NCBI GenBank assembly: GCA_029215795.1
Contig: JARDYH010000004.1
Coordinates: 219,597,517 to 219,661,516, forward strand
DNA from: Anniella stebbinsi
Lineage: Eukaryota > Chordata > Lepidosauria > Squamata > Anniellidae
Length of the DNA: 64,000 nucleotides
Direction of reading: 5' to 3'
Part shown: positions 1 through 64,000 of the stretch, in pieces
Layout: every line of letters starts with the position of its first letter
How positions within the stretch are numbered: position 1 is the first letter of the stretch
The notes under the pieces: model-generated
Database searches by the model: none
The model's input: only the letters and a program-made list of their open reading frames with translations
Told to the model about the DNA's origin: nothing
Program-made: the position numbers and the translations under genes

Positions 1-308
1 GGGACTTACTTTCAAGTAAATAGGCACAGAATTGCACTCTCGTCCTCCTAACCACAAGTGCCTGGCTATTGCTAGTTCTGGCCCTTGGAAGATCTAATGC
101 ACCCTCATCAGGCCCCCATTTTCCAGTATTTTGTTTTTTAAAAAAAACATTTGCTTCTTTCAGTAGTGTAGAGGGGCCAGAGCTCGCAGGGACGATATGC
201 TGGCACTTATTTATAAGCAGGGACAAGCACAGCATCTGCCACCCCACCCCCAGAATCCCCTGTTCCTTCTGAGCTTGGCTGCAATAATCACAGTAGCTGG
301 GGAGGGAA

Positions 309-309
309 A

Positions 310-358
<49 letters not shown>

Positions 359-359
359 T
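309..359. repeat. (ATT)n array, tail of L2 copy 1
   Basis: About 17 ATT units directly abut the L2 3' UTR. It reads as the element's AAT tail, possibly lengthened by slippage. Confidence 0.95.
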
Positions 360-547
360 ACATTTGTATACCTCCCCATAGCCGAAGCTCTCTGGGCGGT
401 TTACATAGGATTAAAAACAATTAAAAACAATATACAAAAATTAAAACAGCAAAAACATACAACATACACACAATCTATACATTTAAAAACCACATCAACA
501 CTTCAAAAACTACAAAAACAAAACAAAACAAAACAAACCCAGGCTCC

Positions 548-1858
548 TCAGATATTGCCAAATGCCTGAGAGAAGAGGAAAGTCTTGACCTGGCGCCGAA
601 AAGATAACAATGTTGGCGCCAGGCGGGCCTCGTCGGGGAGATCGTTCCACAATTGGGGAGCCACCTCAGAGAAGGCCCTCGCTCTTGTTGCTGACCTCCG
701 AGCCTCCCTCGGAGGAGGCACTCGGAGGAGGGCCTTAGATGTTGAACGTAGTGTTCGGGTAGGTTCATGTTGGGAAAGGCGTTCCATCAGGTATTGTGGT
801 CCCAAGCCGTGTAAGGCTTTATAGGTTAAAACCAGCACCTTGAACCGGGCTCGGAAACATACAGGCAGCCAATGCAAGTGGGCCAGAGTAGGTCTTGTAT
901 GTTCGAATCTACTGGTTCCAGTTATCAATCTGGCCGCTGCATTTTGCACAAGCTGCAGCTTCCGAACCACCTTCAAAGGCAGCCCCACGTAGAGTGCATT
1001 GCAGTAATCTAACTTGGAGGTTACCAGAGCATGGACAACTGAAGCCAGGTTATCCCTGTCTAGATAGGGACATAGCTGGGCCACCAACCGAAGTTGGTAG
1101 AAGGCACTCCGTGCCACTGAGGCCACCTGCGCCTCAAGTGACAGAGATGGTTCTAGGAGAACCCCCAAGCTACGAACCCGCTCCTTCAAGGGGAGTGCAA
1201 CCCCATCCAGAACAGGTTGAATACCCTCCATCCGGTCAGCGGAACCACCCACTAACAGCATCTCAGTCTTGTCTGGATTGAGTTTCAGTTTATTAGCCCT
1301 CATCCAGTCCATTGTCGCAGCCAGGTACTGGTTCAGCACATCCACAGCCTCACCTGATGAAGATGAAAAGGAGAAATAGAGCTGCGTGTCATCAGCATAC
1401 TGATGACAACGCACTCCAAAACTCCGGATGACTGCACTCAATGGTTTCATGTAGATATTGAACAGCATGGGGGACAAAACTGACCCCTGCGGAACCCCAT
1501 ACTGGAGAATCCACGGGGCCGAGCAATGTTCCCCAAGCACCACCTTCTGGAGCCGACCCCCCAAGTAGGAGCGGAACCACTGCAATGCAGTGCCTCCCAC
1601 TCCCAACTCAGCCAGTTGTCCCAGAAGGATACCATGGTCGATGGTATCGAAAGCCGCTGAGAGATCAAGGAGAATCAACAGAGTCACAATCCCCCTGTCT
1701 TTCTCCCGACATAGGTCATCATACAGGGCGACCAAGGCTGTTTCCGTACCAAAACCAGGCCTGAAACCCGACTGAAATGGATCCAGATAATCAGTCTCAT
1801 CCAAGAGTGCCTGGAGCTGGCTCGCAACCACCCGCTCCAGGACCTTATTCCCAATCAA
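548..1858 (-). CDS. L2/CR1-like LINE reverse transcriptase, C-terminal 436 codons, open
   Basis: The frame is uninterrupted for 436 codons. It shows RT block A (LLDLSAAFDTIDH, residues 63-75), block B (GVPQGSVLSP, 121-130) and the catalytic YADD box (154-157), then the C-terminal region typical of L2-type LINEs, ending before the 3' UTR. In a live element the protein would copy its own RNA into DNA at a nicked target. The first Met is only an internal codon, because the element is truncated just upstream and the apurinic-type endonuclease is missing. The open frame suggests a fairly young insertion, not a host gene. It lies in a chain of L2 3' ends of the same orientation. Confidence 0.85.
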   Translation of the reverse strand: MIGNKVLERVVASQLQALLDETDYLDPFQSGFRPGFGTETALVALYDDLCREKDRGIVTLLILLDLSAAFDTIDHGILLGQLAELGVGGTALQWFRSYLGGRLQKVVLGEHCSAPWILQYGVPQGSVLSPMLFNIYMKPLSAVIRSFGVRCHQYADDTQLYFSFSSSSGEAVDVLNQYLAATMDWMRANKLKLNPDKTEMLLVGGSADRMEGIQPVLDGVALPLKERVRSLGVLLEPSLSLEAQVASVARSAFYQLRLVAQLCPYLDRDNLASVVHALVTSKLDYCNALYVGLPLKVVRKLQLVQNAAARLITGTSRFEHTRPTLAHLHWLPVCFRARFKVLVLTYKALHGLGPQYLMERLSQHEPTRTLRSTSKALLRVPPPREARRSATRARAFSEVAPQLWNDLPDEARLAPTLLSFRRQVKTFLFSQAFGNI

Positions 1859-1889
1859 TAATCTATTGTTCTTTGTTGTAATGTAAATT

Positions 1890-2222
1890 CATTATTTTTT
1901 CATTATTATTTATTACATTATATACCGCCCCATTGCTGAAGCTCTCTGGGTGGTTTACAAAGATTAAAAACATTGAACATTTAAAACCAAGATACAAAAT
2001 TTAAAACCATAAAAAAGCATAAAAACAAACTACATATCAACTATCCATGGGTCAGTTAAAATAACTCAACATATGCTATTAAATGCCTTGGAGATGAGAA
2101 AAGTCTTGACCTGGCGCCGAAAAGATAACAATGTTGGCACCAAGCAGGCCTCATACGGGAGATCGTTCCATAGTTGGGGGGCCACCACTGAAAAGGCCAT
2201 CTCCCTTATTGCCATCCTCCAA
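1890..2222 (-). mobile_element. L2 3' fragment, copy 2
   Basis: The block at 1921-1960 is the same TAAACCGCC-type 3' UTR as copy 1. Positions 2085-2220 match the end of the copy 1 reading frame plus the start of its 3' UTR, about 90% by eye. The fragment is 5'-truncated near 2222, where the tail of a third copy begins. It keeps no useful frame. Confidence 0.8.
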
Positions 2223-2224
2223 AT

Positions 2225-2225
2225 A

Positions 2226-2264
<39 letters not shown>

Positions 2265-2352
2265 CATTATTATTATTATCATTATTATTATTATTTACAT
2301 TTATATACCGCCCCATAGCTGAAGCTCTCTGGGCAGTTTACAAAAATTAAAA
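2225..2352 (-). mobile_element. L2 3' fragment, copy 3, with long ATT tail
   Basis: An ATT/ATC array (2225-2295) is followed by about 55 bp of the conserved L2 3' UTR. Only the extreme 3' end of the element is present. Confidence 0.75.
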
Positions 2353-2579
2353 TTTTGAGTTGGTTTGCTCTTGAATGGGTTATTAATACTAGGGATAGGA
2401 AAACTCGCCCGCTGCCACCTCACCTTCCACTCGCTAATCCCCTGCCAGCCACCTCCTCTATCTCACACCAGGGTGCAAGCCGCCCTGTGGTCCATGGGCA
2501 TCCGTCAAGTTGTCAAGCGGCCATTTTGTGCACAACGGCAGCTTGTGATAGTTCTCCCATCCTGCCGTCACACATTTTA

Positions 2580-2580
<1 letters not shown>

Positions 2581-2619
<39 letters not shown>

Positions 2620-2621
2620 TA
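2581..2621. repeat. (TAA)n microsatellite
   Basis: About 13 TAA units. The sequence after it (CCTTTCCCTC on the plus strand) resembles a reversed LINE or SINE tail, so this may be the tail of the degraded element at 2622-3260. Confidence 0.9.
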
Positions 2622-3260
2622 TTTATTTCTTGCCTTTCCCTCTGGCTGTAAGTAGGGAACGACATCAAATATAAAACACATAAAACTGATTAAAAGCACA
2701 TAAACCTAATACCTCTGTTTCAAATATTACAACATTCTAAAAAAAGAGGGGGGAAGTAAATTACACATAAACTTCAGTAAAGACAGACCAAATATCCAAA
2801 TATAAGTCCATTCATGAATGGCACCTATATACTACTCTTTCAAATGTTGCTTGTGTTGTTAGTTCTTCAGTTATAGGTGGTGAGCTTTTATCTTTCCAAT
2901 ATTGTAGTGTCAGTCTTTTAGCAATCAAGAGGGCACGAAAAAACCATTTACACTGACCATGAGTTACATTCCGAGAAGCAGGTACATACTCTCAGAGAAC
3001 ATGTCCATCAGAAAACATTAAAGACCCTTCCAATACAAAGTTTATCCGTCTGATGATTCCTCCCAAAAGGAGGCAAGTAGGGCATATGCTGGATTTTACC
3101 GAAGGGCTCCAATAGCCAAATATAGTTTGGACTATAAAAGACAAAATGTGCCAATTTTGTGTTCTGACCTGGAGATTTCATCTCAGTGAGTCAAGTTTTT
3201 TTTCAGGGGCATCTGAGAAGGTCACTGAATTGGCTCCTAGGGCGATATGCCAAAGCCATT
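2622..3260 (-). pseudogene. Degraded L1/Tx1-like ORF2 C-terminal relic
   Basis: Translating the minus strand around 2880-2960 gives a segment with the string RALLIAKRLTLQYWKD, which resembles the conserved C-terminal region of L1/Tx1-group ORF2 proteins (alanine-rich helix, then a conserved tryptophan). The upstream part (2960-3190) is readable only in changing frames with stops. The relic is much older than the L1 at 28.2-33.8 kb. Another non-LTR clade is possible. Confidence 0.45.
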
Positions 3261-3589
3261 AGTTCAGTTCATAGATAGACTGACTTGAGCAATGCTATCA
3301 AAGAGAAATGTATCTTCTCCCTAGCTGACTGGAATGCAAATGTGTTCAAATCCTCGGGGCAAGCTGCTGAAGCCACCATATTTACCTATGTGCAGCCCAT
3401 CACTGGGACCCACTGACTCGCTTGCCCCCCTGCTGGGTCATTTTAACAACTTAGTTGCTAAATGTTCATGTGAGCACTGCACCCAAAGAGACTGCTCTTA
3501 ATTGTACCAGACAACTAATTATTGCCAGGATGATCCAGTGAAATATGGAACAAAGTTAGAAACTGACAAAGCTGTAGGTTCCAAGTGTA

Positions 3590-3815
3590 ATCTTACCCCA
3601 GATATGCCAAAAACTATAGATTTCAAAGAAGGCAGTGCAGCATTCTCAAAAATGAAACTAAAAGAAAGCTGTTCGTGGCAGTGAAAGAGAGATTAATGGG
3701 CTTTGGGTGCAATCCAATGTGTGCTTAGACAGCAAAAAGTCCTAGTTTGCTGTGGAACGTTGGGAGTTATAGGGCTGTTTTCTGTCTAAACATGCATAGA
3801 TTGTGCTCTTTGTTA
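3590..3815. mobile_element. Small repeat of the 'GCAATCCTATGCATGTTTAG' class
   Basis: Positions 3590-3700 recur at about 35870-35965. In both places they are followed by an imperfect inverted repeat whose arms read like CAATCCTATGCATGTTTAGA (here 3712-3735 and 3785-3812). It is probably a degenerate MITE. Better-kept relatives are at 38150 and 50950. Confidence 0.55.
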
Positions 3816-3882
3816 ATGTAATCAAGAGCAATATCCGATTTTGCTTGCTGTCTAAAAGCTTGAAGTTGCACCCTAGCTATTC

Positions 3883-4051
3883 TAGAGAGACCAGATACAA
3901 AACAGGGCAGGGCTCCTGCAGCTTTTACTTTTGCGATGTAGAGGGAATTTCACCAGGTGCTGCATGCATACAAAGGACACCTGCTGAAATTCCCTCTCCT
4001 ATGCAACTAAAGATAAAGGAGCCCTGTCCTCCTTTCCATATACTCACCCTA
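3883..4051. mobile_element. hAT-like MITE, TAGGGTGACC family, about 170-bp palindromic monomer
   Basis: The ends are TAGAGAGACCAGAT and its rough complement at 4040-4051. The halves are complementary along most of the length, around a centre with GCATGCATAC. No 8-bp target duplication is visible at this copy; it is clear in the relatives at 10630, 13361, 24231 and 34243. Confidence 0.7.
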
Positions 4052-4062
4052 TAACTTATACT

Positions 4063-4545
4063 GAGGCCTTATCCACACCAGCTGTTTATTCCAGAATAGT
4101 ATTGAAGTCATCCCTACCAGGCCACATGATGCACAGCAGATCCAGCTGTGGTCTAGGGACAACCCCTCAGTTTTCCCGGCATATCGATGACAGCATTTGT
4201 CCCATTCCCCCCCCCCTCGCACTTGCAAATATCCTGAGGTGTGCGGTTGGTGTGCCTTCCCCTCACAAAGCTGTTCCTCGTGAGTAGCAGGGCTCAGCAA
4301 ACAGGCAGCCAGCTGTGCGGAGCAAGCCCATGGGTATTGGAGCTGAGGGGGAGAGCCTTATTGACATATTCTGGATGGATCTCAGGGTCTTTCATCTTCA
4401 CACAGGATCGCAACTCTGCTCTTGTACCCAGAACAGCTCTCCTTAAATTGCGGGCAAACTCGGTGGCATGTGCCCCATGAGGGACGAAAACTTCATGATC
4501 ATCCCTACCCCCTCTCGAAAGGGCTCTAGGTGTAGATGAACCCTG
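4063..4545. mobile_element. Possible MITE of the GGCC...CTACACC class
   Basis: It begins with GAGGCCTTATCCACACC and ends near a GGTGTAGATGAACCC block. Composition and the GGGATGACC-like internal words match the copies at 14.3, 23.5, 26.7 and 47.1 kb. Boundaries are uncertain. Confidence 0.3.
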
Positions 4546-5064
4546 AGACAGAGCCTTGGTCCATCTAGCCCAGAAATGTTGACACTTCCTGGCAGTTGTT
4601 CTCCTCAGGCACAAGTAAAGGTCATAATTTGTAGAGTTCAATGGGTTTTTCTCCCATACATTAGCAAGGACATTGGCACAAGTGGAAGAAAAGGTGGGTG
4701 GGCCTACTTGTCCCCTGTTACTGTGAACCAATTATGGTGTTCAGTCCCTCAGGAGGAGGTTAGACCTGCCACCCCTCCCTCACCCTGGCCAGAAATTGTG
4801 GAAGAGGGGGAAATGCTCTGTATGACTTCTGTTTCCTGCTTCTCCTCATGGTGCAGCCTTCAGAAGAGGTAGGTAGGAATATTGCTCCCCTCCAGAGTCA
4901 TCCTGAGAGCAATAAGTGACCCACTTAGTGCAGGAGTGGGTAACCTGCAGCATGCGGCCCTCAGCCTCATTTCAAAAGCCCCCTGAAAGTGATCAGCTCA
5001 GATCCCTTGAAAGAATGGCCTGTGCTTCCCCTGGCAACCTGTTGCGTGGGGAGAAAGAGGTAAT
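4546..5064. other. No gene recognised
   Basis: Mostly unassigned sequence. A short stretch near 4931-4970 resembles the GGGTGGGGAACCTGTGGCCC repeat seen at 33998 and 50390. Confidence 0.5.
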
Positions 5065-5592
5065 TTCTACACTGGCCTTGTTTTGTGGGATTGCCCCTGG
5101 GTGGTCCCTGTGAGTCAGAATGATGCACAGGGAGTCCCGGGGGCAGGGGGGATGGGCACAGGTTTCCCCCGGGAAAAGGGATCCCTGGGGAAACCTGATT
5201 CTTCCCGCAGTACCTGGAACATCCTGAGACCACAAGAGGTGTGGCTGCCCATCCCAGCTGCTGCTCACTTACTCGCCAGTAAGCAGGCACTAGAAATGAG
5301 AATGAAGCCGCGCCGAGTGGCTCCATGCCCATCAAGGGAGTGGGAGAGCAAGTCCACCATACCCAGGATGGCGGGGGTGGGGGCAATTTCAGGTTTTTTA
5401 AAAAATACTCACTTTTCGTTGGAGCACAAGTGCGCTCTTCTCAGATCCTCCAACGAACCAAAATGGCAGGTGTGATGTGCAATGGCCCGGGAGGAAGCCG
5501 GGTCATCACACCTCCTATGTGGATTAAAGTGACGATCCCGGAAGCAGGTACTTCCGGGATTGTCCCCCCCTTCTACACCAGTATGGTGTAGA
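5065..5592. mobile_element. MITE-like element, CTACAC...GTGTAG class
   Basis: It starts TTTCTACACTGGCC and ends GGTGTAGAAAGGCCC, giving roughly 12-bp terminal inverted repeats. The interior holds repeated GGGATC/GATCCC words like the copies at 14.3, 23.5, 26.7 and 47.1 kb. Confidence 0.5.
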
Positions 5593-5617
5593 AAGGCCCA
5601 GAGAGAGAGGGAAGGGT

Positions 5618-5623
5618 TGTGGC

Positions 5624-5668
<45 letters not shown>

Positions 5669-5676
5669 GAGAGAGA
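5618..5676. repeat. (GA)n/(CAGA)n microsatellite
   Basis: GA dinucleotides flank about six CAGA tetramers. Confidence 0.95.
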
Positions 5677-5717
5677 AGTGATTGTCAGGAAGCGAGAGAG
5701 AAATGGGATGTCTCAAT

Positions 5718-6857
5718 TAGGGGTGTGCACTGGATCGGGTTCGATCCACGATCTGGATCCAATCCAGGGGAAATCGGATACAATTATCTGATTTCTGATC
5801 ACCCCGCTGGATTGTTCGATCCAATCCGATCTAATCCGGAAAGGACCCGATCCAGATCAGAATGGATCAGAGGATCGGCAGGCACCCGCTGGTGCCCGCC
5901 AATGGAAGCAGACAGCGGGGGGGGGGCTTACCTGGCGGGGCTGTCCGCTTCCATCGGCGGGCGCCAGCGGGCACTCGCCGATAGGAGCGAACAACAGGGG
6001 CAGGGGGCTTACCTTCCAGGGATGTCCGCTCCCCTCCGCTGCTGGCCGCTACTGCGAACTGGCTTCGTGGCCTGCCCCTAGGTAGCGTGCCAGGTGATGT
6101 CATCACCTGGCGTGCTACTCAGGATCAGGCCGCAAAGCCTGCTTGCAGTAGCAGCCAGCGGCAGAGGGGAGCGGACGTCCCCGGAAGGTAAGCAGGGGGG
6201 AGGGGGGAGGGTCCCACGGCCCGCTTACCTGCTGGGGCCGTCCGCTCCCCTCCGCCGCTGGCCGCTACTGTAAACAGGCTTTGCAACCTGCCCCTAGTTA
6301 GCGCACCAGGTGATGTCATCACCTGCCACACTACTCAAGGGCAGGCCGCGAAGCCTGCTCGCAGTAGCAGCCAGTGGTGGAGGGGAGTAGACGGCCCCGG
6401 CAGGTAAGCACGGGGAGGGGGAGGGGGCTTACCCCCCCCGGGGCCATCCGCTTCCATCCGCAGGCGCCCGCGGGCGCCAGCGGATGGAAGCGGACGGCCC
6501 CGGGAAGTAAGGACCGCGGGGGAGGGGGCTTACCTGCTGGGGCCATCCACAGCAGACTGCCCCAGGAGGTAAGAACCATGAGGGGGGAGGAGGGAATTAG
6601 GCCCCCCCTCACCCACCCGCCACCATTTTTTCCCCATAGACTTGCATTGGGGGAAAGCTTTCTTTCCCCCAATGCAGGTCTATGGGGAAAACAAAAATGG
6701 CGGCTGATCCAAAAATCAGATGTCCGATTTTTGGATTGGGATCAGGCCCGATCCGGTCCAGGGGGGGTCTCCGATTTTGTCCGATCTGATCCGGGACAAA
6801 ATTGGAGGTCCCGATCCGGGTCCTGATCCGATCCGGGGGGGTCCGTGCACACCCCTA
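5718..6857. mobile_element. Non-autonomous hAT, TAGGGGTGTGCAC family, 1140 bp, with TSD
   Basis: The element starts TAGGGGTGTGCAC and ends GTGCACACCCCTA. It is flanked by the 8-bp duplication GTCTCAAT (5710-5717 and 6858-6865), which diagnoses the hAT superfamily. Subterminal regions are strings of CGGATC-like words. The GC-rich core holds two palindromic blocks centred near 6097 and 6316, each with GGTGATGTCATCACC. A hairpin at about 6624-6705 ends in AAAAATGGCGGC. Several AGGTAAG words lie at module edges. No transposase frame is visible. Confidence 0.9.
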
Positions 6858-6865
6858 GTCTCAAT

Positions 6866-7384
6866 CTACTTTTGTTTCTGACTACTGCTGTGCCAAAAAA
6901 TTCTCCCACATATTCTTTGTTATTCAGTTTAATAGAAATTACTCTTGAAAAGAAATTCAAAGTTGAAGAAAATTTCAGGAAATTTTCATGGCTTGGATTC
7001 AGGTTTCTTGTGCTTACCTTACTCAGGAGGTGGCCAAGGAGTAGGCATGACTGTCTTGGTTTTCACTGAACGGGTCATCTAATCAGTTGATGATAATGCC
7101 ACTTGTAGTGGCAGCACCAAGAAGCGGACAAGCAAAAAACACTACCAAAAAAAAACACCCCACTACAACCCCTGCTAATGGTGAGCCCTACCTGTGAGAA
7201 ACTTTTGAGAATTTCTCCTTGCCCTGGAGAAATTTGGAGCCTCATCAGATGGGGGATAATCACATTTCCCTACTGTTGCGTTGCCTCCTGCTTCTGTCCC
7301 ACAAGAGGGATGAACAGCTTTCTCTTTCTTCACACAGGGAAGAAAGAGGAAGCAAGCAACAACCACGTGGCCCATTCAGTGGAT
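6866..7384. other. Unique sequence between two hAT insertions
   Basis: AT-rich, with no recognised repeat, gene or RNA. Confidence 0.5.
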
Positions 7385-7392
7385 GTTTTTAT

Positions 7393-7882
7393 TAGGGATG
7401 TGCACGGACCCCCTGGATCAGATCGGGACCCGGATCGGGACCTCCAACATTGTCCTGGATCAGCCAGGACAAAATTGGAGGTCCCTTGGATCGGATTGGA
7501 TTGGATCCTGACCCCAAAATCGGAGGTCCGATTTTCAGATCGGCCACCATTTTCGCATTGGGGGAAAGAAAGCTTTCCCCCAATGCAAGTCTATGGGGAA
7601 AATGGTGGCGGGGGGTTGAATGGGGGCCGAACTCCCCCCTCCCTGTCCCTCCCCCCTCACGCTTCTTACCTGCCGGGGCCATCCACCTCCGTCTGTTGCC
7701 GCCCGCTGGTGGCAGCAGACAGAAGCAGACGGCCCCGGCAGGTAAGCCCCGTCCCCTCACTCGCGCTCCTTAAGGAGCATGAGTGGGGGGAGGGGGTCCG
7801 AACCTCCAGTCCAATCTGATCCGGATTGGGTCCTTTTCAGATCGGATCGGATTGGATAGGCCGATCCAGTTGCACATCCCTA
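7393..7882. mobile_element. Non-autonomous hAT, TAGGGATGTGCAC family, 490 bp, with TSD
   Basis: The ends are TAGGGATGTGCAC and TTGCACATCCCTA. The 8-bp duplication GTTTTTAT flanks it at 7385-7392 and 7883-7890. It has the same CGGATC-rich subterminal zones as 5718-6857 and an inner stem with GCATTGGGGGAAAG and its complement, but lacks the GGTGATGACATCACC palindromes. It is an internally shorter relative. Confidence 0.9.
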
Positions 7883-8068
7883 GTTTTTATCGCGCTGCTT
7901 GTCCTGCACACAGCAGGAATTGGTGGCAGGTATTAGGGGTGTGCACGGACCCCCCGGATCGGATCGGGACCCGGATCGGGACCTCCAATTTTGTCCCGGA
8001 CCGGTTCGGACAAAATCGGAGGCCCCCCGGACCGGATCGAGTCCAATCCCGACCCAAAAATCGTACAT

Positions 8069-8141
8069 TTTTGGATCGGCCGCCATTTTTTTCCCCATAG
8101 ACTTGCATTGCAATGCAAGTCTATGAGGAAAAAATGGCGGC
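8069..8141. repeat. Inverted repeat with GCCGCCATTTT/AAAATGGCGGC ends
   Basis: The arms around 8079-8110 and 8111-8141 are complementary through ATAGACTTGCATTGCAATGC. AAAATGGCGGC matches the well-known YY1 site and is present in both orientations. The same hairpin sits at 9283-9353 and 51649-51711. Confidence 0.7.
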
Positions 8142-8329
8142 GGGTGGGTAAGGGGGGGCCTAACTCCCTCCCCCCCGGGGCCGTCCGCTGTGGACGGCCC
8201 CGGCAGGTAAACCCCCTCCCCCGCGCTCCCTACCCCCCCTGGGGCCGCCCGCTTCCATCCGCTGGTGCCCGCGGGCGCCAGCGGATAGAAGCGGACGGCT
8301 CCGGGGGGGGTAAGCCCCCTTCCCCGCCA

Positions 8330-8760
8330 CTGCTTACCTTCTCGGCCCGTCCGGCGCCGGTGGCTACTACCAGCGGGCTCCGCGGCCTACTCTCGAGTAG
8401 CGCGCCGGGTGATAACATCACCCGGCGCGCCACCCTAGAGCAGGCCGCGGAGCCTGCTGGGAGTAGTAGGCGCCGGCGCCGGACGGGAGCCGCCGGGCCG
8501 GGCAGGTAAGGGCCCCCCTCCCCCCTCCCCCCTCCGCGCGCCCCCTCCTCCCCTCCACGCACCCCCTCCTTACCTTCCCGGCCCGGCGGCTCCCGTCCGG
8601 CGCCGGCGCCTACTACTTCCAGCAGGCTCCGCGGCCTGCTCTAGAGTAGCGCGCCGGGTGATGACATCACCCGGCGCGCCACCCTAGAGCAGGCCGCGGA
8701 GCCTGCTAGTAGTAGTAGGCGCCGGCGCCGGACGGGAGCCACCGGGCCGAGAAGGTAAGT
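8330..8760. repeat. Two 249-bp palindromic units (first part of compound hAT)
   Basis: The palindrome centres (GATAACATC and GATGACATC) are at 8411 and 8660, exactly 249 bp apart. Each arm contains GGCGCCGGCGCC, GCAGGCTCCGCGGCCTGC and GCGCGCCGGGTGATG. Units are bounded by AGGTAAG words in both orientations. Confidence 0.9.
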
Positions 8761-8801
8761 GCCCCCCTCCTCCCCCCCCCCCGCTGTCCACTTTCATCGG
8801 C

Positions 8802-9139
8802 GGGCTCTTGGATCCAGAACTGTCACTTGAGGCCCAGGTAGACTCAGTGGCACGGAGCACCTTTTATCAGCTTAGGCTGATATACCAACTGCGCCCTTAT
8901 TTGGACAGAGATAGCCTAGCTACAGTTATCCACGCTCTGATAACCTCTCATCTGGATTACTGCAATGAGTTATACATGGAGCTGCCTTTGAAAATGGTCC
9001 AGAAACTTCAACTGGTACAAAACAGGGCAGCCAGACTGTTAATGGGGACAGGCCAACAGGACCATATTACGCCAGTCCTTTTCCAGCTTCACTGGCTGAC
9101 GGTCCAGGTCTGGGCCCGATTCGAAGTACTAGTATTAAC
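8802..9139 (+). pseudogene. L2 RT fragment inside the hAT
   Basis: The plus strand encodes an L2-type RT thumb region with the words LSLEAQVDSVARS, YQLRPYLDRD and LDYCN, like residues after the YADD box of the L2 at 548-1858. It is colinear with 51166-51503 over 338 bp. I found only two mismatches (at 8853 and in the GCGCCCTTA word near 8897). The left edge is a CGGGC junction with hAT sequence; the right edge is GTATTAAC followed by a hAT start. Confidence 0.85.
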
Positions 9140-9539
9140 TAGGGGTGTGCACGGACCCCCCGGATCGGTTCGGGACCCGGATCGGGACCTCCAATTTTGT
9201 CCCGGACCGGTTCGGACAAAATCGGAGGCCCCCCGGACCGGATCGAGTCCGATCCCGACCCAAAAATCGTAAATTTTTGGATCGGCCGCCATTTTTTTCC
9301 CCATAGACTTGCATTGCAATGCAAGTCTATGAGGAAAAAATGGCGGCGGGTGGGTAAGGGGGGGCCTAACTCCCTCCCCCCTGGGGCCGTCCGCTGTGGA
9401 CGGCCCCGGCAGGTAAACCCCCTCCCCCGCGCTCCCTGCCCCCCCTGGGGCCGCCCACTTCCATCCGCTGGCGCCCGCGGGCGCCAGCGGATAGAAGCGG
9501 ACGGCTCCGGGGGGAGGGGTAAGCCCCCTTCCCCACCGC

Positions 9540-10215
9540 TGCTTACCTTCTCGGCCCGTCCGGCGCCGGCGGCTACTACCAGAGGGCTCCGCGGCCTACT
9601 CTCGAGTAGCGCGCCGGGTGATGACATCACCCGGCGCGCCACCCTGGAGCAGGCCGCGGAGCCTGCTGGTAGTAGTAGGCGCCGGCGCCGGACGGGAGCC
9701 GCCGGGCCGGGCAGGTAAGGGCCCCCCTCCCCCCTCCCCCCTCCGCGCGCCCCCTCCTCCCCTCCACGCACCCCCTCCTTACCTTCCCGGCCCGGCGGCT
9801 CCCGTCCGGCGCCGGCGCCTACTACTTCCAGCAGGCTCCGCGGCCTGCTCTAGAGTAGCGCGCCGGGTGATGACATCACCCGGCGCGCCACCCTAGAGCA
9901 GGCCGCGGAGCCTGCTGGGAGTAGTAGGCGCCGGCGCCGGACGGGAGCTGCCGGGCCAGGCAGGTAAGGGCCCCCCTCCCCCCTCCCCCCTCCGCGCGCC
10001 CCCTCCTCCCCTCCACGCACCCCCTCCTTACCTTCCCGGCCCGGTGGCTCCCGGCCGGCGCCGGCGCCTACTACTACCAGCAGGCTCCGCGGCCTGCTCT
10101 AGAGTAGCGCGCCGGGTGATGACATCACCCGGCGCGCCACCCTAGAGCAGGCCGCGGAGCCTGCTAGTAGTAGTAGGCGCCGGCGCCGGACGGGAGCCAC
10201 CGGGCCGAGAAGGTA
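9540..10215. repeat. Three 249-bp palindromic units (second part of compound hAT)
   Basis: GATGACATC centres at 9620, 9869 and 10118 are each spaced 249 bp. Sequence is nearly the same as in the seven-unit array at 51.9-53.6 kb. Confidence 0.9.
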
Positions 10216-10478
10216 AGTGCCCCCCTCCTCCCCCCCCGCTGTCCACTTTCGTCGGCGGGCGCCCGCTGGCGCCCGCCAATGGAAGCGGTGGTGGGCGCCA
10301 GTGGGCGCCCACCGATCCGCCGATCCGCCGAACCGGTTCGGAGCTTTTTCGGACCGGTTCGGATTGGATCGGCCGATCCAGCTGCGGGATCGGAAATCGG
10401 ATAATTTATCCGATTTCCCACTGGACCGGACTCGGATCGTGGATCGGGTCCGATCCAGTGCACATCCCTAGCAGGTAT

Positions 10479-10629
10479 CATTATAGTTTTAAAAAAATCT
10501 GATTTTCTGGGTCTTATTTTTTGATGAAAAAAAGAGCAGAAGGAGCAGGAGATGCAAGGGAGATGGGAGGAGTCCTCAAAAGAACCTGCAAGCATCTGTG
10601 AGTGGCCAGTAATGAGCGTGCTATAAAAT
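10479..10629. other. Short unique spacer
   Basis: Nothing recognised apart from the two flanking target-duplication copies. Confidence 0.5.
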
Positions 10630-10933
10630 TAGGGTGACCATATGGGAAGGAGGACAGGGCTCCTGTATCTTCAACAGTTGTAGAGAAAAAGGAATTTCAG
10701 CCGGTGTCATTTGTATGCCTGCAGCACCTGGTGAAATTGCCTCTTCATCACAACAGTTAAAGCTGCAGGAGCCCTGCCTAGCGTGACCAAATATAACAGA
10801 GGGCAGGGCTCTTGCAGCTTTAACTGTTGTGATGGAGAGGGAATGCATACCAATGACACCTGCTGAAATTCCCTTTTCATTGCAACTGTGAATGATACAG
10901 GAGCCCTGTCCTCCTTTCCATAGGGTCTGCCTA
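10630..10933. mobile_element. hAT MITE, TAGGGTGACC family, 304 bp, with TSD
   Basis: It is flanked by TATAAAAT (10622-10629 and 10934-10941). The left end is TAGGGTGACCATATG and the right end is the imperfect complement. The interior is a palindrome-within-palindrome: the central block TAGCGTGACCAAATAT resembles an element end, as if two monomers were fused. Confidence 0.9.
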
Positions 10934-10941
10934 TATAAAAT

Positions 10942-11811
10942 GCTCGTCTGATGATACTCTTGATGAAATTGTACCCCAAATGTCTCTGCCCAAAATAGGG
11001 TGGGAGGCCATTTGTGCACAGGTCTAGTTCTGACCACTCCCACCACTGACTTTAGACCCGACAACCACTGGCATATGGACCCTGACCAATTAGCCCTGTG
11101 GCCCTCAACAGGAAAAAAATGTTCCCTATCCTCAGTGTAGTGTATGGGATATGATTGCTCTAAATGTATTGTTGTTCCCAATGTGCCAACATCTCTCTCC
11201 TTCTCTCCCTCCCTCATATAGTCCATTCCAGACTCATTTTTTCCCTTTCCTTCCTCTCATTGTTGCTGCCTGTGTGAGCAAATGAAGTCTATTTGGCTGT
11301 TCATCTGCTTTTGGGGAACACTAATTTCCTATCCGCTGCTTATACCATAAATCTCTCCCCTCCCTCCTTCCCCCTGTAGAAAATAAAATACAAAAATCTA
11401 CCCCTGCGAAGCATGTGTTTATCTCTTTATTTTTAAATATTACGGCTTTCCAACATCTGTCTTTGTGGGGTATAATCTTACTGATGAAATATTTAATGTT
11501 TCCCTTCAGCCCTTGTCAATATGTCTGTGCGTTATCAGCTTAGCAGACGCAGAAATGGAAGGACATAACCTCAGCTTACCTGTGTGTGTTTCTGTGCGGC
11601 AAGTAGGGACTTATTTTGTTCAGAGCAAGATTCAAAGTAATTCCTTCTGACATGGCTTCATTATTTTCAGCTCTCTCCATTCCGTCTGCTTAAATAACAG
11701 TACCGCTGATGCAGCAGCCTTTCGTCTGGAGGGCCACGTGGCCGCGCTATGAGCTGATACAGATGTTGCTGTTTTACCCCGTGGTAAAATTTTATTCCAA
11801 CCCCCCTCCCC
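10942..11811. other. Unique region, no gene recognised
   Basis: Not obviously repetitive. The part around 11640-11780 is unique-looking and balanced in base composition. No exon-like frame was found. Confidence 0.5.
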
Positions 11812-12202
11812 TAGGGTGACCAGATTTTGAGAACCAAAATCCCGGACCCCCCCACCCCCCCAACCAAAACAACCCCCCCACCGCGCGCCCGCGCCGCCCC
11901 GTGCCATCCGCATGCACGCACGCCCCCCTGCCCGCATGCCTCGCACCGCCCGCACCGCGCCGCGCCACGCCGCCCGCCCCCCGCCCGCATGCCTCGCGCC
12001 GCCCGCCCGTTAAAGGTGCAGGCACTATACTAGAGGGACCATATGCAAAAGAAGGCAGGGCCCCTGCAACTTTAACTGTTGTGATGAAGAGAGGATTTCA
12101 CCAGGAACTAATTGCATACAAATGACACTGGCTGAAATTCCCTTTTCTCTACAACTGTTAAAGTTACATGAGCCCTGTCCTCCTTTTCAGATGGTCAGCC
12201 TA
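11812..12202. mobile_element. Composite hAT/MITE: TAGGGTGACCAGATTTT left end, dimer-type right end
   Basis: The left 35 bp match the left end of the 1.05-kb element at 55378, then a C-rich CGC-repeat tract follows. From about 12011 the sequence is the right half of the dimeric TAGGGTGACC MITE, ending GGTCAGCCTA at 12202. No matching 8-bp duplication was found, so this may be a recombinant of two elements or two abutting insertions. Confidence 0.6.
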
Positions 12203-12266
12203 GCATTTGCTGCTCCCTCATCTCCAACCTGCTCCCTACCCCCAAAAAAGCAGTTGCTGGTGGGAG

Positions 12267-12414
12267 AAGTGGAGGCTGTTGGCTCCAGTGTCAGTTGGGG
12301 CAGTGGATCCGCTCCTGGTTTCTTGGAGAGCTCCTTCAGAGTTCTGACTTGTTCTGACTGAAACCTGGAGTGGATTCACCACCCCACTGACATCGGAGCC
12401 ACCAGCCTCCACTG
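12267..12414. mobile_element. MITE, AGTGGAGGCTGGTGGCTCC family
   Basis: The inverted-repeat ends are AGTGGAGGCTGTTGGCTCC and GGAGCCACCAGCCTCCACT, about 150 bp in total. Relatives lie at 24061-24217 and 42254-42453. Confidence 0.75.
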
Positions 12415-13150
12415 GGTAGGTTCTCTAAACTAAAGGACTCAAGGCTTCCAACCCAAATTTAATGTGGGTGCATCCAAATTAACAACACGGAACCTCCACA
12501 CCTAAAGCAGCACACCTGTGCCCACGACCAACTGCTGCTGTGGAGCACATTTGACCTGGAGGAGATGGCAGAATCTCCCTTTTGTTTTCCCTCCACTACA
12601 GTGGGGAATCACTGCTTTAATCATAAAAATGAGGTTGTTATCTTGAAGGAATCATCTTGACCAGTATTTAATGACTAGTCTGGTAGTTAACAGCCTGAGG
12701 CAGAGCCAGCGGCTATTAAAGCTCTGAAGGGGGAGAAATGGCAATTAACCGGGCTCAGCTGAGGTAAGGCTTTCTGAGGAAATGGGCAAAACTGTATCAA
12801 ATGAAGCGGCCTTTTTGTAGGCAGTCAACCAATAATGCATAATAGGCCTGTTCTTGCTTACAAAGGAGAGCGTCCCACATGGGGTTGCCACTGGGCCAGA
12901 ACAAGCCAGCCTAGCCTGCTCTTCTGCCTTCTACACCAGCTTGATTTCCCCAAATCCTCAGGTGAAGTTTTCCTCAGCTGGAAAAGGTGGCCATCCCAGT
13001 CCAGTTCAGCTAGCTTACACACTGGTGTCAAGGACTGTTTATGCAGCCAGTTCAATTTCTGGGCTATCAAACCCTGAGTTCACACATTCCTGGCTGGTTT
13101 GTTGTTTTAGGCTTCGAATGGGTAACAAGTTGAAGTGGGATACAAGGCAG
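12415..13150. other. Unique region with a possible conserved noncoding segment
   Basis: No repeat seen in 12640-12840, which has homeodomain-like TTAATGACTAG, GGCAATTAACC and CCAATAATGCATAA words. No coding signal. Confidence 0.3.
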
Positions 13151-13281
13151 TCAACAAATCTTGGCGCTGTGGGTTTAAAGTCAAAGAAACCTAAGGAGAA
13201 AGAGCAGAAGGGCCTTGAAGTTCACGGTCCACAGTTAGCACCTGGTTAGCAGTCTGGGCAGGCACACACAATTCATCTGGG

Positions 13282-13734
13282 CAGGATCTACACTACTGTT
13301 TTATAATGGTTTATAATGGTTTTGACAACTGTTCGGGCCCAGGACACATTACATATATGGTAGGCTGACCATATGAAAAGGAGGACAGGGCTCATGTAAC
13401 TTTAACAGTTGTAAAGAAAAGGGAATTTCAGCCAGTGTCATTTGTATGCAATTAGTTCCTGGTGAAATTCCCTCTTCATCACAACTGTTAAAGTTGCAGG
13501 GGCCCTGCCTTCTTTTGTATATGGTCCCTCTAGTATAGTGCCTGCACCTTTAACTGTTGTGATGAAGAAGGAATTTCACCAGGGACTAATTGCATGCAAA
13601 TGACACTGGCTGAAATTCCTTTTTCTTTTCTCTACAACATGAGCCCTGTCCTTCTTTTCATATGGTCAGCCTAATATATGGTTTTCAAACCGTTTTCGAA
13701 GTGTGATATCCTGCTTGGTGTAGTTCTGGCCCTG
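13282..13734. mobile_element. CAGGATCTACACTAC-family MITE, interrupted
   Basis: The left end is CAGGATCTACACTACTG and the right end TGTAGTTCTGGCCCTG. It lies inside the GTGGCCATCCTA repeat and is itself split by the TAGGGTGACC MITE at 13361-13673. Confidence 0.75.
13361..13673. mobile_element. hAT MITE, TAGGGTGACC family, 313 bp, with TSD
   Basis: Flanked by ATATATGG at 13353-13360 and 13674-13681; ends TAGGCTGACCATATG and CATATGGTCAGCCTA. It is the innermost of three nested insertions. Confidence 0.9.
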
Positions 13735-13910
13735 GTCACCATCTTATCCACTACGGCAAGATGAATTGTTTTTCTTATTAAATTACAGCAATTTCTAAAT
13801 TTACATTGATACATATATATTATTATGCAAATCTGTGTCCCATTTTTGGTCCTCTTTTTTAGTGAAGCAATTCCTCTTCTTTGGCAATGCCTAAGTGGCC
13901 ATCCTACTGC

Positions 13911-14298
13911 AAAGACGGGCCCGTAAGGGTGCAGGCAGAGGCTGCTGGAATCTCCAACGCCAGAGAGGTGGCTAAAGAAGGAGTAACAAATATTTGGGTG
14001 TACGGCTTTGCTGGCCTGCATTGCTCCTTGCTCCTCCTCATATCTTGCAGGACAAGAATTAATTATGGAAAACTGCTTAAAAAAAAAAAAAGATGACTTT
14101 TGCAAATTGCCGAACTTGTCGAATTTATACAGGTTGTAATAATGGGCTCTTCTTAGCACAAATTTGTATTGCAAGGAAGGTTTCTACCAACTCAAGAAAG
14201 GCCAATATGGCTAGGGGGGTGGGAGAGACAAGCTTCCCTTCCTAGAGTGTTCGAAAGTTTTTCTGCATCCACCAAAATTGTCTTCTCCTTGATCCCAA
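13911..14298. other. No gene recognised
   Basis: Unique-looking, with an A-rich run at 14079-14091. Confidence 0.4.
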
Positions 14299-14800
14299 CT
14301 AAGGCTGTTTCTACACCGTCCTTTCCCCCCGGGACCATCCCTGAGTGCTCCCTGTGCATCCAAATGATGCACAGGGACTCCCGGGGGCAGTGGGGGATGG
14401 GCATGGGTTTTCCCAGGGATAAAGAAACCCTGGGAAAACCCGATTCTTCCAGCGGTCCTAGGACTGTCCTGAGACCGCGGGAGGTGTGGGTGCCTGTCCC
14501 TCCTGGTGCCCACTTACTTGTGAGTAAGCACAGCACCAGAAATGGGCTGTGCCCATGGGGGGGAAGCAAGTCCACCATCCCCAGGATGGTGGGGGGGTAG
14601 GGGGCTCACAAGGGGGGTTCTTACTTTCTCCACTGTGCTCCCTGCTCCTTTAAAAACATGGCGCCAGCAACGAATGTGATGTCCCAGGACATCGCGCTTC
14701 CGCTTTGGACGCCCAGGGATGATCCTGGAAGCAGGTACATCCAGGATTGTCCCCCCTCCCTCCCTCCCTCCCTCTACACCCTTAGGTGTAGAAAGAGCCA
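14299..14800. mobile_element. MITE, GGCTGTTTCTACACC class, about 500 bp
   Basis: The ends are GGCTGTTTCTACACC and GGTGTAGAAAGAGCC. The interior holds paired GGGATC and CAGGTAC words. A short CCCT run precedes the right end. Relatives are at 5065, 23491, 26655 and 47139. Confidence 0.6.
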
Positions 14801-14878
14801 CTGTGTGTTTCTGAGAAAGTTGGGATACGCATTGGAGGGCTTCCTAAAATAATCTCAAAGAGTGGGCAGGCTCATATG

Positions 14879-15270
14879 TAGGGTGACCAGGTGTCCTACT
14901 TTACAGATGACAGTCCTCTATTTCAGAGAACCGGCAGAGGACAGTCCTCTATTTGAAGTGATGTTCTCCGTTTGAAAAGACGTCCACTCTACATCTGGTT
15001 TAAAGTCAAAGAACCCTAAGGAGGGAGAGCATCAAAGGCCTTGGAGTTGGCACCTGGACTGCAGCCTGAGCAGGTACTCAGGACACCTCACCACAGCCTC
15101 CACTTCTATGGTGAGATGTGTTCATATTTAAATTACAGTTACTGTTACTAAATGCACACCAATATATATACATTTACGTATACAAATGTTATGCAAATTG
15201 GGACCCTCTTTTGTCCTCTTTTTGTGGTGATGTAATTCCTCTTTTTTGGCACTGCGTAAGCAGCAGCCTA
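14879..15270. mobile_element. TAGGGTGGCCAGGTGTCC-family repeat, about 390 bp
   Basis: Begins TAGGGTGACCAGGTGTCCTA and ends AAGCAGCAGCCTA. Contains the diagnostic GGACAGTCCTCTATTTGAAG and GATGTAATTCCTCTTTTTTGG words. The interior is AT-rich with no frame. Confidence 0.7.
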
Positions 15271-15289
15271 CTTCTCCAAGGAGAGAAGA

Positions 15290-15495
15290 CAGCCCTTCAG
15301 TTATTCTGGTCCTAAACCATAAAGGGCTTTGAAGGTCACCACCAGCCCCTTGCATTGTGCCCAGAAACAAACAAATGAGGGAGTCACATTGTCAGTTTAC
15401 AAGCCCCTGTTAACAACCTTACCACTGTGTTTAAAAGCAACTGTAGTTTCCAAATATCCTTCAAAGGCAGCCCTATGCACTGCGCATGGCTCTAA
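15290..15495 (-). pseudogene. Old L2-like LINE fragment
   Basis: The minus-strand reading parallels the L2 C-terminal region at about 800-1010: GGTCACCACC...CCTTGCATTGTGCCC matches the AAACCAGCACCTTGAACCGGG block, and CCTTCAAAGGCAGCCC is shared. It is too decayed for a frame. Confidence 0.6.
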
Positions 15496-16791
15496 TGACA
15501 ATTGTGATACTCTTGTTCATTGGTTTGACGAGAATTTAAACCTGACCATGTTAGAACAACCTCCACACCCAGATTCAGGCCACTTTGGCCTCCTGCAGAA
15601 ATACTAGGGTGCTCGTATATAGGAGAACCCGTGATAAAATGATTAAAGTGAACACATATCTGTCAACTGACTTTAAACCAAAGCCTTGTCAAATGATAAT
15701 AAGGATTTGGGGAGCATTCCACACATACATTCACACACACACACACACACATGATGATTTGGTTTATAATCTTATCCACATCAAGGTAAACACCAAGAGA
15801 TTATCAACACAATAAATCCAAAGCAACACAGTGGTGAAGAAGCGGGGGGGGGAACCCCTCAAGAGGTCCAGAAGATAATAAAGATTATACCTCAATATTG
15901 GGATTATGATGTTACTTCTTGATTTCAATAAAAGTGGATAGAGATCTTTTATCTCAGGGACGCAGCTAAGCTGTAAGGACAGAGTAATCTCCTGGGAATT
16001 ATGCATAGAGAAAGGAATGCAACATCATTTTTATTGGACGGCTGATGAACTGGAAAACTCCGGGAGAGCCTGGCTTTAATTTGTAATCTTAATTTTCATA
16101 TAAATTGGTGCAGCATGGCGGGAGGGGGAGATAAGTTGGGGGAGGAACTATTGGGATTTTTCTATCCTGGCAACATGGAAGCAATGACAGAGAAGAGATG
16201 GCCATTGACATTCAGTGATCATGTGATTCTGTCATCATCTCCCACCCCACCCCCATCTATCCATCTGTCTCCTGCCTTATTTCTATCCATCATTACCCGC
16301 TTTTTTAAAAAAACCTTTAACAGCCATACAAGAGCCAGTAGAGATCATGTTAGCACAATTATTATTATTTTGCCTACATCTCTTTGGAGGATGACCTACA
16401 ATAAATCTCTTTAGAAGCAATCATTTCCAGTAGTACAGATGACTCTGGCTCCACCGATGGCAGATTGTTCATTGGGTGTGGCAGTGTGAAGAGAGGCCGA
16501 CCTTGTTAAGTCAGTCACCTGGGGAGTAAATGTCCCCTTCCTATTGGCTTGAAAACCATCTGGGTCAGGCGTGGAAGAAGGTGCTTCACGACAGCCTGTC
16601 ATTTCAGAAAGGAAGCCACGTTAAGTCTGTTCTAGTAAAAGCAACAGCAGGAGCAACCAAGAATCCTGTGGGACCTCGCAGACTAAGGGCCAAAGCAAAC
16701 AATGGGAAAGACCCAACAGAGTCCAGTGCTATTGACGTTGTGCTAGTGTAAATCAAAAACTCTTGTAGCACAACAGTTTTCCCTTGGAGAC
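15496..16791. other. Unique region with a CA run
   Basis: No gene recognised. A CA microsatellite lies at 15732-15752. Confidence 0.5.
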
Positions 16792-17436
16792 CAGGGCAGG
16801 ATCTACACTGCTGCTTTGTAACAGTATTGAAATGCACTGACAACTGTTGGCCCAGGAGGCGATCTACACGCTAGCTTTGTAATGTTTCATAAGGGTTACG
16901 AAAACTCTTTGGGCCACATGACACACTCCCTTTAATGATGTATACCCATGGTTTTTTAAAACTCACTTCAGCTATATATAACTTTTTTTTTACTTTTAAC
17001 AAATCATTTTAAGAAAAGTAATGTGTCCTTCCTTACCGTTTGTGATTCGTGGGGGCGGTGCTTTGTTTTCCAGTGCCCAAATGCTTAGCCATTGATTGGT
17101 AGGGAAGAAAGACGGGCTAAGGAGGAAGTGGGCGAGTGAACTACAACACCCACAATCCTTAGCCCTAAACTCATTGAAAAAACGAAACAGAAAGAGACAG
17201 ATGGAAGAGTGTGGGACCGCACACACCGCTTTGAAGACTGTAGAAATTTTCTCCTGTAACGTGAGTACTCAGTAATGTGGCCTGAGACGTTTTAAAATGC
17301 GCTTATTTACAACGTTTTAAAATACTGTTTATAACATTCCAAGCTACAGTGTAGATCGGCTCCAGGACACATTCCATATACCGTTTTCATACCACTTTCA
17401 AAGTGTTATATCCTGCTTGGTGTAGATCTGGCCCTG
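16792..17436. mobile_element. CAGGGCAGGATCTACAC-family MITE split by another element
   Basis: Left part 16792-16857 and right part 17362-17436 together match the uninterrupted copies at 49520 and 61284. The outer ends are CAGGGCAGGATCTACAC and GTGTAGATCTGGCCCTG. Confidence 0.75.
16856..17361. mobile_element. About 505-bp inverted-repeat element nested in the MITE
   Basis: Ends GAGGCGATCTACAC and GTGTAGATCGGCTC. The host words CCCAGGA and TCCAGGA sit at its two edges, suggesting an imperfect target duplication. Interior AT-rich, then a GC-balanced section; no frame. Confidence 0.6.
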
Positions 17437-17639
17437 TTGCACTAGTGTTATTGAGCATTGCTTTACACTTGTGCAATGTTGATAGTGCTAACATGCAGAC
17501 ACCAGTGAATCCAGTGGTGTGGCTCAACATCTCTGACATATGGCATACAGAGGGAAGTTTCAAAAGCGGTCATACTGGGCATGCAAGGACGTCAGGTGTT
17601 GAAAAAGTAAAATCTGTGCTAAGCACACCATAAGTACTT

Positions 17640-17835
17640 CTTGACAGAGCAATATGACAATGGAACCAATGACCTAGGAAGGTCATGGGCTCTCCCACAT
17701 TAGAGGCTTTCAAGAGGCAGCTGGACAACCATCTGTCAGGTATGCTTTGAGGTGGATTCCTGCATTGAGCAGGGTGTGGACTCGATGGCCTTGTAGGCCC
17801 CTTCCAACTCTACTATTCTATGATTCTATGATTCT
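17640..17835 (+). mobile_element. CR1 LINE 3' tail
   Basis: The plus strand shows the standard CR1 end: GAGGCTTTCAAGAGGCAGCTGGA, a GATGGCCTTGTAGGCCCCTT block and the terminal octamer array (ATTCTATG)n at 17812-17833. 5'-truncated. Confidence 0.85.
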
Positions 17836-17904
17836 TCTGTTTGCATTCCAACTAATATGATTCCCTGCTTACTACCGGGATTGAGAAAAAAATCCTTCCT
17901 GCAG

Positions 17905-17950
17905 AGTGTGTGTGTGTAAATGTCTCAGTGTGTGTGTGTGTGTGTGCGCG
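17905..17950. repeat. (TG)n microsatellite, interrupted
   Basis: TG dinucleotides with CG and TA interruptions. Confidence 0.85.
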
Positions 17951-18708
17951 TGTATGTGCATATACGTAACAGTCATTAGAGCCAATTTTATCTTTGCACT
18001 AGGCAGCCTCCCAGGTTTTGATGAAAACTTCAGGTGACTTTAATGGAGTCTCCCAATTTTATGTAAGCCAGGGCAAAGTCCTGCTTATCCTGAGTTTCAA
18101 TCAGCTTTTATCTCTGAAGAGGTCATTCGTCTTCCTTGATTTTATTCGTCCTTTCGTACAGTGTTCCCCCATTTTGTCATAACTCCCTGAATGGGAACAT
18201 AAAAAGGAGATGCTTACCCAAAGTCTTTCTCCTCACCGTTATGAAGATTGAAAGAGACCACTGCTGCTATTATAATCCCTCAAGGAAAGACCTCTTATCT
18301 TGTATCCAACTGGATTTATCGGCACAAAAGGCAAGGAGTAAAGCATCGTTTACATAAATAACATGGAGTCGAACAACGATCAGGGATGATTAAGTGTTCC
18401 ATAGTTGACACGTTATATCAATCAGTGAGACCCCGGTGAATGAGAAATGGGATAGATATTGCCTCAACAACCCCTACCATGTCATAATATCACTCTAGTT
18501 CATGATGAGGTAACAAAATACTTGACGTTCATGGAACAGCTGCTTTCATAAGGAGAGCAATCACGAAAAGCACCCCCAGAACTCCTCAATACCTGCACAG
18601 CAAAACAAAATTTCCAGAGAGAAAATTAAAATGCCAAGAAGATTTATCTCTACCTATGCAGATGTCCTGCAGTCCAGAGCTTTCAAACATGAACTATGGC
18701 ACTAAAGC
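17951..18708. other. Unique region, no gene recognised
   Basis: No known repeat or exon detected. Confidence 0.4.
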
Positions 18709-18762
18709 AGGAAGGAAGGAAGGAAGGAAGGAAGGAAGGAAGGAAGGAAGGAAGGAAGGAAG
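18709..18762. repeat. (GGAA)n microsatellite
   Basis: About 13 tetramers. GGAA arrays can act as ETS-factor sites, but nothing else here suggests that role. Confidence 0.95.
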
Positions 18763-19684
18763 GATAATTTTATTTTTTTAAATAAATAAAAGACAAATGA
18801 CAGTACACATTTTTGAAGGAATGTGAAAGGTTAGGAGCAAGGTAGCAGAAAAAAGTGAGTGGTAGAATTGAATCCAATTTCTTTATTAGCATGCAGGGCA
18901 ATTTAAATAAATTGTCCACTTCTGGTTTCCCCAAATTTTCTACATTTTCCTTCTTTCCCCTGCCCCAGGCATTTCTTCCTGTCCCCTTTTAAGTCTGTTA
19001 CAAATATTCCATTCAAAATGCAAGTTGACATGGGTGAAATTGTAACAGAAGCATTTGAAAGGGTTTTCCGCTCTGAAATGAAAGCTGATTAACATATCCA
19101 AAATCTGCCAAACTCCAAGCCCAGGAACACCGCGAACCTTGCAATTCAAAATGACGCCCATGTGCTAATCGGCAGGGAGGTGTAATTTCTTCTTACACTT
19201 TTTTAAAAATTTGGAATATCCCAGTGACTAGTAATTAACTGTAAAGGTCTACAAAATATGCAGGTCCAGGGCCATGGCTTTCCATTTATTATACATAGTT
19301 ACGTTAGTAGTAGTAGTAGTAGTAGTAGTCGAGGGTGTGCTTCAATCTGTCAGCCCCAAGACCTTGAAACCTAGACACCTGAAAATTAGCATGCATACTA
19401 AGCAGATCCTACAAAGGAGTGGGGGGGGGGAATAAAGTGGCAGCTGCCAGGGTGGCATGTGGGGCAGAGGGAGGCCTGGAGGGCACCCCTCACACCTAGT
19501 AGAGCCACTGGGTGCACTGAGGCAGGTAAAAGAAGGACAGAGAACCTGCACCATTCATGGTCATGTAGAAGTGACCCCAAAACATTCCTTGAGGAAGATG
19601 CTGTTTCTCTGCAAGAGGTGCACTAGCTTGAAGAAAGAACCTTGGATTTATCATAAGAACAACTGAGAGGGGAAATGATCCATG
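18763..19684. other. Unique region with a TAG trinucleotide run
   Basis: (TAG)n lies at 19306-19329. No gene recognised. Confidence 0.5.
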
Positions 19685-20152
19685 TTGAATAAAGGCATTT
19701 GGACACTCCTTGGGATGGGGAATTCCATTCCACTTGCATTTTAAATGCAGATTTATTTGATTCCACACTACTGAGACACTATGCAAATCCAAACTCGGTT
19801 ATCCTTTGAAATTCACAGTTCCCTGAATTTTGCAATGGAGTTCTCCAGTGAAAACCTACATATAAAAATGGATCTATTAGGGAAAATATTATTCAAAAAT
19901 GCATTATATTAAGGAAATTGCTTGCAAAAAAAAAGTCTGTATAATAGGAAAAATGCATACAAAAATGCATGCATTAGGAGAAATGCACACAAAAATGTTT
20001 ATGAATTTTCATGCATTTTTTTAAAGATATTCTTCAAGTTTGGGAGGAACAGAAGTTAAAACTGGAGAAATTCTCAGAGATGAACGGACTTTAGATTGGA
20101 AAAATAAGAAACTGAGAGAAAGCAGAGTTGATGGATTCATCCATCCCTAGAC
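19685..20152. mobile_element. AT-rich repeat with ACAAAAATGCAT words, ending CATCCCTA
   Basis: Ends CATCCATCCCTAG near 20152 and carries runs like AAAAATGCAT and TAGGAGAAATGCACAC. Related segments lie at 21245-21600 (inverted), 39426-39600 and 63695-64000. The CATCCCTA end matches the hAT families of this window, but no duplication was found. Confidence 0.5.
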
Positions 20153-20230
20153 GATCCATTAAAATGGTGTTCTACAAAGTCTACAAGCCAGACCTTTTAG
20201 GGATCCCGTCTAGCCCTTGTTTCCCAATCC

Positions 20231-20945
20231 TACGGTAGCCATGTGTCCTACATTTCAGAGGCAGACCTCTGTTTGTTGAGATGTCAAAGGACAGTCCTCT
20301 CTTTGAAGATGTGTCTTTGAAAGTCTATCCAGTCCAATTCCTGTTTAAAGTTCAAGAGCCCTATGGAGGGAGAGCAAAACAGCCTTGATGTTGCCCATCA
20401 CCAATTAGCACCTGGACAGCAGACTGAGCAGGCACACAGGCCATCACTATGATGCTGACTTGTATGATATTTTTATTTAAATTATAACAGTTTCTAAATT
20501 TACATACATGCATATAAATTACAATATGCATATTTTATACAGTTCTGTGCTTCTTGGATTCTCCTTTTTTAGTGATGCATTTCCTCCTTTACGGTGACAC
20601 AAGGGTGGCCAGGTGTCCTACTTTACAGAGGGCAATCCTCTATTTGAAGGACTGCCCAGCCCCAAGTTTGGTTTAAATATTAAATACCATAATTAGGGAG
20701 AGCAGAGCCTTGAAGTTGTCCATCAATACTTACCAACTGGATAGTAGATTAAGCAGGTTTACAGCTCACTTGGTCACAGTCTTCTCTATGATGAGATGTA
20801 TTATATGTCTATTGAAATTATAGCAGTTGTTTCTAAATTTGCATCCATAGATGCAAATTAGCGTATGCAAACCTCTCGCATCTTTCGTCTCTTTCTGGCT
20901 GATGCATTCCCTATATTTCTGGTGAGGCACAAGATGTCACCCTAC
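20231..20945. mobile_element. Two TAGGGTGGCCAGGTGTCC-family repeats in tandem
   Basis: Copy one is 20231-20606. Copy two starts at AGGGTGGCCAGGTGTCC (20606) and ends ATGTCACCCTAC near 20945. They are same-direction neighbours with almost no spacer. Confidence 0.65.
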
Positions 20946-21244
20946 TTAATTCTATCTCTCAGCATAAGAAGTGAGAGGTTTTCTGATTTTTTTCTGCAGT
21001 TTGCTATGGCATTTAGAGTTGCGCCAACAATTCTCATTCACATTTCTCCCCAGATTACCTGGACTTCTTTTCTAAAATTGGAATTTTTCGGCAAGGCACC
21101 AGCAGACCCAAACCAGGGGATCTGGCTGTGGGGGGCTTATTCACTTTGGTGCTGAAGCAGATGCTCAGACAGACGGAATTTCTGGTTTGATCTTTGCTGC
21201 TCTGCAATGCCACTTAGAAAATGGCCGGAGAAATGAACTGCAGC

Positions 21245-21600
21245 TAGAACAGGTAATCTGGAAAAGCCAATCGAAGCCTAGCTGGCCTTATATAACACGT
21301 GCATTTTTGCCTAATGTACCCATTTTTTGCAAACAATATCACTAATATAATACATACTTCATTTTTATTTTCCTTCATATGACATTTTTGTACACATTTT
21401 TTCCCCTTCAGATATGCATTTTTGTGCACACTCCATTGCAACGTTCGGAGACATTCAGGTTTCGAAGGATGACTGATTTTCGGTTCACACAGAGGTGCAA
21501 AATGAGATATGTTCACATTCAAATGCAAACTGAACCAATTTCTCACCCATTCCTGGGGTTGGGGCAGAACACAGGGGACCAACACACTTGATTGCATTCT
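21245..21600. mobile_element. AT-rich TGCATTTTTG repeat, inverted copy
   Basis: Reverse complement of the 19.7-20.1 kb family (GTGCATTTTTGCCTAATGTA, GATATGCATTTTTGTGCACA). Confidence 0.5.
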
Positions 21601-21912
21601 CTCCCTTTCCCCTCTCTAATATTCTGAGATAAGCTTTTATTTGGTGCTTGTGGTGAGAATCAGGCATTTCAAGAAGCTTTCCCACCATTTTTCTCTCTAA
21701 TCCTCCTACATACTATCCTGAAGGTCCTTCCGTGTGTGTGTTTAGTTTTGTTTTCTAGTAAGCTCTTCTTGTAAACCCCATAATCCCGAAAGATTTCCAG
21801 AAGACAGTAAGAGATAAATAAACTGCTAGATTACCAGTCTTTGGAGCATTGTCCTAATTTTGCACCTTATGCTCCAACAATCTTGAATAAATTGAAATCA
21901 CAGAAGGAAAAG

Positions 21913-21914
<2 letters not shown>

Positions 21915-21958
<44 letters not shown>

Positions 21959-21959
21959 C

Positions 21960-21990
<31 letters not shown>

Positions 21991-22036
21991 CAGAGAGAGA
22001 GACAGAGACAGAGAGAGAGAGAGAGACAGAGATCAG
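21915..22036. repeat. (GA)n/(GACA)n microsatellite
   Basis: Compound GA, GACAGA and CAGAGA tract of about 120 bp. Confidence 0.95.
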
Positions 22037-22078
22037 ACATCTGGCACAGTTCAGGTATAACAAACATTTCCCTAAAAT

Positions 22079-22397
22079 AGGCTGACCATATGAAAAGGAG
22101 GACAGGACTCATGTAACTTTAACAGTTGCAGAGAAAAGGGAATTTCAGCTGGAGTCATTTGTATGCAATTCGTACCTGGTGAAATCACCTCTTCATCAAA
22201 GCAATTAAAGTTGCAGGTACTATACTAGAGTGACCAGATATAAAAGAGGGCAGGGCCCCTGCAGCTTTAACTGTTGTAATGAAGAGGGAATTTCACCAGG
22301 TACGAATTGCATACAAATAATGCAGGCTGAAATTCCCTCTTCTCTACAACTGTTAAAGTTACATGAGCCCTGTCCTCCTTTTCATATGGTCAGCCTA
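22079..22397. mobile_element. hAT MITE, TAGGGTGACC family, dimeric, with TSD
   Basis: Flanked by CCTAAAAT (22071-22078 and 22398-22405). A central TAGAGTGACCAGATAT block marks the dimer join. Confidence 0.9.
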
Positions 22398-22472
22398 CCT
22401 AAAATGTTGGTTTCCAAAAGGGTTGGCTGCTTTATAGCAAGAGGTACACTGCCATCATCACCTCTATTGCTA

Positions 22473-22514
<42 letters not shown>
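22473..22514. repeat. (ATT)n at the 3' end of the R4-like LINE
   Basis: About 14 ATT units directly after the R4-like 3' UTR (minus-strand sense: TAA repeats). Confidence 0.95.
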
Positions 22515-23281
22515 CTCTTTCTCACTCATGGCGGTTTTTCTAGACTGACATGACAGGCTTTGCCAAGTCATGCAGTCTTTTATTGATTCAGGAATTTCCT
22601 GACGATTGAGCATGTTTTAATTATGACTGCTTTCTGGATGTTGGTGTGGATGTATTCTGGCAGGCCCAGTTTCTGGAGGGTTTCTGTATAGTTTTTTGAT
22701 GTGATGTCAGTGATTGATGTGACTAATGGAATAATTGCAACCTTTTCCTGTTGCCATAGTTCTTTAATTTCCATAGCCATTGGTGTATATTTGTCTCTCT
22801 TTTCTTCCTTTTCTACAACATTTTTGTCATTCGGTATTGCTATGTGGATGAGGTATGTGTGTTTTTCTTTTTTGTCTAGGAACGTTATGTCTGGTTGGTT
22901 GCAGGGTATTGTCTTTTGAGTTGAGTTTAGATTTTAAGATTTGTGATAGGCGAGTTTTATATTGTATTCTTAGTTGAGTTTTTACTGTGGAGTGATTGAT
23001 TTTTGTGTTTTGTTGGAATCCTAAGTATTTGTATGTTTCATTTTCTTCCATGTTATCTAATATTTTGTTATTTAGTGTTTCCAATGTTGCTTCTTCTTTC
23101 CATTTTCCTCTTTCTATGTGTAGCATCTTGCATTTTCCTATCCCAAATTCCATTTTCATGTCTGTCGTCAGTTCTTCAGTAATTCGCAGGAGGCCTTTTA
23201 TCTGTGTTGACGTTGACACATAGATTTTGATGTCATCCATGTACAGGAGGTGATTGATTCTGTGCTTTGCTTGTGTTTTAT

Positions 23282-23282
<1 letters not shown>
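22515..23282 (-). mobile_element. R4/Dong-like LINE, internally deleted, between two ATT arrays
   Basis: The minus strand encodes RT and endonuclease pieces of an R4-group non-LTR element. The 3' UTR is about 65 bp, then TAA repeats. The 5' edge at 23282 abuts a second ATT array. Both edges in the same trinucleotide fits what is known of Dong, which prefers TAA repeats, although slippage of a tail could also contribute. Confidence 0.75.
22580..23280 (-). pseudogene. R4-like RT plus restriction-like endonuclease, broken
   Basis: Reading from high to low coordinates: an RT catalytic box (HLLYMDDIKIY, near 23225), the following MEFGIGKCK block and a YKYLG word. The frame then jumps around 22910-22930 to a segment with NQPDITFLDKKEK and HIAIPND, the PD...D arrangement of the restriction-like endonuclease. 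The last 66 codons (22580-22780) contain LQKLGLPEY and end KFLNQ. The RT thumb and zinc-knuckle regions are missing and the frame shifts more than once, so the protein is dead. R4 is preferred to R2 because of the HLLYMDD context. Confidence 0.75.
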
Positions 23283-23316
<34 letters not shown>

Positions 23317-23317
23317 T
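23283..23317. repeat. (ATT)n at the 5' edge of the R4-like LINE
   Basis: About 11 ATT units. They extend the RT frame with an isoleucine run, which is an artefact of the repeat. Confidence 0.95.
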
Positions 23318-23490
23318 CATGGGGAAAGGGTGACATGTTACAGAAATGTCTTCTCTTTTAAGAATTATGCATGGAACATGGGGATAGCGACCCCTCTGTA
23401 TTCTCAAAAGATAAAGAACAGTAAGAAGGGAGAGCAGGGGGCTTTGAAATTGCCCTTAAACGGTTAGCACATGGATAGTAAACTAAGGCC

Positions 23491-23982
23491 CTTTCTACAC
23501 CTAAAGGCCTTCGGGGAGGGAGTGGGGATGATCCCGGACTTGCCTGCTTCTGGGATCATCCCCCAGCATACAAATGTCATGGGCACCATAAAAAAATAAA
23601 TTAAAAAAAAACAGGAGCTGGGACAACAATTGCGCTTCACCAAAAAAATAGGTTTTTAAAAAGCCCCGCTCCTGCTCCCCCCCCCCACCCCCAATGTCCC
23701 TGGACTCCCCCTAGACCAGCTCCTTCCTTCTTTGCTGACCCCTGCTTCTTGTGGGAAGCAGGGGAGAAGCCGGGGAGAAGCCGGGATGGGCGTCCACACC
23801 ACCCATGATCCTCAGGAAAGTTCCCAGGACCGTGGGAAAAATCAGGATAACTGGGGATCCAGTTATCCTGGGAAAATGGAGGGGTCATCCCCACTTGTCC
23901 CCGGGATCTCCTGTGTGTCATTTGGATGCACAGAGATGACCTAGGGACGACCCCGGGATAATTCCCTGGTGCAGACATGGCC
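23491..23982. mobile_element. MITE, GGCCCTTTCTACACC class, nested
   Basis: The ends are GGCCCTTTCTACACC and GGTGCAGACATGGCC, flanked by TAA and TAG (possible 3-bp duplication). The interior carries GATCCCGG and CCGGGATC words. Confidence 0.6.
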
Positions 23983-24060
23983 TAGGAAAGCACACACTGG
24001 TCTTACCCACTTCAATGAGACATGATATTTCTATTTCAATTACAATTACCATATTTTTTC

Positions 24061-24217
24061 CAGTGGAGGATGGTGGCTCCAATGTTAGTGGGACAATGAA
24101 TCCACTCCAGGTTCCAGTCAGAACCAGTCAGAACTCTAAAGGAGCTATAGCTGGTTCTGACTAAAACCCGGAAACAATTTACCACCGCAGTGACGTCGGA
24201 GCCACCAGCCTCCACTG
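24061..24217. mobile_element. MITE, CAGTGGAGGCTGGTGGCTCC family, nested
   Basis: CAG...CTG ends with flanks ATTTTTTC and ATTCCTTC (6 of 8 match), consistent with a decayed hAT target duplication. About 157 bp. Confidence 0.65.
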
Positions 24218-24230
24218 ATTCCTTCTAAAT

Positions 24231-24550
24231 TAGGGTGACCAGATAAAATCCAGGTCAGGGCTCATGTAACTTTAACAGCTGTAGAGAAAAGGGGATTTCA
24301 GCCAGTGTCATTTGTATGCAATTAGTTCCTGGAGAAATTCCCTCTTCATCACAACAGTTAAAGTTGCAGGGGCCCTGCCTTCTTTTGTATATGGTCACTC
24401 TAGTATAGTGCATGCACCTTTAATTGTTGTGATGAAGAAGGAATATCACCAGGAACTAATTGCATACAAATGACACTGGCTGAAATTCCCTTTTCTCTAC
24501 AACTGTTAAAGTTACATGAGCCCTGACCTGGATTTTATCTGGTCACCCTG
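24231..24550. mobile_element. hAT MITE, TAGGGTGACC family, dimeric 320 bp, with TSD
   Basis: Perfect 8-bp duplication TTCTAAAT at 24223-24230 and 24551-24558. Ends TAGGGTGACCAGATAAAATC and GATTTTATCTGGTCACCCTG. Outer arms of about 130 bp are complementary; a central monomer-end block lies near 24395-24410. Confidence 0.95.
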
Positions 24551-24690
24551 TTCTAAATGGCATCCATACATATAAATCAGCAGACACACATTCTGGGACT
24601 TCTTTTGCCCTCTCTTTTAGTGATGGGTTTCCTCTTCTTCATGGGGATGGCAGGGTGGTGTCATGAGGTCTAAGTGGCCATCCTAGCTGG

Positions 24691-25404
24691 GACAGCAAAA
24701 GCAGGGAGACAGTTATGTGCCTGGCAGGCCGGCCACAATGCCAACACAAGAAGAATTTCAAACATGACTCCCTCCCTTTTCAATCTTCGCACACTATCTT
24801 TTTAATCACAAAACGCAGGTTAATCCCAGCTTCAGAAATATAGAATAATCACAGAATCTTGTCATACTTTCCTCTCAATTCAGGGGACACAAACAAAATG
24901 AGACACACATAATCTTCTAAAGCTACAGAGATTTCTGATCAAAGTTGAGCAGGTAAATCAAACCTGAAATGAACGAATTAGAGGAGGAAGGTTACTGTAA
25001 TATTCTTTTTTGTTGTTGTTGTTGTTTTGTTGCCAAGCAAGGCAGAAACAGATTTTCCCGAAACTTGCTGTCTAATTCCCATCTGGAAAGGCATTGCATG
25101 GAGAATGAACAGGTCGGTAGGAATGTCTTTTTTTAATGACATCTGTAAAGTTAAAAAAAACACCTACAACTGGAGCAGGCTTAATCTGTCATTCAGCAGC
25201 AGGTGCTTTGCATGCAATCACAGCCATGCTGATGAAAGTCAGATATTCTGGGTATGCAACCTGTTTCATTTGACCAGATTGGCACTTTATCCTGTCTTTA
25301 ACCTGTCTTCTGCATTGAACCACAGTTGCATCCCGCCTCTCTATGAAGAAAGCTTCCAGAGTGGCTTCAGTGCCCAAAGAGATCTAACCAAATACAAACA
25401 TTAA
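24691..25404. other. Unique region, no gene recognised
   Basis: A TTG-rich run lies at 25007-25031. No exon-like frame with support. Confidence 0.45.
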
Positions 25405-25480
25405 GGGCATCCTATGCATGTTTAGGCGGGGGGAGGGGAGTCCTACAACTCCCAGCATTACTCAGCCAGGACAGTCTAGA
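25405..25480. mobile_element. Fragment of the TCCTATGCATGTTTAG MITE
   Basis: TTAAGGGCATCCTATGCATG followed by CCTACAACTCCCAGCATT; left part only. Confidence 0.5.
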
Positions 25481-25689
25481 GGGGTGTGATCCTACTGCAA
25501 CTGCTCTGGGTCCTTGCAAGCCTCCAAACGCAGAGCCTTCCGAGTATTCCATGCAGAGCAGGAAGCGTGGCACGGGTTTAGCTAGGCTGGTGTTTTCACC
25601 TGTCTAGCGGAGGTTTCAGAGAGTGGGAGGGAATGTGACTGGGGATTGCTGAGGATAGTTCAAATCCCCGTATCCTCAGGCTCATAAAA

Positions 25690-26155
25690 ACGTAAGAAGC
25701 ACCATGTTGGATCAGACCAAGGGTCCATTTAGTCCAGCACTCTGTTCACACACTGGCCAACCAGCTGTCAACCAGAAACCCACTAGCAGGACACAGTGCA
25801 ACAGCACCCTCCCACCCATGTTCCCCAGCAATTGGTGTATACAGGCTTGCTGGATCAGAACAAACATCCACTTAGTCCTGCACTCTGTTCACGTGGTGGC
25901 CAACCAGCTGCTCCACAGGAAACACCCAAGCAAGACATGAGTGCAACAGTATCGTCCCATCCATGTTCCTCAGCAACTGGTGTAAATAGGCATCCTGCCT
26001 CTGATACTGAAGGTAGCACAGAGCCATCAGGATTAGTAGCCATTGAAAGCCTTCTCCTCCAGGAATTTATCCAACCCACTTTTAAAGCTATCCAAATTGG
26101 TGGCCATCACTATACCATGTGGTAGGGAATTCCATAGTTTAACTATGCACTGTGT
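25690..26155 (-). mobile_element. CR1 LINE 3' ends, two adjacent minus-strand fragments
   Basis: 25690-25850 and 25855-26155 both read as reversed CR1 3' UTRs (GGATCAGA...CAGCACTCTGTT, CAACAGC, GGTGTATACAGGC). The second continues into the last CR1 codons: the minus strand at 26033-26155 has VKLWNSLPHGIVMATN and GLDKFLEEKAFNGY. The fragment stops where the MITE at 26156 begins. Confidence 0.85.
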
Positions 26156-26474
26156 TAGGGTGACCAGATAAAATCCAGGTCGGGGCTCATGTAACTTTAA
26201 CAGTTGTAGAGAAAAGGGGATTTCAGCCCGTGTCATTTGTATGCAATTAGTTCCTGGTGATATTCCCTCTTCATCACAACAGTTAAAGGTGCAGGCACTA
26301 TACTAGAGTGACCATATACAAAAGAAGGCAGGCCCCCTGCAACTTAACTGTTGTGATGACGAGGGAATTCCACCAGGAACTAATTGCATACAAATGACAC
26401 TGGCTGAAATTCCCTTTTCTCAAGAACAGTTAAAGTTACATGAGCCCTGTCCTCCTTTTCATATGGTCAGCCTA
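26156..26474. mobile_element. hAT MITE, TAGGGTGACC family, dimeric, mixed ends
   Basis: The left end is the AGATAAAATCC subtype; the right end is the CATATGGTCAGCCTA subtype. Flanks CACTGTGT and CGTAACAA do not match, so it may be recombinant or flank-deleted. Confidence 0.75.
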
Positions 26475-26607
26475 CGTAACAATGAGAAAGCTGTTGGAGG
26501 AAGAGCTCACTTCTCCAAGTTATAAAGTGAAGGGGAGCGGGACAGCAAGAAACCCATTTCACACACAGGCAACTAGCGTCAATGACTGCAAGGTAGGGAT
26601 AAGAAGA

Positions 26608-27385
26608 CATTCTAAGCCATGTTGTGATTTCTCCAGATTAACACATCGGCCTTTTCTACACCTAAGGGTGTAGAGGGAGGGAGGGAGGGAGGGAGGGAGG
26701 GAGGGGGAGGATCACAGACTTACCTGCTTCCGCGATCCTTCCCCAGGGTCTAAACAAGAAGTGCGACATCCCAGAAACAAACAGGGATGTCGCAGCCGCC
26801 ATTTTCTTTTCTAAAAAAAGCCAGAGCTAGGAGCGCAATTGCGCTCCAATGAAAAGTAAGGGGTTTTTTTTACAAAAAAGCCCTGACTCCACTCCCCACC
26901 CAACCCCCAAGGTCCCTGGATTCCCCCCAGACCTGCTCCTTTCCTCTTGCTGACCCCCGCTACTCACAGGGAGGAGGGAAGAAGCCAGGATGGGTGCCCA
27001 CACCTCCCGCGTTCCTCAGGATGGTCCCGGGACCGTGGGGAAAATCGGGATAACTGGGCAACCAGTTATCCCGGGAAAATGGAGGGGTCATCCCTGCCTG
27101 TTCCCGGGATCCCCTATGCGTCATTTGGATGCACAGGGACGACTCAGGGATGACCCCGGGGGAAAAGACATCATGTAGACATAGCCATTCTTTCTAAGCC
27201 ATTTCTCCAGACTAAAACATGCATTATAAGCCATTGTATAATTTCTTCAGGCTAATACAAACACCATAAACCAGTTTATTAATTTTGTCTTTTCACAAAT
27301 GAACTGTAGGCCAGTTGGTGCCTTATTTACCCATTCAACTCACACGAGCATTATAAGCTGGGCTCACCAATGGATTGTAAGCCCT
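26608..27385. repeat. Degenerate minisatellite, about 39-bp units, interrupted by a MITE
   Basis: Units resembling CATTATAAGCCATTTCTCC(A)GACTAA recur at about 26608, 27188, 27224, 27263 and more loosely to 27385. The array is split by the MITE at 26655-27184. Confidence 0.5.
26655..27184. mobile_element. MITE, GGCCTTTTCTACACC class, with GGGA array
   Basis: The ends are GGCCTTTTCTACACC and ATGTAGACATAGCC. A (GGGA)n run lies at 26676-26705. The interior carries paired ATCCCGG and CCGGGAT words. Confidence 0.6.
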
Positions 27386-27544
27386 CTCCGCTACCCTACT
27401 GAAATTCGTTTATTTATGGGGAAGTCTGTGTGGTGTAGCAAATATTTGGATCTTTAAAATGAAGGTAAGCACAGGAGGGAAGGGCTGAGAGGGGGCATGG
27501 TGTGGTGGCAGCTCGATGAAGTCCCGGCCCCAAGAACAGAAGAA

Positions 27545-28105
27545 GAGCCCTGCTGGATCAGACCAAGGGTCCATCTAGTCCAGCGTTCTGTGGACAACCA
27601 GCTGTTGACCAGGAACCCACAAGCAGGACATGGGTGCAACAGCACCTTCCCTCCCGTGTTCCCTAGCAACTGGTGTATACAGGCTTACTGCCTCTGATAC
27701 TGGAGGTAGCACACAGCCATAATTGATAGCCTTCTCCTCCAGGAATTTATCCAACCCCCTTCTAAAGCCATCCGAACTGGTGGCCATCACTACATGCTGT
27801 GATAGGGAAATCCATAGTTTAACTATGCGCTGTGTGAAGTAGTCCTTCCTTTGATCTATCCTGAACCTCCCACCAATCAGCTTCATGGGATGACCCCATT
27901 GGGTTCTAGTACGTTGAGAGAGGGAGAAAAATGTCTCCCCATCCACATACTTCACACCATGCATCATTTTGTACACCTCTATCAGGTCTCCCCTTATTCT
28001 CCTTTTCCCCCCAAGCCAAACATTTCCAGCTGTTGTGACTTTCCCTCGTAGGGAAGATACTTCAGTCCCTTGATGATTTCACTTGCCCTTTTCTGAAAAA
28101 ATCCA
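27545..28105 (-). pseudogene. CR1 LINE 3' end with decayed ORF2 C-terminus
   Basis: The 3' UTR (27545-27715) has the CR1 order of words (CTGGACTAGATGGACCC, CAACAGCTGG, TATACACCAG on the minus strand). Coding sequence follows upstream: MYKMMHGV, FSLSQRTRT, GGRFRIDQRK and GLDKFLEEKAI are hallmarks of the CR1 ORF2 C-terminus. Further upstream are FFQKRASEIIKGLKYLPYE and similar, in another frame (27994-28105). Frameshifts separate the pieces. No catalytic RT motif remains. Confidence 0.85.
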
Positions 28106-28127
28106 ACCCTGCCCATAAGCATGAAAT

Positions 28128-28195
28128 TTTCCTCTGAATACCAGTTGCTGGGGCAAGCTGACAGCAAGGGATGTCTATCAGGACAATACCTGCTT
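28128..28195 (+). mobile_element. CR1-type 3' tail, left piece, split by L1
   Basis: CTGAATACCAGTTGCTGGGG is a CR1 tail signature on the plus strand. The sequence resumes at 33842 after the L1, so the L1 landed inside this tail. Confidence 0.7.
28182..28195. repeat. L1 target-site duplication, left copy
   Basis: GACAATACCTGCTT, 14 bp, repeated exactly at 33828-33841. Confidence 0.9.
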
Positions 28196-28339
28196 TTTTT
28201 AAAAAAAAAAAAATCCAACATAATACAACATAAACAACATAAAATACAATACATAACCAACATACCCCCCATGCACCCCTCCCCCCAGGAGACCTTCAAT
28301 TATTCATTATTCATCTTTCCAAAAATGTAAAGACTCTTT

Positions 28340-31300
28340 TTAAGGTATTTGCCCCTTCCCCGTTCTTAATACATATTCCAAAAATGGGCTCCATATATCT
28401 CCAAAATCATTCTTACTGGACATTCCCCTCTTTATTTTCATTTTACACGTCAGCTTATCATTAAGTGCCATATCCCATATTTCTTTATACCATTCTTCTG
28501 TAGTATATATCCCTTGCCCTTTCCAATTTTTAGCAATCATTATTCTGACGGGAGCCAGGAGGTTGTTTATCAATTCTCTCTTGCTTATATTCTCATTTCC
28601 TTTATCCCATATTGCTAGTAGAGCCAACTTTGGGCTTAATTCCAGTTTACTTCCAATTATTTCACTTATTTCTTTGAACACCCTTTCCCAAATTTTTTGT
28701 ACATATTCACAGCTCCACCACATATGGAAATAAGTTCCAACCTCCTGACATCCCCTCCAACAATTCTTGGACACTTTTTTGTCTATCTGATGAAATCTTA
28801 CCGGTGTTAAATACCATCTCCATACTGTCTTATAATAATTCTCCTTAATTCTAACCGACAACAGCTTTAACATTCTTGCATCCCATATCCTCCCCCAGTT
28901 ATGTTCATTAATTTGCTCCTTTACATCATCTTCCCAAATCTTTTTAATAATCTTAATCTTAATCTTAATAATCTTAATCAACTTCCTCTATCAATATTTT
29001 GTATATCTCACTGGTCAAACCTTTTTTAATTTTGTTTCGTCCTTCCTTCCTCTTGATTCAATTAAATCTTCAAATCTTGTATTATTTCTACATTTCTTAT
29101 TTTTCATTTTCCATTCCTGTGTCCATTTTTCCAATTGTAAACCTTTGAACCAAGCTATTTTTTGTCCTTTTAATAACTCTCTAATTTGCTCCTTATCTAT
29201 CATTCTTTCCATCCAATTCCTTAACTTAATAATTTCCTGATCCTTCAGACTCCCTTCCAACTCTATTTTTAAATTCCTTGGGAAGTTTCCCACTACTACC
29301 ACTGGGGCGAGTGGAGAGTCTCCTGGTATTAACTTTCCTTTAACTTTCTCCCAGATCTCTAGAATATTTTTCAGCAACGGGTTGTCCAGTCCCCTCAAAT
29401 CTTTCTTTTGAATTTTAATTAAAAAATATTTTGCAATTTGAAATCTAGTTCTCCTGTTTGCGTTTCTAACCATCCTAAATCTTCCTCCCCTAATATACTA
29501 TTTATAACATATCTTAACTGATTAGCAATATAATAATTCTTTATATTTGGAAGTCCCAAACCTCCTTTCTTTTGTGTCTTATACCATAACCCTGTATTAA
29601 TCCTAGCTCTCTTATCTCCATTGCAATAAGCGTTAATCATATTTTGCCAGCTCTTTAACTCTACTTCCGATATTTTAATTGGCAGCATTCTAAACAAAAA
29701 ATTAATCTTAGATAATATCTTCATTTTAATAACTGCTATTCTACCAAACCAATAATGTTTTAATTTTCTATATGCCTCTAACTTTTCCCCTACCTGTTTT
29801 TTCAAACTCGCAAAATTAATTTCCTCTAACCTATCTAAATCTTTTGCAATATTAACTCCTAAATAACGTACTATATTTTTAAGCCTAAAACCTATCTTAA
29901 CTTTACCCTCCTCCATCTCCTCCTTGTTATAATTAAATAGCATCATTTCTGACTTCCCCCAATTAACTTGTAAGCCAGTAATCTCCCCAAATTCTCTCAA
30001 ATGCATCTTAACCAACTCCCCACACTCCAGGGGATCTTCTAATGTCAATAATGTATCATCCGCAAACATATTCATTTTAATCCTCTCCTTCCCTCCTATC
30101 CCCTTCAATCTTACATCCTCCCTTAGAACATTTGCCAAAATTTCTATCACTATCGCAAATAAGATCGGTGAAAGTGAACATCCTTGTCTAGTTCCTCGAG
30201 CTAGCGTAATCTGTTGCGTTAACCCATCATTAACCATTATTTCTGCTTTATTATTTTTATACAGCTGATCAATCACTCCCATAAATTTATCTCCAAGCCC
30301 AAATGTTTTTAAGATTATTTTAAGTGCTGGCCATTCCACGCAATCAAAGGCTTTCAATATATCCAATGCTAACAAACCTGCTTTTAACTTCCTTTTTAAA
30401 ATAATATTAATTATATTTAAAACTCTTCCAATTAAATTAGGCATTTGCCTTCCTGAAATAAATCCACATTGGTCTTTTCTAATATATTTATATATAAACG
30501 TACCCATTCTTTTTTCCATTATTGCAGTAAAAAAATTTGAGTCTTAATTTATTAAAGATATTGGTCTGTAAGATGCTGGATCCGTCAAATCCTTTCCTGG
30601 CTTCGGGATTAATATAATCAAGGAATGATCCCACGATGGCGGGGTCTTTCCTCCTTCTATTATACTATTAAATATTTTTTTCAATCTTGGTATTAAAATT
30701 CCTCTGAAAGTCTTATAATATTCCGGCCCCAAACCATCCATTCCTGGAGATTTCCCTCCTTTTAGTTTATCAATAATTCCTTCTATTTCTTTCTCAGTAA
30801 CTAATCCTTCCATACAATCCCTATCCTGCCCCTGTAATCTTATTTTCCAGTTCCTCTCTACATATTCCAATACCTTAACCTGTGGACCCTTATCTGATGT
30901 ATATAATTCTCTATAAAATTCCTGAAATATATTTAATTTATCCTTCATTAAGTTACTACTTTTCCCTGTCTTATCTCTAATTATCCCTATCATATTCTTA
31001 GCCTTTCTTGACTGAGTGGACCTGGCCAGCATCTTCGAAATTTTATTACTATATTCAAAAAAATCCCTCCTTAAATATAACAAATCCCTTTGGACTTGTT
31101 CTAACTCTTCTTTCTCTAATTCCTTTTTCTTAGCTTGAATTTGGGCAAATAGGCATCTATCTTTTGTCTCTCTTAGCTTCTCCTCTAAATCCTTTACTTC
31201 CTTTTCAATCTTTTTATTTTGTGCTTCCTGTTGTTTTCTTAGGGTACACATTTCCCTAATACAAATCCCTCTTACCGCTGCCTTCATAGTGTCCCATATT

Positions 31301-32154
31301 AACCCTTGCGAGTTTGACTCCGTTTCATTAATTTCCCATATTTCCTGCATTTCTTTTTTTATTTTCCCCACTATATTTTTATTATTTAATAACCTTGTAT
31401 CCATTCTCCATCTCTTAGCTTGTCTATAATCCTTCTTCGTTTTAATATCCATCGTCATTAATGCGTGTTCGGTGACTTTAATTACCCCAATAGCACAATC
31501 TATAAGTTTAGATATCATATTCTTTGACACAAAAATAAAATGAATCCTAGAATAATTCTTAAACCTTGGTGAATAGAAGGTATATTTCCTTTCTTCCCCT
31601 TTTAATACCCTCCAAATATCCATTAGTTCTTTTCCCTCCATTAATTTGCTTAACCCCGTCTTCCCACCACTCTTAAGATCTCTTAATATATTATCCCTGT
31701 CTTTCCCTTTATCTAATACCATATTAAAATCACCAGCCATCATAATGTTCTTTTTACCCACTTCTCCCACCGCATTAAAAACTTCATCGAAGAATTCCAT
31801 TTGTTTCCCATTTGGAGCATATACATTAATCAATATATATTCCTCCTCCCCCACCATGCAAGAAATTATCAGAAATCTCCCTGCTTCATCCTTCTTCACC
31901 CTTTGTATAGTAATACCACATTTTTTTGAGATTATTATCGCTACACCCCTCGCTTTAGAAGTACCAAAAGACTTTTCATAAATGCCCACATCCCTCATCC
32001 GAAGCTTATTTACACCCTCCTTTGTTTGATGAGTTTCCTGCAAAAAAATTACATCTGCTTTCTCTTTTTTTAATAACATTTCTATTCTCTTCCTTTTTAT
32101 AACAGTTCCTAGCCCTTTAACATTTAAAGTTGCTACCCTTAATTTATTTTCCAT
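28340..32154 (-). pseudogene. L1 ORF2 (endonuclease, RT, cysteine-rich C-terminus), broken
   Basis: The first 536 codons (32154-30544) hold the apurinic-type endonuclease: N11, E40 in FLQETH, the NVYAPN block at 110-115 and GDFNMVLD at 141-148. The usual SRID Asp is His (SRIH, 202-205) and the usual SDH is TEH (228-230). A TAA stop at 30544 interrupts a single frame that continues into RT (30543-29419): ALDILKAFD, RQGCSLSP, and catalytic FADD at residues 152-155 of that piece. A frameshift near 29419-29473 leads to 29473-29015. Another near 28980, beside an AATCTT-repeat expansion, leads to 28981-28340, with conserved tryptophans and WWSCEYV of the C-terminal domain. The protein would be inactive. 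Confidence 0.92.
28935..28980. repeat. AATCTT-type repeat inside L1 ORF2
   Basis: TTAATCTTAATCTTAATAATC-like units add a run of Lys/Ile codons and sit at a frame change, so slippage probably broke the frame. Confidence 0.7.
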
Positions 32155-32399
32155 CTCTCTCTTTCACACAAATCTCTAGATTGGTCTCCCTCTGTGACAC
32201 ACATACCCCCCTCCCTTACCCTCCCCCCCACACTTACCCCCATCTTCACCCCCCTCTTCACCAGACCTTTCTGGGCAATGGCCCCAAATATTTTTAGAAC
32301 TCTTCAGGGGGGGGGAGAAGCAACCCAAAAGTCCCAGAGCAAAATCTGACCCTCCCCTCCCTTATAATCTCTTCTTATCCCTAATACAATAATATTTCT

Positions 32400-33412
32400 T
32401 TATTGACTGCTTCCTCCTACAGCGCCTTCATCCTGCTTTGTTTCTCCAACATCTGTGGGATCAACTAAACCCAGCTTCTCCAGAAGATCCATCCCTTGCT
32501 CACATGATGTTATTCTATGTTGTTTCCCTTTCCACATAAACCTCAAAAAGACTGGATACCCCCAACTATATGTTATCGACCTCTTCCGCAAAGCCACTGT
32601 ACACAGTCTGACACTCTTCCGCCACTACACAGTTTGAGAACATAAATCCTGATAAACCACAATCGGTGTTGCTTGTAGCATCGGTTTGCCAAGATGTCTA
32701 ATTGCTTGCATTAACTTTTCTTTCTTGTAATAGTTGGCAAATTTAACAATTATATCCCTTGGGAGCATCCCCTTCTTCTTATAGCCCACTCTGTGGATCC
32801 TCTCAATGTCAGCCATCTCCCAAGTTTCCTGGGGTTCCACTTCCTTAATCCATGCCAAAATTGTATCTCTTAAAACCTTAGGGTTCTCCCCCTCTTGCTC
32901 TTCAAAAGATCTAATCCGAATGTTCACTCTCCAATTAAACGCAAGTCCATCTCCTTCAAATGCTCCCCTTGCTGCTTGCTATCTTCCTTCAGCTTTCCAG
33001 TCTCCTTCTCCAAATTCTCCATATTTTCCACCACTGTTTGAAGGCCTGTCATAAGTTCAATCTGTGAGTCCACAATTCTTTGAATTAATCTTTCCTCCTG
33101 CTTCTGCAAGGCCATCTCTAACATCTTCAGGAAATTGTCCATTAAATCATCTGGTGACCATGATTTACTCTCTTTAGCCGCTTTAGGAATTGCACCTGGC
33201 TTACTACCAGATTTAGAACTGCCACTTCCGGAGTGAAGTGGGGAAACTTTTCTGGCTTGGACTAAAGGCTGCATTTTGTCCTCCATTTTTCTAATGCGCT
33301 GATGCCAGTTCTTATCTGACGGATGATCTTTCAGCAGCCTGCTCCAGGCGGGGGCACTGAACTTATCACCTTTTTGCTTTCTTTTCATAAAATTAAACTT
33401 ATAAATCTGCAC
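32400..33412 (-). pseudogene. L1 ORF1 (RNA-binding chaperone), broken
   Basis: The N-terminal part (33412-32924) is basic, then has a heptad-like coiled coil (KMLEMALQKQEERLIQRI). A 2-bp gain near 32926 shifts into 32927-32625, which matches the L1 ORF1 RRM/C-terminal domain (NIRIRSFEE, MADIERIHRVG, PRDIIVKFANYYKK). An in-frame TAG near 32625 separates the last segment (to 32400, ending GSSQ). The normal product is a trimeric nucleic-acid chaperone that packages L1 RNA. Confidence 0.88.
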
Positions 33413-33827
33413 CCCTCACCTAAATCTTAGCTGCCACCCTCAGATATCCTCTCCGTTCTTATCAGACAAATACGTTTCGGCTTCTAACACATTCAGCTGG
33501 GGGTTAAATGTCTCTTTTCCCAAATATATTCACTTCAGTCTCTCCCTCCAGCCTTATCAGCCTTCAAATTAAAAATCCATTAATTACCATCTCTGGTAGT
33601 CTGCCAGGATTCCCTGTCTGTTTTAGTTTTGCTTTTCTCTCTGCTAATACAGCAGTGATGCAGCCGCTTCCTTCTTCCACAGATACATCAATACTTCTGG
33701 ACCCAGTATCAAATCTTTAATTAACAATCCGTCGTCTCCAAATTAGGGATTTTATAATTATTTCATCGCTTCCTGACGAGAGCGAGAGAGCTCCGACTCT
33801 ACTCCATGTCCGCTAGGCCACTCCCCC
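33413..33827 (-). promoter_or_regulatory. L1 5' UTR / internal promoter region
   Basis: About 415 bp between the upstream duplication and ORF1. Transcription of a live L1 would start at its first bases (GGGGGAGTGGCCTAG on the minus strand). Activity is inferred from the family only. Confidence 0.6.
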
Positions 33828-33841
33828 GACAATACCTGCTT
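33828..33841. repeat. L1 target-site duplication, right copy
   Basis: Exact match to 28182-28195. Confidence 0.9.
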
Positions 33842-33925
33842 GTGAGCTTTCCAGAGGTATCTGGCTGACCACTGTTGGAAACAAGGTGCAGGGATAGCCT
33901 TTGGTCTGATACAGCCAGGCTTTCC
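33842..33925 (+). mobile_element. CR1-type 3' tail, right piece
   Basis: GAGCTTTCCAGAGGTATCTG and CCTTTGGTCTGATACAGCC continue the tail interrupted at 28195. Confidence 0.7.
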
Positions 33926-33997
33926 TTATGTGGAGATTTTCAAACACTCAAGGAAGGTGCTGGATTGTGTATTTATTAAGGGTTTGGATGTTTTAAA

Positions 33998-34225
33998 GCA
34001 GGGGTGGGGAACCAATGGCCCAAGAGTCACATGCCACCCTCAGCCTAGTTTCATCGGCCTTCAGCTCACTTTTGTAAACTCCATCCTTTTTTCAAATTAT
34101 ACCCAATGTTAGCTCCACTTTGGCTGAAACCCTGCCCATTTTGAGCTTCAGCTCAGCACAGCTTTTGCTCTTGCTCCTCCTACTTTTGATTCTGGCTCCA
34201 CCCACTGCTAGCACGCAGATCCCAA
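33998..34225. mobile_element. CAGGGGTGGGGAACC repeat (left part)
   Basis: Starts GCAGGGGTGGGGAACCAATGG, a common vertebrate hAT-type element end. The right end is not clear. Confidence 0.45.
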
Positions 34226-34242
34226 CAAATTATCCCTTAGGG

Positions 34243-34562
34243 TAGGGTGACCAGATAAAATCCAGGTCAGGGCTCATGTAACTTTAACAGTTGTAGAGAA
34301 AAGGGAATTTCAGCCAGTGTCATTTGTATGCAATTAGTTCCTGGTGAAATTCCCTCTTCATCACAACAGTTAAAGTTGCAGGGGCCCTCCCTTCTTTTGT
34401 ATATGGTCACTCTAGTATAGTATATGCACCTTTAACTGTTGTGATGAAGAGGGAATTTCACCAGGAACTAATTGCATACAAATGACACTGGCTGAAATTC
34501 CCTTTTCTCTACAACTGTTAAAGTTACATGAGCCCTGACCTGGATTTTATCTGGTCAGCCTA
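34243..34562. mobile_element. hAT MITE, TAGGGTGACC family, dimeric 320 bp, with TSD
   Basis: Duplication CCTTAGGG at 34235-34242 and 34563-34570. Almost the same length and sequence as the copy at 24231. Confidence 0.95.
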
Positions 34563-34609
34563 CCTTAGGGACACTGCCCTTGACATAAAAAAAACCCATT
34601 CCCCATCCC

Positions 34610-34775
34610 AGGCTAAATCTATATCAAGCAGGATAGAGCGGTATATGGTATGTGTCAATGGGCCCCAACAGTTGCCAGTGCACTTCAATACCACTATAAA
34701 GCAGTAGTGTGGCTCCTGCCTTTTATATACCGCTTTCATAGTGCTCTATCCTGCTTGGTGTAGATCTGGCCCCAG
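34610..34775. mobile_element. CAGGATCTACAC-family MITE
   Basis: The ends AAATCTATATCAAGCAGGAT and CTGCTTGGTGTAGATCTGGC are inverted. The centre has GGGCCCCAACAGTTGCC. Confidence 0.7.
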
Positions 34776-35617
34776 TTTTAAAGATATGAATAAAAATGAC
34801 AACTGTGAGTAACAACATTACTTAGCAAGTCAAATCACACTCCCTCTTTCTGATAAGAGCATTCATAGACACCGATCTTTCCAAAAGATGACATCTTTTT
34901 TCTTTTTAAAAAATTCCTAATACTTCCTATAGCCATTGAAGAGAGTTTTACAAGTCATTGCTGAACCACAACGGGGAAAAGAAAGATTGGATATCTATTC
35001 ACGGCCAAACAGCGCCATCGCTCCAATTGGTTGAAGCACGGAGATGTTTATGTTATTAATGTCTATTGAAATTTACTGTAGTTCCTAATTTGCAGCCATC
35101 ACCCGACTGGAATCATGTCGTGTGATTTATGCTTGTGCAAAAATCTTTACTAACTCGGGCCTCATAAATTTGATCATTTCATAATTTAGTGCTAGATTTC
35201 TTCTTTTAATGAAAGAGAACTTAATGTGATGGTTATTAATGCTATTTTTAGCACATTTAAAATTACAGTATTATGATAAAACAGTCCATTTAAAGGGTTT
35301 TTTAAAAAGTATTTCAACTCAAAATGAAACCTTAACGGCTTTAATTTTTGTTGCCCTGGCATTGAATTTCAAGGCATTGTAATGTCAATTGCAAAATTTA
35401 TTACCTGTAAGATGTATCGGACAATGGGGGGATTCTACAATAATATGGCATATTCTGTACAGAAATATGAAAGACTTGTTTTCAGGCGCCTGGTTGGGAT
35501 TTGCAGATGTGACACAAGCTATGGTCAAGTGCCATACATACATTATTTTAGTACTTCATACAACAGTTCTGCAAAGTAGGTCAGTGCGTTTTTATTTCCC
35601 TTGCATTGCTCTCCCCC
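34776..35617. other. Unique AT-rich region; candidate conserved noncoding element
   Basis: Positions 34960-35420 carry no recognised repeat. They contain clustered homeodomain-like words (GTTATTAATG, CATAATTTAG, GGTTATTAATGC). No open frame has support. Purely a candidate. Confidence 0.3.
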
Positions 35618-35790
35618 TAGGGTGACCACATGGAAAGGAGGACAGGACTCCTGTACCTTTAAGAGTTGTATAGAGAAGGGAATTTCAGCAGATGTCATTT
35701 GTATGCATGCAGCACCTGGTGGAATTCCCTCTTCATCACAACAGTTAAAGCTGCAGGAGCCCTGCCTAGTGTGACCAGATACAAAAGAGG
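35618..35790. mobile_element. hAT MITE, TAGGGTGACC family, monomer, right end damaged
   Basis: Starts TAGGGTGACCACATGG; the right end stops at AGTGTGACCAGATACAAAAG. No duplication seen. Confidence 0.7.
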
Positions 35791-35869
35791 GCCTGTTTAG
35801 AATGCAATTATGTGTTACATGCAACACATGCTGCTACTGCAAATGAAATTTATGGGTCCGGTTTACCCC

Positions 35870-36100
35870 TCACCTTAACCCAGATAGTCCAGAAACTATA
35901 GATTTCAAAGAAGGCAGTGCACCATTCTAAAAAAGCTGTTTGTGGCAGTTAGAGGCAGAGTGATAGGCTTCAAGTGCAATGCTGTGCAGGTTTCATCAAG
36001 GGAAAAAAAACTCAGAAAAAAGAAAAAAGGCCTAGCTGGCTAGGAAATGTTGGGAGATGTAGGACAATTTTCTGTCTAAACATGCATAGGATAGTGCCTT
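35870..36100. mobile_element. Repeat shared with 3590-3815
   Basis: ACTATAGATTTCAAAGAAGG, then GTCTAAACATGCATAGGATA at the right side, in the same order as at 3.6-3.8 kb. Confidence 0.6.
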
Positions 36101-36480
36101 AGATCTCACAGACCTGAAGTCTGCTCAACCCCTAAATTAGATCCTGACTACACATTGCCGCACATTAATAACAGGACTGATTAGCAATCTTGTGGGTATT
36201 TTTAATTAAATCCGAGGCACAGAGGAAGGGCACATGTCCTCAGGAATGCAGCACACGGAGATATGACACTGGTGAAAATGCCTGCCCCTCCCACGGCAAT
36301 TAGCATTAGGGGGGGGAAAGCTCCCATTTATGCTAATAGGAGATGGGAGCTTTTTTCTTAAACCTAATTGCTGTGTGCGTGTGTGTATGTGTGTCATATG
36401 TATGGTGTTGTGTTAGAGAGAGGAGTTGTCCGAGACCCAACCCAGATGTAACACCATTCACAGCATTGCGAATCAGCCCT
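36101..36480. other. Unique region with a short TG run
   Basis: Nothing recognised; TG-rich stretch at 36370-36395. Confidence 0.4.
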
Positions 36481-36910
36481 AACCATGGACCATGTTGGCT
36501 GGGGTTAATAGGAGATGTAGCCCACAACATCTGGATGGCACCATATTAGGGAAGCTGACGTCAGATCATTTATTTGTGACATCCACACCTTGGTCACTTT
36601 ACTGTCCCTGTAGTACTCATCCAGCAGGGCTGCAAAAATTCAATACTACCTTCTATGGGGAAGATTAATAATCACAGTTTATTTATGTACTGCTTTCCCA
36701 CAAATGCATAATGCTCAAAGAGTTCGCAGAAAAATAGACAATTTAAGTATAATAGTAACATGATAGCCATAATATGTGATTTGCACTACCAGTGAGGTGA
36801 GCGATGTGATGCTGTCGCACAATCCATTGTCTTATATCCGGCTTCTCCAACGTGGTGCTCTCCAGATGTTTGGGACTACAATACCCATCAGTCCAAGCCA
36901 GCATGCCAAC
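36481..36910. mobile_element. Fragments of the AACTCCCATCAGCC...CATGTTGGCTGGGG repeat
   Basis: 36485-36545 and 36840-36905 are pieces of the palindromic element seen whole at 50390-50525. The interval between them is not assigned. Confidence 0.5.
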
Positions 36911-37002
36911 CTTAAGGGATGTTTGGAGTCTTCAAGAGCGGTGGGGAAAAGTGTCCTATAACTTACACAGGAGAAGGTAAACTTGAGCAAGGAAGTTCAT
37001 TT

Positions 37003-37022
37003 GCAGCAGCAGCAGCAGCAGC
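37003..37022. repeat. (GCA)n run
   Basis: About seven CAG/GCA units; not in any supported reading frame. Confidence 0.85.
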
Positions 37023-37084
37023 ATGTGTTGCCTGTAACCCATAGGGCTATATTTTTAAGGATAAAATCCTATGCATGTTTAGAC

Positions 37085-37673
37085 TAGGGCTGTGCATGGA
37101 TCTGGATCCTGAATCCGGAGCGGATCGGGATGATCCGGGCCTCCCGGATCCAGCTCCGAACCAGATCAGATCGGGCCCAGATTGGGCCGGATCGGATCCA
37201 CAATCCAGATCTGATTCGGATCTGTGCAGAGCCCTCCTTCCTGCTCTCCCCACTCTCTCCCTCCCTCCCCCCACTTGCCCTGCTTCCTGCAGCCTCCTCC
37301 GCATCATCTCCCAGTGTCCTCTGCGTCATCTTCTCTCCTTGATGTCGGACAGCCACTTTCCTGCTCGCGCTGGGTGATGATGTCACCCGCTGTGACTGGC
37401 AGATGAGTTACTCTAATTGGTTAGAGCGCTGCATTTGCTGGTCGCGAGGGGTGACGTCATCACCCAGCGTGAGCGGGAAAGTGGCTGGCGAACATCGAGA
37501 AGACGACAGGGGATGACGGGGAGGAGGCAACAGGTAAGCAGGGAGAGTGGGGGAGAGCAGGAGGGAGTGCTGTGCACAGATCCGGATCAGATCCGGATCC
37601 AAGTCAGATCGGGCGTGATCTGGACCTGACAGATCAGGATCCGGATCAGATAGGGGGTCCGTGCACAGCCCTA
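37085..37673. mobile_element. Non-autonomous hAT, TAGGGCTGTGCA subfamily, 589 bp, with TSD
   Basis: Duplication GTTTAGAC at 37077-37084 and 37674-37681. Ends TAGGGCTGTGCATGGATC and GTCCGTGCACAGCCCTA; GGATC-rich subterminal zones. The core has two opposed copies of a block with GGTGATGATGTCACCC (37373) and GGTGACGTCATCACCC (37449), and a TAATTGGTTAGAGCG word between them. Confidence 0.9.
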
Positions 37674-37681
37674 GTTTAGAC

Positions 37682-38149
37682 CATAGGCAGGGCTCCTTCC
37701 TCCTGCAGTACAAAGGAATAGAGACAAGTAGTGGCGCTGGGAGACCTGCCACATTCGGGTCACTTTCCGTAGGCTCAGCCCTAGCAAAGCTTCAAGGGCC
37801 ATTGCAGCAGTAGCTGCTCCTGCATTGCTCCCATCCAGCCTCCCCGCCACAGTGGCAGGGAGGGAACCAAGCTCCAGATCCCCTCAGGGAGTAGGATAGT
37901 TATCAGGTTAAAGCTAAAGATCATGAAAATTGACTGTATCCTTGTATATGCCTGGTTGTCATTACAGCAAAAAAAAAAAAAGTATATTTTGTGTCTCTTT
38001 CTTTAAGTTTGTATTTTTAAGTAAAGTTTAGCTGTTAATTTTTTTAAAAAAAAAGTTTAGTTGAGTTTTAGTTTCTTTAGTTTGTTTGATGAATCAAAAT
38101 AATGTCCTTTATGGATGAGTATTCAACAAATGTTTGCCTTAAAAAACAA
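37682..38149. other. No gene recognised
   Basis: Contains A-rich and T-rich runs (37970-37982, 38038-38054) but no identified element. Confidence 0.4.
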
Positions 38150-38310
38150 ATCCCTGGGTGTACACCCTAATGAAATGTGCTGCACACGCCTATGACAGAA
38201 AAAAAAAGTCTTGCATGTCCCAGCATTCCCCATAGCTGGTTGGGGAATGCTGGGAGTTGTAGGGCTTTTTTTGCCTGACTAAACATGCGTAGGATTGTGC
38301 TTGAAGGTAC
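38150..38310. mobile_element. Palindromic MITE, CCTACGCATGTTTAG class
   Basis: Arms with CCCAGCATTCCCCA and TGGGGAATGCTGGG meet at 38237. The right end is GACTAAACATGCGTAGGATT. Confidence 0.6.
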
Positions 38311-39210
38311 GGAAGGGGGAAGATTGGGGGGAGCAAAGAAGGGCAGAAACGCTTGCTCAGATCAAAGGATACTGAACCCCACCGTTGACAGCCAGCCCTC
38401 GCCAGCCATTTCTCAGAAGTGCAGGAAGCCTTCCATTCGAGTCGGTTGTGAGGCCCTCGCCTTCCCTGCCTTGGCTGCCCTTGGCTTCAGCAGTCCCATA
38501 AAATATTTTACTGCAGAGCGATGAACAATCCATATGTCCGTTTGATGTGTCAGGCCACCAAGAAGCCAGCTCTTGTGGGGTAGCATAAGGATATCTGAAG
38601 GTGACACATGCTGTCATTCTATGAATGGGGATGCCGAGCAGGGGGCTTTTCTGGCAGCCGGAGCCTTGGCCTTGACAACGTGTGATGGTGACCAGGTGGG
38701 GTGTGTTATCTTAATAGTCTGGAGCTCTTGTGAATTATTTGCTGATAGATGTAAACAGCTGTTATTCTTGGTAATGGAAAGCAATTAGAAACATCTGTAC
38801 TCTTGGCTATGAGTAATGCTTCCTATCCTCATGGCTCCCAAGTGCCAATTGGAAATAACTACATCATCAGAATGGGGCTGGCAAACCTACCCTGCATTCT
38901 GGACCAATGATTAGTACTGAGCTGTGAAGAACAAGAGGTGAAGAACAGGAGAAAGAGGCCGTTCCTGGCATGGAGGGAGGCAGAAAGCAGGAAGGTACGA
39001 ACCACCCTTCCCCACCCACCCCCATCACTACTATCCCTGGAGAAATGTCACTACTCTGATCAAAGCAAGAGAAAAGCCACTGCTCGGATCTGTACCAACA
39101 GCAGAAACATCTGTGGTGGAATGAGTGAGCACATCTTCCAAGAACTTTGCTGGTGTTGGCACAACAGCTCCTGCTAAAGGCTGCCTTCTTCTGGCCTTCC
39201 ATCTTGTCTG
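38311..39210. other. Unique region
   Basis: No repeat or exon recognised. 38690-38870 is unique-looking, with TTGCTGATAGATG and AAGCAATTAGAAAC words, and might be conserved noncoding DNA. Confidence 0.3.
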
Positions 39211-39214
39211 TATA

Positions 39215-39330
39215 ACAAGGGTGGGCCTCCAGATGATGGTGATCTACAACTCCCATTAACCTGGATCATTGGCCATGGTGGCTGGGGCTCATCAACATCT
39301 GGAGGGCCACATGTTCCCCATATCTGCTCT
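39215..39330. mobile_element. Palindromic MITE, GGCCTCCAGATG...CATCTGGAGGGCC
   Basis: Same family as 50390-50525. Arms surround a TGGCCATGGTGGCTGGGG centre. Confidence 0.65.
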
Positions 39331-39425
39331 AAAGATTTGGAGGAACTGTACCTCCTTGGTAAAGCACTTGCTTTGCATGAAAATGGTCCCACCATCCCCA
39401 GTTTGTTTATTTTGAAAAGTTCAAA

Positions 39426-39600
39426 TAGGGATGGGTGAGAATTTCATTTCAGTTTGATTTTGATATGGATTTACCAAAATTCACAAATTTCTTCATTAAG
39501 TTAGAGGAAATTACTTGCAAAAAATGTGTGTATTAAGCAAAACTCCATTAAAAAAAAAAGCATTTTGTAGGGCAAAATTTTCACAAAAATGTGCATCCGT
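39426..39600. mobile_element. TAGGGATGGGTGA AT-rich repeat, partial
   Basis: Starts TAGGGATGGGTGAGAATTTC and runs into CAAAAATGTGCATCC. Like 19.7-20.1 kb; right end unclear. Confidence 0.5.
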
Positions 39601-41099
39601 AGGACATCAGGTTGAGGAAGGCTGTATAAGAGCAATGTCTGTGCTTCATCGGAGCTCTCCAAGGTCCTGTAGAACTTGCTGCCCTGACTCTTGGTGCCCA
39701 GTTCCCTGTGACATAGCTACTTCTTGCTGCCTGTGATTCCTGCAGCTCCTTGTCTTTCCACGAAGTTTCACTCCGCATTCTGCAGCCCTCAATTAAACTG
39801 GTAGAGAATGCTTAAAGGAACATTACAGTTTGCACAGACAAGTAGATGTAGCAGTGACTTGTGTTTCCAATGTAATGAAACACAAGTATACTTTTTTCCC
39901 CTGCATCTTGAGTTTGCAAGTTCTCCTGCGCAAGTTCCCATTTAGAGATTGCAGCACAAGGTGCGCGTGCGCTTACTGTAACATCGGAAGCCACTCTTAA
40001 TTCCATTCATTCTGATGTGACAGTGATGGGGGCAGGTCTGTGAAATTTTTAAGATATCAGAAACAGGAGCACAGCGGAACGAAGGAAGGCACAAGTTGCA
40101 CCAAAAGGAGTTTACATTCTGCCGTAAGAGTGTCAGACTCCAGATAGGAACAATTCTTGTTCTGATGGGGGGAGCATGGAGGCCAAATAGGCTGGCAATG
40201 TGCACCTCTCATGGGAGCTGTTGATTCCATAGCTGTTTAATCCTCAGCTTGGCGTCTGTCTTGGCAGCCGTAGCGCATCATGATTGCCAATTGTGCAGTG
40301 TTGGTTTCTGAGATGGGAACACCTGTTTATTAGCATTTGGTTGAGCACATCCAACATATTTCATGGAGGCTGCAGAAGGGGGGAAATACTTCTGACGGCT
40401 TGAATTTTTATTTATTTAGTTTCCCTTTGGTCACCATCCTGGTTGATTGCCCTTCCTTGTGAGAGGGTTCCTATATGTTCGACATGGTCCTGCTGCATTT
40501 CTCGGTCTCAGTCTCACACACTTGCACACACACACCTTGGTCCGCCACATGAGAGTTCTGGAGAGTAGAATGCTCTCTAGATTCACAAGGCATGGTTCTA
40601 TCATGGAAAGCATATGGTAAATCCAGGTGGCTGGTCCCTATAGGAAACAATGGAAGTCCCTCCTTGCCTATACTGATGATGAGATCGAAACATGCCCACA
40701 CCCTGTCATTATTCAAAGCACGTTAGCACTTGCCACTTCCAGCTGATGAGATGTAGCATGTGCCTTTTCCGAGGCTGTCTCTGGAAGCTTTGTAGAAAGG
40801 AAAATCTGTTGATCTATTGAGGAGCAGATCATCTGTGAAATGGTCGAAAAGAAGACACTGGCTTGTTACATTGGGATCATATGCCAAGGATCATGTGGAC
40901 TGGCCCTTCTTTATTGACAAATGAGTGGTCAGGCATCAATAGGTGATTCCTAGGTGACCTCCTCCAGGGGTTTTATGTAAACGTTGTACAACATTAAAAG
41001 CAATAGTAAAGATAAAAATTCGTAGGCCTATGGAGGCCCTGCTGAAAAAGAATCAACATCGCTGAATGTTCTTTTCATTAATTTATGCATTTTGGGATC
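39601..41099. other. Unique region, no gene recognised
   Basis: Long stretch without an identified repeat. 40200-40400 is unique-looking. No coding evidence. Confidence 0.4.
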
Positions 41100-41256
41100 C
41101 ATACACATGTTTGGATGATTGGAGAACTCCATAGCAAAATTCAAGTGTGAATTGGAAGGACAATTGAGTTTTGGCAAGAGTATTGGTTTCAAAGTGCGAA
41201 ATTAGGTAAATTTGGATTAAAATGTGAACCAAACTAATTTCTTCCCCATTCCTAGT

Positions 41257-41470
41257 TCTGACCTATAAAGCCCTAAGCTGCCTGGGCCCTGGATTCTCAT
41301 CTGAACCTGCCCAGTTATTAATGTTTGCAGAAAATGCTCTGTTCTGGGAGCCCCTCATCCCTGTTTGAGGGTGAGCCTTTTCAATGTTGCACCCTGGTTA
41401 TGGAATCTAAAATCCAAAATCGATCCATCAGATGCCTACTTTACCATAATTTCAGTGTCAGGTAAAAAAA
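41257..41470 (+). pseudogene. Decayed L2-like LINE fragment
   Basis: GTTCTGACCTATAAAGCCCTAA and CTGGGCCCTGGATTC match the LTYKAL...LGP stretch of L2 ORF2; stops are frequent. The A run at 41463-41478 may be part of a tail. Confidence 0.55.
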
Positions 41471-41639
41471 AAAAAAAACATTCTATTTGCCTAAATTTAT
41501 GTTGGTGGCATTTGATCCAACTCCTTTGTCTTATGATGCTTGTGTTGCTCTGTATTTCAGGGTGTTTTCTCATTGGAAAAACATGTTTAAACTCTGCACT
41601 GCAGTTCTGATGCACCACATCCTAAATGTCTAAAACAAA

Positions 41640-42056
41640 GGGTGACCCAGCCTGGGAGCCACATCTGCCTCGCCACAAGGCCCTCCCACCATCTCAGGAA
41701 CAAATGGAGAGTTGTAACTAGTCAGAATAGAGAGGCATCAACTAAATGGACCAGATGTCTTGCCCAGCATAAGGAAACTCCTTACGTCCTCCTCAGTAGA
41801 CATCACTAAACTTTCCACTGGTAGCAAAGTGTATGGGAAAGCATATGGCTATTTGAGAGTTAATGTTGTAGGAGGTCCATCTGCCTCATAGAGGAGTCTT
41901 GCAGAGTAGAATCTGGTGGAGCAGTTCTAAGATGGCTGCCTGTGTTAACGTGGGCAGAGTCATCTTGACACGCATGTGTTTGATATTAAATAAGTACAGT
42001 TCTGGGTCATCATACCTAGTTATTTGCTTTCTGGAAAAGCTGGAGAACATTCATTA
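41640..42056. other. No feature recognised
   Basis: Unique-looking. Confidence 0.4.
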
Positions 42057-42760
42057 TTAGGGATGGGTGATGAATTGCATTTGCTTCATTCTTTTTATAG
42101 GAATTTAGCAAAATCCATGAATTTCTTCTTAAATGGGATGGAAAGAACTCGGAGATTTTAAAAAAGTGAATGCAGGAGACAGTGAAAGTGCCACATTTTC
42201 CCATTCAGATAGAGGTCTCTGGGTGCTTAGCACTTCAAAGTCTGGTTGGAATGTAGAGGAGGCTGGTGGCTCCGATGTCAGTGGGGGTGTAAATATGTTC
42301 TGGGTTTCAGCCAGAACCAGACAGAACCCTAAAAGAGTTTTCCAGCCTGTGGGTTCTGCACTTTGGATAGCTCCTTTAGTGTTCTAACCTGTTCTAACTT
42401 AAGCCCATAGCAGATTCACTGCCCCCCTGACATCAGAGCCACCAGCCTCTGCAGCGGAGGGTGATGTGCATTTTTTGGAGCCTCTGGAAAGTGCGCTTCC
42501 CCCTCCTCTGCTCCAATGTGGGGGTCTTAAAGGCCCTCTTAATGACAAGGTAAATGGGGGGGGGGGTCCACTGCCCTCACGGACCCAACTGGATGCTCGA
42601 GACATCCCTAGATGAATCTGTCAGTTTCAGTTTTTCCCATGTTCCACTTTTTTTATTTCAATTTCTTTTTGTCCCAAATACAGAGAACTTTGTGAATGTT
42701 TGACAAACTCTTATCAAAACCAAATGGAAGCTCTCTTCTCACGCATCCCTAATTCAGACC
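42057..42760. mobile_element. TAGGGATGGGTGA repeat interrupted by a MITE
   Basis: It starts TAGGGATGGGTGATGAATTG and ends near CACGCATCCCTAATTC (42750). The AGTGGAGGCTGG-type MITE at 42254-42453 sits inside. Internal CATCCCTAG at 42603 suggests more than one insertion. Confidence 0.45.
42254..42453. mobile_element. MITE, GGAGGCTGGTGGCTCC family
   Basis: GGAGGCTGGTGGCTCCGATG and ATCAGAGCCACCAGCCTC ends, as at 12267 and 24061. Confidence 0.7.
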
Positions 42761-44246
42761 AAGGCTTCACAGAGGAGCTTGAAGGGGAAGAGAGAGTGGG
42801 GGTACTATATAAGCATTCGGGGGGCACGTTCCTGTTATAGGGGGCAACGGGAGAGGCTAACAGGAGCCCTCTGGTGGCTTCAAGCAGCAGAGCAGGAGAA
42901 GCAAAGGTCACGGGCAGGAATACATTGGGATGTGCAGTCCCTGCATCCTTTCCTTCTGCTCCTCAAAAGCCTCCCCACGTTCGTCAAGCTGCTGCAGCTG
43001 CTGTTGTTGTTGTCATCATTTTTTGTTATTTGGGGGAACGGCATGCTCGCCCAGGGCTCCCTGCCAACAAGAGCAGAATGTCATTATGAGCGGAGGCTGC
43101 TGTGAGCTGCTACCACCGCCAGGAATTTATCACTGCAAGCATTGATCATAACGGACTCCTTCACCAAATGACTTTGGACGAGCAGGGCTTTGGCAGTGGG
43201 CTTGGAGACCTGCGTGGCAATTATTATTAAACTGAGCGGCCGTGTAATAGAATCGAGTCAGGGGCGGGGGGGGGGGGAGGACATCACATTGGAGCAGGCG
43301 GCAATTTCTCACAAAGCCCCACATGCAGAACTGCAGGAATCCACTCCAACTGTCCAGACTGCCGAACAGGCGGTTGGGGAAATGGGCGCTCCAGAGCATT
43401 GCAAATCCTGCGGCCAAGCTAGCAAGAGAGGTCAATATCCTGGGAAGTTGTTTGGAAGGAATGAGAATGAATAGAAAACCAGGAGTCCTCATCAAAAGGG
43501 CCCTCAAATGACTTACAAATATTCTTCTGAAGCGTCTTGCAGCTGTATTGGAGGACCCAGTACACCTCCGCCTCCATAAAACATAAAAGTTTGGATCTAG
43601 ACTAATTTAATCATGCTGTAGTCCCATTGAATTCAGTGGGGCAAGTTAGTCATGGCTAACTTCAGCCCCATTAATTTCAATGGGACTAAAGGCAGACTAA
43701 GTTAGTTAAATCTAACTCACAGAACTGGGTTTTCTTTGACGTGCTTGTATATATGTATCATTTTATTTTGTGTATGCTGTCTTTTTTGACATTTAATCCT
43801 AGCTAGAAAGAAGGCTTTTGTAAACCTGCTGCAAATCTGTCTGTTCTCACTGAAACTTCTTTGAACTCTCCTAAAAAACAGTGTCTCCAAAAACTGGACA
43901 ATTTTATATACTTCCACCTGCAGCTATTATCCATAATAGCAAAATAGAACCTCCACACCCGAAGCCAGTAAATCTCTGATTACTTGATATGAGAGGTGAA
44001 TAGCATGCTTGCTTCTAAGTCCTGTCTCAGGGGACGCCTGGCTGGACACTCTCAGAAACAGAATGCTGGGTTAAACTGACCTTTGACTGATCCAGCAAGA
44101 GAATTCTTATAGCCTTAAATGCACGCAAAATAGGTATCACCCTTTTCCTGTTCCAGGCCTGCAGATCATTTTGCAGATAATTGTTTCCTAACTGATTAAC
44201 AAAAAAGGAAACCTTGCTGGTAGTAAACATGTCTCCATTTAGCATA
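42761..44246. other. Unique region
   Basis: A TATATAAG word at 42809 has no supporting gene. 43090-43260 is unique-looking (TTATCACTGCAAGC, GCAATTATTATTAAAC) and is a weak candidate for conserved noncoding DNA. Confidence 0.3.
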
Positions 44247-44903
44247 GGGTGGTCAGGTGTCTGACTTTACAGAGGACAGTCCTCTATTAGAAGATGACAT
44301 CTTCAAATAGAAGTCATCTTCAAATAGAGGACTGTCCTCTATTTGAAGATGCCATCTATTTGAAGGGCTGTCCAGTCCAAAGAACCATAAGAAGGCAGTA
44401 AAGGTTCTTGAGGATGGACAGCAACATTTAGCAGCTGGACAGCAGATTGAGCAGGTACACCGCTCACCTGGTCAGTCTTCCTCACTATGGTGAGATGTAT
44501 TAGATTTCTATTTAAGTATATGGGCAGTATCCAGTGATGTCATTCTGCAAACTCAAATAGCACTAGCGGAACTCTGCTGAACCTTCCCGTTGTACAAGTG
44601 GTTACCCATTATGCTTCCACAACTGGTTGTGCAAAGGGTTGCATAAGCATAATGCACAACCATGCTTACACAAACATAACCTTAGTTGGACTCTTCTCTT
44701 CTGCATAGTTGAGAACTTAGTTTCTGCTAGTAAAACATTATTTGCACTAACGGAATAACACTGTTGGATGCTGCCTATGGTACCTATTTCTAAATTTGCA
44801 TCTATACATACAAATAAACAGATGCAAATCTGTATCCTCTTTTGTCCTCTCTTTTGGTGATGCATTTCCTCTTGTTTGGCGATGCATCAGTGGCAACCAT
44901 AGT
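44247..44903. mobile_element. GTGTCC/CCTCTATTTGAAG-family repeat with nested MITE
   Basis: Left part 44247-44522 and right part 44776-44903 (TTTGGCGATGCATCAGTGGC). It contains an extra inverted duplication of TTCAAATAGAGGACTGTCC near 44282-44350. Confidence 0.65.
44523..44775. mobile_element. MITE, GGGCAGTATCCA...TGGATGCTGCC, nested
   Basis: 253 bp; end repeats GGCAGTATCCA and TGGATGCTGCC; TATG on both sides (possible short target duplication). The interior is palindromic around TTGTGCAAAGGG. Confidence 0.65.
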
Positions 44904-45860
44904 TTTGCATCTGTATTCATTTCTATCGCTCAGAGAAATGAGAGGACCTATATAACAAAGGCCTCCACAAGCCTTCCTGATATTCTTATATGGATCAAAT
45001 CTGAGCAGCTACTATGATACATTTTATACATTTCATATGTAAAAGACTTATACCATATATCATACCACACTATACATCCTATGCATTGAGTCTTCTTCCG
45101 GCCAAGGGTTTCAAGCCCTGATTATAAAGGGATCAACAAGGGTTATTGCAAACTTTAATATTGGCAGAAGCAACACACATCGACTCCGCAGGATGTGACA
45201 ATTCGGTGTGAACCACAGTTCCAAAACCTGCAGTGCACACCTGGTTAGGAAGTCTTCTAGTCACCTGGCATGTATGGTTTGACAGGAATTCTCAGCATTG
45301 TTTTTGATGTCTTCATGCTAGAGATAAATTCAGCCTCCAACCCATCCATCTTCTTGATGGGAATCTGCTTTAATGGCAAGCCATGAAATGGACCATTCAT
45401 TACATCTGGTCCATCCATCATGCCACATCAAGCAATGTGTTTGGCCATGATGGCTAGATGAAAAGTCTTCCAATGTGTATAAGGTAGCTATCAAGGCAAT
45501 TGTTTATGTTTGCTCTAAAAGGGAAGAACTACCAAACCTCTTCACAAATACTATTGACTCCTTATGAAGGCATCAAGATGTCTGTCTTATCTGAAACAAA
45601 GCTAGTCTGTTTTAATAAATATGAGGGAGGAACTTGTACTTGTGACTTGACTATACATTCTTTAAATGGCAAGATGATGTACAATGCAAACATGCTTAGC
45701 TCCATGGCCAAAGGATTAGCCAGAGCCATCAACAAATAAGAAGAGTGGACAACCCAACATTCTGATCGCTTAGATCAATGGTGTAGAACTTCAGGCTCAC
45801 CTGGAGTTCCTATCTGACCATCCAAGGTTCCCCAGGTGGTCACATATCTTCCCTTGGCCC
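44904..45860. other. Unique region
   Basis: A short frame at 45500-45739 (79 codons) has no start context, splice signals or recognisable motif. Nothing else identified. Confidence 0.35.
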
Positions 45861-45904
45861 TACAACTTTCCCATGGCCATCCATCATTTGGTGGTTTCTC
45901 AGCT

Positions 45905-46876
45905 TTGTAATCTGTCAGAAATTTCAGAAAGTTAGGTCCAGGCATTTGATGGCTATGGATTTTTTAGATTAAAAGTTACAAAAGTTTTTCCACAGAGGCT
46001 TGGGCTGTCAATTGCAACCCCCCCTCCCCCGCCTCCCCCTCCCTCTTTTATCTGTCAAAACTCCGTGTTGTTGTAACTTTTAATCTAAAAAATTCGTAGC
46101 CACCAAATGCCTGGACCTAACTTTCTGAAATTTCTGACAGATAACTACCCCTAACTCATCTACAAAGTGAGCAACTTTCAGACTTCTAACTTTTAAAATA
46201 AAAAAGTTATAGGCATTTCTTTCCTCATTGTTTCAAAAATACCTTGCCACTACATGCCTGGACCTATGTTTCTGAAATTCCACACACATATCAAGCAAAG
46301 TGTTACCTGTAATGTGCCCAAGTTTCCTGTTTGTATCTTTAAAAATAAAAAAGTTGAAGGCATAACTGTATTTACCCCACTGCTACCCATTTTTCTAAAA
46401 TTAATTGCCACATAAAGCAAGCACTTATGTTTCTGAAATTTTGCACACATGGGTCCCAATGTACCACCTACAATGTGGCAAAGTTTCATATGTGGAACTT
46501 TAAAAATGAAAACGTTATAGGCATTCCTGGTTCTTTATTAAAAAATTAATTGCCACAAAATGCCTGCACCAACCTTTCTGCAATTTCTCACAGACAACTA
46601 CCCCTAACCAATCTACAAAGTGCCCATGTTTCATCCTTCTACCTTTAAAAATGAAAAAGTTATAGGCATTTTTGTAGCACAATACTAGGCTATGGGGAAA
46701 AGCATTCAAAATGGTGTCCGATTTTCCGTTTTTTTCCGATCTGGATCGGGTCCCTTCGGATTGGCCCAGATCAGATCGGATGGTTGGCGGATCGGATCAG
46801 ATTGGATCATTTTTATCTGATTTTTGGGCGGATCGGATTCGGATCATGGATCGGATCCGATCCGCTGCACATCCCT
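45905..46876. mobile_element. Decayed hAT with long palindrome and CGGATC-rich right end
   Basis: 45911-45990 and 46071-46145 form complementary arms (TTTCAGAAAGTTAGGTCCAG and complement). 46150-46690 has about three degenerate tandem copies with AAAGTTATAGGCATT. 46730-46876 is GGATCGGATC-rich and ends GCTGCACATCCCTA. It combines the core type of the 60111 element with the end type of the 5718 family. The left end and duplication are not found. Confidence 0.6.
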
Positions 46877-46881
46877 AGCCT

Positions 46882-47133
46882 TTATGTTTCCAAGCCCAAT
46901 TTAAGGTGCTGCTTTTAACCTATAAAGCCTTACATGGCTCAAAACCGCAATACCAGACAGAGCAACTCTCCTGACATGAACCTACCCAGACACTACAATC
47001 AACATCTGAGGCCTTTCTCTGAGTTTCTTGTCTGGGGGATGCTTGGAAAGTGGCAACAAAGGAGAGGGGCTTTTCAGTGGTGGCCTCCCAGTGATGGAAT
47101 GTTCTCCCCATTGAGGACTGTAGTGTCTAGCAC
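46882..47133 (+). pseudogene. L2 LINE C-terminal fragment
   Basis: The plus strand reads FKVLLLTYKALHG-like residues and then the C-terminal region, followed at 47100-47138 by the L2 GCACCAACATTG word of the 3' UTR. The 3' UTR resumes at 47576 after a MITE. Confidence 0.75.
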
Positions 47134-47138
47134 CAACA

Positions 47139-47575
47139 TTGGCCCTTACTACACCTAAGGGAGTAGAGGGAGGGGGCAAACCCAGACTTACCTGCTTCCG
47201 GGATCATCTCCCAGCTTCTAAACATGAAGCACAATGTCCCGGGAAGAAAGGGATGTCGCACCCGCCATTTTTTTTAAAGACACGGGAGCTCTCGTCACAT
47301 GGCAGAGAAGGTGGGGGGACACCCCGCCATCCTGGGGATGGCGAAATTGCTTTCCCCTCACCCCCATGGGCACAGAGCCACCCTATGCGGCCCCATGCCC
47401 ATTTTAGGGCCCAGGATAGCAGAAAAATCAGGATATCCCCGGTTCCCGGTATCCCGGGGTCATCCCTAAGTCATCCCCTGTTGCCCCCGGGATCCCGTGT
47501 GCATCATTTAGATGCACAAGGGCAACCCAGGGATGACCCAGGGACAAATCTCCGGTGTAGACATGGCCATTGTCA
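47139..47575. mobile_element. MITE, GGCCCTTACTACACC class, inside L2
   Basis: Ends GGCCCTTACTACACC and GGTGTAGACATGGCC, with ATT on both sides. It splits the L2 words CACCAACATTG and TCATCATTTC. Confidence 0.7.
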
Positions 47576-47710
47576 TCATTTCAGCATCAAGTTAAGACTG
47601 TCCTCTACTCCCAGGCATTTGATAGCATATGATGGGGCATTTATTTCATTTGTTTTTAATCAGGTCTGATATCTTTCTGTAACTGTTTTAAGCTGTTTTA
47701 AATTGTTGGA
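47576..47710 (+). mobile_element. L2 3' UTR remainder
   Basis: TTAAGACTGTCCTCTACTCCC then CTGTTTTAAGCTGTTTTAAA, as expected downstream of L2 ORF2. Confidence 0.65.
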
Positions 47711-49519
47711 GAAAGGGGAAGCACAGAACACAGATGCCAGAATTCAGGAACGAATTGGGGTTTTTGCTTTTGCTTGTTGTTTTGAACAGTCTCTGAAGCA
47801 TCTGCTTAGTTGGCCAATTCCTACAGAAGCTCAAAGAGTTGCCTAGACTACAGTCTCTAGCAACCTCTTTTTGCTTTTTTTAAAAACATTATTATGCATA
47901 TCACCAGCTAACCTCAAATATGTGTTGCATATACAAATATAATATTGCATCCAAATATTAACAGAACCATATAATAACTTAACACTTACTTACTGCTTTC
48001 TTGTACAGATAGCAATTAACATATCTACAGTATATGTCCAACATACACCCCATCCCTTATCTTCTCTACAAATACCCATCTTAAATTTCTTAATATAATA
48101 TCACCTGTATTCCTAATGAAACACCAAAGGAAATACATATGTTAAGGATATAATCGTAACAATCCATTCATACATTGACATAGAAAAATCAAATCACATA
48201 AATAGTCATTGAACATCATAAACAACATAATGTTCAAAAATCACAATAAATAATGCCATATTTTAATAGTTATAGAAACTCTTAAATAGTCATAGATGTT
48301 GATGGATGCCAACAACTTTCATTTATAAATATATATGTGAATACTTTTTAAAATCTACAAATAGTATTCTAAATTAACTCATAATAAATTAAATACACAA
48401 GATCTATCTATATCAAAGTTGCATCTTCATTGGATGAAACCAAGTAATGGTAACCAAGTCTCATGGAGAGATTCTAGAACTATATTTCTTTTCTATTAAG
48501 GGGATGTAGTCCATCATTTTTGCTATCTCTACAATACTATCTCTTGACAGCAGGTCCTTCACTGCTTCTCCATTGAGTAGCAGTTGTTGTCATTTGCTTT
48601 TGCTTGATGTTGTTCCGAACAGTTTCAGAAGCATCTTTTTATTTGGCCAATCCCAGCAGAAGCTCTGGGAGTTGCCTAGACTACAGTCTGCAGCAGCCTT
48701 GTTTGTCTATTTTTATTTTTCTTCCAAAAAGAGGACAGCACGAAGAGGCTGCTTGAGATGGTGTCTACATGGTAACCTATCTGTTTGAATTGGCTCACCT
48801 CGTGCATCAGCTATGTGTCAGTCTCAGTTCCTGCCAAGGCAGAAGAAGAATAAGAGGAGCACAGGGAAGAGAGCAGCAAACCCCACTGTTGTTCAATGAG
48901 TGAGCTTGCTTGACCTGGAAACTATTGTACTAGGTCAGGGAATACTACATGACCTGCTCTGACCAATAGCATCCTTGCTGGTGTCTCGGGTCTCACTGTC
49001 CTTCCCTTCTTTGGCTAGAATGGGGGGGGGGGGGGTGCACAGGCTAAATCTCCTCCTCGCGGCCAAAGTGCAGGTTCCACAATGGCATTGAGACCTAATG
49101 TCCACTTCTGCCAACTGTGAATGAGCCAGAGAGAACTGCAGTCAAAGGAGGGACAAAGCAGGATCAGACCAGTGTGGGAAGTGTCCAATAGAATCCAGAG
49201 GTGGGTTTGCAAAGCTTTGGGAGGACCTTCCTCAATGAACTGGAATAGTTCATTGAGGAAGATCCGCCCAGATCCTTGCAAACTAGCAGGCCCAGCACAG
49301 ACAGGGGAGTTTTGTAGCAGCCCCACCTCTTCCTGAAAATCAAGAGACCTTGATCAGTGACTACCTCTTGTTCTGGGCTTCAGTATAGGCCTGTCATTGC
49401 CTCTGCTTCTGCAGCCCTGTGGGTATTGTTACAGGGTGTGGACCTGGAGGGGAATCATCAGGGGATATTTTGTCCCCCAGTGTAACAGGCTCCTGGATGG
49501 TAGACTTGAACTGTCTCTT
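47711..49519. other. Unique region, AT-rich then GC-balanced
   Basis: A poly-G run lies at 49022-49034. No gene or recognised element. Confidence 0.4.
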
Positions 49520-49653
49520 GGGCCAGATCTACACCAAGCAGAATATAACGTTATTAAAGTGGTTTGAAAATGGTGTATGGAATGTGTCATGGGCCCCAAC
49601 AGGTGTCAGTACACTTCAATACCATTATAAACCAGTAGTGTAGATCCTGCCCA
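49520..49653. mobile_element. GGGCCAGATCTACACC-family MITE, intact
   Basis: 134 bp; ends GGGCCAGATCTACACC and GTGTAGATCCTGCCC; centre GGGCCCCAACAGG. Confidence 0.75.
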
Positions 49654-50389
49654 GGTCTGTGAGCTCCCTCTGTGTTATGGCCCCCACCAGATCTTCCAGT
49701 TTTCAGCAGAGATTTCTGATGAGGACAAGACACAGGATATTTCTTCAGGGGTAGGATAACCATCAGTGCCTTATTCAGGCCCTCCCTGGCCAGAAGACAC
49801 AGCCCTGCCATCATCCTCTGTCTCAGGGGATGAGTACCCAGAAGAAACTCCATCTCTGTAGCCTTGCAGAAGTCACAGACTACCAATTCAGGTGAGCACC
49901 TTTTAACAATACAGTCAGCTCATCCCAGAGGGGCAAAGCTGGCAATCCTACAGGTCTTGTCAGTTGGCTTCAATTGGCTTTAGCTCCTTGCTGAGACAAC
50001 ATCCTGCTATTGATGTAGTAGGAGAGAATTTCAGCCAGCAGGGCACACTTGGAACTATCCTATTTTCTTCCTGCCTTTATCTGACTGCTATCAGATGCTG
50101 CCAGTTTCCCCTGGAAACCACTGAATGGGACACTGTTTATATAAGCACTGTGCCTGTGCCTTGATCAGCATCCTGGAATACTCATTAACCTTTTTCTTGG
50201 CATGGCAATGAAATGATGCAAAAGGATTCAGCTGTTAAAGGCCTTGTAAGAGATAAATATTGTATTAAAGAATGCTTTGAATGAGAGAATTTCCACGATT
50301 CTGCCAAAAATGATCAAATATACAATCTTTCTCATCAAAAGCATTTTGTGTGTATGGCTTTATTCAATAAATTCTCTCCTGTTTACTCG
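49654..50389. other. Unassigned; LTR-like features possible
   Basis: A TTTATATAAG word near 50135 lies upstream of GCCTTGATCAGC. No LTR ends were defined. No gene recognised. Confidence 0.3.
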
Positions 50390-50525
50390 GGGGGGGGGGG
50401 TGGAACTGTGGCCTTTCAGATGTTGCTGGACTTCAACTCCCATACTTCCTAACATTGGACATGCTGGCTGGGGCTGATGGGAGTTGAAGTCCAACAATAC
50501 TCAGAGGGACACAGGTTTCCCGCTC
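50390..50525. mobile_element. Palindromic MITE, GGGGTGGAACTGTGGCC
   Basis: Arms with GGACTTCAACTCCCAT and ATGGGAGTTGAAGTCC; outer GTGGCC and GGGACAC parts. About 135 bp, the best copy in the window. Confidence 0.75.
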
Positions 50526-50944
50526 TGGCTTACACTGCTTGAAGTTCCCTTTGCAATAACAGAAAATTCACTTCTAAAATGTGCCTCAACACTGATGAGA
50601 AAATATGAGCGTAATTTAGGGTTAATTGCTGGAACGGAGCAATTTGTGCTCTTGCCCGTCATTGTACATTAAGAATTTTTCTCAAACTATCCATGTTATA
50701 TTAAAAAAAAATACAATTCCCACACCAATAAACTCAACAAGTCTGGAATTTCAAAAGGCACTTTACCAATCTGATCATGGGGGTTAAAATGTATTTAATT
50801 TCACAATAGCTCCAAATTAAATTTTAAAAGAATAATTGCAAAGGGTTATTGTTTATATGGATATACGGATACAACTCTAAAGGAATGGTATCTGGGAATT
50901 GGTCACAATGTTAATTCCTATGGGGTCTAAGAGATCCTAATAAC
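50526..50944. other. Unique AT-rich region
   Basis: 50550-50860 is free of recognised repeats (words GGGTTAATTGC, ATTTAATTTC); a weak candidate for conserved noncoding DNA. Confidence 0.25.
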
Positions 50945-51040
50945 TTACTAAGGGTGCAATCCTATGCATGTTTAGTCAAAATGCTGGGAGATGCAGGACA
51001 TTTTTCTGTCTAAACATGCATAGGATTATGCCTTAATACA
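50945..51040. mobile_element. Palindromic MITE, AAGGGTGCAATCCTATGC
   Basis: Ends CTAAGGGTGCAATCC and GGATTATGCCTTAA, arms through CATGTTTAG. A TTAA-like flank suggests piggyBac-type insertion, not proven. Confidence 0.6.
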
Positions 51041-51159
51041 TTTTCCCTTGAATTCAAATTTCCCAGAGGTATTACTGTAAAAAAAAAAAAAAAAACCTTT
51101 GCAATGTTCATAACTCCTTACGTTAACTGCAATGTCAACATAAAGATTGGGTTCATAGT

Positions 51160-51503
51160 TTGGGGGGGCTCTTGGATCCAGAACTGTCACTTGAGGCCCA
51201 GGTAGACTCAGTGGCAAGGAGCACCTTTTATCAGCTTAGGCTGATATACCAACTGCGCCCGTATTTGGACAGAGATAGCCTAGCTACAGTTATCCACGCT
51301 CTGATAACCTCTCATCTGGATTACTGCAATGAGTTATACATGGAGCTGCCTTTGAAAATGGTCCAGAAACTTCAACTGGTACAAAACAGGGCAGCCAGAC
51401 TGTTAATGGGGACAGGCCAACAGGACCATATTACGCCAGTCCTTTTCCAGCTTCACTGGCTGACGGTCCAGGTCTGGGCCCGATTCGAAGTACTAGTATT
51501 AAC
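51160..51503 (+). pseudogene. L2 ORF2 fragment, part before the hAT insertion
   Basis: Open over about 115 codons (LSLEAQVDSVARS, YQLRPYLDRD, LDYCN, LQLVQNRAARL). It stays open only until the hAT starts at 51504. The rest of ORF2 lies in 53842-54050, with stops. The twin copy is at 8802-9139. Confidence 0.85.
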
Positions 51504-53833
51504 TAGGGGTGTGCACGGACCCCCCGGATCGGATCGGGACCCGGATCGGGACCTCCAACTTTGTCCCGGACCGGTTCGGACAAAATCGGAGGCCCCCCGG
51601 ACCGGATCGAGTCCGATCCCGACCCAAAAATCGTAAATTTTTGGATCGGCCGCCATTTTTTTCCCCATAGACTTGCATTGCAATGCAAGTCTATGAGGAA
51701 AAAATGGCGGCGGGTGGGTAAGGGGGGGCCTAACTCCCTCCCCCCCACCGGGGCCGTCCGCTGTGGACGGCCCCGGCAGGTAAACCCCCTCCCCCGCGCT
51801 CCCTACCCCCCCTGGGGCCGCCCACTTCCATCCGCTGGCGCCCGCGGGCGCCAGCGGATAGAAGCGGACGGCTCCGGGGGGGGGTAAGCCCCCTTCCCCG
51901 CCGCTGCTTACCTTCTCGGCCCGTCCGGCGCCGGTGGCTACTACCAGCGGGCTCCGCGGCCTACTCTCGAGTAGCGCGCCGGGTGATGACATCACCCGGC
52001 GCGCCACCCTGGAGCAGGCCGCGGAGCCTGCTGGTAGTAGTAGGCGCCGGCGCCGGACGGGAGCCGCCGGGCCGGGCAGGTAAGGGCCCCCCTCCCCCCT
52101 CCCCCCTCCGCGCGCCCCCTCCTCCCCTCCACGCACCCCCTCCTTACCTTCCCGGCCCGGCGGCTCCCGTCCGGCGCCGGCGCCTACTACTTCCAGCAGG
52201 CTCCGCGGCCTGCTCTAGAGTAGCGTGCCGGGTGATGACATCACCCGGCGCGCCACCCTAGAGCAGGCCGCGGAGCCTGCTGGGAGTAGTAGGCGCCGGC
52301 GCCGGACGGGAGCTGCCGGGCCGGGCAGGTAAGGGCCCCCCTCCCCCCTCCCCCCTCCGCGCGCCCCCTCCTCCCCTCCACGCACCCCCTCCTTACCTTC
52401 CCGGCCCGGTGGCTCCCGTCCGGCGCCGGCACCTACTACTTCCAGCAGGCTCCGCGGCCTGCTCTAGAGTAGCGCGCCGGGTGATGACATCACCCGGCGC
52501 GCCACCCTAGAGCAGGCCGCGGAGCCTGCTGGGAGTAGTAGGCGCCGGCGCCGGACGGGAGCCGCCGGGCCGGGCAGGTAAGGGCCCCCCTCCCCCATCC
52601 CCCCTCCGCGCCCCCCCTCCTCCCCTCCACGCACCCCCTCCTTACCTTCCCGGCCCGGTGGCTCCCGTCCGGCGCCGGCGCCTACTACTTCCAGCAGGCT
52701 CCGCGGCCTGCTCTAGAGTAGCGCGCCGGGTGATGACATCACCCGGCGCGCCACCCTAGAGCAGGCCGCGGAGCCTGCTGGGAGTAGTAGGCGCCGGCGC
52801 CGGACGGGAGCCGCCGGGCCGGGCAGGTAAGGGCCCCCCTCCCCCATCCCCCCTCCGCGCCCCCCCTCCTCCCCTCCACGCACCCCCTCCTTACCTTCCC
52901 GGCCCGGTGGCTCCCGTCCGGCGCCGGCGCCTACTACTTCCAGCAGGCTCCGCGGCCTGCTCTAGAGTAGCGCGCCGGGTGATGACATCACCCGGCGCGC
53001 CACCCTAGAGCAGGCCGCGGAGCCTGCTGGGAGTAGTAGGCGCCGGCGCCGGACGGGAGCCGCCGGGCCGGGCAGGTAAGGGCCCCCCTCCCCCCTCCCC
53101 CCTCCGCGCGCCCCCCTCCTCCCCTCCACGCACCCCCTCCTTACCTTCCCGGCCCGGCGGCTCCCGTCCGGCGCCGGCGCCTACTACTTCCAGCAGGCTC
53201 CGCGGCCTGCTCTAGAGTAGCGCGCCGGGTGATGACATCACCCGGCGCGCCACCCTACAGCAGGCCGCGGAGCCTGCTGGGAGTAGTAGGCGCCGGCGCC
53301 GGACGGGAGCCGCCGGGCCGGGCAGGTAAGGGCCCCCCTCCCCCCTCCCCCCTCCGCGCGCCCCCTCCTCCCCTCCACGCACCCCCTCCTTACCTTCCCG
53401 GCCCGGTGGCTCCCGGCCGGCGCCGGCGCCTACTACTACCAGCAGGCTCCGCGGCCTGCTCTAGAGTAGCGCGCCGGGTGATGACATCACCCGGCGCGCC
53501 ACCCTAGAGCAGGCCGCGGAGCCTGCTAGTAGTAGTAGGCGCCGGCGCCGGACGGGAGCCACCGGGCCGAGAAGGTAAGTGCCCCCCTCCTCCCCCCCCC
53601 GCTGTCCACTTTCATCGGCGGGCGCCCGCTGGCGCCCGCCAATGGAAGCGGCGGTGGGCGCCAGTGGGCGCCCGCCGATCCGCCGATCCGCCGAACCGGT
53701 TCGGAGCTTTTTCGGACCGGTTCGGATTGGATCGGCCGATCCAGCTGCGGGATCGGAAATCGGATAATTTATCCGATTTCCCACTGGACCGGACTCGGAT
53801 CGTGGATCGGGTCCGATCCAGTGCACATCCCTA
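51504..53833. mobile_element. Non-autonomous hAT, 2330 bp, with seven palindromic units and TSD
   Basis: Ends TAGGGGTGTGCACGGAC and GTGCACATCCCTA. Duplication GTATTAAC at 51496-51503 and 53834-53841. Right and left arms carry CGGATC-rich words; a GCCGCCATTTT hairpin lies at 51649-51711. The core is a tandem array (about 51905-53580). No transposase frame; long GC-rich open frames here are composition artefacts. Confidence 0.95.
51905..53580. repeat. Tandem array of seven 249-bp palindromic units
   Basis: GATGACATC centres at 51985, 52234, 52483, 52732, 52981, 53231 and 53480: spacing 249, except one 250. Each unit is a near-perfect palindrome of about 160 bp joined by a C-rich spacer (CCCCCTCCTCCCCTCCACGC). 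AGGTAAG occurs at the edge of each palindrome on both strands. Confidence 0.95.
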
Positions 53834-53841
53834 GTATTAAC

Positions 53842-54050
53842 ATTCAAAACCCTAAACGGCTTGGACCAGGTTATCTGAAGGAACGCCTCCTCCCATATGT
53901 ACCTGCCCAGACCCTAAGATCATCCTCCAGGGTCCTTTTCCGTGAGGCAAATGGCTACCAGGAGGAGGGCCTTCTCTGCTGTGGCACCCTGACTGTGGAA
54001 TGAGCTCCCTAGAGAGGTTCACCTGGCACCTACATTATACTCTTTTAGAT
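53842..54050 (+). pseudogene. L2 ORF2 C-terminal part after the hAT
   Basis: Resumes the L2 frame with stops: KTLNGLDQ, then words for the SFR...VKAFLFSQ C-terminus. Followed by 3' UTR and tail to 54330. Confidence 0.75.
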
Positions 54051-54330
54051 AACAGGTGAAGGCCTTTTTATTTTCTCAGTATTTTAACAGTTTATCAGTT
54101 TAATTTTTAACTTTGCTGTTTTGAATTTGTATTTTAAATCTGTATTAATTTCTGCATGGCTGCTTGCTTTTATCCTGCTTGTGCTCTTATATTGTATTTT
54201 ATGCTACGTTTTTATACTGTTGTTGTTTTATATTTTGAATAGTTGTCATGGTTTTAATTTTTGTAAACCGCCGAAAGAGCTTTGGCTATTGGGTGGTATA
54301 AAAATGCAATAAATAAATAAATAAGGAGTC

Positions 54331-55369
54331 ATTGCTTTGTTAAGTGAGAGTTTTTACAAGCTAAGAGTCATTTGGGGCCTCAGTACTCTGGAAATATGGT
54401 ATCTCATTTTTCCACCTATCCCTTTAGAGATTGAAACACCATAGAGCAACTGAGAATGAAGCCATACCTGTGTATGTGTGCGGGGGTGCACCCAAAGACA
54501 TGTTTTAGATACTTTTGTACTCCTTTGGGGGAGTATTAAAGTGATTCAGTTCAAACGTGGGGTGGGAAGACCCACATTTTGACCCCATCCAGCTAAGGTT
54601 AGCCACAACAGCACAGTGAGATGCTCAGAGACACGTTAGCCAGACTGAAGGTGCATAGTGGACAGACAGAGGAGTTTTGTATCTGAGAGTAGCATGGGAT
54701 TGGCCCTTCTGCTGTCACGTGATTCTGGGCCAGGATGATTCTGGGTTTCTATATAAGTTCCCCAGTTCTCTCTTCTGACCAGAACCTCTGCACAGTAGTG
54801 CCTGATCCATAGTGTTCCCATAGTTCAGTGGTGGAGCACATAGGGAAAAGATCCAGGTTGAGTCCCTGGAATCTCCAGTGGTTGTGGTTGTGGTGGTTGT
54901 TAAAGGATCAGGTAGTAGGGATTGGGAAAGACTTCGGTCAGAGACCCTGAAAAGGCACTGGGCTAAATGGACAACTAGGGCAGCTTACTGTGCTTCCTAC
55001 ATTCCTCAAGTCAGTAAGTAGATCAACCAAACCTGAGCAGAAGACCACAACAAACCAGTTGTGAAGGGAGGAAGGAGGTCGCCCTAGCTCCCAGCAGTGT
55101 AGACAGGGACAAAACACCAACCCAGCAAGGCAGGCTGCCACCACCCCTTGCGTCCATCTCAGCCTGAGCCAGGGGACTCTCAGACCTTACAGAACACATC
55201 TATGGTTTACAAAATAAGGGCCCAAGCCAGCACCCTCTATTTCAAAGCCCTAGACCTGACACCTTAAAAAGTAGAAATAACCAAGCATAAGGCTCTGGAT
55301 TTAGTGCCACGTCTTGCTTGGAAGGAAGCACACACAACACTTGAAGTAGGTGTTAGGTTTCTTTACAAA
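54331..55369. other. Unique region with a TATA-like word
   Basis: CTATATAAG at 54750, about 36 bp after GTCACGTGATT, is promoter-like, but no downstream frame or exon is recognised. Confidence 0.3.
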
Positions 55370-55377
55370 GGGGAAAG

Positions 55378-56427
55378 TAGGGTGACCAGATTTTGGAACC
55401 CAAAATCCCGGTCCAAAATGGCCACCCAAAATGGCCACCCAAAGGGGGCGTATCCACCCCCCCCAAAAAACATAAAATATATTTTTTAAAAAGGCTGCCC
55501 ACCATGCGGCCAACAAGCAGATACTCCCCGCCACCCACCCCACCCGAAAGAAACCCCACCACCACCAAGGCGCCCCTACCAGGTCCTCCGCCACCGCTCT
55601 CCGCCACCGCAGCCGCCGTGTGACGGTAACCCCCCACAGCCCCCTCACGGGTGAGGGGGCTGCAGGAGTCACGCGGCGGCGGCGGAGAGCGGCGGACCCG
55701 ATAGGTCTGGGCTGGTTTTTTTGGAGGGGTGGCTTGGTGGTGGGGTTTGTTTTGCATGGGGGGGGGGCCTGGCACGCTACTGAGAAGCAGGCCGCAAAGC
55801 CTCTTTCTCAGTAGAGACGTGCACCGGAGGGAAGTGGGCGCCCCAGCAGGTAAGGAGTGTGAGAGCGGGGAAGCGGGAAGGGGGCCCACTTACCTGCTGG
55901 GGCATCTGCTTCCCTCCGGTGCTTTGATCTACTGAGAACCAGGCTTCGCAGCCTGTCCCGCAGTAGCGTGCCAGGTGATGACATCATCACCTGGCACGCG
56001 ACTGAGAAACAGGCTGCGAAGCCTGGTTCTCAGTAGATTCAAGCACCGGATGGAAGCCGATGCCCTGGCAAGTAAGGAGCGCAAGTGGGGGGAGGGGGCT
56101 TACCTGCCGGGGTGCTCAAAACTACTGAGAACTAGGCTTCACGGCCTAGTTCTCAGTAGAGCATCAGGTCACCTGGCGGCTGGCGCTCTACTGAGAACTA
56201 GGCCACAAAGCTTGGTTCTCAGTAGATTCGAGCACCTGAGGGAGGCAGACGCCCTGGCAGCTAGCGGCGGGGGGGTCCCCCCACCCAAAACAAACCCCAC
56301 CCCCTAAAAAACCCAGCCTGGACCTACCGGGTCTGCCGCTCTCCGCTGCCACTGCGTGACACCCCGCAGCCCCGGTTTGCCCCCGCTGCCCCCCCGGTTG
56401 GAAACCACGGGCAATCTGGTCACCCTA
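55378..56427. mobile_element. hAT, TAGGGTGACC ends with GC-rich modular core, 1050 bp, with TSD
   Basis: Duplication GGGGAAAG at 55370-55377 and 56428-56435. Ends TAGGGTGACCAGATTTTGG and CAATCTGGTCACCCTA. The core has GGTGATGACATCATCACC at 55974 and repeated CTACTGAGAACCAGG blocks, plus GCAGGTAAGGAG near 55849, the same module types as the TAGGGGTGTGCAC family. A perfect 26-bp stem lies near 55638-55664. Confidence 0.9.
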
Positions 56428-56435
56428 GGGGAAAG

Positions 56436-57066
56436 AGGGAAGCGGAATAAAAGTGTTAAAAGAACCAGAGTACATTTGGAAACAATACCTCAATAAGGAA
56501 ATAAATAACAAAAAAAAGTGGCCCAAACCTGTCTATATGTAGCTAAGCATAGGTCTTCAAATAGGACAGGATCCAAACCGTGATAGTGAGACTCACAAGC
56601 TAAAAGCAAGACAGAGACAAAATGAAACCAAAGGAAAACAAAGGGTTGCCATAATAACAACAACAACCCTGTTTCATACTCAAAAGCCTTTGACAAATGT
56701 GAGGACAGCCTCTTAGCCAATCACCAGCTGGTTGAATAGTGTTCCTAGCCTTTCTGCAATGGGGGGGGGGGGGGAGTTCTTACAGCAGTGCAACTGAAAT
56801 CATTCAGTCTAATTGGCAAAAGTTCTGCTCCGGCCTTGAAGTGCCTTCAGCATGAGAGAACGCACACAGGCGGTTTAACAAGTGCATTCAGGTCCGTCTT
56901 TATGAAATCGAGTGTTTTGTTTTTTTACAGGCAGCTAAATCACAAAAAGAAAACGGATTTTTTGACACTCATCCTCAGAGGGATGAAGTTGGAGACTCAC
57001 ACTGAATCACGCAGGATGCAGAGTAGGGATGTCTGGCACCGTTTTGTTCTTTCTTCTTCAGTATGC
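56436..57066. other. No gene recognised
   Basis: Poly-G run at 56761-56774; a zinc-finger-like string in the frame at 56788 (HERTHTGG) is not supported by Cys residues. Confidence 0.4.
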
Positions 57067-57466
57067 TCACGTTACAAAATTTCTTCATCCAGTCATGTTT
57101 ACAAAACTTTTTAACACTCTAATCATCCTGACAAATGGACACTGAAAATTCAAAAACATATCAACTTATTGAACCTTCATACACATTGGAAAATCTATAT
57201 GCAGTTGGTACGGAATATAATAATTACCTCAACTATTGATATCTGTTATCTCTTATCCTCTTGTATTCTTTACTATCTGTAATAAAATTGCATACCCAAT
57301 GGTTCTTACTATCTGTGGATTGTCATTATAATCATTTACATTTCAAATATATATGTTTCTTTGAATTACCTCAAATGATGTGTAACCAGAAATCTTTGAT
57401 CCATTTGAGTCACTTGAGTTAAAAAGTTTTGTAAACATGACTGGATGAAGAAATTTTGTAACGTGA
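57067..57466. mobile_element. 400-bp element with perfect 49-bp inverted repeats
   Basis: 57067-57115 (starting TCACGTTACAAAATTTC) is the exact complement of 57418-57466. The interior is AT-rich with no frame. No target duplication could be assigned. Confidence 0.8.
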
Positions 57467-58944
57467 CCTTGCCTCTTTTTTGAGTTCAGAGTACGGATGT
57501 CCGACACTGTGAGATCTGACCCTTTGAAGAGTTGATGGACTCTTGGTGACTACCCAGCTCGGATCGCATTGGCGGGCTGAGCCATAGAGCTTTTCCCAGA
57601 ATCCAGGAACTTTTTCTGGGGTTTTAAAATTTACACGAAGAGAAATGTGCCCAAATTCCTACTGTTATCAGTCACTGCCTAGTTACTTGGCCTCTCCATC
57701 TGAAACCAATCCACTCCACTGCCCAGGACTCAGAAATTGCAAAGTAAGTGAAGGCTGGTGCAGGTACTACATGGCCCCTCTCCCTGCTGCGAAGAGATGC
57801 AAGTATTTAATTTGGAGCCTGCAGATGGGTGGGTGTTATTTGGTTTGTTTCTTAGCAAGAACCTACCAAAATCTGCAGATTTCTTCATGAACAGGAGAAA
57901 AGGGTCTAGAATTTGTTTTTTAAAAATAATAGGAAAAAAGTACCAAAAAGCAAAACTGACAAATTCATCACTTCAGTGTCTGGCTCCCTGAAGTCTGGAT
58001 TTGAATCCCTGTGTATTCGACCATGTAATGCTGAATGAGGGTTACCTCTTTTTTCTGACAGGACCCTCAGCTTTAACAGCTATACAGCAGGCAGGTATAA
58101 CAACACTGTCCTCTCCATGCTAGGAATAACTGCACATGTGGGATTGGCAGGTACAAATGGGTGAGAGTTTTGTTTCGGTTCATTTTGATAAGAATTAGCC
58201 AAGATTTCCGCATTTCTCTATATGCCAGACAAAAAAAATGGGATTTTAACTATTCAGATATCAGAAAAAGCAAAACTTACTGATACATCCAGCTCTATAT
58301 CAGGGGCAGTATGCATCCACATACCAGCGAGTGATAAACGCAAGCAAAAGGGTATTCTGCTATGGATGTGTTTAGCTCAGCCCTGAGGCAAAGTAGGGGC
58401 AAATCCATTTAGCACAGTCATTAAGCAACAAAATGTCAAAGCATAGAATTACGAGTCCAGGAAAAAAAGGGGCTGTCCAACAGCAGGATCTTACCAGGAG
58501 TCAACAGCACGAGAAATAGTTCCAGGAGAATGATATTTTCAAGGTGCCGAAAACAGAAATAAGGTGTTCTTTGAGCAAGCAGATCTTAGCTAAGAGATTA
58601 TAACCGGAGCTTCCAGAGACACACCCAGGACTCAGATGCAGCACATCAGAAGCTTCTGGAAGAAGTCCTCCACATGAGGAGGGCCCTACTCACGAGGAGT
58701 CATTTATGCCTGAAGAGCTTCCCTTTGCAAATGGGTACTCCTTCTCACAGAGGTTCTTCTGGCCTACCTCTTGAGACACCGCCATTCTTTGAAGCTAGGG
58801 GGTTGCACAGCCTTTGTCTCAGGGGCAGAGTTCCTCTCTTCTTGTAGGGATGACTCTGCAGCTATCTCCTCTGAGGACCTGGGCTTCTCTTGCTGGGCTG
58901 CTCCTTGATGTTGTTTATCTCTGGGAGCTCTAGCTCCTCCACTG
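57467..58944. other. Unassigned region
   Basis: Near 58150 a GGGTGAGAGTTTTGTTTCGG word recalls the TAGGGATGGGTGA repeat. No gene recognised. Confidence 0.35.
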
Positions 58945-59128
58945 AAGTATCAGAGGCAGTAAGCTTGTATACATGAATTGCTAGCAAACATGGGTGGGAG
59001 GATGCTGTTGCACCATGTCCTGCTTGTGTGACCCTTGTCGGCAGCTGGTTAGCCACTGTATGAACAGAGTGCTGGACTAGATGGAACCTTGGTCTGATCC
59101 GGATGGCTCTTCTTATGTTCTTATGAGG
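58945..59128 (+). mobile_element. CR1 LINE 3' tail
   Basis: Words in CR1 order: CAGAGGCAGTAAGC, GGATGCTGTTGCACCATGTCC, GTGCTGGACTAGATGG, then TTCTTATGTTCTTATG. 5'-truncated. Confidence 0.85.
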
Positions 59129-59240
59129 ATTTCTTCAGCAGAGGCATGACAGATGGTGCTGTTGCACTCATATCTGTGGGCACATAATGTGGGACAAGCT
59201 AGGCCTTTGGTCTGATGCAGGATGACTCTTCTTCTGAGCC
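59129..59240 (+). mobile_element. CR1-like 3' tail, second copy
   Basis: GGTGCTGTTGCACTCAT and CCTTTGGTCTGATGCAGG; shorter and more diverged. Confidence 0.6.
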
Positions 59241-59279
59241 TACATTTGATGCCATGCAACAGAATTAAAATAAAGGGCT

Positions 59280-59610
59280 CTGCTGGGCATGTTTGACCCT
59301 TGGCACCTCTCTTTTGGGAAATTAACCATCGCTCCTCATATTTTCTATGCTATTCACACAGAGCGCTCCATTTGCAGTGTTTTCTTCCCTATCTCTAACA
59401 GGATGGTGGTGGTGGTGGGGAGTGCTTTAATGACGGAAAGTTATTTAGTGCAGCATGGAGTTAATTGCTTCTAATCACTGCTTACATCCATCTGGTTTTA
59501 TGGTAGACAACAAACCTCTTCATCGGATTTGCTCATTAGGCATATTGTAAATCACAGAAATACTCTGGCATCTCACATATTGTGATCCCATTAGCCAGGC
59601 TGCATTTCTT
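59280..59610. other. Candidate conserved noncoding sequence
   Basis: Repeat-free by eye, with clustered GGAAATTAACC, GCTTTAATGACGG and GGAGTTAATTGC words. No coding support. Confidence 0.25.
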
Positions 59611-59749
59611 GTATAGCCACAAAAACAAAGCAGCAACGTCGTCACTACTGGGACGCAATCTGATCTGGTGCATTTTCTGCCTAGGGAGGCCCAGGGACAG
59701 CCTCTTTTCTAGGGGTGTGTCTTGGAAGATCTTGCAAGGTCATTATCAT

Positions 59750-60010
59750 TTCATTTCAAAGTTGAAAGTGAGCAACCATGCCCTGTACTTAAGGGTTGGT
59801 ATGGCTGGCGCACCAGCAGTTTCTGCTCTTCCTTGCTTTCAGCAAATATGGTTGAATGATCGAGTGGTGGGTGAATTATCTAGGCATTACCAAGGCAACT
59901 GTCAAGGGTTTCCTTTATCTCCAGTATTGTCCTTTACCTCCAGTATTGTAGGAGCTCCTTTGAATGCCCTGCAAGACCATACAAGTAAAACGGAGGGGGT
60001 TTGTACAGAA
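59750..60010 (+). pseudogene. L1/Tx1-like RT relic
   Basis: The plus frame shows IWLNDRVVG then NCQGFPLSPVLSF, resembling the RT 'lNg...rG.rQGcPLSPllF' block B, with the downstream EPL-like region. The catalytic FADD box is not visible. It lies inside an open frame of 155 codons, but the flanks do not match, so this is an old fragment. Confidence 0.5.
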
Positions 60011-60059
60011 ATTCAGCCTATATATAAAAAAATACTTGGAAATATGTGAGCACAATATC

Positions 60060-60110
60060 CCAAGTATCTGGACTAGGTGGACCCTTGGTCTGATGCAGTA
60101 TGGTTCTTCT
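60060..60110 (+). mobile_element. CR1 tail, left piece, split by hAT
   Basis: CTGGACTAGGTGGACCC and GGTCTGATGCAGTATGGTTCTTC; resumes at 60791 with GTTCTTCTTATGTTC. Confidence 0.75.
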
Positions 60111-60790
60111 TAGAGATGTGTATCGTATCGTTCTGATGTCCGATAACGATCCAATAATGGCATTATCGGACATCTGATTTACAATAACGATACGATAGAA
60201 ATACCTCCGATAACTATGGGATATGAAAATTTTCGGTCCAATTATATTGGATTTTTTCGGATTATCGGACCGCCATATAAATAAACCAATAACTTCTGTA
60301 TTTTAAAAGTTAGAGACTTGAAACTTGGTCACAGTGCTTATGGAATATGCCTAAGTATGTGTATGAAATTTCAGAACAATCCCTCCACCACTGTATTTTA
60401 TATGAATTTTTGAAAGATTGTGCAACTTTTTGACAGCTCTGAATGCACGTGGCTTAGCTGTCAGACACGATCTTTCAAAAATTCATATAAAATACAGGGG
60501 TGGAGGGGTTGTTTTGAAATTTCATACACATACTTAGACATATTCCATAAGCACTGTGACCAAGTTTCAAGTCTCTAACTTTTGAAATACAGAAATTATA
60601 GGCATTTCTGTCTCAAAAAGCATCTCTATAGGGCAAAATACTCCGAATTAAATATTGGAAATCTGATAATTATCAGATATCCAATCCGATTCAATACAGA
60701 ATACCTATGATATTATTGGATCCTAATTTTTTTTCTACCGGAATTTCTGATAATGATACAATACGATAATTTTGGCTGTACACATCCCTA
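60111..60790. mobile_element. Palindromic hAT, TAGAGATGTGTATCG, 680 bp, with TSD
   Basis: Duplication GTTCTTCT at 60103-60110 and 60791-60798. Ends TAGAGATGTGTATCG and TGTACACATCCCTA. Subterminal GATAACGAT-type words. The inner arms are complementary over about 150 bp each (60288-60430 with 60460-60610), centred near 60445. No frame. Confidence 0.9.
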
Positions 60791-61283
60791 GTTCTTCTTA
60801 TGTTCTTATGTTATCTTCTAGGATAATACTACCCAATGGACAGACAGACAGACAGGTGTTCTAATGTGAACTGGTCTCTGTGTCCAGTTCCATCTGAGCT
60901 GTAAGCCTGCAGGTTAGAGATTAAGCAAGGCATGGATGCTACAGAAATTCTCTGCTCCAAATTTCTCCTTGGTTTATAGACCTCCAAATGATCTGTTTTT
61001 GTTATTTCTAACATGGAATTGACTCATTAAGAGCCCCAGTTCATCATTCCGTTTTTTATTCTTAATTTCGCAGAGAGTTGCAAGCTTTAGTTCATTCAAC
61101 ATCTGCATTAACTCTGGACACATTGATAAAACACCCCCTCCCAAACAAGCAATGTGGAATGTGATCATATTCCCATGCTGGCTAGGGATGATGGGAGCTG
61201 TAGTCCACCATATTGGGAGGGCGCTAGGTTGAGGAAGGCTGTAAACAAGGGATGGAACAGAAGAAATCTGTTCATCCCTACTA
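60791..61283. other. Unique region; GACA run and MITE fragment
   Basis: A (GACA)n run lies at 60839-60854. 61165-61240 is a piece of the CATGCTGGCT...GATGGGAGCTGTAGTCC repeat. No gene recognised. Confidence 0.5.
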
Positions 61284-61438
61284 GGGAGCCTATCTACACT
61301 ACTGCATTAAAATGGTTTTAAAAGGTTTAAAACGGTTTCTAACAGTAGCGACAACTGTTGGGGCCCAGGACACACGCCATATACAGTTTTCAAAATGTTT
61401 TCAACATGTTATATCCTGCATGTGTAGATAGGCTCAGG
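61284..61438. mobile_element. GAGCCTATCTACAC-family MITE
   Basis: Ends GAGCCTATCTACACTAC and GTGTAGATAGGCTC; centre TTGGGGCCCAGGACAC. Confidence 0.7.
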
Positions 61439-61484
61439 GTGGCAACATGTGCTACTCTGAAGAATACAGTCCTCTGTTTGAAGG

Positions 61485-62216
61485 TGTCTTGCTTGTCGTG
61501 GTGCTGGGACAGAGTTCCAAAAGCAAGTTCAGTGTGCAATCCAAAGGAGATCCAGAAAAGAGCTGGGATAGCACAGAAACACGTCAGGAAACAGGTCCTC
61601 AAATATTGTTCCTACATCCAGTGTCTAGACCTGAAGGCTTTTAAGCCTGAGCCTTCAGAGCCCCACCTAGGGCTCAGCTACAGTCCTGAGGAAATATATA
61701 CTCATAAGCAGGACCTTGATGAAAAAATACCATTACTCACAGGGAGTCTGTGCCGCCACAGCCTCAAACACCAGGCCTAGACGAGCACACCCCTCTCAGG
61801 ACAAGCGCCACCACTTGAATAAGCCTGAGGGATGGGTAACAGACGCACCACTTTTCCCTTACAGTGGAGGGGAAAAGGGTGTTAAGGGTTTTGAATAAGG
61901 TTCTCCTGTGAGTGTGTTGGCTGAAAGGGTAATGATCTGTGTTTCTTTATTATATTTATAGAGCAGGTTATAAAGCCAAGCTGACACGTGGTTTGTGGTA
62001 GCAAAAAATATAAAAGAAAATGTTTATTGTTGTTAACAGTTCTTTCAAATCAATATAACACCTGCCTATTCTTAACACTTCTAATAATTTACTAATAATC
62101 CTAAATCTTAATAATCTCCTCACACACACTCCTGACTAGATCACACACAGCTATCTTGCACACAACTACCCTCCACCCAACCAAGACAATAAAGAAAAAG
62201 CATAAAGACTCCCTCA

Positions 62217-62247
<31 letters not shown>

Positions 62248-62626
62248 CTCTTCCCCCTCCCTTTCCCAGCATCATCAGCCATACCCACTCAGTCTAACAT
62301 TCCGCACTCTCCAGACATACTAAAGCAGACATACCTAAGGGGATAGAAATGTGGGGTATCGTCACAGAGTCCCTATTCCTCAGTCAGTCACTTCTGCATC
62401 TGGTAGCTGACTGAGCCTAGACGTTTCCACACCTGCACTCCCTGGGGCAATGTGGTATTTGGTGCCTGCCTCTCAGAGGTGAGGGACTAACTATGTTGTG
62501 AGTGTGGGGGTTGAAGGCCCAGGATCTACCTCAAAGTCCCCATAGATAGGCAGCTCCTCTGTGTTACTTGGCTTAGGGAACTGCCAGTCTTTCTCTGAAG
62601 AGGAGTCCCGCTAAGAGGGCATGACA
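61485..62626. mobile_element. Probable solo LTR, 1142 bp
   Basis: Begins TGTCTTGC and ends ATGACA, with AAGG duplicated at 61481-61484 and 62627-62630. AATAAA lies at 62188-62193. No gag or pol is present, as expected after LTR-LTR recombination. The 4-bp duplication is short, so chance agreement is possible. The placement is supported by the host repeat being colinear across it. Confidence 0.55.
62219..62248. repeat. (TA)n microsatellite
   Basis: About 14 AT dinucleotides inside the probable LTR. Confidence 0.95.
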
Positions 62627-62948
62627 AAGGGCATCCTCTCATTGAACAGTTCTCCATCCCATGTGTAGATTAAAGATCAAGGATCATAAGAAGGGAGAGC
62701 AGGTCCTGTAAGTTTCCCAGCCAGCGTGAGCACCTGGATAGCAGACTGAGCAGCAGGTACATATGTGACCTGGTCATCAACACACATACACTGTGGTGAG
62801 GCATATTGTATTCCTATTCAAATTACAGGGATTATTTCTACATTTGCACCTATACATATAGATCAGCGTACACAACTTGTACACATAACTCAACATCTTA
62901 TAAATTGGTGTATACAAATTGTATGTGAATGTGTGTCATTGTTTGTGC

Positions 62949-63238
62949 TAGGGTGACCATATGAAAAAGAGGCCAGGGCTCTTGTATCTTTAACAATTGT
63001 GTAGAAAAGGGAATTTCAGCAGGTGTCATTTGCATGCATGCATGAAATCCCCTCTTCATCACAACAGTTAAAGCTGCAGTATAGCTAGAGTGACCAGATA
63101 AAAAAGAGGGCAGGGCTCCTGCAGCTTTAAATTTCGCCAGGTGCTGCATGCATAACAATGACACCTGCTGAAATTCCCTTTTCTCTACAATTGTTAAAGA
63201 TACAGAAGCCCTGTCCTCCTTTCCATAGGGTCACCCTA
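62949..63238. mobile_element. hAT MITE, TAGGGTGACC family, dimeric
   Basis: Starts TAGGGTGACCATATG and ends CATAGGGTCACCCTA. Flanks GTTTGTGC and CTTTCGCA are not a match. Central TAGAGTGACCAGATAA block. Confidence 0.8.
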
Positions 63239-63417
63239 CTTTCGCACAGTGTTTTTCACCCTATTCTAAAAGGTTGAAATTTGACCCCTAGGGCTTAGTT
63301 ACTGGCAGTAAGGCTGGTATATTTGGTATTTTGCCCTCAAATCTTTTGCCTTTGGCTCCATCCCTTTTGCCTTCACCCTCACCCACCCCTGGAATGCAGC
63401 CCTCGACTAGGGTGACC

Positions 63418-63621
63418 ATATGAAAAGGAGGACAGGGCTCCTGTAACTTTAACAGTTGTCGAGAAAAGGGAACTTCAGCAGGTGTCATTTGTATGCATGC
63501 AGCACCTGGTCAAATTCCCTCTGCAGCACAAGAGTTAAATCTGCAGGAGCCCTGCTGTCTTGACCAGATACAACTGTTAAAGATACAGGAGCCCTGTCCT
63601 CCTTTCCATATGGCCACCCTA
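63418..63621. mobile_element. hAT MITE, TAGGGTGACC family, internally shortened
   Basis: TAGGGTGACCATATG to CATATGGCCACCCTA, 204 bp; flanks GCCCTCGA and GCCCTCTA (7 of 8, offset by one base) suggest a decayed duplication. Confidence 0.75.
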
Positions 63622-63694
63622 GCCCTCTATGGCTTCTCCGAAGTTGAATTTGGCCTGTGGGCTGAAAGAGTTTCAACATCCCTGTACTATTACA

Positions 63695-64000
63695 AACTGA
63701 AACTCAGTTATTCTCCATCATTCGCACCTCTCCAAATTTTGCAGAGGAGCTGTCCAATCCAAAATCCATCCAAAAACGCATTGATTAGGGAACAGTGCAG
63801 ACCAAGATGTGTACATTACTGAAAATAACATTCCAAAATGAATTACATTAGGACATTTGCTCTTGGGGGGAATGTATATTCAGAAAAATTACATACAAAA
63901 ATGCATGTAATAGGAGAAATGTGCACAAATACGTGTGTTCAAATTTTCATGCAAAACAAATTCTTAACATTCTGGATGAAGTGAACTTAAGATGGGAAAG
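63695..64000. mobile_element. AT-rich ACAAAAATGCATG repeat, cut by window end
   Basis: CATACAAAAATGCATGTAATAGG and AGGAGAAATGTGCAC, as at 19.7-20.1 kb. Confidence 0.5.

Follow-up and report, generated by a model that had tools for sequence, protein, structure and literature searches.

A double-headed hAT element in Anniella stebbinsi that carries L2 sequence, probably copied by repair from a second hAT locus 42 kb away

In a 64,000-nucleotide stretch of the Anniella stebbinsi genome (contig JARDYH010000004.1; "the window" below always means this whole stretch), one transposon of the hAT type is double-headed: a resident element (X) is followed by a piece of L2 and then by a full-length hAT copy (C), all within one pair of target site duplications (Table 1). 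The L2 piece has its source beside another hAT copy (D) in the same window, and the offset between compound and donor was measured at 42,364 bp, in agreement with the distance of about 42 kb given in a preliminary description of the window. We think it probable that X was broken, or a replication fork stalled, within its tail, and that it was repaired from D into the L2 flank, the product being joined at GGGC. The preliminary description had proposed template switching or ectopic conversion between two hAT copies, and this idea, with the 51-kb copy as donor and the 7.9-kb hAT as recipient, is supported as the best fit: the junction is unique as an exact 20-mer, the second place of the L2 piece lies beside D, X is whole and C is D-like.

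Table 1. Features of the compound hAT element and of its donor locus, in positions of the window.
Feature	Position	Strand	Remarks
Left outer target site duplication GCAGGTAT	7926..7933	.	
X, left part of resident hAT (head, two 249-bp-type units, first tail bases)	7934..8805	+	
X/L2 junction overlap GGGC	8802..8805	.	
Captured internal L2 fragment	8802..9139	+	Copy of 51166-51503; ends in the donor's GTATTAAC
C, full-length hAT (head, 3 units, tail)	9140..10470	+	
Right outer target site duplication GCAGGTAT	10471..10478	.	
Donor L2, 5' portion up to the limit of clear homology	51142..51503	+	Captured portion 51166-51503
Donor left target duplication GTATTAAC	51496..51503	.	
D, donor hAT (7 units)	51504..53833	+	
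Donor right target duplication GTATTAAC	53834..53841	.	L2 resumes from 53842
Donor counterpart of the tail hairpin containing X's junction	53614..53679	+	27-bp stem, -39.6 kcal/mol, z -5.1

The outer limits of the compound are sharp, with the 8-bp duplication GCAGGTAT bounding 7934-10470 on both sides and hAT terminal inverted repeats (TAGGGGTGTGCA / TGCACATCCCTA) that differ by one mismatch in 12. X contributes 872 bp before the L2 begins. A single copy of GTATTAAC (9132-9139) closes the L2 piece and lies immediately before the hAT start TAGGGGTGTGCAC, and the structure described earlier, L2 inside a hAT element ending in GTATTAAC and followed by a new hAT start, is thereby confirmed at 8802-9139. 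A hAT does start at this point, but to speak only of a second start understates what follows, as C is a full-length hAT which is D-like and not X-like as far as 10076. The closing stretch from 10261 to 10470 may be X's own tail. It was also claimed that the outer duplication proves one original insertion. The GCAGGTAT pair is present, however, "proves" is too strong because a composite insertion made in one step leaves an identical outer duplication; taken alone, the pair is silent on whether X came first or the whole compound was inserted at once.

At the donor locus, D interrupts an L2 in the same orientation as the compound and is flanked on each side by GTATTAAC, so the earlier report of a hAT at 51.2 kb with its own target duplication after the same L2 stands, with GTATTAAC abutting both ends of the element. 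Of six L2 loci aligned from outside the window, four ran in the opposite orientation and were set aside; the two that were used, L006 and L007, carry GTATTAAC once and uninterrupted, and D's duplication is therefore that of a genuine insertion into L2. As the compound holds one half of this duplication set against a hAT start, D's locus is the source of the L2 piece. Only at 51.5 kb does the L2 continue on both sides of the hAT, therefore information flowed from there.

The L2 segments at 8802-9139 and 51166-51503 are identical at 336 of 338 positions, our recount returning the two mismatches first reported, and such a match is far beyond chance. The search covered the window's own assembly (1,890,728,001 bases, or 1.89 Gb, in 91 contigs). 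Among the best 40 of 5309 candidates, the L2 piece occurs at 99% identity or more at two places, the one other than the compound adjoining D, and the next candidate stands at 93%. The 20-mer spanning the X/L2 junction has one exact site in the assembly and one more site, on contig C1, with two mismatches. With two L2 places and one exact junction, this was therefore a local event and not a spreading composite, and the compound appears to be single-copy as far as searched. The preliminary description had named many genomic copies of the L2 piece as the finding that would speak against it, and no further copy was seen among those best 40. An older, mobile composite that already held the L2 piece, of which ours would be one of many copies, is hardly credible against these counts, even if the outer ends of the compound look complete.

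The capture point was considered as the possible 5' end of the L2, and this was ruled out, as homology extends to about 51142 in the donor. Between 51142 and 51165 the donor agrees with another L2 copy at 19 of 24 bases (none of 20,000 shuffles did as well), and L006 and L007 likewise show L2 homology left of the capture point. The captured 338 bp are thus an internal part of an L2 which extends at least 24 bp further leftwards in the donor. A separate L2 copy lies at about 450-1500 on the minus strand of the window; it has a long open reverse-transcriptase-like frame, identified by eye, and 75% identity to the captured piece over 223 bp.

X was complete before the insert arrived, judging by its length. 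Among the best 40 of 2411 candidates, two other copies match the whole 872 bp of X at 99%. These copies, 1084 and 1083 bp long, are complete with two units, each has an 8-bp duplication of its own (ATTTAAAT and ATTTTTAT), and both continue uninterrupted across the point at which X meets L2. X together with the tail resuming at 10261 amounts to 1082 bp against the 1083-1084 bp of these relatives, therefore X lost nothing by this measure. The compound can be read as X in full, interrupted at a single point by an insert of 1455 bp, with no visible loss. Mis-joining can occur in repeats of such kind, and an assembly or read chimera would have joined X to another haplotype of D; we regard this as very improbable. 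The left join shares just four bases, which overlap assembly would not bridge, and both outer duplications are intact. Furthermore, C with its L2 differs from the D locus by 14 substitutions over 1669 bp as well as in unit number, and so is not D itself misplaced.

The resemblance of C to D runs evenly through the insert, with 12 substitutions in 1331 bp of hAT and 2 in 338 bp of L2 (rates not different, p = 0.75). Over the head and first unit, C has the base of D and not that of X at eight of ten sites at which the two differ (9251, 9272, 9457, 9472, 9538, 9623, 9646, and 9670), the remaining two being bases found in D only, and in the last unit up to 10076 it does so at all three substitution sites (10045, 10054, and 10076). 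Some of these bases at first seemed private to C and D: in the initial comparison 9272A, 9457A, and 9538G were found in none of 15 copies, and 9949T in none of three second units. This was misleading because the copies had mostly been chosen for their likeness to X. D-like control copies and genome-wide motif counts overturned it. With 28 copies (the 15, of which 14 had been picked as best matches to X, plus 13 picked as best matches to D), 9457A occurs in 10 and 9538G in one, 9272A in none. The exact motif with 9272A is found 2443 times in the genome and its version with the base C 3617 times, and that of 9949T occurs at 261 sites. The combination of 9272A, 9457A, and 9538G is still seen in no sampled copy besides D, but across the 28 copies and the genome-wide motif counts no base of the hAT in C turns out to be confined to it and D.

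Since the shared bases are not private to D, part of C could come from a third copy. In such a multi-template repair the D locus would have given the L2 and some of the head, and the third copy part of the array or tail. In the head and first unit, another copy (L072) is no farther from C than D (8 substitutions against 9), and three other copies (L022, L032, and L038) have three units as C does. C also ranks only 18th of the best 40 in a search with D, although this low rank, like the distance from D, is due to changes unique to C. An additional switch would be needed, divergence from D is even along C, and the second unit of C shares with the second of D a base absent from the next four units of D and from the second units of three other copies. 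We consider a third template improbable. Repair from D alone is the simplest reading for all of C, suggested by its continuity with the L2 piece, if short of proof.

Where the copied tract gives way to X's own tail can be bracketed. The preliminary description expected a local alignment to map this return breakpoint; alignment places it between 10076 and 10470 and allows no finer placement, as no site distinguishing X-type from D-type sequence was found after 10076 among 17 other tails (two from relatives of X, three more, and 12 chosen for similarity to C). At 10289T and 10311A, C differs from D, yet these variants are found in 5 and 7 of the 17 other copies, respectively. A faster rate of change in C than in D, as error-prone copying might leave, was considered but not established (10 against 3 substitutions, p = 0.09, with site 9570 and two indel-adjacent sites omitted from the comparison), and two of C's ten changes recur in other copies, leaving 8 against 3.

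The repeat array is the one place at which C and D differ in structure, with three units in C, seven in D, and two in X. C's units are nearest to D1, D2, and D7, at 2, 2, and 1 substitutions. Slippage in tandem repeats is usual during repair synthesis. A gain of extra units by D after the copying is disfavored since D3-D6 do not have the base common to D2 and C's second unit, which makes it simpler to suppose that the copy lost four. Most simply, then, the comparison of units suggests an in-register loss of four between 9949 and 10054, either while the copy was being made or later; either array, C's or D's, may also have another source. The first, middle, and last units are of distinct types (8333-8805 and 51907-53625), and X's two units resemble a first/middle and a middle/last fusion, which suggests in-register exchange between units.

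At the X/L2 junction the bases common to both sides are exactly GGGC, where "about GGGC" had been reported, and there is no filler, no poly-A and, by length, no loss. Four or more shared bases occur in 1.3% of random hAT/L2 joins. On the hAT side the junction falls in the left arm of a hairpin with a 27-bp stem at the start of the tail (folded on D), and on the L2 side at the end of a G7 run. The location in a hairpin is no more than suggestive, since helices of at least 12 bp make up about 37% of D, and an enrichment of hairpins at the junction was set aside as not significant against this background.

A sequence of events that fits these observations can be outlined. A complete, probably non-autonomous hAT of 1.08 kb, X, would already have been present at 7934 with its target duplication GCAGGTAT, and a double-strand break or stalled fork would have arisen where the beginning of its tail forms a hairpin. 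The end to the right of the break, with about 210 bp of tail, could then have paired with the matching tail of D 42 kb away. Extension leftwards would have copied the repeat array of D, then its head, and then 338 bp of the adjoining L2, until synthesis halted at the run of seven Gs. The new end would have had no homology to the other broken end and may have been joined to it at GGGC by microhomology end joining. A mirror route, in which a microhomology switch into L2 came first and the homologous return second, would give an indistinguishable product.

Coupled homologous and nonhomologous repair was reportedly described by Richardson and Jasin in 2000. One-sided repair in mammalian cells, in which long-tract conversion outruns homology and ends by microhomology, has been described (PMC5104497). 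There, as proposed here, homologous copying stops for want of homology to the second end, and the join is made by microhomology; in the work as described, however, the system is an experimental sister-chromatid reporter, whereas our events are inferred from a natural transposon pair. Duplications and captures that fill gaps by repair are documented in vertebrates (PMC2671141; PMC8277862). In the repair-mediated duplications described by Pace et al. (2009; PMC2671141), a transposable element is interrupted by sequence with one other genomic place, breakpoints show microhomology of 2-9 nt, the proximal set is without poly-A, and synthesis-dependent strand annealing is held responsible. Here too a transposable element is interrupted by an L2 piece with one other genomic copy, with GGGC as microhomology and no poly-A. 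The accepted donors in that account lie within 5 kb and the lengths reach 619 bp, whereas our donor is 42 kb away and the insert measures 1455 bp; at 42,364 bp the compound lies outside the 5-kb limit and belongs to their distant class, so that it can be said only to work like one of them. Unlike the cases described, the event has one side in long homology, as donor and acceptor are two copies from one hAT family.

The Pack-TIRs ascribed to transposition-independent gap filling are also close, 208 of 370 reported cases being hAT, with breakpoints internal to the element that are attributed to fragile sites (Tan et al., 2021; PMC8277862). As in the cases described, our compound has single-copy filler in an element with terminal inverted repeats, a donor on the same chromosome, microhomology, and an internal breakpoint. 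Their stated definition requires filler that is not a transposable element, however, and the filler here is L2 and another hAT copy; 56.9% of the reported donors lie within 15 kb, and ours is farther away. The donor distance of 42 kb, which exceeds that of most reported cases, is a point that tells against repair from D. Overall, the compound is of the same kind as repair-mediated duplications and Pack-TIRs, with an unusually complete record, and its donor distance, its filler made of transposable elements, and the long homology on one side set it apart.

The main competitor to repair is a composite insertion, or macrotransposition, in which transposase would have used one end of each element, the left one of X with the right one of D, and inserted the pair at GCAGGTAT, the interior DNA being re-replicated or deleted and then sealed at GGGC, as in maize Ac. 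Composite insertions in maize arise by alternative Ac transposition (Zhang et al., 2014; PMC4270019). As in the maize cases described, hAT termini with an 8-bp duplication enclose a re-copied element and its flank, and in P1-rr-T22, a maize example, the seal is an end-joining type of junction with 4 bp of microhomology (PMC4270019). The compound begins with a hAT left end and finishes with a hAT right end, its 8-bp duplication is clean, from 8802 rightwards it is collinear with the donor locus except for unit number, and the family is large with similar copies. This scheme requires, however, an X-like partner near D. The maize Ac elements described lie 822 bp apart in reversed orientation, whereas no nearby partner of the X type was found in the 200 kb upstream (200,000 bases, 3653 of them N); the best match there (L022) has 97% identity over 1-848, and X's two 99% relatives, among the best 40 of 2411 candidates, lie on other contigs (C2 and C3). 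The re-copied tracts would be 0.87 and 1.67 kb, shorter than the 4.8-18.9 kb reported in maize (PMC4270019), and our limited literature search found no vertebrate case. We regard composite insertion as unlikely, and rather less likely still in the specific form of a vertebrate counterpart of the maize events, with transposase inserting X-left and D-right at GCAGGTAT during replication. If that were true, a two-headed element with working outer ends would have been made in one step and would be mobile as a macrotransposon.

The elements concerned belong with hAT by the features tested, namely 8-bp duplications and short terminal inverted repeats. Target duplications of 8 bp were read in eight elements with both flanks (GCAGGTAT, GTATTAAC, GTTTTTAT, GTCTCAAT, GTTTAGAC, ATTTAAAT, ATTTTTAT, and CTACCCAA), and seven of the eight fit nTnnnnAn, which we take to be the motif for the 8-bp target duplications of hAT. 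No Pfam match was obtained in the six ORFs scanned, out of 11 of at least 100 aa listed for D and the compound, a result in line with elements that are probably non-autonomous. Further elements with hAT ends of the same type occur in the window at 5718-6857 (duplication GTCTCAAT), at 7393-7882 (GTTTTTAT), ending 43 bp left of X's duplication, and at 37085-37673 (GTTTAGAC). A hAT right end with flank GCCTTTAT lies at 46866-46877, its duplication not being found within one mismatch in 44000-46870. About 80 kb upstream on the same contig there is a three-unit copy with duplication CTACCCAA (L022:6188-7525), and as L022, L032, and L038 all have three units, this is an ordinary form of the family. 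A 34-base head motif occurs at 6060 exact sites with its two alleles at 9272 taken together (2443 and 3617). The family is very large and young-looking, with standing subfamily variants.

The compound is apparently a very clear single case of a type of repair accident known in animals. One 64-kb window contains the flank of the donor, the acceptor, both target duplications, and the junction in readable form, and the compound thus shows cleanly how neighboring DNA is brought into an element when transposon copies serve in each other's repair. It also draws attention to a hAT family built of hairpin-forming repeats that vary in number. A hairpin-repeat family of this size would allow such events to be counted genome-wide and a preference of breakpoints for hairpins to be tested.
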